NCBI GenBank assembly: GCA_008933995.1
Contig: WARS01000010.1
Coordinates: 12,740,996-12,804,995, forward strand
Length of the DNA stretch: 64,000 nt
Direction: 5' to 3'
Source of the DNA: Datnioides undecimradiatus
Lineage: Eukaryota > Chordata > Actinopteri > Lobotiformes > Datnioididae
Under the pieces are notes generated by a model. That model was not told where the DNA came from. It saw only the letters and a program-made list of their open reading frames with translations, and did not search any database. Positions 1 to 64,000 of this stretch are shown one piece after another (the first letter of the stretch is position 1; every line of letters begins with the position of its first letter). The translations under genes and the position numbers were made by a program.

Positions 1-3000
1 TCGTACAGATGTTCACGGTCCGCAGAGGATCCCAACGAACTCGGTGATCCCCTTGCTTTTTATCTAGTGCCACCAGCCCTACTGGTTTGCACATATCAAA
101 TTAAACATCTCAGTGTAAATGTTTTTGTAATCAGCACTTTCTCAAGTCCTCAGCAGTGGAGTTAAGAGGAGCTGGAGTGGCTGTATATCTGGATTAAGAA
201 TGATATACATCACCTTGGACTGTTTACTGAGTTATATTTTCAACACAACTAAACATAAACTAAATAAACAAGTCACAATATAAATCTAGTAATAATTCAC
301 TAAAAACTGTCAGTAACATAAATCATATTGACATCACAATACTGACTTTAGATCAGAAAGCATGGAGGAGAAAGACATCAGTCAGCACCAGTCCTTCCTC
401 CTGTCCTCCTCCTCCTCCCCCTGCTGCCTGCAGGTCCTGCTGGCAGAGTCCGTGAGCTGCTTTGTCTCAGTCGGCTCTGAAGGTTACAAAGATATGTCCA
501 GTTTTAAGACTCATGGCAAACTGAGGTGAACAGTTGGACTACAAACACACAGCACTCTAATAATTAGCTATTAGCCTAACAGGCATGCTGTGGTTGTGTA
601 GAACATGCAGGGAAGCTGTGTAGCAGTGTACTTCCCCTCAAGACCGGTGGAGCCTTCAGCCACTGTCAGAGCCAAGTTCTGCCAATTTGGAGCTTGTAAA
701 TCGTCCTATCAGCACAGATTAATCAGCAAAACTGATGAACCATGGGAAACCTGTTGTAAAAACATCAGGTTTGACTCAGCCTTTGAAAAGTCACCCGAGC
801 TTTCAGGCGTCACCTTCGTTTCATTCTGTCGAAAAACCACAACGCTCCACTTTGAGCTGAGCACATCACCATCTTTGCAGAATTGGATAAACTGGTGCTG
901 TCGTCCTGTTTTACTTGCAGTGATTTGGTAAAAATGCAGGATAAATCTCCTTTAAATATTCATGATGCAACTTTAATCCCTGAGCTGGGAGAAAGACCTA
1001 ATTCCTCCTTCACTGATGTCTACTGTGGAGACAGAAAGCTTTTCATCTGCGTGAGCTTCCCTCACATGTGAAGGTGTGTGCGCGTGTTTGACTGTGAATT
1101 CAATGTTTCTGCACGCTCTCATGTACTCTAAGTGTTTGTGTGTCTGCGGCTGACTGAGAAAATGCTCCCTCCCATGCTCTCATGTCAGATATTGTGTGTG
1201 TGTGTCGATATTAAAGCTTAAAGCTTGCCTTTGAGCTTTAAATGTGAAATCCTCTGGATGGCAAACATCAGCACGGGCAACCGGTGTTTCTCCCAATCTC
1301 CGCTGCACCTTGAAATGCGCACTTGTTCACTTCATCTGTTGATTCGACAGGCACTGACTGCACAATCCCTGCTGGTGGGGGGTTAAATGCACCCCCCTAT
1401 TCCCACCTCGCCTGCCTCTGTGACAGTGAGGAGTGCTGGAAAGTGTGACAGCAGGAAATGCAAATAAGAGAGAGCAACATAGCGAGGATAGTCAGAATCC
1501 TTCGCGTTGGCTCAACTCCTTAATCCTGCCAATAAAAACTAACAAACACTGACGCGAAGGAGGTCAGGAGAAAGTTAGGGTGGGATTAAAATAGCCACAG
1601 AGGGATTGCCTTTGTGTTATTCCCCATTTCCAGACAGACAAACATGGGGTTGTTTTCAGGCTATGACAGGGAGGTGTGGAGGATAAATGACATAGAAGGC
1701 TTAAAATCAAAGAAAAGGCAACAGAAGGGTTTCCCAGGCAGCTGTACGTGTTTGTTCAAGATACCTTCAGGTCCCATCAGCCGTCCACCTCTCGCGGAAC
1801 CGTGAACACACACGTGACAGAGACGTTGTCACATCCAATGCACCTTGCTTCACTACTGCCTGTCAACGCGCATCACGCAGTCACACATTGAATCCGGACC
1901 ATCACCGCATCAGCCTGTTGACTTCTCGTCCTCCGCAGCTTCGTCTCTTTCGCAGCGCCCGAAACATCTTACGTTGAAGTTAAACTACGTCTGAAACACT
2001 TCAGCCAGAAAAAGCAAAAAGTCTTCAGAACTTTGCTTCTTTATGCGTCATTTACTTATTTTGTGTGCATTGATGCAAGGGAGCGCATGGACACTGTGAT
2101 GTTCAGGTAGTTAGACAGGCTTTGTGGAATGCCCAAACCTACAGGAAGCCCCCTCAGACTGTGACAAGGCTTGTGCCATATGGTTGTTTCTAGATGTCAA
2201 AGACACTGCTGGAGTCCTTCAGCTCTTCTAATCCCCACTCCAGATCTATGTTACCCCCTCCTGGTCTCACCTCACCATGCCTCGCCCTCTTCCTCTCACT
2301 CTCTTAATTCACTTTCCGTAACATTTAGGACACAGTCTGTGTCATGAAATTTCTATTTAGTAATTCCCTCATAATGACCATACGGATTTTTGAATAAATA
2401 AGAACTTTATACTACAAGAATACAGTTCCTGTACCTCTAATTACGTCATTTAAAGCCTCGTATGTTGGAGCAGTTTGTAGAGGACAGCTGCAGGAAAAGG
2501 TGGACAGAAGGGGAACCACTGCTGATTCAATCTGATTCCAGGTACATGATTAATACTCAGCCGTGGCAGAATCAACAGGACACTCTGGATGTTTGTCCTC
2601 ACCAGAGAATAGCACTCTGTCCTGTCCTCTCTGTGAACCGTCATTGAGCACCCGCGGTGCTGCGGCAGCCCTGACCCAGCCAGTTCATAGTGTCTATCCC
2701 AGCTCGAGGAGCTGAGGCTGAGGCAGAGGAGGAGGCAGAGGTTGGGGTCAGATGGAGGACAGCTGCAGGACTCTAGCCTATCCTGCTGGCTCATCCCAGA
2801 TTAGACAGTTTTGGTGAAGCAAACCGTAGGGCGCCATGCAGAATCTGGGAACGAAATACAGAGACAAACAGCCAGGTTTGGTATTAAGCTTACGTGGCAG
2901 CTAGCTGTTATGATAATCAAATGAAGTAGGTTGATTTGGAAAATTTTGACCTAGCCGGTGTGCTTCATCTATCCCATTTAGCAGAGGGGACAGAGGGTCA

Positions 3001-4342
3001 TGCTGGAGCCTGGTCAGCTGGAGCCAGAGAGTAGCCCTCTGGCCATCAGAGAAGACAAGAATGGAGACGGCTCTGCAGTGCTGGGCTAGACCTAAGCTGC
3101 GTCAGACCATTAGTAAAAACCATCAAACTGCAGTCCGCTTTGAGAAAACCCAGTGTACAGTCACGGGTTGGACCACGACCGTCATCTCACACCAAGTTTC
3201 CTGACTGTACATCACACAGTCTTTGTGCCGTCGGCAGACATAGTAACCCCTGGCACAGTACTGGGAACTGATACAGTGTCTTTAGAACCCATTTTATAAA
3301 AGGAGCAATCATAAACTGTATTCATAAAGAACTTGTCATCCTTTGCTGTCCACTGTGATTGACTCTGGCTGACAGCGCTGTCACCAGCCAGACAGGAGAG
3401 ACAGCTGTGGTGCTCTGGGATTTAAAACTAAACTCTGAGCAGGGCGCACACTTTAACGTCACAGGCTATGTGGAACTCTGTTGTTCTCACACTGCAGATG
3501 ACGAAGAAAGGCATGAAATACAAGACCCATATAGGCTGATACAGATTTGAAGATCGTCTGTATTAAAAAAAGATCCGACAGTGTGATGCCCGGTCTTTGT
3601 TTGTCTTGACCTGACAAAGCCATTGTCTCGGCCCAGGCCTGGCACAGGGTCCCTCCAGCCGGCTGGACAGTGGAACATCACAGTCCTTTGACTCCGAGTG
3701 TGACGATGTTGTTCTAGCACGGAGTTAGATTTGGTTTTAGCGTAACAACTTGGCCCTAACCTTTAACTGTGACATCTCCCACATCTTTAGCTCTCAGTTT
3801 TAACCATCTCATTTCCTTTTTCTGGTTAAACATCGGGAAAATAGGAGTGATATATGTGTAAACAACTGTTGAAATGGCAGCCGGAACAAAGACAACAACT
3901 ACGAAAACTCAGATCTACAGCTCCTGAGACCAGTGGTAAGCATCGCGTAGTGCTGCAATATTCTGCAGACATTAGTTTAACATGCAGCGTGTTTCAAGGC
4001 TGCATCCTTACTGGTTTGATTCCAGTTTGATATTTTATTTTTGGCAATTTAGGAAGCAGCTTGGTGCAAAACTACAACTAGTCTGATAACAAGGTGAGAA
4101 GAAGACTAAAGAGGACTGTTTTCATTTTTGCATCCTGCAGTAATCTGCTGGTAGGAGTGTGCTATAGCCTGAGTCATGCTTCAAGTGGTCAGTCATCAGG
4201 ACAAAGTTTGAATGGCAGCGCGCCTTCATTGACCCCTGCACCACCTCCTCTGCTGATCCTGAATCTGCTGCCTGTCCACAGAGGAAGCCTCACAGGGTTC
4301 CACTGCCACTTCTACAATGTGTCTGGGTAGAAGTAGGCGAGA

Positions 4343-4344
<2 letters not shown>

Positions 4345-4376
<32 letters not shown>
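4345..4376. repeat. (GT)16 microsatellite
   Basis: Uninterrupted GT dinucleotide run in an intron. The apparent Cys/Val and Thr/His peptides across it are artefacts of the repeat. Confidence 0.97.
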
Positions 4377-4377
<1 letters not shown>

Positions 4378-7300
4378 CTTCCTCGGCTATATTTATCCAT
4401 TTTATTCTGTCGGGTCAGCCAAGTGTCCACCACGGGCTCTGACTCTCGGGCTGCGCGTCTGCCTTCTTGTTGCATCTGTGTGTCTTTCCCCCTCTGATCA
4501 TGAGACCGCGTCTGTGCACGCGCGTCTGTGCGCTTGCGTGCTGGTGTGCGTGGATGCGTTTGTTCGGGCCGGATTAGTGCAGCTACAGCAGAGTGGCTCT
4601 GTGTGCGCGCGCGTGTCCTCGGATGCATCTCAGACGATGAAGTTCATCCGTCAGACTGATAGCTCTGCTCCAGTCTGTCTCGCCATACTTCGTCCTCATA
4701 CTGAGGTCAGCACCCCTCCCCCGGCAGCAGCTCTTACATAATTTGGAAATTCTGCCCACACTAAAAACAGAATCAGAATCAGATGTTGAACTCTTTGTGG
4801 CAGAGGTCACACTTTGGTTGTGCATACATGATGCAAAGGTAAACACACTTGCTTCCTGCTTAATTGTGGTTAATTGAGGTTATCTGACATCAACATTACT
4901 CTTGAGGAGCTGCTATAGTGTGTGATTGCACTGAAATGACAGACAGGGAGAGCTGTAGTCCTGTTTAGAGTGTTTAGAGTGCGTTTAGAAGCTAATTGCC
5001 TCTGCTCTGGGGAAGTGAAAGTCTCCCGCCACAGAGGCCCAACTGTGATGATGTTTCCTGATCTGCAGTTGTTAAAGGTCAAGTCGTCGCGGTGAATGAT
5101 GACTCTGTAATGAGCCTCCTGTCGAGTACGAGGAGCACGCACAGGTCTGACATACAGACATACATGTAGGCACATTCACATTCGGTGCATCGCAGTGGCT
5201 TCCCCTCCCCGCTTCCAAACCGAGCAGTTCATCGCTGGTGCGTTAAACACAGTGCGGTGGGTAGAGAATAACTTAGCGTGAAAATTTCCCTTGTGGAATG
5301 AACTGAACCCACACCCACCCACCCACCCCCAAAAAAGACATTTGTCTGAGCTAGAAGGCCTGAGGTTCTGTAGCATTTGCAGGGCCAAAAGAAGCTAAAG
5401 TCGGAAATAAACTGTTGTTTCACAGCAGATAAACAACAAATGGTGCTTTTCTGTGAGCGGTAATGACAGGCATGAAAGAAAAGACGCATTGTGTCCAGAG
5501 ATGTTGTAGCTGTAGTAGTAGCTATAATAATATTGGACTCACCAAAGTGTCGTAGCATGTAAATGTCTTCTGAGGTCACGTATCCCCCTACTTTCCAGAG
5601 ACCCAGCAGCAAGAACCCTAATTTCCTCAGAGTTAGCTTTGTTCCTCATGATCAGAGGATTAAATGGGCTGTAGATGAGGCTGATGGAATCATTGTGAGG
5701 GAGAAGGGAAACACAAAACCACAAAAAAACCAAATTATAATCAGATGCTTTGTTGAAACCCGACTTGAAACATCTGTATCTGAGCAGCTACAACAGACCG
5801 TCTGCACAGGTTACACCTCTGTTTTCCAGTGAAGATCTGAAAGTAATATTGATAAACGGTAAACTAATGGTGGACCCCTGCCGACTAAGAAAGGTGGTCC
5901 AGAAAGAGTTATGACCATGTTAAGATGTAGCATGACAGGTGAGACGAGAAGCGGTCTGCTGTCGTACGTAGTTGGTCTCGTCACATGTCTTAGAGTGTAA
6001 TAGATACCAGAGGGTGAAACGCTCAGGATGCTTTGAATACTAATATGTGAGTTGAAGCTTCGATTAAAGCTTGCTCGATTGCTCTGCTGGTCTCTGATCT
6101 GATTCATCATCGCCTTATGAAACCCCACCTAACAAACATAAACGGTTTAGACATCAAGTACCAGCCCCAAGCTGTTCAGTACAAATACACAATTGACCTT
6201 CAGCCAAGATCAAGAACAATGTTCCAGCTCTGTTGGACTTTGCTGGAGCAACGTTGCTGCAGATCTCTGGAATCAACGTGGTGAGTGCAGTGTTACAGTA
6301 ACCAGTAGACCTGATGGACAAGCTGCTGAAATGTTCTGTTCTAACCGGCGTCTACTTTAACTCAAAGGTTATCTCAGCTCCGCCTGCTGGCATGGTTGCT
6401 CACTTTGCCCAAGAGATGTTTTCTTTGAGTGATGGGTGCTCGCCAGACAGCACCCAGCTTTGAGGTTATGCATTTATGTGATGCCCCCTCCCCTCATACA
6501 AACCCACCCTCTGGCCGCAGCTTCAAATAAGACCGCGATCCACCCGAGTCAACCCCGAACGGTTCAGCAAGGGGTAAAGATGCAAACAGGGAAGGGATGT
6601 TGGAGGTTTTCATCCCAGTGCCCCTGACTGGCCTTTCAAAGCTGCTTAGTCTGATTTCAGCACCTTGGACAGCGACGCAGCACAGCGGGGGGAAACTTCC
6701 GCCTGTGCCCCTGCAACGCTTTTGCTTCACTGATCTAACTCAGAGGAGCAGAAGACGCTCAGCGCCTTTGTGCTCTGGCCACCGTAGCCGTGCGGGAGGC
6801 GTATATTGTGCCCTTGTGCGTCTCCTGTTGTTTCCCAGTATTCGTGTTTGCAAGGCAGAGCGAGACACAGGGAAAAGCAGACAGAAAACAAATGTGAGAC
6901 CATAAGGACGAGCGCTGCTGCACTAGTGTTTTTGAATCAATCGGTGACCCTGCCGTCGGAGTGTTTTCCGCGTCCTGTCGAGACACACAATGCGCACCCC
7001 ACCACGGCCCCTGTGTGCGTCTGATATATGGAAGTGTTTGTGACTCTGGGTGGCGTCCTGTCTGTTTGCCTCACTGTCACCCTCTGTGAACGCTGCTGGG
7101 AGAGGGTTGCCATCGGTGCCTCCCTCCTTTTCTCCTCCACTCCTCCCCTCTGTACATGACTTCCTTCCTGTTTCCTGCTTTCATTTTCCTTGCTTTCCTC
7201 CATTCATCACTGCCTTATTTCCTTGTTTACCTCTGTCTTTCCCCCTCAGTCTGTAAATCCTCTCCTCTGCTTTTCTCTCCTTCCTTTGCTTTCCTTTTAT

Positions 7301-7641
7301 TCCTCCACATTTTAACCCTCCTTCCTCATCTCTGACCCTCCACCTGCCTTTCCCCTCTCTGTCTTCTTCCTCCTCCTCACCTTCCATATTTACTCTCCAC
7401 AGGCAGACAGCCACATTAGATCTGCCAGCCTGGGCGCTGGCCTGAGCGGTCCAGTCAGGATCTCTGGTCGGAGACTGGGACAAGAGTTGAAGGGTGACTC
7501 CAGGAGTAGAGAGGGAGGGAGTGGGCTGTGAGAAGTCGGCGAGTGCGAGGGGAGGCGCTAGCTGGCGGGGCCTGGGACCTGAACCAGACAGACAGTGAAA
7601 CGTCACACCAAACCCAGACTCCCCGACTGTGATCGCATTCT

Positions 7642-7706
7642 TGTGTGTGTGTGTGTATGTCTGTGTGTGTCTCTCTGTGTGGCGATTGTGTGTGTGTGTG
7701 TGTGTG
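7642..7706. repeat. Imperfect GT-rich microsatellite
   Basis: GT runs broken by TATGTC, CTCTC and GGCGAT segments. It is intronic simple sequence without coding potential. Confidence 0.85.
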
Positions 7707-8085
7707 ACTGGGGGTTCACAGTGTTAGTAGCTCAGAGCCAGCTGAGGCTGCAGTGGAGACAGACAGAGACAGAGGCAGTGAGCAGTACATGGCAAACACC
7801 ACTGAATGTTGAGTTGTATGGGACTGGGATATCTGCTTTTAGGAGGAAATTTGGCAGGTGAGAGTGAGCGTGCATGCGCGCGTGTCTCAGTCGTATTATC
7901 TAGAAGTGTTTGTGTTTTGCAAAAGCCGACGTGTGAGTGGTTCGCGAGCGTGTGTGGATTTGTGCACAGCCGAGTGTGATTTCAGTAGCCTCGTGTCATT
8001 CAATTTCACGTGTAAAGCGGCGCATCATCAGCGTGGAGGAGGAACGAGGTTTGATGATGCTGATTGATCCGCGTTGTCACTGCAG

Positions 8086-8199
8086 GTTGTAAGCTGACCG
8101 CGGGGGGACAGACATCAGGGTCACGCCCGGAGCCGCAGGGAGAGGTGTGGCCACGCGCACTTCACCAGCAGCAGGCCTTGGCTGCAGACCTCTTATCAG
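8086..8199 (+). CDS. map4: Candidate map4 projection-domain exon
   Basis: The block is bounded by an acceptor (gtcactgcag) and a good donor (cag/gtacga), and is open in the one frame that matches the next exon. It starts with two bases of a split codon and ends with one base, so it is a symmetric phase-1 exon of 114 bp (38 codons), like the next exons. Translation gives a Gln/Ala/Pro-rich peptide that includes ALHQQQALAADLLS, and joining to the next exon reads ...ADLLSVSMAGYSDPL. This loosely resembles the Asp/Leu-rich stretch before the SxFAGxxDPL motif of mammalian MAP4. The sequence is CpG-richer than the surrounding intron, so a non-coding alternative first exon is another possibility. 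The splice sites and frame are seen directly; the assignment to map4 is inferred. Confidence 0.5.
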
Positions 8200-8982
8200 G
8201 TACGAAGGTCAAGGACATGGCAAACTTCCAAATGAATTGAAGTTAATTCAAATGAAGAAAGGATTGCTTCGTTGTTTGTTTTAAGTTTTTATGGAACGAT
8301 ATGTCCTGCATCAGATTTGCGGCAGGAATAACAACTGATACCGTATTCTGAGGACAGCTGCTCTTTGCAAAGTGATTGTGAGGGGTTTGTTTCTGAAAAC
8401 ATTACTGTCCACACTAATGAACAAAGTTGGTAACAGAGGTGTGAGCACTGGTCACGTGACTCAGACTGAGATCAGAGCAGAGCCTAGAATCTTAGCTGAC
8501 CTAAAAAAGATAGCCAGGTTAGCTAAAGAAGCTAACTTGCCTTTGAATGACTTTATATGAATCAAGATAAAATAACAATGTACGCAGCCGATCAACAACA
8601 ACAGCAGCCATATTTAATGATGTGCATTTTTGGAGGCCTGACACCCTGATGTGTGGTTACATGTACTGTGGGGTGAAACCAGATCTAAGTGCAGCTCTGT
8701 GCTCTTGTGCTTGTACACGCTGAAATACAGAAAAGTTTGATTTCTAAAGCCTTTTCTCTTTTCTTCCCTTCCTCCCTGTTGTCTACCTCCACCTCACCCA
8801 CTCTAAATTATTAATGCCTCCATGCCCAACCACCCCCGACTCCATCTCCTCCTCGTCTTCCCCTTCTCTTTGGCTGCTTCATCCATCTCTGCCTCTTTCT
8901 CATTCCTCTTCCTCACCTGCTTCCTCCATCCCATTTTCTCTTCCTCTCGCCTCTCTGTTGTTGTTTCCCTCCCTCTCGCCAG
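8200..8982. other. map4 intron
   Basis: An intron of about 0.8 kb. Its last 230 bases are strongly pyrimidine-rich and form an extended polypyrimidine tract before the acceptor at 8981-8982. I see nothing else in it. Confidence 0.7.
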
Positions 8983-9069
8983 TGTCCATGGCAGGTTATT
9001 CAGATCCTCTGGGCTCTCAGACCAGCCCTGCCCAAATGATGGATACTGGCCTGATGGGAGCTTTTTCAG
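8983..9069 (+). CDS. map4: map4 exon, projection domain (AGYSDPL motif)
   Basis: The exon is 87 bp, phase 1 at both ends, with acceptor ccctctcgccag and donor cag/gtacac. The peptide is VSMAGYSDPLGSQTSPAQ followed by an MMDTGLMGAFS stretch. The AGxxDPL core matches the FAGQNDPL region of mammalian MAP4, which lies in the acidic N-terminal projection domain that extends away from the microtubule surface. A strong pyrimidine tract precedes the acceptor. The first base of the first codon comes from the previous exon. I am fairly sure of the exon and moderately sure of the exact upstream partner. Confidence 0.8.
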
Positions 9070-10953
9070 GTACACTCCTAATATTTCCCTTGGACTGCCA
9101 CACAGCAGGGCTGCATTAGGACTGATGCTGCTTCTAATACTGCAGACATAATTTCACACGCTGAGGCGACAGGTGTTCCAGAAAACCCGAATTTAAAGTA
9201 TCATTTGAAATATCTAGATAGCACTTGCTTAAGAAGCTTGTCAGCTTGCATCAGCAGAACAGATTTGTTTACTGACAGCGCTGGGTGTTGGAAACACTAG
9301 TATCTTTACTTTTAAGTGGGCTGGCAATGCATGTATTCATCACTATCATCAGTGGAACAGCATCATTTCATCATGGTGGTCTCAGGCCTTCGTTTACACG
9401 GCGACCTGTTGGACCATCTTCTTTCTTTCTGTGTTGGGATCAAGTTGAAGGAAAACCAAAACAAAGCCAGAGGAGAGTTGTTGTTTTACACTGCGAATCC
9501 ATGTCTGCCAGGCTGATGTATGGGTTGAACCATACGTTAATGAAGTGGAGAGTCATGTTGACAGTAATGAACCATTTAAGTTTTATTGGATTGCTGTTGT
9601 TTTAGCCATAGAAAATATAGAAATAAGAAGTTAGGTTTAACAGCCAAACACCTGACAGTTCTGCATTAACTACTTGTAAAATCAATCACTGTTCACTTCC
9701 TGGATCTATCTTAAGATGAGCAGCTCTACTCTGCCTTCACACTGGTGCAACAGTATCATTTACATGAGTTCATATGGTTTGACATTCTTCTTTAATGCTG
9801 CACTCATTTGCTCACCACAGCATATAAAGCGAACACTGGCTGAAAGTAGCATCAGCGTCAGTACCTCTAACACCGTAACCTTTCAGTAATGTTAATGTTC
9901 CTTCATCTTCATTTAAGTTTCATATTCTTTTTTTTAATGTAAGAACATTAGCTAGCTAACGCTCCTCACGGCGATGACACTGGCACTATTTAAACGCGAG
10001 ATGCTGCTTTACCTTTCACCAGTCATTCATTCACATGTCTGTTTCTTACTGTGGACCGTTCCAGCCAGCGCTGATATTTCAGTTCCCAGGTCGCTTTGCT
10101 CATGCGATTTCCAAGAATTTCACTCCACCCCAACGACCGATGTTGAATCGGTGCTCTTAAAACCTGCCCTGATGAAAGGCTTGTGGTGAGGCAAGGCTTG
10201 TTAGCTGCATGCAGAGCTGTAGCTGTCACTAGCTCGGTATCTGCTGGTACTCTGCAGAGTGACACACGCACACACACACACCCACACACACACACAGAGT
10301 ATGAGCTATGAGGCTGAGTTATGCCTTTCACCGGCGCCAACCTCTGCATACCCAGATCTCACTGTCGCCTTAATGAGACCTGTCGTCTCTGGGCCACGGA
10401 ATTACCGCTCCAGGCTTGAACCCAGACACACACACACACTCTTTTGCTCTCACTCACACACTCTCACACACACGCTTTCCTGTAAAAATACACGTACAGT
10501 TGACACTTGAATCCATGAATGCCCGCAGAATTACTCTAAGCTAGTTTCCCCCAGTTTAGCGAATACACGCTAAATCTCATTAATCTCACTCATCCATGCA
10601 TTTAGACAACACACACGCATTCTATGCATGAACACACACACTCCTCGTCTCACCTACAGGCTCTGCCAAATTCTCTCACACACACTGTACACTTTACACA
10701 CATCTCTCTTTTGCCTTGCTCTGCCTGCTTTGTCATTGTATAGAGCTGCATTTTGATGTGTTCTGTAGAGAGAACGCTCTTTACCATGTTAGTGTTTTGA
10801 AACTCTACTATGACTGAACACTGTGCTGCTACTGGAGCAAGATGGCGTCCATGTAACCAAAGAACTCCGCTGTCTGGCTTTGATCGTCAGGTTTCTCCCA
10901 GCCTGGCGGGATGGGGATCAACATGGAGGTGGGGGCTGCACCTGTCTCCGCAG
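9070..10953. other. map4 intron
   Basis: An intron of 1.9 kb with a CA-rich microsatellite at 10262-10296 and several shorter CA-rich stretches at 10425-10475 and 10620-10700. An in-frame extension of the next exon begins at 10902 after an alternative AG, but it is out of phase with the preceding exon. No other gene is visible. Confidence 0.75.
10262..10296. repeat. (CA)n microsatellite, interrupted
   Basis: CA dinucleotide run with single-base interruptions (CGCA, CCCA), inside an intron. Confidence 0.9.
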
Positions 10954-11079
10954 AAAGGATTCAAAGCATAGCAGAACCGCAGCAACCCACACCTCCGGCG
11001 GGGTCGGACGCCCCCAAAGAACATGCCCCCATGCTGCCCGAACCCCAGGCTCCACGCAGCCCTCTGGATCTCCCAGCAG
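10954..11079 (+). CDS. map4: map4 exon, projection domain (AEPQQPT motif)
   Basis: A 126-bp symmetric phase-1 exon with acceptor gcacctgtctccgcag and donor cag/gtaaga. Joined to the previous exon it reads ...MGAFS-ERIQSIAEPQQPTPP..., then a Pro/Glu/Ala-rich segment ending RSPLDLPA. AEPQQPT matches the AEPPQPT segment that follows the FAGxxDPL motif in mammalian MAP4 at a similar distance, which supports both the exon and the gene identity. The frame stays open upstream to 10902, but starting there would break the phase from exon 8983-9069, so the internal acceptor is preferred. The last base is the first base of a split codon. Confidence 0.8.
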
Positions 11080-11583
11080 GTAAGACACATGCAGCTTCAC
11101 TTCACACGCCACAGAAACAAGACGTCAGCGGCGTTAACCTGCTCGTTCTCACGACTCTGCTGAATAATCAAAATGTATTCACACCTATGAGCTGCTCAAG
11201 GCAACTCAGCGAATTAAACGGGGCAAATGGAGCCTGAGTGCCCTGCTCAGGGGCAGCCGGGCAGAAGTGCACTTTATGGAATATGATGTCATGATTTGCG
11301 ATTTGCTTTTCCACATCAGTAACTGAATATTTGAATTATTTCTTCCATCAAACATGCACCTTGTTCACAGATGATCTGACCTACCGGGTACTTCTGGTAA
11401 TTAATGGCCACACTCCTTTAATATGACTCACCTCTGCAGCATCCTATTGTTCAGTCCCTGCATTCTCACAGGGTTTATTCATTTAGGAAATGATCACTAG
11501 ATTATGCAGTATATGTAATAAACTATATATATATGACTGCACTGCCTGCTTGGCTCCACACAGGGGTGCAGCAAACAGAGCAA

Positions 11584-11634
11584 CTGTCTGTCTGTCTCTC
11601 TGTCTGTCTCTCTTTCTGTCTGTCTGTCTGTCTG
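11584..11634. repeat. (TCTG)n microsatellite
   Basis: Tetranucleotide TCTG repeat with TCTC interruptions, intronic. The Ser/Val/Cys/Leu-rich peptides across it are repeat artefacts. Confidence 0.93.
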
Positions 11635-11766
11635 TGCTTTTCTATAGCTTCCTTTGCACACACACTCCAGCTCCAGTGTGATTTAGTCATCCAGCTCAAG
11701 GTCAATGCACATGTGATGCTGACATGTATAGGGTGCCATGGCTTCTAGTCATATACTGTATGTCTT

Positions 11767-11768
<2 letters not shown>

Positions 11769-11814
<46 letters not shown>
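11769..11814. repeat. (GT)23 microsatellite
   Basis: Uninterrupted GT run in an intron. Confidence 0.97.
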
Positions 11815-11816
<2 letters not shown>

Positions 11817-14800
11817 CGCATCTCTGCGTGTATTTGTCCTACAGAGAGGAGCTGTCTGTGTTGCTTACTGTCCCTCTGTCCCTATCCCTGCCCCCCCCCT
11901 GGACAGCAACCCCCCGGCAAGATAGGGTCAGCCTCCAGTCCAATGCATCTGAACCTAGAGTGCATGGGAGTTGAAGCGACACCATGCTGCGGCTTGTGTC
12001 AGCTAATAGGGCCACGCTTACACAAAGCATCACAGCAGCTGAGCCCCCATGGTACACTGCTGCACAGCAGGTGGTGAAACTCATGTGTCTCTGTATTAAG
12101 GAGGAACAGAGTATGAATATCCAAATAGTTAGGGTATTGAATTGTTGACTACACAGTCAAGTAGAATTTGCTTTGATAGCAGATTATTGTGCAATGATTA
12201 CTGAATGTTGCACTTGGATTGCAGGGCAATTTCTAGCGTGAGGTATGTTTATATCTAGCACAAAATGTCAGATGATGTATACCAATCTATAGCACGGAAT
12301 TTTACTCTTAAACAAAAAAATAAGCAGTTTTGTGCAAATAATGTTATCACCTCTTGCATATTTCTTAAATAAAAGCCTAAAAGGGTTGATTTTGTATTGG
12401 GCATTAAGGCCTGCATTTATTATGGGCCTGTTCCAAATAAAGGCCTGGGTCTCTGAAATATCGAGGCTACTAACGATCCCAGAGAGAGTATCTGGGAGTG
12501 TAAGGTACTGTTGGAACTCCCTGTAATGCAGTGACTCACGTCACTGGAAAGTTGTCTTGGCTAGAACCTTTTAACCTTGTTAGTGCAGTAAACCGTTGAT
12601 CCTCGATCAGTTGAACTTAGACGGGCTGGAATCCGGTTTGTTTGACCTTCCCTTATGCTGAAACAGAAACCAAATATACAGCAGGAATGTCTGGAGTCAT
12701 TACGCACCAGGTTGGGTGCTCGAGTTTAACTGCAACTAGCAGAACCACAGTTGACTCCACTGCAGGCATGATTCATTCACAAACTTTTTGATGAATTTGT
12801 AACAGGCAATGAATTCAGAGAGAATAGAGACTACTCCTCCTCGCTGTTAACCCCTCATTGCCACTCCAAAACTGCTTGTAAGGCTGTATGCCTGTCTGTG
12901 TCTCAGTGTGTGTGTGTGTGTGCATGCATAATCTTTCCACTGGTGCTATGTGTGTGTCAGCTACTAGGTGTGGTGACTCACCAGTGCGACAACCACAAAC
13001 CATCAATTTCCCAGGATGTCGAGCGTCTGTCCAGACCAGTTTTAACTGGATTTATTCAGGACGACTCTATTGAATCTATCTGAGCCAAGACAAGAAATAT
13101 CAGGCACTGTCCTATTTAAATACTGTTGCATCTATCTTTATTAAGGCACTGTCAATTTGATGATTCAGTTTGGCAGCTTTTACAGGCACCAGTCCAATCC
13201 TCATTGGACAGTCTGTCACTCCACAGTTTTTCAGTTCTTTACATATTTACATCACATTTCATCAAAATATATGTTTTGAGTAGATGAATGATTGTAGATG
13301 AGGTCTTGCAGCCAGCAACAGAGAAATTGTTTTGCTTCAGCATCAGCAGGTAGGTTCAGCAGGTTTTAGTGGGCAGGACGATCACCTGGCTGGAGCTGGT
13401 GCTAAACCCTGGTGACGCTTGAGATGCGGAGGCACATCTGACTGGCATATAACAAACATCTTGTGAAAGATGCAGCAGGCAAAAAGGGGAGAGGATGGTC
13501 TTTTCTCATATCTGGACATCCGTAGACATGCCAGAGGGACATATTTTTGTCAGAAAATACATGTATTTATTATAATTATGTATAGATTTAATTAATTATA
13601 ATAATTTATTTTCCATAATATTTGATCTTTCAGCATAATAGTAGTGTAAGAACTAATTTTCATCAATATTACAAATAGCACATGTCAAAAAGGCGACCGC
13701 TGTGGTCACACTGTCTAGTTTCATACATACCATTACCATTACTATGTCAGAAGAGTGCTGAAGCTAATGGGAAGATAACGTGAATGCCCTTTCACACACT
13801 GAAGAGTGCACAGAAAGTATCCAAGGCAGAATTAGATACGGTGTAGTAAGAGAACATCACTACTGTGACTCTTTTGTTTCAAGTGGTGACTGTAGGCTGG
13901 GAGCAAGCAGAGCAACAGCTTGATAGTTGCCTTGTGGAAAGGGGACATGTTATATAATATGTATTGTATGTTATGTTTATATTTTTTATGTATGTGTTCA
14001 TAATTGCATTTGTCCTGGTAATAAAATTAGTATTAGAAAAGGCATTGAAGGAAAAGACAGGACAGATATTAGCCTTTACCATTAAAACTATATCATATGT
14101 ACACATACTACGTATACAAGCGTGTGCACATACAGTGAGATGGTTGTGTTTGCTCCCTGTTCCTAATGAGGCCGCACCACACAGCATTTAATTCATTCTG
14201 ATCCATTTGGCTGATGTCTTTTTCTGCCTCTCCCAATTATTGCACACCCAGTATAGAGAGCAGGGTTCTGTCATGGCTTTGTTAATATGAAATATTGCAC
14301 TCTAGAGAGCGACTGTGCTGTATAGGGCCTGACAGCTGCTCCACTTTAGCTCTTCTTTGTATGTGTATGTGTGCATAGCTGAAAACTGGAAACAAACTGG
14401 GCCAAAGTAGAAGAACAACCCTGTCTCAGCGGACAGCATCCCTTCTCCTGTTGTTACCTCTCATCTGCCTGAGCTTTATCATCCAATGTCCTAAGACCAG
14501 GCTGTTTTAGTCAAAGCGTGGTTCACTATAATTGGCCTTTCTATGGGACCATTAAGCGGTTGTTTTGTTTTTGTGTGCCCGTGTTCTCGTGGAACATTGT
14601 ATATCTTTTGTGTGATCTCTTATTCGTATTTGCACTCTCACCTGACTTTCTCTTTCTGTTTCAAACTATTTTGCTGCCCAACAGATTCAGACTGAGTGTG
14701 CAACTCTGTGCTAAGCCCTGAGGGGGCAGTGAGTCAGCCACATAGATATACAACCTCTCTGTATCATTTAATTCACTACCCTGCAGAATGTGCGTGTGTG

Positions 14801-15417
14801 TATGTTTGATTCTCATTTCTCCAATCGCTCACTCTCTGTCAGCTTTGATACAGAAAGAAGGCTTGGGGTGGGGTTTATATTTGGTTATGTGTTTAGATCA
14901 ACGAAACACAGTTGTTTGACTAAAGGCTGACAGATTAATGAAAGAAGAACAGCACTCCTACACTTCATATCCCAAAGGGTGTAGTGATCAAAGGCTCGGC
15001 TCTCTGGAAACCCATGCACCCCTTCTGGCCTTGGATTAAGCTTTTAAGTTGTGTTCGATCCAGTTTGTCATCTTCTCAGCCATTTCGCCACCTCAACATA
15101 TAAAAAATAGCTATAATAGCATTTATAATTTTGATTTATTATTATTTGTGATGATCTTTATTTTTTTGTTTTCAGATAAATGTTGCCTCTATGTTTAATA
15201 TTCTGAAGTTTTCTTAGTATTTTCTGTTTAAGTTAGACCAAGGGAACCAATTCATATACTATATCCATCACCCCCAACTTTAAACTCTCCCCTCTTCACC
15301 CAAAACAAGGTGCTTTAGGTGACTGCTGGCAAGACCAGGCTGGTTGCCTACCGGCAGACCTCCCTTTCACCCCCAGTGTCTCTACGGTGATCAGTCGTCA
15401 TGCCAGCCATCTCGCAG

Positions 15418-16779
15418 CCAGCCCTGATGACCCACCTGACAGTTGGCCAAGCAGAGAGAGCACAGCCTATGCTGGAGGGGACGAAAGGGAAGGAGATGGA
15501 TCAGACCGAAAACAGAAGAAGAAGAAGAAAAGGCGACAGAAAGATGACGGATCTTATGAACACCTCGAGAGCAGGGGTTACTCTGAGGTGCAAGCACAAG
15601 AAAACGCTCCCTCGACAGAGGAGTTCTACCACAGGATTGGCCCGAGGCGGGATAGAGGAGAGGGTGGTTGGGAGGAACAGCTTGGGAAGAGCGGAGGCCG
15701 AGGAAAGAGGGGTAAGAGCAGGAAGAAGCTTCCGGAAGAGTGGGGAGTGATGGCGGAGCCATTTGTCCCAGCATCCCCAGCAACCTCTCAAATCACAGAA
15801 GACGTAATGATGGATCTAGGGTCTTCTGTACAGGCAAACCTGGACGCATCATTTGCAGATGTGGACACCAGCCAGAGCCCCTGGAAAAAAGAGGTCTATC
15901 CAGAAAAAAGCCTGATCCCCTCTCCGCTGTCCCAGGATATATTCTCTCCAACAGCTACTGCGCTCAACCCACTGGCCCTGAACAGCGAGCTGAAAGCCAC
16001 AGCTGCTCCTTTCACTATGCCCTCCACCACCAACAGTGCAACACCTGGCTCCTTCCCAATGGCTTCACACGCTGGTGAACCGTTTGACCTCTTGATGGAT
16101 ACCGAAAATGCCAGCCTGGGCAACAGCAGCCAGGCCTTTTTGCCACCTTTCTCTCCACAGAATGAAGGAACAGGTGGTGACATGGTTGACAGCGGGATGT
16201 TTGACAGCACCAGTTTGCTCCAAGAGTCTTCTGTTCAAGGCATGCCTGAAGGAGACACCTCGGCTTTCAGCCCCCCATCTCAGCCAAGCTCTGTCCTGTC
16301 CCCAAAAAGTGAGGTGTTGGCCTCTGCCCCACCTCTCTCACCCTCAGATGCTTCGTGGCTCTTGAACGACTCCCATATGAGTAGTAACAGTGAGCCATTT
16401 GACTTCAGTGACATGAGCACTTCAGGTCATCCTTTACCTCTGGGGCTTTCCTTTGACACCCCCAGCCCAGCTCCTCTCCGCTCCCCCAAAACCACAGCCC
16501 AGGAGTTCCATCCCAAAGATGGAAAATCATCGCAGAAACAATCCAAGAAGTCTCGTTCATCATCTTCTTCCTGCTCTGTAAAGAGTCCAACCTCACCAGG
16601 AGAAAAGAAGTTCCCTCCACAGGCGTCACCAGTCACCACCCCCTCTTCCCCTCCATCGGTCACCCCTCTGGCAGTTCCAGGATCTGGTCTTAATCCTGCA
16701 GCTAAGCCTTTCTTTCCAAGCTTTGCTGATTCCATGGAAGAACCAGCCATGGTCCCTCCGGTCGTCCCCACTGTCGAAG
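15418..16779 (+). CDS. map4: map4 large projection-domain exon
   Basis: A large exon of 1362 bp (454 codons). It opens with ASPDDPPDSWPSRESTAYAG, has a strongly basic cluster KQKKKKKRRQK (about 15507-15545) and a second one (GGRGKRGKSRKKL), then EEWGVMAEPFVPASPATS and a long Ser/Pro/Thr-rich, mildly acidic low-complexity region with no membrane segment or folded domain. This composition fits the alternatively used large exon of vertebrate MAP4. With the acceptor at 15417 the exon is phase 1 at both ends and joins 11079 without a frame break. A better pyrimidine tract precedes the AG at 15376, but that start needs a different upstream phase. The frame runs to a stop at 16812-16814 if the donor is not used. 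The donor gaag/gttggt is weak. Confidence 0.75.
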
Positions 16780-18241
16780 GTTGGTTGCAGTCAGCCCAGG
16801 ACAAAAAAATGTAGTAGCTGAAAATGAAAGATGAACGGTTTATTGCCATGCATGATATTTTGATCCAGAGTCTGATTTCAAAGAGTCTTTTGGACAGAAA
16901 TTATTGCTTGAATACTTTGGTGTCTTTTACACAGTGGGGTTAGATAGATTATTAGACCCATTTGTATTGCACCTTGCATGGACATTTGTCAAAAAACTTG
17001 GGTGGGGCTTCGTGGCTTGTTCAGTTTGGACTGTTTGTGAGTGACTAACGCATGGGCTGAAGTGTTGACCAACTGAATCTGTGAACTGACTTGACTTTAC
17101 TCTGTGAGTGTCTTCGTTTCCAATGATACTCTGCTGGAATGTCCTTATGATTAACAGTGTTGCTGTTGATGGATGTTTACCACTAACCAATCACAAAGAC
17201 TTTCTTAGACACCACCAGACATCTTCATCGAATCAAAACCAACCTTCTTCTCCCTCCTCTGTCCAGGTGTATGTGTTAACACTGTAATCATGCTCTGTCT
17301 CTTTTGCATCCAGGGGTGTGGGGTCACTCTGTTTCCTCTCTCCTTTGTCCAATTAACTCTTCTTTCTCACTAGATGCCTGGTTCTTTTCAACTTTTCCTA
17401 GAAAAGAATGGTAAAGGAAAAGGCTGTGTCGGTGTCATGTTAACACACCTCTACTGTTATGTCTTAACAGTTCACTTCCTGGTATGTCTCTTTAGAGCAT
17501 GACTTTAAGAAAATACCAAATATTAATTTTTTATTTTTTTTTTTGTCGATTTTACTTTCCATGTTCTGTGACGATTGCTGCCTCGGCTGATTCTCCACCG
17601 TAGGTGAGTCCCATTTCAATTCCTCTCGTGGCTTTGTTCTGTTTTTCATGCATCATTATTGAGTCTAGTCACTGGTATGATTTCAGAGTGACTGACAGGA
17701 CATACAGTCGACTGCTTCTTGAGTGCAAAAGTCATTCATTCAGAAATGAGGAGCTGACAAAGCAGATTTACTCAAAACAAGAGCTTTCTTCTATTCTTCT
17801 ATTCTATTCTTGGCAATAAACAGGAATATTTACAATAAGCTGTACCTCTGTATGAGTTCTGTGGTTTGGATGTCAGGGCAGGGAGGAAGAGGTTTGGTGA
17901 CACCTCTGCTATTTGCAAATGATGTCATTTTTTTGTCTGGCTTCAGGGCCACAACCTGCGATGTTCACAAGGACAGTCTGCTCCACATTTGTTGTGACAT
18001 TTGTGTTCCCAACCCTGGATTAAATATCCATCTGGTCTATGTATTCAGTAGGATCACCCAAGGTGAGGGTGGGGTGGGCGGCGGTTCCTTGGCTACATGT
18101 TTTGCAACAGTGGCAAAAGTAGCTAGCCTTGGCTGCCCAAGATACTTTGCTGCATCATGAAAATATAGCAGTGCTATTCATTTAGGAGGTAAAAATGTAT
18201 AGACCAACCAAAAATCATAGGACAAAAACACACATGCTTAC

Positions 18242-18243
<2 letters not shown>

Positions 18244-18298
<55 letters not shown>
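18244..18298. repeat. (GT)27 microsatellite
   Basis: The longest uninterrupted dinucleotide run in the window, intronic. Confidence 0.97.
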
Positions 18299-18299
<1 letters not shown>

Positions 18300-21200
18300 T
18301 CCATTTCCAGGGGTCTGAGTATTTTTGTGCGTGCTGCTATGATTTATGGAGATACACAGCTCCAGAGGATTCATTTCCCCGTCCTTCCTTTCGACACTTC
18401 CTGCCTCTGCCTCCCATTGGAGGCTGTAATGAGGACTGAGCCAGCCTTCAGCTCTCCACAGGAGCAGCAGAGTGTTGAACCTGGCTATTAAGCGGCTTTG
18501 ATCAATGCCCCCCATCCTTCCAGATGAGCGGAAGGCCTTACATTAGTATTTTTGTCACTTCCAAGGCACAAAGATACTGTAAAGCATCTGAATAGGCTGC
18601 TAAACCCGTGCTGTCATAATCGCTCTTTCATGTTCACAGCGCTTGTGTTTTGTGTGATTGTGTATGATTTTGCTGGTGTGTGCTGTCGCAGCATATTTGT
18701 GTTCATGTTCCAAACAGACTCTGTCCATCAGATTTGAAGCGCACACGCACTGAGCTCCGCATGTGATTTTGAGCGTATGTGTGTGTGCGTCTGTGCTTGT
18801 AAGAATGTGTGTTAGGGAAAGAAGAGTGCTGAATGCAGCTGGCTCCGTCTCCCCTCTGTGTAATGAGTCCCTTTGTCAGTGTCCAGGGGTGGGTCTTTGT
18901 CACCAAGAGTGGTATTTAAGCCTTTTACAAAAGATAAGAAGGCATGTGGAGCACAATCAAGAACAAGAAGAGCGCCTTTGGAGGGACGCAGACAGGGAAT
19001 GCAGTGAGGACGAGGGAGGCAGACATACAGAACAAAAACTGCGAAAACTATAATAAATAGTTTGAAACAAAAAGGCTTTCAGATGCTCTTAGAAACAGAG
19101 GGATGTGCAAGAGGCGTGCAGGGATATAAAAATATTGTTTCTGTACCACACGAGAGAGAGAGAAGCAGAGGATAAAGGGAGAAGAGATGATGCCGCGGAA
19201 GACTTGTGGGATTGATGAGGGAATATGAAGAGGTGAACAGAATGCTGAGAGGGGAAGGGATCATTTCTAAACCCTTGTGAGGGAAAAAGATAAAGGGGAG
19301 CGACGGTGAGAGGGAGGAGCCGGGATGGAGTTGGAGAAAGATGGAAACCTTATGAAGTGTTATATGAAAAACACTGAAAGGATAAAGGGAGGTTCAGCGA
19401 AGTTTAATTCGACCTTGTAAAAACTGGGAATAGACGCAGACAGGTGTCGACGTGGGTGTGACAAGGGTGAGAGGATGTACCTGCATCCACACCTGCACCT
19501 ACACCTGTCAGTTTAGCAGGAAAAGCCAGTAAGATGCTGACCGAGGGGGATGCATAAGACTTCCACTTCTTCTCTCTCAACTGGGCATTTTCCAGTCTTT
19601 ATTACCTGACTTCTAAAAGTTGGACTGCAGGGACTGATGTAGCTTCAAAGCGTTTTTTGTGCCAAGTTTACAGTTTTCAGACTACCTGTGAGGCTATTAA
19701 TAGACAACCCAGAATGCAGTGTGTAAAGTGTGTCCCTCTGACTCCTCTCGACAACCATCAACACATCTTCGTACACTATATACATTGTTTTAGATGTCCC
19801 TTACGTTAATACAGAACTGGGAAAACTGCATTCGCCCATTATGTTCCTCATCGGCGCAATAAGCTTCAGGACATCCCTAGAACATTTTAACAGACATGAA
19901 ATAGACGTACAGTCAGAGTAATTGGTGATGATTCAATAGCATTATGTCACATGAAGTAGGTCACTTGTGTTGATCCCACTGGGAGTTAAGTCACAGTTCA
20001 CTCAGCTTTACAGTGTTTTAGCCTCCATCAGCTCATTGTTTTCAGTTGGTAACTTCACTGTTTTGTTTTGCTGCTCTCAGCGACCTGGTTTCAAGCCGCA
20101 GCAGGCCGTCACTGTATTATTCCTGCTCAGCACCAAACAGCAAATTGCCCAGGTTAGCAATTAGCTGGTGAACATGGTGGAGTACAGTTGTCAAAAACTG
20201 TTGATGCTTTGATTGGTGCTGTGATACATTTGATAGTAGTTAAAGTCCAGAGGTTATAAAACAAACAGATCTGCAGTCAGATTTTAACCCGAGGCCAGAG
20301 CAGTAAGGATGAAGTCAGGTCCTGTTGTTGGGGCTCAGACTCCTCTGCTGCATGAAGCCTATAACAGGAATATTCCAGCTGCCATCATCAGAGACGTCTG
20401 CACACAACAGAGGACGAGGCAAACGTGGAGGAAACAGAAACACACATTTTCAAAATAAAAGCCTCAATGTCACAATAAGAGTCTCTGAACAGACAGAATA
20501 CACTACTATTAACATTATTACAAACATGCTGTGATGTGTTCAGTGACTTTTATTTACCTGGACTGTGCAGGTTGTCCATTTAAACATAATAATCCTCATT
20601 TGTTTGCACAGGACTTGTTTTTCTTTCTTATGTTTTTCTTACGTTTTATCAAAGTTTAAGATTCTGGTGCTATAGTGGAGCTTCAAGCATTAGATATTCT
20701 TCTCATTCTTCTTATCTCTTCTCTTGATGGAGACCAAAACAGAGCTAAAATGACATGAATATTAGTCTCTAGCAAATGAATGCTAATGGTGCTTTTCAGA
20801 CACCTTCTGAGATGATTTAATGTCCGTGTTGCAGTTTGTGTCGCCGCTTGAAGTTTCTTCTTGCTTTATGTTTAGCTTCTTATTCCCTCTCCTGATGTGG
20901 TTCTTTCTGCTCTAAAGTTATTAATTCAAACAATAAGCAGATGTGGCACCAAAACAACCAGGAGGGACATTCAGGCCACATCGCAGTAACACCTGTTCTG
21001 CTCCAGCACCATTCCTTCTCCCTCAGACAGAGCTAAAAACAGGTGCCAGACAACATAAAGGCTAGAGAGATGCAACGGCTGCGGTCCAGTCTCCTGCACA
21101 GACACACACACCCAGACCAACACAGACACACAACAGTGTACACATCTGAGTCATGAAGCTATTTGAGGACAAACACAAATCCTCAAAAGGCAGGCAGGCG

Positions 21201-22760
21201 TGAATATACTGTATCAGCGGTCTATTTTTACCACATAGTGCTTTTCACTGTCGTTTAGGCTCTTTTCATTGGGGCACAGGCTGTTAGATGGTAGCCCAGA
21301 AGGGACATGTGTACAGTATGGTACAGGGGTGAGCTAATGCCTTCTGACGGCTTTGGGGGACGTGTTGGGATTTCGCCTCGATGGCGCCACTGTAAAAGCC
21401 AACAAGCTAACTAAAAGCTAACTGTAGAGCGATGGTGTGAGTCACTGGGTTATTTTTTCAGAGGATGCACCAGGCCTCAGCAACAGATTCTCAACCCATG
21501 GAGCGATGGCTCTGGGCCAGCAGGCTGGCCGCACTTTGGATTTAATAGATTTTGATGTTGACATTTTACAAAAGCAGTTGTATCGACTCGGCGAGCTCGG
21601 TGTTTGTCTTCTGCAAGTTTCCCTGCTCTGAATGTGAAGCGAACATCCAGCTGCTTTAGTACTTTTGTGCTTTTCTTATCAGGAGCCTGCAAAGCATATT
21701 AGTCACATATTCATTCACTAATGTTTCTGTGTTAAAACTCTTTAATGTAAGCTGATGCGTCCTCTGTCCGTGGTGCTGAACCTTCATGTGGAGGGAGGAG
21801 CCATGTCCCTCAACGCCACAGTACTTCACATACAATATGTCATCACTCTACTTTTGTTACTCTTTATTATTATGATTATCCTTTTTAACATGTATGACAA
21901 GAAGTCCCTCTCCCTGAAGTTCAACGACCATAAACTTGTACAAAACATGAAGAGTTTGCTTTGTCAGGGCTGAATATCACACATCCAGATGAACTGTATC
22001 CATATAATTCATTTCTTTTATGCACCTGAAAACTTTAAGAAGTTGACCTCGTTTCCAATTTAGCTTAGCAACTTTATGTTCTGGGCTTTGCTTTGGCAGC
22101 TGGTGAGCAAAGAAGTAGGTCTATATATAATCCAGCATGTCAGCTTTGCAGGCTATAAGGGAAGAGTGTCACTAAACATGCATTGCACTGCTATTGCTAT
22201 TGCTTGGTTGGAGTGATTTGCTTCAGTCTCTACCACTCTAATATTCAGCACATGAATATAAAATAGTATTAACTATGTTTTGTATCATGAGGCCTCTGCT
22301 ATATCTGTGTGAGAGCGTTGAAGAGTGTGTTTTGCAGAATCGGCTTCTGTTAAATAGAAAAAATAAATAAAAATAGAGCCATAGAGGAATGCATCTGAGA
22401 GCGGAGGATGCCGAGCCGCTCTCCGAGCAGGCAGACCTCTGACAGACTGAGAGATTTTAAGAGGGCGGAGTGGCAGCAAGCAGGCAGATCCGAGGCAGAG
22501 GAGTGTCCAGGAGACATGAGACGGGCAGAGGCATGGAAAAAAGACCGTGAAGCAAGCTGAGAGATGAACAAACAGACGCAAGGAAGCGTGCTGGAAGGTT
22601 TAGGCAGGAACAGATTCATGGATGCAGAGGCAGACAGAGAGGCAGTCAAGCATATGCACAGATTCAAACGGATAAACAAACTGAAGAGATGCTTATAGAT
22701 AGATGGGCAGAGAGAAGGAGAGTTGAAAAATGTTAGAGATGCACAGAAATAAGTAAATGC

Positions 22761-22768
22761 GTGTGTGT

Positions 22769-22802
<34 letters not shown>
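22761..22802. repeat. (GT)n microsatellite
   Basis: GT run with one GA interruption at 22773-22774, intronic. Confidence 0.95.
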
Positions 22803-22807
<5 letters not shown>

Positions 22808-23878
22808 GAGTTAAAGAGCTCACATATGCAGACACTCATTCCGAAAGAGAGGAACCCCAGAACACGGACACAAGAGGTTCTTAAGGTTCACTCTAATTGC
22901 ATTAGAAAAACAAGGCTATGTTTGCATCATCTTGTGTTTTCATTGCATGGAATCACAATGTTATTCCTATGTGTTCCAAATATGAACCAGAACACCACTT
23001 TGTTCCAGAACCAGCAGTTCTGCATGAATTTCTAGCCTAGGTTTGACAGTTCTGTTAGAAAAGGATGCAATGTTAGCGCTCCAGCAGTAGAGTTTACTGC
23101 TCTCAAAGGCTGAAATACCCTCAGACACGTCCTTAGACAGGCAGACGAGCAGGGAGCTCCATGCACAACTTGCCCTTTATGCCTCAGCAGCTAGAAGAAG
23201 GGTCCACTTAGCACCTTTGTTTGATAGAACAGTGCCTAAAAAAGTTCTGATTGGAGGAAAAAAACATCAGTGTCCTGTTCATCACCTTAGTAATCTGCTC
23301 CTTTAACCTGACTTGCTCACTGTAAAACACTCACACACAGTTTGGGATAAATGGCTCTCAGTGGCAGGTGGAGATGTGAAGTGCCTTTTGGGTGGGACAG
23401 GAGGAAGGAAAAGAACGGGGGGGTTGCCATAGAGACCAAGCATCAGTTAATGTTGCCCTAGGAACAGGGAGATGCTGGAGTTAATGAGACACTACATCGA
23501 CAACACACATGCTGATGGTACAGCTTCAGTTTGACACAGACACAAAACTATGAAATGTGCAGGAATAGTCACAATTCCACTGAGGAGGTGTTTAACATCA
23601 ATGCACTTCTTGTAATCTGTGTCACACATAATTTCTCACCATTGATTAGGCCTGGTCAGTACATCGATATTACATCAGTATCCTGATATGAGCCTAGATG
23701 TGGTCTTAGATTGTTGATTTTAAAGGCTCCTCCCAGCTGTTCTGTTGTTTACCCACTCTGTCATCATACCCACCTCACTGATGACCGTTTGTCAAAGCTG
23801 TCAACACTGTCAGCAGTGTTGTTGCAATATCCTTCCACACATCATAGGGCCCTGGCGTCAACTGCCGAATCACTTTTC

Positions 23879-23925
23879 CTTCCCATCCATTCGTTTTCTG
23901 TAACCGCTTATCCCTCCCGGGGTAT
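23879..23925. repeat. Fragment of a common teleost interspersed repeat
   Basis: The sequence CCATCCATTCGTTTTCTG followed by TAACCGCTTATCC and CCCGGGGT resembles a conserved terminal segment, CATCCATTTTCT..ACCGCTTATCC..GGGTC, that I remember as very abundant in fish genomes. Only this short piece is recognisable; no retroelement reading frame is seen around it. The element family cannot be named from this fragment. Confidence 0.5.
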
Positions 23926-26900
23926 AAACCACTTCCATTTGGATGAATGGAAGTTATTTTGTTCAGGCAGTCGACAGGCCAGCTATTAATCTGGGCCAAT
24001 ATCCAGGTATAAATTGCGGTCTGCAATCCCAGTAATGCTTTAGTAAACAGCTTTAATGCCAGCTGATTGGGAAAACAGATCAATAGCTGTTTGTGTCATA
24101 ATTGCTTGTGTGTGTGAGGCAGTTGGAACGAATCTGCAGTGTAACCCAGGCCAAAGAGCCGCATTTGCTGAACTTTGGCAGCCAACAAGAGGCATTTTAC
24201 ATCCTGGCCTTTAACAGTGCAGGTGTATTATATGCACGATCCTCTGAACGGATTCAACATTTTGTCTTTTTTGTATTTTTTCCTTGTCCTCGTTCTTGGT
24301 TTCATATGTCTTCACCGCTGTATAAATCGAGTTTGTGTAACTTTTCCCTCCAGCAGTACTGACGCTGGGCAGTGGGTAACATATGTTGCAAACAGTGTTG
24401 TCATTTCTTGTTGCCATGACAATAATGCAGCAAAGATGGTTGCTGCTGAACTCCCGTCTCTTCTTTTCCAATGAAAGTTTCAGGGGGAACCTACTGGAAG
24501 ACAAACAGCGACTGCTCACGGAGCATTACAGGCACAGTAATCAGACCGCGAACTGTAGAGGTGCATGGAGCTGGTGTGCAGCTCATGTCTCGGCTCTCTG
24601 TGGCAGTTGGTTTTGGTACGTGATTGCACTGATGGAGCCTCAGTGGGAGGCAGCCATAAGCAGCAAAGCCTCGCCGTTTTAGCATCTTAATTATGCAAAA
24701 CAAGTAAACAAGACAGGCGCCGGTGCCTTTCTGTACCAGTCTGTGAAATATGGAGATCTCCTACAGCAGCAGGCAGCAGGAGACAGACAGGGACAGAGAG
24801 GAGGAGGGGAGTGTTTCGACTTAGTCCCATCAAAGGACAGTCTGAGCTGAGTACCAGACAATCGCACGTTGCCTCAGATTCCTGGCATGTGTGCGTCAAA
24901 TTGTATTGAATCGTGTCAAGAGCCCTTCACCATTTACAAAAAACGGATCGGTGTATTTTAAAAGCTGGAGGCGGGGAGAGGAACGGATGGGCCGGAGAGT
25001 GAGCTGTCAGTGGGATGAAAATAATCTCCCAGCAGCAGCCAGGATGGAGTGACGGTGAAGTGCCTGGTGCTGCAGCGCGTGTGCCTGATGAGTGTGCGGC
25101 CGCGACACAGGTTGACTAATCCAGACTGGAGGTGGAATTGAAATGCCACCTGACGCTTAATATAGAGCCGACTTTGTTTCATTAGCAGGGAACTGACTTT
25201 ATCCAGACAACACAAAACAACAGCCTTAGACCCAAGACCCTGTTAGGTGCCTTTAGCTTGCTTCTTTTGGTGCAGATACACCCTACATATGGTTTTCTAT
25301 TTATTCAATAACTGATCAAATATTGATAATCCTTCACAGATGTGCAACTTAGAGCTTTATGCAGTAGAGCTGCTAGCAGAGCTACGCAGGCTGGCTAACC
25401 AAATCGTGTTACACCGAGAGAAGAAAGAGTAAGCTACTCAATCTGGAGCAGCCATGGGTGGATGTGTGGCATTTATGGTGATTGCACTGGAGCGGAGAGT
25501 GAACATCACATTACCTGCTAAACGTTAGCACATGAGCGCGATGGTTTATGTGAGGGTGATGCTTTACAGCTCCACAGAGCCTCGAGCATGGCAAGACTCT
25601 TGCTCATTTGTTAAATAATCTAAGCAGTTACATTCTGTATGTGTGTAGACATTTACCTCCGGATGCTGATGTCACCAAGGTAAACGCAAACATGTCTTGC
25701 ATGTAGTTTCTATTTGCAGGATACTGTAAATATGGTATTTGTGTGTACGTTATATTTTATGCTTTCCCATGCATTAAGCAGATTTCCAACCAGCCAACCA
25801 AAATGCACAGTTGATTGATTTGTTTTCTTGCAATTGGCTGCATGTATAAACCCAGGATGAAATGTCAGTCCGACCCCTCATACTAATGCTAACAGATATG
25901 AATGTCACATTTTCCATTTTCCCTGTCCTTCTTTATTCCTTAGATTAATCTCGTCTCACTCAGCACGGATCCTCCTTCAATTAGCTTTTCACATTCGAGC
26001 TCAGCGTCCTCGGCCGCTGTCCATCACAGCCAACAGACTTCATGCCCTCGGCGATAATGAGGGTGATGGTGGGAGGGGTAGGAAGTGTAGGTGGACATCA
26101 GGTGATGCTGCGGCTGAATGTTGTAAACACTGGCACAGTTTGTGTTTTTGTGCGTCTCAGAGACACAGACGCAGACATGGAGTGGATGTCTAAATGAGCC
26201 AAGGGGCACCAGCTTCATTCATTATGAATAGTGAACTCAGATCAGGCAGTTACAGCTGCTTCACAGGGAATAGTAGAGCTGATGGTGATTATGTCATTAA
26301 TTAATAAATATGAATGAGGCACTCTCTCAGTTAGACAGCAGTCAGGGAAACAAAGTCTCTTTTTCATCACCCACCAATTCATGAAGATTGATGGCAATGA
26401 ATACCACGTGTGTTTCTTGGCTATTTGGGGTTTATTTAGTTAGTGTGTATTCATTATGTTAACTGTTCCTTCATACTGCCTGTAATGAGACTATTGGTAA
26501 CTTAATTAGGTGACAGAAAAACTGCGAGTCCGTCTTTAGCCGGTGCAAATGTCCTGAGTAGTTCTATTTATGTAACCCAGCATCGTTTTACAGCAACGAG
26601 CAGTGAAGCAGCGCGGATCCTGTTATAATTTCATACCTCAGTTAATATCACACACTTGATTTATGAGATTTAAACGGATTAGCAATATGTGATCCATTTC
26701 TGAAAATGTGTTCCAACTCGGGTATACAATTTTGATGTGTGGCTCAGTGTTTGTTCGGGCTTCATGTGACATTTCACGTGTCTACCGGTTGTTCACAGTT
26801 AAACCAAAGAGACATTCTTCATTTCATATTTTAAGAATTAACAAGTCAAACATTTATCCTTAACAAAGAGTTAAGCTACAGTTGCTCCTCCCCTCAGCTC

Positions 26901-27394
26901 TGGTGAACCAATCAAAACTCATCACTACCAGAGCTCCACAGTGGGACAGCAGACAGCAGCTTTAACAAACTCTGTGAAATACAGAGAATTGTGTCTGCTT
27001 TCAATCTGCATAAAGTCTTTGGCGAGGGCCCGGGTGTAATAACCTGACTCTGGCTGAGCTGCTGATGTCACCATGATGAGCTGCTGTTGTCTCTCTCACC
27101 AAATACTCTCGTTTTCATTAGAGCAGCATCTCTCTGTCTGCATTTGCTGGACCAGATACTGTATGTTTGCTCAGCATCTTGTGCATTAATCAAGTACAGA
27201 TCCCCAGCTTCACGTTCATCCCTCTTCCGTCAGACTGGCTTCCAAGGAACTTCTCTCCTGCCTAATGACTGTAATTAAAACAAAGGCTCCGCTGACTGGA
27301 GCAAACTCTATGACCTGTGGCAAGAGACGGAGCAGATTAGCATAGTGGAATACCCTCCCTGGGGTTTGTTGCATATTAATAACCCTTGCCGCTG

Positions 27395-27396
<2 letters not shown>

Positions 27397-27433
<37 letters not shown>
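27397..27433. repeat. (CA)18 microsatellite
   Basis: Uninterrupted CA run, intronic. Confidence 0.97.
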
Positions 27434-27435
<2 letters not shown>

Positions 27436-27580
27436 TTCGCTCTCAGTGCCCTCATCCATCCACCCTCCATCAGTCACTGATTCTTCAGACGATACCCCCG
27501 CCATCACCACCAAACATCCCCGCAAACCATTTCCCCCCAACCCCCCACGTGGCTGGAGCCGGCACACTGATGAGGAGCCA

Positions 27581-27616
27581 GTTGCTATAGCAACAGTAGG
27601 CAGTTGCTTTGGCGAC
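27581..27616. promoter_or_regulatory. Tandem RFX X-box-like motifs in map4 intron
   Basis: GTTGCTATAGCAAC (27581-27594), a perfect 14-bp palindrome, is followed after 8 bp by GTTGCTTTGGCGAC (27603-27616). Both fit the RFX X-box consensus RYYNYY-N2-RRNRAC. RFX factors drive ciliary and other genes. The function here is inferred only from motif match and pairing. Confidence 0.4.
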
Positions 27617-28721
27617 TAATGGGAAGAGGGGCTATGGAGGAAACAATGGATGTTTAGCAAGGACGGGGGTGTTGTGACGGGCTGCGAAGGAGGCGCGATT
27701 GAGCTATAAATAGACTAAAGACTGTCTGTTTCCCTCCATCATCCCATTCTCCAACAACCCCCAGCTGAGATGATCCTCTTCGCTCTCCACACCTGTGATC
27801 ATCGCTCCTCCTCTGTATTCCTGCCCTTCAGGGCTGAATTAGCATATGGAAAAAGGCCAGTCAGTAACATCACAGCAAAGGAATTTTTCACTCTTCTAGA
27901 CGATTCGATGGCCGGCGGCTTCAGATGCACCATAGCTCATGAGTGACCTGTGTGGATTTCACAACCTAAATACATAAAGTACATCAAAGCCAGCATGAAG
28001 AGTAAGGACAGAGACATCAAGGCAGGATGAGTCGAAGGATAGAATCTGTGAAATTTCTCAAAATCTGCTGAATGACCCGACACTTAGGTACAAACACTCA
28101 TGAAGATGAGTTCCCCCGACTCTCTCTGTGTCGTCGTCACAGAGCCTCAAGGCAGTATTGCCTGGATTGCCAACTTCTCCACACACATTCAAGCTCCTCA
28201 AAGGATTAAATAAGAATAAGATGGAATTAGGTGATCGTCCAATAAAAGTATTATTGTGTCCAGTTCTTTGGTTTATGATTCAACACATTCTGATACTGTG
28301 CAGACACGCGCTGTAGATAGATCAGCGTACAAATCTTTTACATATAAAGGAATTTCACCTTTAGAGGTTTTTAAACTCCAAACACAAATAGTGACTTATG
28401 CCATCCCGGTCTGCAAGACAACAGAGTGACATAGCAGCAGTAAGAAGTAAGCTTCAGTGTTTTATTGTGGAAACCCTGCTGCTTCCTGTCTCTGTTGACC
28501 TGACTCAGTGAGGCTGTTTGAAGGTGGCATGTAGCCCTTTGATTGTCCACAGCTCTCGCTTTGTCTCCATGCCCTCGTAGTGGCCTGCATGTGTTATTAA
28601 GCCCAGCGCTTCTGTCACCCAGTGGAATTATGTAACATCTTGTGTAGTCTCAGTGTGTATGTTTGTGTGTCTTTGCCAGCCAACCAGTCAGATGGGGTGA
28701 GGTCATCCATTTGTTTGGCTC

Positions 28722-28726
<5 letters not shown>

Positions 28727-28752
<26 letters not shown>
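28727..28752. repeat. (GT)13 microsatellite
   Basis: GT run, intronic. Confidence 0.93.
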
Positions 28753-28756
<4 letters not shown>

Positions 28757-28909
28757 CCTTTGTTAGTTTGGTACTTCAAGAGGCAAGCAGACACTGAGAG
28801 AAGAAATTTGTAAGAAGAAAAAAAAAAATCGGATCTGACACACAGACGCAGCGACAGTACACGGGCCTCCAGCACGTCTGCCTCGCTCCCTGTCTGTCCA
28901 CACCTGCCC

Positions 28910-28932
28910 GTCTGTCTGTCTGTCTGTCTGTG
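28910..28932. repeat. (TCTG)n microsatellite
   Basis: Short TCTG tetranucleotide run, intronic. Confidence 0.85.
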
Positions 28933-31900
28933 CAGGTGTGGAAATGTGACAGTGAGTCTGTGCTGCGGTGATGTGGGAGTCGGGGAATGAAACGGGGCTG
29001 ATGTGCCTGCGCACAGATTGAGATGGTTGGCATTTTGGTGGAGACGTGCTTTCCAACCGGCGGTGACAGGCTGCCTTTCAGTGGTGTCCAAACATGGAGG
29101 CGTCATCAGGAGCTGTTTGAAGTAGATTGATGGGTGGACTGGAGGGAAAGAAGAAGGTAAACTAAGATCTGCTGTTAACCCCCTGACCACATACTGTGTC
29201 AGGTACTACACAGGTAGATACACAGGCAGTGATACAGACTCCTACTGTTGGTAGAACGTGGTAGAACTTTTGCACTTTGCCCACGCACCTGATAGAGTAA
29301 CAAGATGTGCATGCACTACTTTCCTCCATCAAATACTCCTCCAAACTTTTGAGGATGACCGGGTCAAACAGGCCTCACCTTGGAAAACCACAAAAACAAC
29401 CCAAACAAGAGTGCAACCCCTAAAACTGCTCTTCCCTGCCTGATTGTTAGTGACACACCCCTTGCTGTGCATCTCCTCACACTTCCTCGAAGTCAAGCTC
29501 ATGGTGGGTCACCAAAATACCAAACCTGCGTGCACCGCGATGAAAATGCCACATCCCCGAAGCAAAGTCCCACCATTCACTGGGTGCTGCCACAACAACA
29601 ACAACAGAGCTCCCATTGTCCCGCATGATGTTGTGAATTCATCAACATGGTAAATCAGATGGGAAGCTTTCAGGAGCTTCAGAGCCAAAACACAACAGTT
29701 CAGCGCTCGAACACTGGCTTCACTGGCTGCGTTACATGAGGAAGGTGTGACTCCATGCTCCATTATGATAGTGATTCATAAATGGAAGTCATCTGTTTGG
29801 CTCACTGGAAATGAAATGATGCCAACTTATCTGGTAAGAATCAAACATTACCTCTTTGCCAAGATGTCAGGTTTTTAATGGTAGGTCACCGAGCTGTTAA
29901 CTGATTGGACATGTCAGTCTTAACTCCCATTGGTGTGGTGATGAATTATGATTGTTTTGATTTCGATTGTCATAGAAAAGAGTTATTTCTATAAATGTTA
30001 AGTGTTAAGCTTTTATTTATTTAAACTGTGAACTAAAGTAGAATGGGAATGTTCCTCACCCCGCCATGCCCAAAGTGTTTGGACTTGGCTCGGACGTCTA
30101 AGGCACTACACACATGGGTAGATGTGTGTGTACCCAGTAGTTATCAGTTCCAAGACACAAACCATTATTATTTTGTGTCTCGTGTTGCAGTCCCTGTGTA
30201 GATCCATGTGTTTTCCTGCATTTTTGTCTATGGGCTGCAAGAGAGAGGTCGTCACTTTCTCTTTTGCCCTTCTCCTTTTTCTCTCCCAGCCCTTTTCAAA
30301 CTATTAAAATGTTTATCGTTGCTTCCATGTAGCTCCCCACCTTTCCTCTTTCAAAGCCAGCTTGGCATGGCTTCTTTTTCCAGTGGGAAACTTGCAAAGA
30401 AAACAAAGCTCTTGTTCATTTACTGTTTTAAGAAGCAGTGTTTCCTCTAGGCATTAAGCAGTTGTGCTGCAGTTGTGCTTTTGTTTTAGTAAACCATTAG
30501 GATTCATGATGGTTAATGTGAAGCAGTTAGACTTGAACCTCCAGAGCGGCGAAGTTCGGCTAATCTTCAGGTTTAACTGTCCATGTGGGTTTAAAATTGA
30601 AGTTAGAATAAAGGTAAAGGTTATGCATGTGCGCACCGAAACATCATTCAGTGTAATGAATCGACATTCAGTGTGACATTTGGCTCCAAAGTGCCACCGA
30701 ATTGTCCGGTGAGGCAGAAGCCGAACTTTTCAGAGTCTCTTGGTTGTTACAGAGCAAAAAGCAAGATGCAGTGGACAGACCAGACAGCAGCATTTTACCC
30801 TTCAGCCCTGCGTCTCATCCTGTCCTGTCCTGTGATGCTGTCGGGAGGTGACATGTGTACCCACACTAAATCTCTGTTGCCCTCATTTCAGTCCAGATTT
30901 CCTGTTTACCCACTTCCTATGTCCTTTATCACCCCTTTCCTTCACTTTTCCCCTTCGTGCCATTCTTCTTCTTTCTCCTCACTCCTGTGATACTCAGACC
31001 TTTCTCTCCATCCTTCACCGACTTTCTTCTTCTACTCATTGCCCTTCCCGCTGTCCCCCTCCTCGTTTGGTTACCCCTGTGATTTCATCCATCTCCTTCT
31101 CTTTTCCCACCCATGATCCCCAACTGTCACCCCGGATTCCACACTCTGTCCTCACTCTTCTCTGTATTTGGGTCCCTCTCTCTACCCTCATCTGTCTGTA
31201 TCCTCCTCACCCTCTGTCCCGCCATCCCTCGCTCTGTCCCTGTTTGACTGTCTGCCTGTTATAAATCATTGTTTTCTGCCAACGTTCAGCCTTCAGTCCA
31301 ATCCGACAGCCACAGGAACGCCTGTAACCGCCGGCTGTTTTGACTGGCACTGGACACACAAACACACAGACACATGCACGCGTACGCACCTACACACACA
31401 TATACAGAGCTCATCCCAGGACAACAAACCCATCCCTCTCCCTCTGTCCCACCCTTACTTCCGCGCCACAAACTGACTGACCTTTGCCTAAAATTGCATG
31501 CTGGGTAGCCTCAGGTGATCCATCTGTTTGTAACAGTGCCTGACATATTAGCTGTATAGCCATTTCTCTGATGTGCACAGCTGCAAAATGATCTATTGAC
31601 ACTATTTTAAAGCTGCACATCTGAAATACAATAAGTACATTACCTAAAGTGTATGTCTGTATCACTCTGAGGAGCATATACATTTAAATTACATAATAGT
31701 CACATGGTACATTCATAATGTACACTGTCATAGCATTAATTGCATCAGTACAACATATTTCTGACAAACTCACCACTTTCCCAATCTTTGTTAAATCACT
31801 GCCTACATTTGGCGCTTCCTGTAGATATTTCACAATAAAAGTCTTCCAGGAAAGGCCCTTGAGCGCCCTTTGAGCGAATGAAAGGCTTTTAATGTGAACC

Positions 31901-33539
31901 ATTTCAGTGTGTTTAACACTAAAAGAAGAGAAGATGCAAACAAGCGGACAAGAGGTTGGAGACCCAGGAGGGCTTGTTACAGTATGTGTTTGCTGCTGTG
32001 CTTTTACTTTGTTGTTTGTTAGCCAGCACCCTCAATGACTGTGTGAATGCATGTACCTCATGGTGATTCACTGACTTTCAGTGTGAAACATCTGTGCAAA
32101 AAGGTTTGGTTTCTCTGAGAGTAGATGTATTTCTTAAAGAGAGTAGAATCTGAGCTGTATCTTGAATAGATGAAGACCAGAGTTAAACATGAAATAGATG
32201 GTGAGTTTAAAACAGGCATATATTTATGATCTGTGTATCTTTTGCCCTGGTTTTCTATACAGTATTACAGTTGTACCTTCCTGATCCTGGTACTGTACAA
32301 ACTACAGTAACAACTCAAATAGCCATATGAGAAACACTAAATCAGTCCGTGACTCAGTGCATCATTGACCCTCACAATCTGTCCAGCTCTGTTGGCGTTC
32401 GCTGGCAATGTCTGGAGAAGTTTGTCAAGCCGTAGCACAGTCACTTCCTGTTGACTGGTTCAGTCGCCGCAGCTCCAGTAAAAAGTTTGGCAGTTTCATT
32501 TGATTTCATTGGAAGTCACAGCTTTTGGTGCGACTGGGGAGACAGAATGGTGGAAATGGAGCTGAATGTGTTTCTGTGCAAGATGGCAAGCTGAGTTCCT
32601 GTTAAGGCTCACAGGCCCGAACAGCGTGTCTGTGACTGTATTTATGCGTGTATCAGCATGTCTGTCTGTCACGAATATTTCCCAAATGCTACGTGGCAAA
32701 GTGATTACCGAGGTGCATACACTGTCTGTCTGCATCTTCAATCATATGCCGCAAGCTTTAGTTTATTTTGCATAGACTGCGTTTGATTAGTTCTTTGTGT
32801 GTATGTGATTCTCCATGTATGACCAGATATAGTCTGGCAGACATCAGGGTCTCTTTATCAGAGGCTTCCCTCCTCATCTGTCTCCACCTTCCCCTCCTCT
32901 CATCTTTCCTCTACTGAGATTGGATGCAGTGATCGTCTCACACATGCTTAGGTAGACCATGCTGCTGAAACACAGGAAACACACGCAAGCATCTAAAAAT
33001 AACCTCATTTTCACACATTTATGCACAGCGTTGTTCATGCTCTTATTTTTTTTAATTTTTTTTTTTAGTCTTCCCGACTCCTACTGTCGCCTCCTCTCAT
33101 CTGATCCGTCGCTCTCTCTTTGTATTTCACACCGGAACACGGTGGAGTCGAGGGAGTCAGCAGCCTTGCAACAAGCACCACGTCCCTGTTTGTAACAACA
33201 AGGTTTTACTGAGCACTCCCAGCATCGCTAGTCCCCAGACTTTAAGATTTGAGCCAAGAGCCTTTCATATTTACTTCAAGCACAATGTTGGGTTAAGTAA
33301 CATTGTATGGAGGTGTGTGAGGCAAAGGAAAAAAGTGTAGTAACAGGTCAGATAGAGATGAATGTGAGGCACAGATTCATTGCATTGCTCTAGAGGGCTG
33401 ACACAGAGTGTGTGTGCAGATGTGGGGAGGTGTTTGTGTGTGGGGGGGTGCGTTGTTCTTTTTACCACGAGACCATGAGACAGAACGAGAGAAAGAAAGG
33501 GGTTGATGGGAGAAAAACGTGGAGTGAAAGAGAAAACTA

Positions 33540-33945
33540 GATGGGAGGGGGCTTACTCACTCCACCACAGTGGGTGGGATTTGGAAACTGGCAGTAGCCA
33601 ATTGGGAGCCACAACAGGGTCACATGATGACTGTAATAATGAGTGAGAGAACCAAAGAGAGAGAGAGAAAGAGGGAGGGAGCGAGGGAGAGAGCTGCACA
33701 TCCAGTTCACCCTCAGTGTATGTTTGAGTTCAGAGCGGAGGCACAGCACGAGAGACTGCACACACACATACACACAGAGTGCAGAGCGCACCTGAGTGAC
33801 TGAACAAAAAGGAGCAACAGCGCAAGACAACAAGAAAGAGAGAGAGAAGAGGTGAAGATTACCTTAAGACACTTACCTTTAGAGACTGAGACAAAGACTG
33901 CAAAACAAAGAAAGGGGAAGAAAGAGAACACAAAGGAGAGACAGC
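33540..33945 (+). promoter_or_regulatory. Probable internal promoter and 5' leader of short map4 isoform
   Basis: Upstream of the ATG at 33946 lies a CCAAT box (33598-33602), followed by purine-rich GAGA sequence and an A/G-rich leader. An in-frame TAG at 33880-33882 means the downstream frame cannot extend far upstream without splicing. The AG of that TAG is a poor acceptor and would give phase 0, which does not match the phase-1 donors upstream. No TATA box is seen. The exact start of transcription cannot be placed; roughly 33680-33720 is a guess. Confidence 0.4.
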
Positions 33946-35404
33946 ATGTCTTCTCTCTCCAATCAGCAGCCTGGCTCTCCTTTTTCAGAGTACAGTGAGC
34001 TGTGTAAGGTGCCATCCCTGTCGCCCACTGTGCCGGCTCAGAACTGGGATTGGCAGCACCCCTCAAGCATGGACATGGGCACCCCGAGGGGCCTGGTGGT
34101 AGGTGGGGGGGCTCTGGCACCAACTGCACTGACAGATGAAGACAAGCTGTGCTTCTTTGAACAGCCGGGCAAAGGCAGCATGGACGTGGAGCTGAAGGTG
34201 CCGGGCAAGGTTGGGGGCGTCTCTGGAAGCACCTCGCTGGGTAACGCGTCACTGGGCAGTGCAGGGGAAAGTCCAGACAGCCCTTTGTCTTCCTCTCCAT
34301 CTCCCTCCCCAGCTTCCCCAGGCAGACTACCCTCTGCCCTGGGATGTGGGGGCACCAGCAGGGTCTCCTTGCCCCCAGTTCCTGGATCCCCCGCCAGGCA
34401 TATGGAGCTGTCATCACCCACAAGTGCAATGCCCTCACACTCAATGGGAGCCTCAATGATGGAGGCATCTCCAGTAGATGGAGACTCTCCGTCTGAGACA
34501 TGGAACAACTCCAGTTTTGTTGAATCCAGCCCAAAGGTTGCAATGCCCCAGGTGGCCCCAAACTACTGCGTCATCGGAGTTGTAAATGACAACCACTTGG
34601 AGAAGGGTGACGAGGTTGTGGCTGGAGCTGTGGCGGCCCTGGGGCCCCAAAAATTTTCAGAGGGCTCTTCAGGGGACAACAGTGAGGAGGAAGAGATAGA
34701 AGAGGAAGAGCTGGAATTGGAGCCCTGTTTTATGGGGCGAGCTCAGCAGCAGAGGAAGGCTATGCGTCGTGCGATGTCTGAATGTTCCCACCTGTCGGTA
34801 CCAACCAGTCTAGAGCTGCCAGATAAATACCCAGGTGGAGATGGGGCAGGGCTGGACCAGCTGGTGTCACCCATGGGTGGTCCTCGTCGTTCACCACACT
34901 CCATGAAGCGCTCCTTGACTGTCGCAGAAGATCAGCCTCCTACCCCACCACCCACCCTATCTGCAGCAGGAACCACACACATTGACCTTCGGCAAGCACC
35001 ACCTGAACCACGCCTCTGCCTCTCCCCATTCCCACTGAAGGACAACAATGCTGGCTTTCCTCTGTCACCTCTAGAGACCCCACTGGACGGCTTTAAGGCG
35101 GAAAAGGAGCCAGGTGGCATTGTGCTTCCAGTGCCCTCCAGCCCCAAGGGCTTCAGCAGCATGGATACCAGCTCTGCTCTGTCTGCAGGCTCCGACACTG
35201 AAGCCGAAACTGGTATCAAATCTGACATTGTTAAAGATGCTGAGTGCGACAGCAGTGATACTAAATTCAACACGAGTGCAGGTGTTGACTTTGGAGCTGG
35301 CAACAAATCAACAGTGGCGGGGGACATTGATGATGACCTTGCCACTTGTGGCTATCCCAACCTCGGCTTGAACTCCAGCACTAACCCCTTCATCACAGTG
35401 GATG
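33946..35404 (+). CDS. map4: map4 alternative first coding exon (large, acidic)
   Basis: A 1459-bp exon with ATG in a fair context (A at -3) and donor gatg/gtaggt, ending phase 1. The protein begins MSSLSNQQPGSPFSEYSELC and contains ALTDEDKLCFFEQPGK, Ser/Pro-rich low-complexity segments, an acidic run EEEEIEEEELELEP (about 34684-34728), the motif RRAMSECSHLSVPTSLELP and then KRSLTVAEDQPPTPPP. The SECSHLSVP and SLTVAEDQ motifs are the parts I associate with long vertebrate MAP4 isoforms. The exon ends FITVD, and the split codon completes as V on joining to 42473. I read it as the start of an isoform made from an internal promoter. The alternative is an internal exon with an unrecognised acceptor upstream. 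Without the donor the frame stops at 35458-35460. Confidence 0.85.
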
Positions 35405-38400
35405 GTAGGTGGAGCTCGTGGTTGCAGAATTCTCCCTCTTTCAACCATAATTATTTGTGAGTTGTCAAAGGTGACTGCCAGACATGTTGATATGGAGAAA
35501 CTGAGTTTGTAGGTTTAAATTTTACTGACAGTAGATCTGCAAGCAGTATGTGGGACTTTCAGACTGCAAATATGTTTTGTGATAAGAAGTAATATATGAA
35601 TGAATAGTTTAGACTTGCTTCCCTTTAGTCATTTTAAAACAGAAACTCATAATATTTCAGGTACAATGCAGAGGAAACAACTGAGATCTAAAAAAAATAT
35701 GATGTGAGCCTGCTTTTGGTTGCAATTGGTTCGGCAGTCCAGCCATGTGAATGGTCCATTGCAGCTGTGAACTCCCCTGATAAAGACTGAGTGCCGAAGG
35801 GTTTACATGGGTGCAGAAGGTTGAGTAAGAAAGATGACGTCTTGGTCAAGTGCTGTCTTTTGTCTGTACTTGGTGGCTTTGTGAGCTACAGTGAGGCACA
35901 CACAGACAGCCAACAATCCAAAGTTTCACCTTTCACACAGCATCTCAGTCCTAATCTTGTAGTGTTACTGTATTGTGATAAAAATACTACAAACGTCTCC
36001 AGTTGCATAGACATGCATGGATCATGGGTGTGTTGGTCTGTTGATGAATCTGTGATCTGTTCATTCATTTACTGAACGCTTCATTTGCAGATTCCAGTCA
36101 GTTTCAAACAAGATTTGTTTGTCTGGTCTAACCTTGCAAATAGCTTAGCTAGGAAACCTCTAGCAGCTGAGGCAGACTGAAAGGAGGAGTGTCAGACAGC
36201 GAGAGGAGAGAGTGAAAGAGTAAGAATGAAAAGCTGCGAGACGTCGACAGCAGCGGAGCAGCCCACCCGTGGGCTACTTGTCATTCCATGATAGTAGTGT
36301 CTGTCTGGTTGTGTTGGTCAAATACAGTGTGCTTACAGATACAGACCCACACCAAACTGTACAGTATGTGTGCATTGATTGACTTAGCAGAGTGAATACT
36401 GGGACAACAGGTATGTTACCATTGTATTTGTGGACACAGGTGGCCGTCTTCATGTGCGACTGACCGTGTCTGATCACGTGCATACAGCACAATGAGCTCG
36501 CATCATGAGGTTGTATAGTAGCTGAGTCTCCAGCTGGCATGTGGAAGAAGGGCCAGGGCGGCGCAGCTCATTACAGCTGATCGAGGCTCTGTCTTTGTCC
36601 AGCTTCATTTTCTCAAGCTCCTCGTTTCCTTCATTTTCTGTTCTGTTTACAAAGCCACCTCTTTCTAGCTCTTTCTTCTGTCTTCCTGTTGCTCTGAATG
36701 CTCATTAGATTTCTTGGTAAAGGCAGGCAGAGCCAAGATGGCTGCAAGCAGGTCACGGTCACGTCAAATGATGGCCGTCGCCGAGCCAAAACTGGGTCAC
36801 TGGCTGGGATGTATGGCCCAGTATGGCTGTGCCTCCCATAATGACCATCTTCATCCTACTTTGTCTCTGTCTCACTCTTTTCTCTCTCTCTTTTTGTCCG
36901 TGTCTTTGTCCCTTTCTTCCTCTCTTTGCTCGCACGCCGTGGTTGGTTTTGCCGCCCACCACAAAGCCGAGAGTAGCAGAGGCTGCCAGCCTGGCCACTG
37001 GAGTATTAAAGGGGCAGTGATCTTTATTTCCTCCCCCTGAAGTCTGAGCAGGAGCGTGGCAGAGTCATCGAGCCACAGGCTGTGTCGCATTCATGCATCT
37101 GTTTGCTTTCTTACCAAGGTCATGGAAAGATGTCTCTTGCTCCTGTTGTTGTGTTCAAACCTCTTGTATCCAGTGAATAGAGCTTTTTCTTGAACCAGCA
37201 ATCTGTTCACCTGAGCAGTGACGTGATAAAGGCAATCCGTGCAGCTCTGCTGTATGAGCTGCACATGTGGAGCGTACTATAGCTCGGTCCTCCCCCTGTG
37301 TCTCTAGGGGGATTGTGCTTAGTAAGGATAAGCAGATCTGAAACAAAGAAAGAGAAAAAGGAGGGTGGGTGTGGCAGAGAGAAGAAGTGTGAATAGATGT
37401 GGAGTTCATTTAGGGTAGAGGCAATAAACGATTGAAAGAACCTGAAAAACAGAGAGAAAGGAGGAAGAATGGGTTTCAGTGGAAATGAAACTGCACAGAG
37501 CAGAGATACAGATGGTTCAAAGCAAGCGATTCAAATGAAGTTGAACTCAAAGAGGTCAGAGTTCAGTCCATCAGCTTGCATTTCAGCAGGAGCAAAGCGA
37601 ATCCCACGCTAACCATATGCCCCCAGTCAGAGCGTAGATCTCCTCTCATGTCGTTATTTGTTATGTCACTTATCTTTGTCCCGTGATATTGTCTGGTTTC
37701 AGGCCGCTCCTCAGCTGCCTTCACTCTCAGAATTAAGCAGATAATGTCACATAACGTTCTGTCGGGCACATTGAGCTGAATCCTCTCTCCGCCGGCGGCC
37801 CTGCGTTGGTTTGTAGTAAATGTCTTTGGGGCGTGAGGATGTGCCTGCTTTTGTTGAAGGCTGCTACAATGGTGAAGTGTTTGTTTACATACTTGTTTGT
37901 CTGTCTGCACGTTGGCGTGCACGTTGGCGTGGCGAGAGATGTGTGAAGATGTTTCTCTGAATGTATCTGCATACTGAGATGTCTCTCAGTAGATAAAGCC
38001 ATTTAGAAATTGCCTTGTCATGGTTATAATGTCAGCAATTCAGAGGAGCCTTAACCCACTTGAAAATGTCAATCTATAGCTTGTACAGCCCAGATATACA
38101 GTGCCCGTGTCATCAGCTTGTACATACAGTGAATAAAAACCCAATGCAGTGGCTCAAGGGCTTCTGCATACACACTGCAGACTCTGTATCAGAACTGAGT
38201 GTCACTGGGTCTTTGGTTTGTCTCCTCAGACAGCCAAACAGAGGGGCTGCCACTTCAGATAGCACAAAGTCCAGTCTCCACTCTGTTACCACTTCACAAC
38301 CACTCTCGAGCGTCCGTGGCGTTTGATGTGCCACCAAAGGGCAGCGATCGAGTGTGGCTCTCACTTCACAACGAGTGCTGTTGTCAATGCTGACAAACTC

Positions 38401-41400
38401 CAGAGAGCTTCAAGTGTTGTGCAGCAAAGAGTGACGGGGTTTTAATGAGACGGCGTCTGTCAGAGCTCATTTGCATAATCCACTTGAGGAGCCAACTGAA
38501 GGCCGTACAGTTTGGTCCTGATTAGATGTATTAATGACTTTTTCGCTTCATCATTTAGTGTATCACAAAAGCACGACAAAAATAAGGATATTCCCAAGTA
38601 TATGCACATTTCATGCAAATGAATAAATCCCAGTTATTGCTGTACAAATATCCTACAAGCTCTTTTTGACCTACATTTCTAAAATATAAGAAAGCTTAAA
38701 AAACTTTTTTTTATGTGAGAAAAGAGCAGTCGGCATATTTTAGCATATTAATAAGATGAAAAATACTGAGTCTAGGTGGTGCTCTCCAGGAGAGTCTTGG
38801 CTTAACGGGCCTAAATGAGCTGTAAGTGTTATCATTATGCTAATGAAACCTTCAAATGAATTGGCTCACTGCACCCAGATGCTCACTGTTCTCGGCTGTC
38901 CTGAGCCATATATTATACAAGAGTTAGGCGACCCCGGGGCGTCCCGGTGCCTCGGCAGCTCTGCTAATGCAGCAGGTTGAGATCCAGCGTAAAGCGTTAT
39001 CAGAGGCGGAGCCGGGCTTTGTCACGCACACAGAGCAATGGCACGTTGCAACGCCTTCCAGTTCTTGTAACAGCAGCAACGCTGTTGCCATATGAAGGCT
39101 CAGACTAAAACATACATGGGCTCCACCTTCTGCAGAGACAAGAGGATGAAGGCGATAACACTGTGCACCATGCACCATCTTCATGTCAGTGTGTATCTTA
39201 CTATTGGCTGAACCAGGTCCACGATATTCATCAAGTTTAATTATACACCTCTGTTTAAAGGCTTTAGCTGTACATCCTTAATTAAGCGCAGTCTACACAC
39301 ACTCACAGTCCTGAGAATCATCAAACCCCGCGTGGGTTCACCATGGAGAAGCAGGGCCTTCAAAGATAGCTCCTCTTATTGCGTGCAAATATTAGATCCA
39401 TATTGTCCTGGCAGCAGTTCTGGAGTTATTGCTGACATCATGCTTGACCTCCAGCGTAACAGCATGTTCTCATGAAGTATTTCCCTCAGTAATATCCCCA
39501 TCATCAACCTGCACCCTGAAGGCCCACTGTGATTGATGCCTCCAATCACAGGCCCTGTCAATAATTAATGCCCCTCTCTGGGGAGGCGAATGGCGGCTTT
39601 CTCCTTTGTCTCTTCTTGTTGCTGGATAGTCCGTTGCTCGAGGGGCTTTTAGTACTTTCTCCATCACATTCGCTGGTATCATTTACTGAAAATCACCAGG
39701 TCACAATAAATAAAAAGGATTGTTAATTAAAAAAGGGGGGAGGTTGACAAAGGGACAGCGAAGAACAGGGTTGAGGTAAGGAACTGAGTGAACACAGGCG
39801 GGAGCGTGAGAGTCACTTCTTGCTTAAATGACGCTGCGTTCATCAGGTTCTCCGCAGCTGTGACACGTATCAGATTTCTGCCCTAATTAGAGAACCAAGC
39901 TGATCTCCTGAGCCTCTCGTTGTTTACGGCGCTGAAGTGAAGCCATCGTTTGTTCTTGTTTTTTACCTCCCATTTCTTCCCTCTTGCTCCATTTCCTTTG
40001 TCTTGTCACACCGTTGTCGGCCTTTATTTAGGTCAGTATTGTTTCCTTGTGTATAGTCACCTATTTGTGTTCACTCTGTTCGGTCTGATGTCTGTCACTG
40101 CTCCAGGTCCGGGGTCGCTGTATGTTATGCAAGCTAACAATGTCATTTCATTCTCCTCAAAGCCTCCTTACACCCCAGTTCCCTTGTCTCGTTCCTTCCT
40201 TCCCTTCCTATCTTGTCCTCCTTCAGTCCCTTTAATACTATCCTCCAATTACAAGTTCATTCTAAAGGTCGATACTCAAATGGTAGAATTTTCCCGAGTA
40301 GCTTTAAAGCTGAAGCAGACAGAAAAAGAACAAAACTTATAAGACAGGACATGCATAAACACTCTTCACCTCCGTGTTTCCTCTTCATTAGTCTTCTTGA
40401 GCTCCTTCTGTCCACCCACTTATCTTCAAATCGGCTAATCAACATTTCCCACGCTGCCTCCCAAGGCCACCCTGCTCTCTGCCTCTGCTTCTTTTTACAT
40501 TCTCAGCTCTCTGACGTGATTTCTCCATTATCTGACTCTCTGCACAAAACAACAGGACTCATGTGAGGCGGCAGGGTGAATGAGAATCTGTTGGTCTGAT
40601 GGAATCTTTTGGTACAGTAGTTAGTGAGGCCAGGAAGTGAAAGCAGAGGCACCATTGTAATACTTTATAATTCATAATGCGGCCCTCAGTGCTAGTGTAT
40701 TGTAGCCATCATGTTACTAGTTAAGAGGATGCCATATGAGCTGGAAAGGATAGGTGTAAGTTGTTCTAAAAACGATGGAAAGTTCATTATTGTGGCTCTG
40801 CCTGTTGAAATGACCCACTGCAAGCCTGTGGACGCACATTACAGCCCTGATACCGCTCTGAATCTCTTTCCTTGTCTATATTATAACCCAAACTCAGAAC
40901 CTTAGTCCTTTCCTTCATTAACCTTCCTCAACCTGCGTCAAGCTTACAGAAAGACGCCATGAGTTGTGTTTGTCTGAAGTCCACCTCCTCCTGTTACTAA
41001 CCTGGCTTAAAGTATTACTTTGACTAGTACGTTTGTACTGTTATTTACAATGACTTTGATGTGTTGATTCTTCTGAAATCTGGTACAACGCAGTGGGCAC
41101 TGTGGTCAGCTAATTTCTCATTTGGTATGATTTTTTAAAACAGTTTATGAAAAAATATGTGTAAAACTATGACAAAAACATCTTAAAAGTGACTTTATTA
41201 ATTTAAAAAAAGATCCCAAACCAGGAGATCTGCTACAGATCTTCCCACCTACACACTATCTTTATGTGATACTGTATTGATGGACCCAAAGACCCCTGAG
41301 AGTGAAATGATCTGCTGGTGGCGTAGATATCATCGCATCCTCGCTTGCTGTGGTAACCTGGGCAACCGAAAGAGTTTTCATTATGAGCAGTTTCTGCCTC

Positions 41401-42472
41401 ATCAGATGGCATCTGACTGTGGAGACCGGTCAGCACAGATGGAGAGTAAGATGACAGATCTCAGTCAGTTAAACATGCAATGTGTAAAAAGAAATCAAAG
41501 AATGTAAGAAGACAGGTGCAGAAAATGGAAACAGTATAAAACATGTAATGTAATCGATCAGTGAGAATGTGAAGGCAGACAAAAGCAGAGATGGTCTGTC
41601 AAAGGCAAAGGGGGAAACGTTTGTCTTCAGTTTGTGAGGTTCAATCATGTCTGACACCCTCATTGTGTGTTTGGGCTCTCTGCTCCAGGCACATGTCTCT
41701 GCTTGGTCTTTTAACTCATACAACAGTCTTACGTGCGGATCATACAGATCACTCTGCTCAGAGAACAGGTACTGCTTCAGTGAAGCGTGTAGGAGCACAG
41801 GACACCAACTTATAGAGATCTGGGGAAAGAGAGCTGTCTTTGAATCTCTAGAGAAACATTTTCTTCTCAGTGGTTTCAGATAAAATACAAATGTTTTTTC
41901 AGAACAAATCGCTTCTTTATATCAGACTGATAGCAGCCTGTACAGAGTCAGTCATCTATTCTCCCAGCGGTAAAACGTTCTGTTTACAGTGTCAACAGCA
42001 TTGCATCCAGTATAGGCAGACACATGTCACTCAATAAGTAATAATCACTGTTATCACTGTGCTTCCAGTTGGGCAGATAAGCAGTGTACTCAGGACCATG
42101 ATGCAGAGATGCAGGCTCGCATTCACTACATTCATAGAACAGAATTCACACATTCTCACTGTTGTCTTTAAAGACTTTCACGCCAGTGTCTTTGTAAAGC
42201 TGAAGAGTTCAGTTTGAACAGGAGAAGGACTGCATTTTTATCGTTCCAGATCATTTATGTGTGTGCCGAGCCTGGTCCACTTCACAAAATATTATCCAGC
42301 AACCAACAGCAGCAATGAACAGCTGTGGTTCACCTGCACAGCGCTGCAGAAGAAAGTGCAGGGTGAATAAAAGCAGCACAGGACAATGGGATATTTCATC
42401 AAACTCTCCTAGCTAATCTATTATTGCTATGTATTCTGTGTGATTCCTAATTAAAATCACTTTTCTCTGTAG
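35405..42472. other. map4 intron
   Basis: A 7 kb intron. A sparse set of POU-octamer motifs (38469-38476, 38613-38620, and a near match at 38837-38844) and AT-rich homeobox-type sequence at 39240-39900 suggest possible enhancers. A 9-bp perfect inverted repeat is at 37239-37264. An X-box-like motif is at 41353-41366. No coding exon is supported, and none is required because the flanking exon phases match. Confidence 0.7.
41353..41366. promoter_or_regulatory. X-box-like motif in map4 intron
   Basis: GTAACCTGGGCAAC resembles the RFX X-box (two half-sites around a 2-bp spacer), with an A at the third position that departs from the stricter consensus. It is an isolated motif and may be chance. 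Confidence 0.2.
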
Positions 42473-43632
42473 TGAAATCGGACCCGATGGAGAAGACCGA
42501 GAAGGAGGACAAGCTGGAGGAGAATGTAAAGAAGGTGGACCTGTTTGACCCCCTGGATAAAGCTGAGCAGAAGAGCGTGAAGGTTGAATTCGCAAGCAGT
42601 GAGGCTCCATCCAGCGTGCAGAAGGAGACGGAGAAGGAAAACCTGATTGAGATGCAACAAGAGAAGGAGAAAGAGGCCGACAACATGAAAGAGAAGGAGA
42701 AAGAAGCAGAAAAGGTGAAGGAGAAAGATAAAGAGGCAGAAAAGGTAAAAGAGAAGGAGAAAGAGGCCGAACAGGTGAAAGAGAAGGAGAAAGAGGCAGA
42801 AAAGGTAAAAGAGAAGGAGAAAGAGGCTGAACAGGTGAAAGAGAAGGAGAAAGAAGCAGAACAGGTGAAAGAGAAGGAGAAAGAAGCAGAACAGGTGAAA
42901 GAGAAGGAGAAAGAAGCAGACAAAGTGAAGGAGACAGAGAAACTGGCAGAAAAGGTGGAGGACAAGAAGGAGGCAGACAAGGGGAAAGAAAAAGAGACAG
43001 AAAAAGTGGAGCCAGTGCAACAGAAGGCAGAAACAGAGCAGAAAATACACAAGGTAGAAGAATCACCAGATAAACAGGTGAAGACTGTGGACAAGACAGA
43101 AAAAGTAGAAACCACAGTGGAGAAAACTGAGAATGTGGAAAAGGTGGAGAAAAACGAAAAGTCCAAAGTGGAAGAAAGAGCTGAGAGCACAAACAGTGAG
43201 AAGGTCGAGAAACCAGAGGTGAAGGAAGGTAAAGAGCAGCTCCTGGACAACGTGGAAAAGAGCCCAGAGCAACAGGTGACTCCTGTCAAGCTGGATACCA
43301 GGGATGACAGTCTGGAGAAGAAGGCTGAAACAGAGATGAAGACGACCGCAGAGGTGGAGGAAGCCAAGAAAGAAGAGGCCAAGACCGGCAACGAGGACAA
43401 GGTGGAGAAACCGTCTGAGAAGCCGGCGGAAGAACCACAGAAGAAGAGCGAGAAGGAAGAGAAGCAGGACAAAACCCAGGCTGACAAAAAGACTGTGGAG
43501 AAAAAGGATGAGAAGAAGGACAAGGCTGCAAAAGCAGACGGAGGAGACAAGACCAAAAAAGCGAAACCTGCAGCTAACGGAAGCAGCGCCACGCCGAGCA
43601 AAGAGCTGGGAGGTGCAGACAAGAAGACAAAG
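42473..43632 (+). CDS. map4: map4 exon, Glu/Lys-rich charged region
   Basis: A 1160-bp exon with acceptor ttttctctgtag and donor aaag/gtagga. It begins by completing a split codon (VKSDPMEKTEKEDKLEENVKK) and ends phase 0. Of its 387 codons most are Glu, Lys, Val, Asp or Ala. The middle contains tandem decapeptides VKEKEKEAE(K/Q), followed by less regular E/K-rich sequence such as VEKTENVEKVEKNEK. This pattern favours a long charged single helix or coiled coil in the projection region. The exon can accept the splice from 35404, 16779 or 11079, since all end phase 1. Long open frames on the opposite strand here are mirror images of the E/K codons. Confidence 0.9.
42655..42954 (+). repeat. Coding minisatellite, 30-bp units
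   Basis: About ten tandem 30-bp units within the exon: a degenerate first unit (QQEKEKEADN), eight close copies at 42685-42924 of (V/M)KEK(E/D)KEA(E/D)(K/Q/N), and a degenerate last unit (VKETEKLAEK). Adjacent units at 42805-42894 are nearly identical in DNA as well as protein, which points to recent unit duplication. Confidence 0.93.
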
Positions 43633-44403
43633 GTAGGATACGGTGGTGTTCCTCCTCACACACTGATGTCACCTACAGAATCTGCTTTCACCAAGCGTGG
43701 GTCAGGCTGTTTGAGTAGGATCGCAACCTGATCCACTGGGTTATGATGTCAGAGCATACATACACACTGCACACTAGTTAACAATGCATGCTCTCCTCCT
43801 CCTTCGTGGTCCATCAAGCTTCGACATGGTGAAGAGAATCTTGGTTCTGCCAATGTGTTAGCAGCCACCCAGCTCTGAGCTATCACAAGCACATACGTCC
43901 TTACCTGATCTTCCATCAGCTGATCAGGTCTTGGTGTTCACCTTAAAGACCCTGACCCTAAAGGAACCAACATGTTTGATATCCTCAGCCTTTGTGTCGC
44001 TTACATCCCTCGTTAAGTCACATGACTAATTGTCGGGCTCAGATGTGACCTTGGTGGAGCGCTAACTGTTGGTGAAAGCGGTTGAAGAGTTTGCTGACAG
44101 GTTAATGTTGTGGGTGAGTTTAAATGACAGACAGCCATCCATCATGCATGCTGCTGAAGCTTCTTCTGCTCCTCCCTGCTGTATACACGCAGTTAAAACA
44201 CAGAGCCATAAAACAGTATTAACAGCCAAACATTAGCCCCAATGCTAATTATTATTTTGCCACATTCTGATCATTTGTTTTATGATTATAATGTGCTGCT
44301 TAACTTCCCTGCATTATCATTGCGCATCACCCTTATTTTTTCCTTTTCTTTGCTCTCCCTCCTTATTTTGCCCTCCATCATATGTCCCGGTACCACATCG
44401 CAG
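43633..44403. other. map4 intron
   Basis: A 0.77 kb intron; the previous frame runs on to a stop at 43729-43731 if it is retained. A T-rich tract precedes the next acceptor. Nothing else is seen. Confidence 0.8.
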
Positions 44404-44646
44404 CCTGCTGCCAGGCCGGCCAAACCGGCCACTGCTGCTGCCAAAACGCGGCCGAGTAGCACAGCCGCTGGTGGTTCAGTCCCCGCTAAGCGCCCCACAC
44501 CATCCACCACCTCCACCATAGACAAAAAACCAACCACAGCCAAGGCACCATCCACAGCCGCCGCGGCTCCAAAGCGGCCATCCACAACATCCACCAGCCG
44601 CCCTGCATCCTCAGCCACGGCCACTCCGCGTGATGTCAAACCCAAG
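44404..44646 (+). CDS. map4: map4 exon, Pro/Ala/Thr-rich basic domain
   Basis: A 243-bp, phase-0 exon (81 codons) with acceptor ccacatcgcag and donor aag/gtaagt. The peptide PAARPAKPATAAAKTRPSST then KRPTPSTTSTIDKKPTTAKA and TATPRDVKPK is the basic, proline-rich region that precedes the tubulin-binding repeats. IDKKPTTAK matches IDKKPTSAK in the mammalian MAP4 proline-rich domain. Such regions strengthen microtubule binding and carry Ser/Thr-Pro phosphorylation sites (family knowledge). Confidence 0.9.
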
Positions 44647-45857
44647 GTAAGTTGTAAGCTGTCAGGTCTGTCTAAGACCTTCCATCTGACCTGAGATACA
44701 CGGAACATCACGCTTGGATCCACAAAGGAGTTTCTCCACACTTCAGCCACGCAGGCCCTGGGATGGATCCAAACTGACCAGATTTCACGTTTGTATTGTG
44801 GGTTTGAGTGCGAACACTGTTAAATGCGTAACTCTCGTTCTTGTTTGGGGCTCACAGAAATCTGTTTCCCTCTCAGTCGGTGGATGTGACCATCTGCTCT
44901 CAGTGCCTTTTAGCATGCACAGACTCACAGTGGTGTATTATAACACTCTGATGAGTCTTGGTCAAAGGGTACAGCTGCATATGTAGTCAAACCTCAGAAC
45001 CATGAAGTGCATCTTCTTAAGTGAACCCAGCTACAGCATCCTTTATAACTGGCCTGGAGATGGTTGTTTACAGTAATTCATTTATTTATCATATTCAGTC
45101 AAATGCTCAGAATTGTGGCCTTGTCAGTAAGATATACACTACTAAACCACATTTCCTGTTTCCGATTCCTGCGTCCCATGTCAAACTCTGCTCTCTTCCC
45201 CATGTTTCCTGTTTTATCTACATTCAAATTCTCCATTAAAGTAGGAAAATGCCCCAAAATTTAAAAAAAAACAAAAACAAACTTTACCTTCCCTTTACCC
45301 CCCTCCTTGACATCAGTATCTTTGCATCAGTATGTTACAATCATTTGTAAAACGGGGAACAACATTTTCTGTCAGTCGTCTCTGTGCTCTCGCTTCTGTC
45401 CCCCTCGTCCGGTGGCCTCCTTAACTGCAGCCAGAGTGACACCACAATCGGTTAATTAACAGCCTTTATTTAGCCTCCCAGAGCCCAGGGGTGCAGGGTG
45501 ACTCAGTTCAGCGAGGCCAGCGTGATGGCTCAGCTGTATGTGGAGCGTGGCATCATCCACGGGGTTAAGGGAGGGGAGATGTGCTGCTGAATGAAATCTA
45601 CAATCCTCAAGGAGCGCCCCGGACTCGGTTTACACGCTGCGCTCATCAGGGCAACATCTTTGACCTGAATTTCTCAGCGAAGTCACCGAACATTTGCCTG
45701 AGCCGATGGCCACACACACAGTTCTTTCTGACCCACTTTAGGTCTAACAGTTGGGTTTGTTGATGATGGTTCCGTTGCTTTCACTGCTGCTGTTGGTGCC
45801 CCCGTCCTCTCCCCACCTGACGTCTCCCGTGTTCTTATCTGTCCTCCCTCTCCTCAG
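44647..45857. other. map4 intron
   Basis: A 1.2 kb intron ending in a good pyrimidine tract (gtcctccctctcctcag). A moderately GC-rich block at 45480-45640 stands out but has only short open frames. No gene is supported. Confidence 0.8.
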
Positions 45858-46041
45858 ACAACTGCAGAGAAGCGCCCCCCTGTGCCAAAGGCCAGCACTG
45901 CCACCTCGAATCAAACAGGCTCTTCCGCTGCCACCAAAAATGGAGCCGCCACCACCACGGTGGCCAGCAAAACTGCCACATCGGCGCGCACAACGGCGTC
46001 CACTCGCACCACTACCACCACCGCAGCCAAAAAGCCTCTGG
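45858..46041 (+). CDS. map4: map4 exon, Ala/Thr-rich basic domain
   Basis: A 184-bp exon, phase 0 at start and phase 1 at end, with donor ctgg/gtacag. The peptide TTAEKRPPVPKASTATSNQT runs into an Ala/Thr-rich stretch with regularly spaced Lys and Arg (TTASTRTTTTTAAKKPL). It continues the basic, disordered region before repeat 1. The donor has A at +3 and C at +4 and is weaker than most here, which may allow skipping together with the next exon. Confidence 0.88.
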
Positions 46042-46232
46042 GTACAGCAGCCGTGCTCGCTCACAGACGGTCTTGTTGATCCAGATTTACATGTGTAGCT
46101 CTTATTTATCTTTGACATGAATAAAATAAGTGCTTTCACCGCATTTCCTGGTATATTTAGGCAATAAAGTTTCATGTTTGATCCAAACGTCTGTCCTTTG
46201 CAACAACTGCACAGTCATCATCTGTGTTTCAG

Positions 46233-46295
46233 CCTCTAAGACAGACAGCAAACCGGGAGAGGAGAGGAAGCCGGGCACCCTGAGGACTTCCGCAG
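46233..46295 (+). CDS. map4: map4 small exon, basic domain
   Basis: A 63-bp symmetric phase-1 exon: the split codon becomes Ala, then SKTDSKPGEERKPGTLRTSA. Acceptor atctgtgtttcag and donor cag/gtaaca. It can be skipped without changing the frame. It joins the neighbouring phase-1 exons on both sides, which is the main support for such a short exon. Confidence 0.82.
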
Positions 46296-47408
46296 GTAAC
46301 ACAGCACGTCCAGCGCAACATACAGGACACGCTCAAAGCACACTCATCTTCTGCCTGTAGCCGGTCATTCAACACAGCAAATTCACACAAATATTGAAAT
46401 AAATACTCTGCTGCTCTAATGTTACACTTCCCTCATAACCTTAAGGCTAATTAAAAGGCTCAGACACTGTGTTAGGCAGTTTAATATACTAGATCAGTTA
46501 ATATAGTTTGTCTTTAAGGATTAATGGACAGACCTTTGCAGTCCAGGAAATGATCTCAAGTGATGAGTGTTACACAAAATCCCAGATAGCTGGTGCCATT
46601 ACTTCCAGCTCTGTAATGTCCACCCTCCCTCTGTGCTTTCAGCTCTCCGTCTTCTTCTCTTCTTCGCTCTCCTCTTCTGTAATCCTTCCCTCCGTTTTGC
46701 CTCCCTCTCTCTCTTTCGTCCTCCTGTCGACAGATTAGCTTACATTTTGGCAACAGGAGAGCTGTCAGCAGGACTGTGGCTCTGTAACACACTATGTCCG
46801 ACCATGACAATGCCGGGCAGGATCGTAGAGGGAGAGAGGCTTTATTGCTGAAAGGCCCCCGAGAGTTAAAAACCTTCACCGCAGCAGTCTGTGGATTACT
46901 GTCCTCTTGCTGTTGACAGGAGTTTGAAGCTCCTGCTGATACAGCCTGGGGTTGTCTTAATCTGCCAGGGTTCATGCAGCAAGTCAAATCACTCTTTAGA
47001 AACACGGAGGAGAACGGGAGGATTTCCTCAATTAAACACGTCTTAACAGGAGCTGGAGATACAGCAAAGGCTCTCAGGGAGGACTGACAGCAGGACACAT
47101 GGCTCAGCAGGCCGCAGAGGAAAAAAGCTGACATGTAGCAGAATGTTTGCGAATTGACGGGTTCTGGTGCAAATGTAGCACTGCTCAGTGACTTAGCACG
47201 CTGAAGCGAAGGGGGAGACGCGTTCACTCAAACCAGACTTCTGAGTTTGCATCCTGTTCTTCCTGTGAGCAGCCTGACCAAAAGTGCAGAATCAACTCTG
47301 AGCTCCAGCTTCATACACACACACATACATGGCTCATCATGCACAAACATGAGAATGCCATCTTCATGGTCAAGTTGGATATTTAGTTTTGCACTCCTCC
47401 TCCCTCAG
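46296..47408. other. map4 intron
   Basis: A 1.1 kb intron with CT-rich segments at about 46620-46730 and just before the acceptor. A long open frame on the opposite strand here has no recognisable motif. Confidence 0.8.
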
Positions 47409-47707
47409 CTGACTCGACCAAGTCCAAGACCACCACCGCCGCCCGCAGCTCTGCCTCCACCACCGCTGCGGCTCGCACTCGTCCCGCAGCAGCCAAACCG
47501 GCCACGCCATCTTCCACCGCTGGCACAGCACCGGAGAAGAAGCCCCCCGTGCCCCGCGCCGCCCGGGCCACCTCCTCAACCACAACCACTACCACCACCA
47601 CCACCTCTAGGACCACAGCTCGCCCCAGCACGGCCCCCGACATCCGCAACGCGCGCTCTAAGATCGGCTCTACAGACAACATGAAGCACCAGCCTGGAGG
47701 AGGGAAG
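47409..47707 (+). CDS. map4: map4 exon, basic domain end and tubulin-binding repeat 1
   Basis: A 299-bp exon, phase 1 to phase 0. It starts [17 protein letters not shown], passes an Ala/Pro/Thr-rich basic stretch (including [12 protein letters not shown]) and a run of nine Thr, then APDIRNA and [17 protein letters not shown]. The last segment is the first tau-family repeat (tau: [17 protein letters not shown]). [10 protein letters not shown] matches APDLKNVRSK of mammalian MAP4. The repeats bind along tubulin protofilaments and stabilise microtubules (family knowledge). The exon boundary after PGGGK is as in tau and MAP2. Confidence 0.96.
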
Positions 47708-49047
47708 GTAGGTCCTACTGTGGCTTCGTCTGAGGCTTTCACTCCTTTGCATGAATTATCTGCCTCTACACTAACAGGAAGTGTAGCCGCAAGGCCTCTT
47801 TAACGTGACACCGGCTCCCTGTGGGTCCTCACCTACTCTCTGCTCACACTTCTGAAGCCCTTCACACATATAAACAGCTATTAGCATGTTAGCATACTGC
47901 ACAGAAGTCGCTCTTACACTCAGCAGCTGTGGTTGAATGCAGTCCATCCAGTTCTACATCTTCTCTCTCACTGTGCCTGGCTTGGTTTTATCACTTCGTC
48001 TTTTCTTCTCACATCTCTCACCCATCCGTTGGGTCGTCCTCTGCATTTTCACTTCCCTCCATGTTACCCACTCTCAGGTGGCGGTCAAGCAGCATCCACA
48101 CCGAAGTAACTGTGCATAATGTGCACATCTGATCGTACACGGACGCTGTTTTTGGCAGCTGTGTCAGGAAGTATCTAATCTATAATTGATTTTTACAACA
48201 TACAAAGTCATGGTATCAAGCCGGTGTTGCCCCAGTGCACAAATCTGCTCTGTCACATTAAAGTCCTGAAGTACAGGGTGCACAGCAGACGACAGGTGAC
48301 AGCTTCACCTGCTTAACGCCATGTTTTTTGTGTAACCTTCACTTTGGAGCTTTGTTCAGGAACATGCGCAACACAAACTACAATGATGAAGCTGTTTTGA
48401 CAGCTGTGGTAGCGGTCGCTCAGCCCACAAACAAAAACAAAAATGGCGGTTTAAGAGCTCTACAGTTGTTATTTCGCTGTGCGGACCTTCAGCTGGCTGC
48501 ACAGCCGCCTCAGTCTCCTCCACATTAACTTTCACCGGCATTGTTGTTTTCCAAGAGGGAAATGCTGTCAGTGAGCACAACGCCAGGCTTTTGGCATCCC
48601 AAACAAGTTTGCAGTGAACCTCCGCAAACCACAGACGCGCACTGAACCTCGGATGCACCCTGTTTTCTGTGATGTCGCTGCATTTTGCAAGAAACCAGAA
48701 TTCAGGCTGTTTGCTTTCATCAGAACTCCCCTCCCTTCTGTCTGAGCACCAAACCTTTTCTTCCGTACCCTCCTCTTCCTCCATCTCTTTCCTCATGTCT
48801 CCTTGCTCTTCTTTCCCTCCTTGTATCCTAACCTCGTCTTATGTCCTTTAATAAATCTCTATCACCTCTTCTCCCCTTCATCTCACCCTCTCCCATCTCT
48901 TCCTGATCTCAATCCCATTGCTCTCCTCCAGCTTTTCATCCTCCACATCGTCACGCATAATTGTGTTGCACCTCCCTCAGCCGCCTCCTGCTCCTGTGTG
49001 TTGTTGTGAGGTGTTGTTGTTGACCCGGGGTGGGCTTGTCTCCCCAG
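47708..49047. other. map4 intron
   Basis: A 1.3 kb intron. Its last 350 bases are largely pyrimidine-rich, with a G-rich interruption (acccggggtgggc) just before the acceptor. No other gene is seen. Confidence 0.8.
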
Positions 49048-49104
49048 GTGTCATCTGCATCTCAGAGCAGGGCCCTCGCCTCCAAAGAAACGAGCCAGGG
49101 CAAA
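49048..49104 (+). CDS. map4: map4 optional linker exon between repeats 1 and 2
   Basis: A 57-bp symmetric phase-0 exon with acceptor tgtctccccag and donor aaa/gtgagt. It encodes VSSASQSRALASKETSQGK. Tau and MAP2 go directly from repeat 1 to VQI, but mammalian MAP4 has a longer linker ending in ...QPAGK; this short exon is the counterpart. It can be included or skipped without frame change, so both spacings are possible. Confidence 0.78.
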
Positions 49105-50477
49105 GTGAGTTCCCTCTCCATCCTCCCCACCACTGCCACCGCCACATACTCCACCTCCCAGCTCTCCATTCTGTTCATATATAGTTTGCTATTTGCTTCA
49201 CCACCTCAGCAACTCTTACTTTTCATTTGTGTTTAATAATTTGCATTACACAGGGCCCACGTCTCTGGAAAGTCTCTGTAACCTTAAAATCCAAAGGCGC
49301 TGTCACCCAGAGACCGTCACAGTACATCCACACACCTCTGATGTCACAATACTGCAAAATCACTGATTTCAGACAGTTAGAGTTGTGTTACACTTGTGTG
49401 GTAATGCACTGCACACTTTTCCTTCATCATTAGGGCAAACACACAACTGTTATTCATATTGTGCATTGTGCATCATCTGAGTATATGGGTAAGTGTGTGT
49501 GCTTGACTCGTACTGGGACCCTTATGTTTTATGTCTTGTGTGTTGTTGTCGTTCCATTCAAACCCACCAGACTCCAGTCAAAATAGTAGTCATTTTATTG
49601 TCGGACAGCATGCGTCGTACTCAAACTCACTGGAAACAAAATAAGACCCACTAAACCATCCTGGGTCGTACCACTGTTCCACCAATCAGGACCTTTGGTT
49701 TGGTTCAAACACACCCTTAATTCAACAAGTTAGATGTGGAAATGGTCTGCACAGGCATGCAGTGGTGTGTCCCCGTCAAACACAAGTTGCAGTGTTGATC
49801 AACAGGAGGCTTGTGCAGGATCGTGTTGATGCACTAGCGACTCCTGCTGGTTGGTCACTGGTGTTAAAGGTAATCAGGCGGGGGTGTGGGGGGGTGATCA
49901 CTGTTGTTATTATTTTTATTATTATCACTGTTCCGACACTGAGCTGCCGCCCAGAGTGAGTGAGTGTGTGCGTGTGTGTGTGACGAACATGCAGCGAGTG
50001 TGTCTCCCAGGTCTCGCAGTCTAACCTGTGATTAAACTGCACCATTAATACAACTGCTTCAGTCAGTTATAACACTTCCCAGGTGTCCTGTGGATTCTCT
50101 TCAACAGGGACAGATGTTTCTGTGTTGCATTGCACGTGTGTCCACTGTCCTGGAAAGAGTTCCGTCACTGTTCAGGTGGCAGCACAGCCCTGCAGTTGAT
50201 ATCAAACACACCTAGGACAGTTACAATATGTGCAGCCATGTTTGATTACGCCCTGGTGAACCTCGCTCAGTCCCTCTGTCCTCTCCTTTCTAACCCTACC
50301 TGAGGTGGTGACTTCTTCCCCTCTACTCCCCTCCTCTGTTCTCAAATATTCTCTTCTTATGTCCTCTCCACTTCCTCTCGTGTCATCCCCTCCCGACCTC
50401 TCCCCTCCCCTCCGCACCCCTCCCCGCCCCTCCCTCGCTCTCCTCTCCCGTCTTGCTGCTATGCTGTGTCCCTTTAG
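49105..50477. other. map4 intron
   Basis: A 1.4 kb intron with a G-rich stretch near 49880 and a long CT-rich tract at about 50280-50460 ahead of the acceptor ctttag. No gene is seen. Confidence 0.8.
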
Positions 50478-50570
50478 GTTCAGATAGTCTCCAAAAAGGT
50501 GGACTTCAGCCACGTCACCTCACGCTTGGGCTCCAAGGACAATATGAAGCATGTTCCTGGTGGAGGGAAT
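50478..50570 (+). CDS. map4: map4 tubulin-binding repeat 2
   Basis: A 93-bp symmetric phase-0 exon with acceptor tgtccctttag and donor aat/gtaagt. The peptide is [15 protein letters not shown] then [16 protein letters not shown]. It matches repeat 2 of MAP4 ([13 protein letters not shown]...[14 protein letters not shown]). The cysteine found at this position in tau and mammalian MAP4 (SKCGS) is replaced by Leu (SRLGS). In tau this is the alternatively spliced repeat, and the symmetric phase here would permit the same. Confidence 0.96.
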
Positions 50571-51452
50571 GTAAGTACTGCCTGGCCCAGAATCAGAGCT
50601 CGTATGCATCGGCCAATTAGTCAAATTGGATTTGATAAAAAGCCTAGAAAGATGAAATATTGTGTTTTCATCTCTCTCTTAAAAATAAAATCTAGTCAAA
50701 TAAAAAAGAGTCGTCAGTCCTCATCAGTGCCAGTATATGATTGAGTTGTACAGCTCCAGAAACATCAGGTCAATGCTTGGTACTTGCTCTGGGTTGGACC
50801 CTTGGAAGTTGCAGGGGTTACTGGACAGCATGCCACAGGAGCAAACCTGATCTAGCAGCCCTTCCCTAGAACCCTGCTTCACAGTCCCTGCTTCCCTGAA
50901 CTCCCCCTGTGTTGTCCCGCCCTGCTACTAACTCACTAAACAATTAATAAAATCAAGCAGACACACACCTCTGGCCTCTGATTGGCTCCGTCTCCATTAA
51001 CATGGTCTGGATCTATGAGGACCGTGTCACCGCAGATTGGGATTTCTGGGTTCTGAAACGATGCTGTCCTGTCTGGAGCTTTGTCTGTTGTGTTGTGGCA
51101 TTTTACGCTGGCTTTACCGGGGGGATCCTGCCGTCATTACAGCACATATAGAAAATGATTTTTCCGTGACAAGACATTAAAGCATTTTTAAATGAGCGTG
51201 TCTTTTTTGCAAAAGAAGCAGGACCATCTTGAAGTGGCAATCTGAGTTCTTGTTCTTCTCGTCGTTGTGTAACAGTTTGTGTTCTACCACTTGGTTTGGC
51301 TCTTTTGAGGAGCACCGCTTCACTGCTTATCCTGAAGGTCCAGCCAGGGATTTCAGTGAAGTGGCTCTTAAAAAGGAAACGATCAGCGGATCCATGTCCC
51401 TGTCCAGTGTTTGAAACCTTCCTGATTCAAAGGCCTGTGTGACATTTGACAG
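50571..51452. other. map4 intron
   Basis: A 0.9 kb intron with ordinary composition and no further exon needed by phase. Confidence 0.8.
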
Positions 51453-51534
51453 GTGCAGATACTCAACAAGAAGGTGGATCTGAGTAAGGTGACGTCAAAG
51501 TGCGGCTCCAAGGACAACATCAAGCACAAACCAG
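51453..51534 (+). CDS. map4: map4 tubulin-binding repeat 3
   Basis: An 82-bp exon, phase 0 to phase 1, with acceptor gtgacatttgacag and donor cag/gtgagc. The peptide is [20 protein letters not shown] then DNIKHKP(G). It matches repeat 3 of MAP4, including the conserved Cys. The phase-1 end inside the PGGG motif is typical of this family. Confidence 0.96.
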
Positions 51535-51676
51535 GTGAGCAGGAAATGTTTAGACCCATCACTTTAGTTAATATGTGCGACAATTGACGCATTCGACACA
51601 TGGAATGTTTGTCTTACTCAAAGTATTAATCTGGACACGGCACGATCATCACACTGATTATCAATGTGCGCTGCAG

Positions 51677-51789
51677 GCGGTGGCGATGTGAAGATCGAGT
51701 CCCACAAAGTGAGCTTCAGGGAAAAGGCTCAGTCCAAGGTGGGCTCCATGGACAATGTGAGCCATTCACCTGGTGGAGGAAACGTCAAG
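51677..51789 (+). CDS. map4: map4 tubulin-binding repeat 4
   Basis: A 113-bp exon, phase 1 to phase 0, with acceptor aatgtgcgctgcag and donor aag/gtgaga. The peptide is [20 protein letters not shown] then [17 protein letters not shown]. It is close to mammalian MAP4 repeat 4 (GDVKIESQKLNFKEKAQAK...). The donor must choose between two downstream ends: 55282 (MAP4-type C-terminus) or 55958 (tau/MAP2-type); both accept phase 0. Confidence 0.96.
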
Positions 51790-54700
51790 GTGAGATGCTC
51801 ACACATGAGGACGCTTTTGGCCTGTGTGCTGCTCTGTTCTCACATTCCCGTGCAGTGGAAGTGGCTGCAGATCAGTGGACTTTCCTGTAAGAGCCAGCCA
51901 ATCACAGTCAAGATCAGTCACAGTACATTTCACAGTATGTTAGCAAATGAAAATTCAGTTCCACTTGCTTCAGGTAGTCATTACACCATGCAAAGTGTTG
52001 GACGCTGATAACAGGACACGGTAATTTGATTAGTCATGATGGCAACAACACTTGTATTGCATGACTCAGCTTTGTTATTATATGCAGGTGCATTTGTGCA
52101 TTTGTGTCTGGAGGAGAGCAGTTCGTTGTGGTGTTGTTTACCCCCTCATATGAATATGTGTGTTGCTGCAAATCCAACAGCATTTGATGTAATGCATCAT
52201 CTTAACGCTGCACGAAGAAAGAAGCTTTTAAATAGGTTTTAAAAAGACATCTTTAGGTGTTATTCATGAAGGTTTGAACCAGTTGCCACAACTAAACAAC
52301 CCTCCAACTGCCAGGTTCAAATTAAAATGATGCTTCATCCTGACTGGGGCAAAGAAGTATGAGCCCCGCCCACTTCGAAGCAGTGTGAAGACCTCCGAGA
52401 AGAATACAGAAATCTCTCATGTGAAATAATCCACACTTTGACAGATAACAGTGTGTCTGCATGAGACCCAGTCACTCTGAGTGACAATGCGATAATCTGG
52501 CTAAATAGGTTTCAGAGCAGAGGGCTGGTTTCAGCTGCTATTAAAGGAATTATCTGCGTAAGAGTTCTGAAGCATTATGACTTGAGGAGTTTGAAAATTA
52601 GTTGTCACACCTGCATCACTTTACCATCTTCAACACACTGTCTAGAATTCCTAACGCAAGTCAAGTTTGAACTAGTCCACACCTACTGATCAGCACCAAG
52701 CATTTTGCTCAGCAGCTAAACAGCTGATATGGGACAACTGACACAGACAATGATTGTAAAGGGAAAAGCTCGTGAATTATCAGTCTGTGGGTTGTTACAA
52801 TGAAGGTTTGGAATGAAAACAGAGCTTTTCTGTGTAGACTGTGCAGCAATGTGACTCTGCAAAGGTCCTCAGAAGGCTGCTTTCTCAAACAAGTAACTCA
52901 TTAATTCGTTAAGATTTTCACTTCACTATACTTTATATGCTTTTCTATAGCTTTACATTTTTTTGCAATTAATACAAAAAAACTGTTAAGTTAGCACTTA
53001 TCAAGGACATATCAGGATCCTGACATGATACTGACATGTCCATGATTGGTGAGCATCGGCTGACCAATGGCTCAGTGCGACTCAAGTCTAAATCACTACA
53101 TTTACTGAAAACAGAAGGACATCTTCTTCTATCGTAGGATCAGGATTGTGAGAACCTTTATTGAGCTGTGGAGCCTAGGGAGCCTGGCCATTACATGATG
53201 ATTATTGAGGGACACTGCTGCTGACTCAGTTCCTTCACTTCCTGTGCATCTGCTTGTTAAATAAATAAAAACGTGTCATGGGGTTATTTGTGTATGTGGA
53301 GAAAACAGTTTGAGGCTTTTCATTCTTGTCTCGTTCCACCACTGTGTTCATAATGACATCTAAAAGATGCTGGGTGGCTTCAAGCTCCTGTCACTGATGA
53401 CAATGACAGCCTGTCATAAACCATCTGCAGCAACCTGAAACATCTCAAACCCTCCGCAGCTGCAGTCGGTTCCCCTTTTTCCTGGCCTTTCGTCCTTCTG
53501 TTATGTCTGGATGCTTCCCTGCAGGGCACAACGCAGCTCAGCTCACATTTAGAGAGAAGATGGGAAAACATAGAGGCGCACTGAATGAATGGCGACACGA
53601 GGGCATATGGCATAATCTTAGTCATCCATATGTGATAGAAAAGATCGGGCATGGTCAAAAGAAAACATTTCAGGGTGTAATTGAGTTACAGAATCATGTG
53701 TCGAGTCGTTGTTTGGGATGGGCTCGTTGATCCGGAATGATGTCACCTGTCCCCTCAGCCTATCGCAGCCCATCTGTGTTTCATGATCACTGCATGATCC
53801 CATCAGTCACTCACGTTCTCATCCTCACACACCGTTTTGCATAACCAGCGATCGTCTGCGCCCTCCAACCGAGTGAGGACGCGCGATCGTGACGACAGCT
53901 AAAAATAGCCTGCGCGTAATAACCTGTCTGAGAGCGCCGTTTACTTTTTGACAAGTGTCGACTGAAGTCTATTTTTATAAAATGTCTGTAGAGCTTTGAA
54001 GCACGCTCTTTATAGCAACAGCAAAAACAGATATTTCTGCCCTGACTTTCTATTTGTTTTGCTGGAAAGATGCTGCACCGTGCAGTATAAATAATAGGTC
54101 AGGTTTTATTCCACAACAGTGTAGGCTCAGTGAAACATGAGGCCCCACACCCTGTCTCACGCTGTGTCCCTGTCCTTACATGTTCACACCTGCTGCTGTT
54201 ATCTTTTGCGTGGTAGAGCACACAGAAATCTGTATTGATCCTTTTTCTGAGTGTGATCATGTTCCATTAAAAAGTCCAAGCCAACAAAGTAGTGTGTGTG
54301 TGTGTCTGTCAGTGAGCCACACTGTTGAACTGGCTCACTCATATGTTACCTCATTACCATGAACACACACTCGCACAACGTCCTGCTGCCCCAAATACTC
54401 ACTAGAGCATCAAATGTGGATTCATCCGCCACTGAAACTAGTCCCTGAGACTCTCAGTGATTCACCCAGTTTGAGTAACATTTGGTGGAAGTAGAGTAAC
54501 AATCTAGTCAATCTAGTTCTAGGATATTTACTTTGTAGGAAACTTGTTTTTTGAAATGACAGTATTTATGAGCTCACTGTTCCCTTCACTCAGTAGCAGT
54601 CTGTACTGGGGCTGGTTGCTACAGTCGGAGTAGAGGTGGAGGACTAAGCCGTTGTTGGTTTGGGTGTTAGTGGGATTTGTTGAGTGAGTACAGGCGATGA

Positions 54701-55281
54701 GATGCCTTCCCAGCTGTAACTGAGACTGTTTACCTCTGCAGCTTGTTGAACTCTGTGTAAAGTATAAAGCCATTCTGGCCTCCGCGTCATTGATTGGGTA
54801 TTTACTTTGTTCCTCCTGAGTTTTGTCTTGTTACATTGAGACCCACCAGGGTAGAACAGCATTTTTACGCATGTGTATATGAGATCATGCTGAAAGGTTT
54901 GTGCTTCAGGAAAATCTTCATTTCTACACATCTGCTTTTCTATACGACGTGTTTTCATTTGTTTCCTGTCACTGCATTCATTAGGCATGTTCAGCTACTC
55001 AGTTTGAATGTTACGTTGCACTCCAGTTATTACTTTTTGTTGTTCCATCCCCCACCACCTTAGTCTGGCTCCAGATCTTTTAATGTTTTAATCAAGACGT
55101 CTGCCTCACCAGAGTTTTTATAATCACAAACTGTTTATCTGGATCATCTGTAAAGAGCTTCAGGCAGAGCTTTATTCCCTTTCATAGAAGCCAACAAATG
55201 AAGTGCTGTTGTATGAGATTTGGAGCCAGGTTGTTCCATCCCCATCCCCACCGATTGACACGCCCTGCTATTTGTTTCTAG
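51790..55281. other. map4 intron
   Basis: A 3.5 kb intron before the alternative C-terminal exons. AT-rich segments lie near 52900-53000 and CpG-containing sequence near 53840-53940. No exon or other gene is supported. Confidence 0.75.
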
Positions 55282-55474
55282 GCTGAGGGGGTCCAGGAGA
55301 CAACAGAGGGGAATGGGACTCCCCTGAGCGGCACCGCAGCCCCAGCCCCAGGCTCCGAGCCAGGGCAGGCAGGGAGCCCTGCTGCCCAGGAGAATGGGCT
55401 GAAGGATGGGGCTCCTTGTGATAGCGAGGGCCTCCGGGAGCCCCAGGCTCTGGACTCATGCATCCCAGAGACAA
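55282..55474 (+). CDS. map4: map4 C-terminal exon, MAP4-type acidic tail
   Basis: A 193-bp exon, phase 0 to phase 1, with acceptor gctatttgtttctag and donor acaa/gtaagt. The peptide is AEGVQETTEGNGTPLSGTAA, an acidic Gly/Pro/Ala-rich tail, ending REPQALDSCIPET. This matches the mammalian MAP4 tail that ends ...AQTLDSQIQETSI. The last base plus the next exon gives Ser-Ile-stop. If it were spliced to 55958 instead, the split codon would read AAT then TGA, an immediate stop, so this exon and the tau-like tail are mutually exclusive. Confidence 0.92.
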
Positions 55475-55790
55475 GTAAGTTTGTGTGTGTGTCAGCCTCA
55501 TCTGCTGTCAGCTCAGGGTTTGAGCCCCATGTAGCAAACACAGACTGAGGAGACACACAGGGAAAGCCAAGCCCAGTGGCATCCTGTTGCCAGGAAACAT
55601 CAGAAACACTGCATACTGTATAATAAATGAACAAACGGTGTGTTGGATTTGACTTTTCTCCTTAAATGAGATGAAACTGTCCATCAGAAGGTGTGTGTGA
55701 CTGTATCTGTGTGTGCTGTATCCATCATCATGCTGCCTGCAGTCCAAAGCACCTGATCACACCATCATCTTTTGACTTCTTATCTTGCAG
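55475..55790. other. map4 intron before last MAP4-type exon
   Basis: A 316-bp intron with an AATAAA at 55622-55627 that would truncate the transcript if used. A good acceptor (gacttcttatcttgcag) ends it. Confidence 0.8.
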
Positions 55791-55798
55791 GCATCTAA
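55791..55798 (+). CDS. map4: map4 last coding piece, completes ETSI-stop
   Basis: Eight coding bases (GC ATC TAA). With the final A of the previous exon they complete Ser and give Ile and stop: ...PETSI, the exact C-terminal four residues (ETSI) of mammalian MAP4. The rest of this exon is 3' UTR and contains the tau-like coding segment. The tiny coding part is supported by the acceptor, the phase and the match to the conserved end. Confidence 0.9.
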
Positions 55799-55898
55799 TT
55801 CTTCTATCCCTCTGCCCTCCTCATCTCAACCCCCCCACCACAACACCTCCTCCCCCTCCTCACCTCCTTCAATCTGTATTTTTGCTGTCCCCTTTACC

Positions 55899-55922
55899 TC
55901 CTCTCTCTCTCTCTCTCTCTCC
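55899..55922 (+). promoter_or_regulatory. (CT)n polypyrimidine tract before tau-like exon
   Basis: An uninterrupted CT repeat, followed by more pyrimidines up to the acceptor at 55956-55957. Such CU-rich tracts are typical targets of PTB-type splicing repressors (family knowledge); its role in choosing the C-terminus is inferred. Confidence 0.45.
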
Positions 55923-55957
55923 TGTCTGCCCCTCTCTTTCAAACCTCTCTGCTGCAG

Positions 55958-56251
55958 ATTGAGTCTTTCAAGCTCAACTTCCGCGAGAATGCTCGCTCTC
56001 GCACGGACCACGGCGCCGACATCATCACCTGGCCAGCCCCCCAGGACAACAACAGTCCCCACCCACACGGTTCCTTCTATTCTCTACACCAGAACCACCA
56101 CCACCACAACCACCACCCGACTCCTCGCAGCGTGTCCCTCATCGAATCGTTGGCCTCAGCAGGCTGTGTCAGCTCCCCCTCAGCCCCCTCCTTGCTGCAT
56201 CTCCAGGGGGAGGTCCAGGGGGACAACAGGAGCTCCTTAGAGGGATCTTGA
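55958..56251 (+). CDS. map4: map4 alternative C-terminus, tau/MAP2-like
   Basis: 294 bp including the stop (97 residues), with acceptor aacctctctgctgcag. It begins IESFKLNFRENARSRTDHG then ADIITWPAP, closely matching the segment after repeat 4 in tau (IETHKLTFRENAKAKTDHG) and MAP2 (IDSQKLNFREHAKARVDHG). It continues with a His/Asn-rich stretch (SLHQNHHHHNHHPTPRS) and SVSLIESLASAG, which resembles the (N/S)LLESPQLATLA part of MAP2. It is in frame only when joined to the repeat 4 donor at 51789. It lies inside the 3' UTR of the ETSI isoform. Presence of the exon is well supported; its use in transcripts is inferred. Confidence 0.85.
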   Translation: MESFKLNFRENARSRTDHGADIITWPAPQDNNSPHPHGSFYSLHQNHHHHNHHPTPRSVSLIESLASAGCVSSPSAPSLLHLQGEVQGDNRSSLEGS

Positions 56252-57037
56252 CCTTTCTTGCCCCCATCAGGCTCTGAACACCCCTTTTAACTTAAGTCTG
56301 TCACTGCAAATGTTTAAAATCACCCAATAGCTGTGCCACTCTAGTATCAGCTTCATGTTATCATGCTTCTCTCACATCTGAGCTCATCGCCACGCGCTAT
56401 CGCCCTCAGTGTCACCATCCCTGCCCTTCTGTATTTGGCTGAAGTGACAGTATAAACTCAGCTTGGGCCTCAGTGGAAATCTACGTGGAGGCAAACGAGT
56501 GGCCTGAAAGGTTTTTCTCACATGCTTGGTAGCGCATTTTGCAAGCTGGCTGACTCGAAATCATTGGGTTTCTGTTGGATCTGGCCCCGGCCTGGTGACC
56601 CACTATCATCATCATCTCACCTCCAAACGCCACAAAAACAGCCACGATCACTTCATTTGTCGACTGAGCAGCGTGGAAACCCTCTCGGACTCACCCATGG
56701 CTTCTGTCACAGTATCTCTGTTCCTCGTGACTTTAGGGGCTGTTTGTTCCCAATAACCACTTACTCTTTGCTTCAGTAACATCATGGTAGTTCATTGTCC
56801 ATCTCATCTGCTTCATCGCCTCCTCTTTCTTCACGATCACTTATCATAAACAAGCTGACAAACAAAAACGCTAGACAACAAGTAGTCCGTTTAACTCTTA
56901 CTTCTCTGTGTTTGTGATGATGTGTTTGAGTGATAAAATTGTGTAAAAATGAGCTTTGGTGTTCTGTTCGGATCTATTATTTCTGTCTTTCTCGAGTTTT
57001 CTTCTTTTCCTCCTAGTTTCTGAATTTTCAAACAAGG

Positions 57038-57052
57038 TTTTATTTATTTATT
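57038..57052 (+). promoter_or_regulatory. AU-rich element in map4 3' UTR
   Basis: Overlapping ATTTA pentamers (TTTTATTTATTTATT). Such elements can affect mRNA stability (general knowledge). Confidence 0.4.
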
Positions 57053-58147
57053 GTACATTTCTTTCTGTATAAGCAATACAGCAGACGGTCTTTTTTTCTC
57101 CAGTAGCACTCAGAAAATCTCGGAAACACGCACAGGTTTTTGAAAACCAAGACACACAGTGAGGAAGGAGATGAGTTTCAGAGGGAGGATGAAAGTGAGG
57201 AAATGTGGTGTAACCAGCGGGGTGAGAAAGAAGCATCTGAGACGTGTTTCAGAGTCACGGCAAAGTTGGCAGTAGAGGAAGTGGAACTCGCAGTCCAGAG
57301 GGAGATGAGGAAGATGTCTAAATGTCCCTGAGGTCAAAGGAGCTGTGTGTCTCGTATGTGCCTCCTGTCCTTCTTACCTGCAAGCTACAGAAAATGAGGA
57401 TGACGCAGGCTCACGCCCACAACCGCTCAGAGAAAGAGAGTAGCAAACAGACGCAGAACGCTCGAGGGCAACCTGGTATTGCTGTTTTAAGGAATTCTGT
57501 AAATCAAGCTGTCCCGGTAGTTGTGTGTGTAGTCGCGGTTGTCGTCTTGTTTCAGGTGTTTCTACGAGGGTTCGGTAGCATGTGGTTTGGCATTTGATAA
57601 AAGCTTCAGCTGAATACAAGAACATCTGTGTTGGGCACTTTTCTTGCTGGAGTGTTGGCAGTGGAACATAGTGCGGCTTTCTCTTCTTCTCTTGTAGCGA
57701 TGTATTCAACTGTTGCCTCCAATTGCCTTTATAATGCATGGCCACATTAGATATTACTGTATAACACCCAGAGCTGAGAGCCTCTGTGCATTATGACTCA
57801 AAGTGTTGTAGTTCGGTACCGTATGTACGTCTCCGGGGCAGAGCAGCCAGATGGCACGTTGTTACTGACGTGAAGAAGTGATTTATATCGTGTTGTTGTT
57901 TAGTTTCATGGTCGCTCGCTCCAAACTGGCTCCGATTGTGTTCAGTGTTTTATGTCACTGATAAAGCAGAAATCACTGGCCTGGTCAAATTGAGTCTATA
58001 TTACAAATATAAGGTTATAACAGTTCACCTTGAATTGTTCAGTGTCGCTTCTGCTACCAAACATACTTTTGCCGACCTGCATCAGTTTTGTGAGGCTTCA
58101 CGAGTAAGCCGTAATCAGAGTATATTTGTATGCTATCACTGTACGGA

Positions 58148-58161
58148 GTTGTTATGGCAAC
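58148..58161. promoter_or_regulatory. X-box-like motif in map4 3' UTR
   Basis: GTTGTTATGGCAAC fits the RFX X-box consensus RYYNYY-N2-RRNRAC with the typical AT spacer. It lies about 4.4 kb upstream of the ift74 ATG. Function unproven. Confidence 0.25.
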
Positions 58162-60508
58162 CGTGTTAGCTGACAGGTTATTTCCTGCAGATCTCCAGCA
58201 ACCTCTGTATTTAGCCTGAGTTGTTTGTCCTTCTTGCAAATGGACCCATTCAGTATTCAAGCTCCTTTGGTTTGGTCTCCATCAGATCCTGAGGGAAAGA
58301 TCTGGCTTGATCGTGACTGGGTTCACCACCCAGCTACTCACATTGCCCGTCAGCAGTTTGTTGCTGGGCAGGAAGTGTAATTAAGGTACTGACACATTTC
58401 AGTTCAGGTGTCACCAGGGCGAGCTGCAACACATATCTTGTACACCCAAATTAAAAAGGGTTGGGTTTTCACACAGTATCCTGATTACAGTTATTATATT
58501 TGGATAATGATTAAAGGTAAATGGGATTAAAAAGCAAGTGGGTCGATGGTTAATGCCTTAGCAGAGATGTTGTAAAGTTCAGATCTATTCTTAAAATCAG
58601 TTTTAAGACCAAAGCTCCATTGACTGCCCCCCTCGAGAGAAGATCAAACTATTAAAACACTCCTTAGTTTCAAAATGTCACTTTACTAATGATTTCTGTA
58701 GACGCTTTGACGGAACTAAATTGCACCTTAATGCTTTAATATATGAAAGAGGCCTACTGTGATGGAGAAGTGGTATTTAATTAACTATTTAACAACCCCT
58801 CAATGAGCAAATGATCCCGAGTGACCTAATAATGAATGAGCTTTTGCTTGCAGTGAAAAGCAATAACGTGAGACGGTTCCCCTTCTGTCCAATCATGAAA
58901 CACTCAAAGTCCTAATTTTGTTTTATATTGGAAGCCCTTAAAACTGAATATTAGTAAAGCCTTTTATGAGCGATCAGGGGCAGCAACTTCTAATTAATGT
59001 CTTCTTTAGGCGAGAATGTTCCACACGCAGATGTTGGAGTCCTTTTCTGCCAGTTGAGGGCTGAGTGTTGCTGAAAGCGCAGCTGTCATCGGATTGGCTG
59101 AATCGCTTTGTTTGTGCCGCGACGGTCGCCTCGCTAAATTTGTCCTTGTGCCTGTCAACAACTGTGTTTTAGCTTTGCTTTTAGCCCGGACCTTTGGCTT
59201 ACCAATACTTATGAGATTGCACACGGATGTATATAGATATTTTATTGCTGATGCACTCTTTGAGGCCCTGAAAAACACCAAAATATTACAGTACAGCAAC
59301 AGCACTAGGGGGGTTTGGTGGTTGAGGGGTTTAAAGGTTGTTCAGAAAGGCTCTTTTGTCCATGTACCTCTCTGGCTCTGAGGAGGGGGAAGTGTTTTTT
59401 CATGACTATTATGACTATTATTCTGATTCTTGGTAGGACAAATTGAAAAAGTCTGCCTTTTTCATTAGAAAGGGGCCACTGAAGTGAAAGAATGTCTTTT
59501 GAGATATATTGTACTAAAGACGCAACACTTTTGTATATGTATTTATCGTTGTGTTCCTGTAGCCTCGTGGTGGTTGTGCTCTCATGGTTGAAGGGATTAT
59601 ACTTTTGATTTGTGACCGCCAGATTCACAAACTGTCTCCTGGAGCTTTTCCAAGGATGAGCATGAGACCTGAACCCAGTGCGACACTTAGAAAGTCTTTA
59701 AGATCGCAATAAATCAGATTTTATTTCAAGCGCTTTTAACAACAGCTTAATTTCAAAATGTTGTAGCAATATAAAGCTTAATTAATACGTTTTTTAACTA
59801 AATGTGTAACGCACATTTATGCCACCACACTATTAAATCATGCTTGCGAGCCCAGTCTTAAGAGATGAGAATAATGTTCTGACTGGCTGTTTAACTTCTC
59901 ATTCAGGACACAGTGACCCCTGCAGGTTCAAATGATCGTAGAACAAAGCTGAAGGGGACTGATGCTAAGGCACCTGAAACACATGACACTGTTTGTCACA
60001 GTGGGCGCAGGGAAGCAGACCCTAAGTGTATAGGCCTGTAATCTGGGAGTACTGCATATCAGAACATACTGGCTGCTACATACGCCGTTCAGAAAGCAGC
60101 AACCTGCCCAGGAGAGTCACACAAACACACACCGAGACCCTAACACATCCTTGTCTAAGGTTGAGAAGACTAATTGTAGTTGTCTGGTTGGTTTGTGTGA
60201 TAACCGCTCCACAGTAATCTATCCCAGGAGCGTTGTAGAGCTTCATCTGCACTGCCGCTGCTCTCATACCAGACATGCAAGTGTAACACTAGCTAATAAA
60301 CACCTACTGTACCTGCAGAGCATGCTGAACTACAATGGGATGTGTTAGGTAGACTTACTATGTCATTTGCAGAACCTCCTAATTGTTTTTGTGGTTTTAT
60401 TTTATTTCTTCTTTTTTTTTTTCATTAATTTGAAATTTATTTTTTGGTTTGGAAAAAAAGTGTTTATTGTGATTACTTGTTAATTAGTGATGTGATTGTT
60501 GAACATGA

Positions 60509-60514
60509 AATAAA
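60509..60514 (+). terminator. Probable map4 poly(A) signal
   Basis: AATAAA preceded by T-rich sequence and followed, 20-40 bases on, by a GT/T-rich stretch (cagttgggttcggctttcttctgtttg). It is the best match of the three AATAAA hexamers after the stop codon. Confidence 0.65.
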
Positions 60515-60534
60515 ATGGACTAAAACTCTCAGTT

Positions 60535-61429
60535 GGGTTCGGCTTTCTTCTGTTTGAAATATAGTCATAATTATAGTTATTAGTTCCACCTGTGCTTTTC
60601 CTCTTATTACAGGTGAAAAGGTCTGAAATTCACCTGTTATAACTTTCACATTGGAATACCTCAGCTCAGTATGTGATATTCTCCTGCACTGTTCTGGACA
60701 TAAGTAGACTAATTGTTATTTCAGGGTAACTTCTTGGGTTTCATTAGAAAAGAAGCTGAGATGCAGGAGCAAACTTTGAACTCATATCAAGTTAATACTG
60801 TGTGTAGGAGCGGTGGTGTTCTGCTGAGGCTGAAAAGACCAACTCGGACCTTGACTTGAGACCTAATTGAATAGAAAAGCTGACATGTTTCATGTAGTTT
60901 GCATCTGTAAATGTACAGTTTTTCTTAAAGTCATATTTCATAAATGTGCTGTAAGTTTTAATATGTGGAAGTGTTAGCAGTTGGGGTTTAGAATCAAATG
61001 CATAGGTCAAAGGTTCAAAGACCTTACCTTAATGGGACCTGGTGTTACACTAGGGTTTAGGTCCACCTGCAGGAGAATTTGCTTGAATACTGAGGGCCCT
61101 GCCCTGAGTATCTCTTTTTCAGTATAATAGAAGATCCATCTAAAATGAGGTTCCATAACCCAATTTGCATAAACTACACAAAATGTAATTTAACACTAAA
61201 TCAGGGACAAGTTGGTCTTGGTGACCTGCAGCATCTATACAATCTATTCTCATCTCATTGCTACTTGTCCTCTTGGTCCTTGTTCTTTTTAATAATAGGT
61301 GCAGCAATAAATCAAATTTAGTCAAGTCAATTTAAACAAGAAAGAAAAGAGAGAGAGAGGCTTTCACTCCCTGACACCTTGACGTGCTCATCCACCAGGC
61401 TGCTGTCGGGGTCTTGTTCTGCTCTTGGG
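60535..61429. other. Intergenic sequence between map4 and ift74
   Basis: About 0.9 kb of AT-rich sequence with no open frame of note. I see no feature in it. Confidence 0.65.
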
Positions 61430-61620
61430 CGTTAGGGGGCAGCAGCGCTTCCCAACTCCCACTCTACCCGATTTCAGGAGAAGAAGACGGTTGCTGTGGC
61501 AACGCTAACATCGGCCCCAGTTACTTACCGTCTTACAGCCAACGTTAGCTTCACAAACAGACGCTTCGCTTGAAAATTATACAGACGTATATCGTCGACG
61601 AAAACTACCGTGAAGGAACT
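61430..61620 (+). promoter_or_regulatory. ift74 promoter region with X-box
   Basis: A GC-richer block than its flanks, containing GTTGCTGTGGCAAC at 61490-61503, which fits the RFX X-box (inverted half-sites GTTGCT and GGCAAC, 2-bp spacer). RFX factors bind such sites in promoters of many ciliary and IFT genes. The start of transcription is probably just downstream, with a non-coding first exon. No TATA box is obvious. Confidence 0.65.
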
Positions 61621-62518
61621 CAGTTAAATGTGAGAAACACTTCTTAGTCTATCCGCACTGTTCTGTGACAACGAGCTTGCTAACGCTAAAGTTAGGTTAG
61701 CACATTCTGACGTTTGGTTAGCTAAACACGAATGCTGCAGCGACATGAGTAGCTAAGTTGTAGGTTGGTTAACGTAACATTAGTTCGTAGTATTCGCTCT
61801 TTTACGTGTGTATCTGCAGTTATGCTAACGCTGTTGGTTGGTGGTATAACGTTACTATTACTTGGGTGTGAATAACTTATACCCGTAACCTAGTAACGTA
61901 ACAAACCACCGTTACTCCTGCGGCTAACATGGTCTCGATAGTCAGGGCCACTAAGCTCTCTGAAAGTCTTTCAAGCTAGATGTCGAGGTTTTATTGTTAG
62001 CTTTCAGTCTTAAACACCTGAAATAAATGCTAACGGTTAAACTGGTAAAAAATAATTAATGTCTTTTTCAATAACAAATCACAACTTTCATGTCTTGAAG
62101 CGTGAATGTGAGTCGCTTAAAAAACCAAAGTCAAGGGACTGTGTGCAAGATGTGACGCAGTGTTAAATACATAAAAGTGAACGTGTCAGTCAAAGGACTA
62201 TTTTGAATCCGAAGATACTTTATTTGTTTATGTGATCTGTGTGACAAGGACACAGTCAGTTACATCCTAACATAATTCGGTTTTGGGGTGACCCTCCTGT
62301 ACTTATGGAGGCACAGGACTACATTTTCCATATCTCCCCCTTTGGTTATTAGCTCGATCAGTCAAGTAAATTGGAATCAGGTGTGGGCAGAGCAGGGACT
62401 GATAATATACACTACAGCAAATATACTAACAAGCACTGAGGTATATCTGCACCATGAGGTTCCAGGAGTTTCCAAATGTTTGATGTCTTACTAGTTATTG
62501 TAATTGTAGTAGTTTTAG
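61504..62518 (+). other. ift74 5' leader exon and first intron
   Basis: Contains nine GCTAAC/GTTAGC hexamers between 61504 and 62034. A non-coding exon is expected somewhere at 61504-61640 but its donor is not clear. An acceptor at 62517-62518 (tagtagttttag) precedes the coding exon. Confidence 0.5.
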
Positions 62519-62523
62519 ACATC

Positions 62524-62652
62524 ATGGCGAGCCAGCGGCCTCCCTCAAGCATCGGCCGCCCCATGAGCCGCAGTGGATCTGTGATTCCTGGTGCTGGAAG
62601 ACCCCCAACAGCAATTAGACCTCCTCCTACAGCTATACGTGTTGCAACTGGA
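62524..62652 (+). CDS. ift74: ift74 coding exon 1
   Basis: The exon starts at ATG with A at -3 and G at +4 and ends at ggа-type donor gga/gtaagt, giving 43 codons, phase 0. The peptide MASQRPPSSIGRPMSRSGSV continues with GRPPTAIRPPPTAIRVATG. This matches human IFT74 (MASN..., ..RPVSRGG.., ..IRVATA). IFT74 pairs with IFT81 in the IFT-B complex that moves cargo along cilia. The basic, disordered N-terminus seen here is the part reported to help bind the acidic tubulin tail. Confidence 0.93.
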
Positions 62653-62863
62653 GTAAGTCATCTGCGACTTGGATGCATGTCACACTGAGATACATGTTCT
62701 CTTCCTGTGAGCATATTGGGTACTTTGTTGAAGTCACAGCAACAGCAGTAACATGTGATTACACACACAGCATATGTGACTTTCTTTAGATGTTGCCCTG
62801 TTGGTAACTAGCATTAGCTTTTAACACTTTTCCACAAATGAGCTAATGTTATTATCATCCCAG

Positions 62864-63005
62864 ATGGTTCCAGGTACAAGTGGTCATCCTGGTATGAGAG
62901 GCGGCATCCCCATCGCCACCCCTGGAGTCCTGTCAGCGCCAATCAAAGTGACTGACAGGCCGGTAACCCAACAGGGGCTCAGTGGGATGAAGACTGGCAT
63001 GAAAG
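62864..63005 (+). CDS. ift74: ift74 coding exon 2
   Basis: 142 bp, phase 0 to phase 1, with acceptor attatcatcccag and donor aaag/gtaagt. The peptide [20 protein letters not shown] then [20 protein letters not shown] and GMKTGMK matches human IFT74 ([25 protein letters not shown]). It is still within the basic N-terminal region. Confidence 0.95.
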
Positions 63006-63171
63006 GTAAGTTTTAAGAGACATCAGCTCATTCTTTTCACATGGATAGATGTGTAATTGTGTCGTTAAACGTTAGCGCATGACACTGTGAGTCTAGTTAA
63101 AACATTTTATTAGCACATGTCTCACTCTGTCTTTCTCTCCTTCACCATCTACCTCCTTCCATCCCCAAAAG

Positions 63172-63220
63172 GACCTCAGAGACAGATTCTGGATAAGTCC
63201 TACTACTTGGGCCTTCTTAG
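63172..63220 (+). CDS. ift74: ift74 coding exon 3
   Basis: 49 bp, phase 1 to phase 0 minus one base (ends AG of a split Arg codon). The peptide GPQRQILDKSYYLGLLR matches human IFT74 exactly. The acceptor (tccccaaaag) is preceded by a pyrimidine-rich tract further upstream, and the donor is ttag/gtaaca. Confidence 0.95.
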
Positions 63221-63418
63221 GTAACACATGCAGCTATTATTCCTACTGTTCTGCCACCAGCTAAATTATTGTGTAACCAGGTTGAGCCCTTATTGGTATT
63301 AGCTTACACTGTGCGACAAGTGTTTTCAGCAGGGCTGCCATTTCTAAAACATACAGTTTGTTACACACTGGTTAGTGTTATCATAAAAATGAATGTTTTG
63401 TTGTTGTTGTGCTGTTAG

Positions 63419-63517
63419 GAGCAAGATCAACGAGTTAACCACAGAGACCAGTAAACTGCACAAAGAGATTGACAACTACAACCAGGAGAACTCTGTTTAT
63501 CTCTCCTATGAGAAGAG
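63419..63517 (+). CDS. ift74: ift74 coding exon 4, start of coiled coil
   Basis: 99 bp, phase 2 at both ends, with acceptor ttgttgtgctgttag and donor agag/gtgagt. The peptide [20 protein letters not shown] then [13 protein letters not shown] corresponds to human IFT74 (SKI.ELTTE..KL....[14 protein letters not shown]). It starts the coiled coil that mediates pairing with IFT81 (family knowledge). Confidence 0.95.
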
Positions 63518-63876
63518 GTGAGTTGGGTTTTTACATTGGCATATTACATCTTGAGATCATAACAGACTATGGCGCCCCACAGCCTTCAGGTGTTTATAAA
63601 TGATCGATCAGGCTCATCCACTGCTTGTTTGTTTATAATAATTATTTAATCAGAGCAGCACGTTTCAGTGTTGGCTTGATTTAGATAACCCTCTTCTTCA
63701 ACCAGGAAGTGTTGGACGAGAAGTTGAAACCTGTTTGCACTATAATCTTACCAACTGTCATATGAACACGGGGGTTCCTTTTAGCATTCACACTTGATAT
63801 AAATGATTATAATGAGCAATAAGATAACAACCCTTTCCTGAATCACCAACACTTTGTTGTCTTCTTTCCTCTGCAG
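63518..63876. other. ift74 intron
   Basis: A 359-bp intron with a T/C-rich tract before the acceptor cttcctctgcag. Nothing else is seen. Confidence 0.9.
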
Positions 63877-63937
63877 AGCTGAAGGCCTGGCTGTAGAGAT
63901 TAAGGATCTGCAGGGCCAGCTTGCTGACTACAACATG
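63877..63937 (+). CDS. ift74: ift74 coding exon 5; gene continues past window
   Basis: 61 bp, completing the split Arg and ending phase 0 at atg/gtaaaa. The peptide [20 protein letters not shown] matches human IFT74 ([20 protein letters not shown]). The five coding exons sum to 480 bp, 160 codons of a protein usually about 600 residues, so most of the coiled coil lies beyond the window. Confidence 0.94.
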
Positions 63938-64000
63938 GTAAAAATGGTTTTAGAGATTGTTTGTGTTTATTTCAAATGAGCAGCCTCTTGATAATCATCT

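Follow-up and report, generated by a model that had tools for sequence, protein, structure and literature searches.

Predicted alternative C-terminal ends of a MAP4-type gene in the fish Datnioides undecimradiatus, probably explained by an ancestral last exon and a frame-switching exon

Mammalian MAP4 ends in ETSI, and among the human MAP4 isoforms in databases there are some with a tail like that of tau. The genes of this family have similar 3' parts, MAPT, MAP2, and MAP4 being described as congruent in their last five exons (Suendermann et al., 2016, PMC4815063), an arrangement that fits a common last exon. The R-prime segment of tau belongs to the core of the fibrils formed in Alzheimer's disease (PMC8197432; PMC12036459) and is reported to affect cooperative microtubule binding (PMC12036459, preprint). 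Reference human MAP4 is described as resembling tau over tau residues 251-358 only (PMC11102361); because the likeness is limited to these residues, the tau-like end with R-prime would be absent at least from the tail of the reference human protein. For mouse, the reverse primer with which oMAP4 and mMAP4 were cloned reads, in the sense direction, CCAGGAGACAAATTGAGA (Mogessie et al., 2015, PMC4423121). It translates to QETN-stop followed by GA, and it places ATTGAGA after ACAA in the cDNA. Alternative last-exon isoforms of mouse Map4 that differ in their neurite and soma distribution have been reported as well (Ciolli Mattioli et al., 2018, PMC6411841). The sections consulted of these two mouse papers (PMC4423121; PMC6411841) describe none of the ends as tau-like, and the one on alternative last exons does not state the tails (PMC6411841). 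Among the titles listed by our searches, which are poor in subscription literature, none dealt with a MAP4 tail resembling that of tau, and the string RTDHGADI was in no paper. Six tail fragments matched 22 papers, every one of them through a single tau fragment, the other five giving none, and MAP4 end strings led only to an irrelevant virus paper. For titles combining MAP4 with a PDZ-binding motif, nothing on such an ETSI end was among the matches listed (the best 12 of 70).

Here, we describe the 3' part of a MAP4-type gene of Datnioides undecimradiatus, contained in a stretch of 64,000 nucleotides that we refer to as the window. Tubulin-binding repeats (PF00418, four matches) stand in tandem before the C-terminus, and the features that follow them are collected in Table 1. 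When repeat 4 is joined from 51789 to 55282, the acceptor at 55791 (cttgcag, then GCATCTAA) completes the end PETSI-stop; when it is joined from 51789 to 55958 (ctgctgcag, then ATTGAG), the reading continues into a tail of 97 residues that begins IESFKLNFRENARSRTDHGADIITWP. The acidic tail of 66 residues has 11 D/E against 2 K/R, and its ETSI end carries a TSI motif, that is, S/T-X-hydrophobic at the C-terminus. Skipping of the 193-base exon would in principle make a choice of tail possible in this fish gene. Further upstream, at 42451-43731, the window has an open frame of 426 residues with many repeats of the type KEKEKEAE(K/Q)V, apparently a MAP4 exon.

Table 1. Features at the 3' end of the MAP4-type gene, in window coordinates.
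Feature	Position	Strand	Description
Repeat 4 (R4) exon	51677..51789	+	leaves phase 0; donor gtgaga; PF00418 3.2e-16 for R4 + tail
Acidic MAP4-type exon	55282..55474	+	193 nt (3n+1); AEGVQETTEG...LDSCIPET + A; ...tttctag before, gtaagt after
AATAAA	55622..55627	+	inside the intron after 55474; motif only
Last-exon extension, ETSI-stop only	55791..55957	+	GC ATC TAA, stop 55796-55798; 81% pyrimidine
Tau-like reading, last exon	55958..56251	+	97 codons; stop 56249-56251; R-prime-like segment IESFKLNFRENARSRTDHGADI
AT TGA	55958..55962	+	in the other frame, with the A of 55474, gives N-stop and hence ETN
Probable end of long common 3' UTR	60443..60515	+	73 bp, 81% identical downstream of C32; AATAAA at 60509 in both; blastn E 5e-12

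The original prediction, made from the sequence of the window, quoted splice sites, phases, and frames that are all present, and its claim that the ETSI and the tau-like tails are mutually exclusive in frame is borne out by them. It had also regarded the joining of 55474 to 55958 as a barrier between the two ends. This junction (AGAGACAA, then ATTGAGT) does stop at once, reading ETN-stop, but it is not merely a dead end: the same ETN end is found in the mouse cDNA cloning primer, which leads us to reject the idea that the junction is non-productive and makes the picture of a mammalian MAP4 tail of the ETSI type only an incomplete one (PMC4423121). The mouse cDNAs accordingly carry the ETN end, and the bases after their stop fit the start of a tau-like last exon; the primer alone does not fix the mouse exon boundary, and the uMAP4 primer of the same paper sits elsewhere and gives no firm information (PMC4423121). 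Mouse Map4 seems to share with the fish gene an acidic exon spliced to a last exon whose opening ATTGA ends the reading immediately (PMC4423121), and alternative 3' ends of Map4 are described for mouse neurons (PMC6411841).

The segment at 55958 was predicted to be what follows repeat 4 in tau and MAP2, and it matches human tau and, in the same genome, the last exon of each of four further family loci (tblastn E 4e-9, 3e-7, 3e-7, and 6e-7). Repeat 4 plus the tail aligns with human tau (PDB sequences) collinearly across the junction, over residues 1-60, with a domain i-Evalue of 3e-20, a value that includes repeat 4 in its query and does not apply to the tail alone; the window tail starts like human tau after repeat 4. 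A chance frame is ruled out by this homology to four family loci and to human tau. With the tau/MAP2 last exon, which holds the R-prime pseudo-repeat, the window tail shares its position after repeat 4, its phase 0, the start IE[ST]..L.FR..A..R.DHGA[DE]I, and within it a conserved segment of the RTDHGADI type. Beyond about residue 23 it diverges strongly from tau and MAP2. It is 97 residues long and rich in His, Pro, and Ser, whereas the four tau/MAP2-type tails have 59-73 residues, and it ends in ...NRSSLEGS, without the extreme C-terminus ...LAKQGL that is present in three of the four other tails. Outside the family, the tail alignment gave 139 pattern matches in prokaryote genome contigs and 62 in viral contigs, of which none was confirmed, and the ETSI tail had no match among PDB sequences up to E 1.

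An open tau-like frame is by itself weak evidence of translation: 151 of 2000 mononucleotide shuffles leave the frame free of stops as well. In comparison with the four other loci, however, 62 of 92 residues are identical over the first 23 codons while 20 of the 25 comparable four-fold sites differ, and because residues are conserved while four-fold sites differ, the tau-like frame of the window has probably been translated. The window copy keeps 17 positions of a 20-position family consensus (window tail included), while the second MAP4-type locus, C32, keeps 3.

In the 581-Mb genome, PF00418 has at least 28 matches at six MAP2/tau/MAP4 loci, namely C389 (the window), C32, C20, C483, C200, and C468. 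The MAP2 projection domain (PF08377) matches C468 clearly, C483 weakly, and no other locus, by which C468 is clearly and C483 weakly of the MAP2 type; C20 and C200 are of the tau type by exclusion only. The window gene has no PF08377 match and has an acidic C-terminal exon, as expected of a putative MAP4 rather than MAP2 or tau. In the regions read (about 10 kb each), five loci (C389, C200, C468, C20, and C483) have the tau-like exon, and C32 does not. The four tau/MAP2-type loci have only the tau-like last exon and no acidic exon in these regions (n=4), whereas the window has one. Of the six loci, only C389 and C32 yielded the acidic exon, both in the regions read and by a genome-wide search with the acidic tail, which gave a weak third match (C337, E 0.13) that contains a stop. 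The tail starts in all five loci with Ile-Glu directly after the AG acceptor, encoded by ATTGAG in four and ATCGAG in one. Among the 314,616 strand-bases searched (some of which overlap), four sites have a pyrimidine-rich YAG directly before ATTGA, and each of them is at a family last exon (window, C32, C20, and C468). The original prediction had offered retention of an ancestral tail or a lineage-specific one; since start, phase, and acceptor position are the same in four tau/MAP2-type last exons, and the C32 last exon also starts alike, retention is favoured. At C20:2167641-2173371, the tau-type locus has seven PF00418 matches, compared to the usual four; repeat expansions in icefish and other teleosts are mentioned in the literature (PMC4815063).

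C32 is similar to the window in its acidic 3n+1 exon, its last exon starting ATTGAGTC, the ETN-stop that results when the two are chained, and the end of its 3' UTR, and different in that the tau-like frame is broken by a stop at codon 5 and the end of repeat 4 has diverged. The acidic exon measures 193 nt with the chosen acceptor (190 nt, likewise 3n+1, if a neighbouring AG is used), and about 1.4 kb past it a pyrimidine-rich acceptor precedes the last exon (C32:357883, minus strand). The repeat 4 exon has lost the usual PGGG ending (...VGSGNGQTNGHK). Over the 23 codons compared, 4 of 23 residues are kept and the differences from the window are evenly spread, with 14, 16, and 15 by codon position. 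Past its first bases, alignment of the last exon to the tau-like tail is not significant (71 of 500 shuffles reach the score for DNA and 164 of 1000 for protein); the best tblastn match of the tail in C32, TYHGAVTSLWPRP (E 0.11), lies in that last exon and frame. Because the remaining exon is without significant alignment, its reading as a decayed counterpart of the tau-like exon is based on its position, its acceptor, its eight initial bases, and the end of the 3' UTR. The window copy appears to have been held as protein while this counterpart decayed. An SI-stop acceptor comparable to 55791 was not found in the 4.8 kb of C32 that were read, where there is one weak candidate.

That the tau-like piece lies within the 3' UTR of the ETSI form, as predicted, agrees with the distribution of polyadenylation signals. 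Neither AATAAA nor ATTAAA occurs between 55791 and 55957, so a last exon starting at 55791 would probably run on through the tau-like frame. The predicted separate, nested exon gives way here to a better description, in which the piece is part of a common last exon lengthened via 55791. From 55200 to 64000, such signals occur at 55622 and then from 58450 on, and an unspliced, intronically polyadenylated end at 55622 is conceivable. The 73-bp stretch that is conserved, with its AATAAA, downstream of both MAP4-type genes, 4.2 kb past the tau-like stop in the window, suggests one common polyadenylation site and a long common 3' UTR in both.

The 167 nt from 55791 to 55957 contain no AG before the final two bases, and AG-free gaps of this length or more number 6 among 4561 AG gaps in the window. 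Two of the six end at MAP4 acceptors (50476 and 55956), one of the two lying before the repeat exon at 50478. The corresponding AG-free stretch is 54 nt in C32 and 26-101 nt at the four other loci. PTB motifs number 14 before 55958, and the other two acceptors have 4 and 1, as a raw count without shuffle control. An AG-free, pyrimidine-rich tract of this kind could mark regulated splicing. The idea of a distant branch point gained no support from the comparison of loci: the AG-free stretch is rare in the window but not common to C32 or the four other loci.

We consider it probable that an ancestral last exon of the family and a 3n+1 acidic exon of the MAP4 type, acting as a frame switch, together account for the three ends. 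Position 55958 would be the start of the last exon inherited by MAP2, tau, and MAP4, and in the MAP4 type the 193-nt acidic exon between repeat 4 and this last exon would shift the frame. If the acidic exon is skipped, repeat 4 would continue, in phase 0, as the tau-like tail and its R-prime pseudo-repeat. If the acidic exon is spliced in, the outcome would depend on the acceptor that follows: with 55958, the reading of the last exon would move by one frame and ATTGA would supply the N-stop of the ETN end; with 55791, an SI-stop would complete ETSI and the tau-like frame would become 3' UTR. All three forms would end in one long 3' UTR near 60.5 kb. R-prime would add a further contact for microtubule binding or cooperativity, which the acidic tails would not, and the tau-like form may thus bind microtubules more tightly or more cooperatively. 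Class I PDZ ligands follow the rule S/T-X-hydrophobic at the C-terminus, which the ETSI end would fit and ETN would not. The use of each junction, its tissue pattern, and its functional effect are predictions from frames, splice sites, homology, and the selective conservation of the tau-like frame. Counting against the proposed frame switch are the unalignable remainder of the C32 exon, the lack of a comparable SI-stop acceptor in C32, the divergence of the tail after about residue 23, and a reference human end that is not tau-like.

The frame lost from C32 at codon 5, together with a reference human protein that ends without a tau-like tail (PMC11102361), would be expected if the tau-like frame were a relic that is no longer translated and forms only the 3' UTR of an acidic-tail MAP4, as is apparently the case in C32. 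We judge this unlikely for the window, where, unlike in C32, the first 23 codons are conserved in a protein-type manner with scrambled silent sites, all 97 codons are still open, and the strong acceptor is intact. There is also little to recommend a gene with two real ends only, tau-like and ETN, in which the acceptor at 55791 is accidental and the 167 nt are a long pyrimidine tract: cttgcag is a good acceptor, and the ETSI end of mammals would hardly be reproduced by chance. It would nevertheless agree with a tract that is 81% pyrimidine and has no internal AG, with C32, which supports ETN and has no clear ETSI, and with the ETN of the mouse primer (PMC4423121).

The tau-like frame is present in the window gene only of the two MAP4-type loci, as it would be if the last exon had been gained in this lineage from a tau or MAP2 gene via gene conversion or exon copying. 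Such a gain is highly improbable, given that the silent sites show saturation in comparison with each of the four possible donors, which rules out a recent copy from tau or MAP2, that the rest of the tail differs, that the C32 last exon has the same start and position, and that the mouse cDNA also has ATTGAGA after ACAA (PMC4423121). A frame switch at an ancestral last exon remains our preferred reading, and an extended version of it is possible but rather doubtful. MAP4 would have kept a three-way tail switch since before it separated from MAP2 and tau, with an R-prime tail for more cooperative microtubule binding, ETSI as a PDZ ligand, and ETN as a neutral end, and with a single 3' UTR for all three. 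Of the two copies left by the fish duplication, one would have kept the whole switch and the other the acidic side only, and the CT-rich, AG-free 167 nt would be a regulated element (distant branch point, PTB-type control).

The original observation is thus real and largely explained by an ancestral last exon combined with a frame-switching exon. It illustrates how a single last exon can encode two protein ends that have nothing in common, the Ile-Glu codons of one concealing the stop of the other. If human MAP4 does have such tau-like isoforms, the arrangement would be widespread and only undiscussed. Some MAP4 isoforms could then be recognized by antibodies against the R-prime segment of tau, and a broadly expressed relative of tau that adds or drops R-prime through a single splicing decision would serve as a natural experiment on the role of R-prime.
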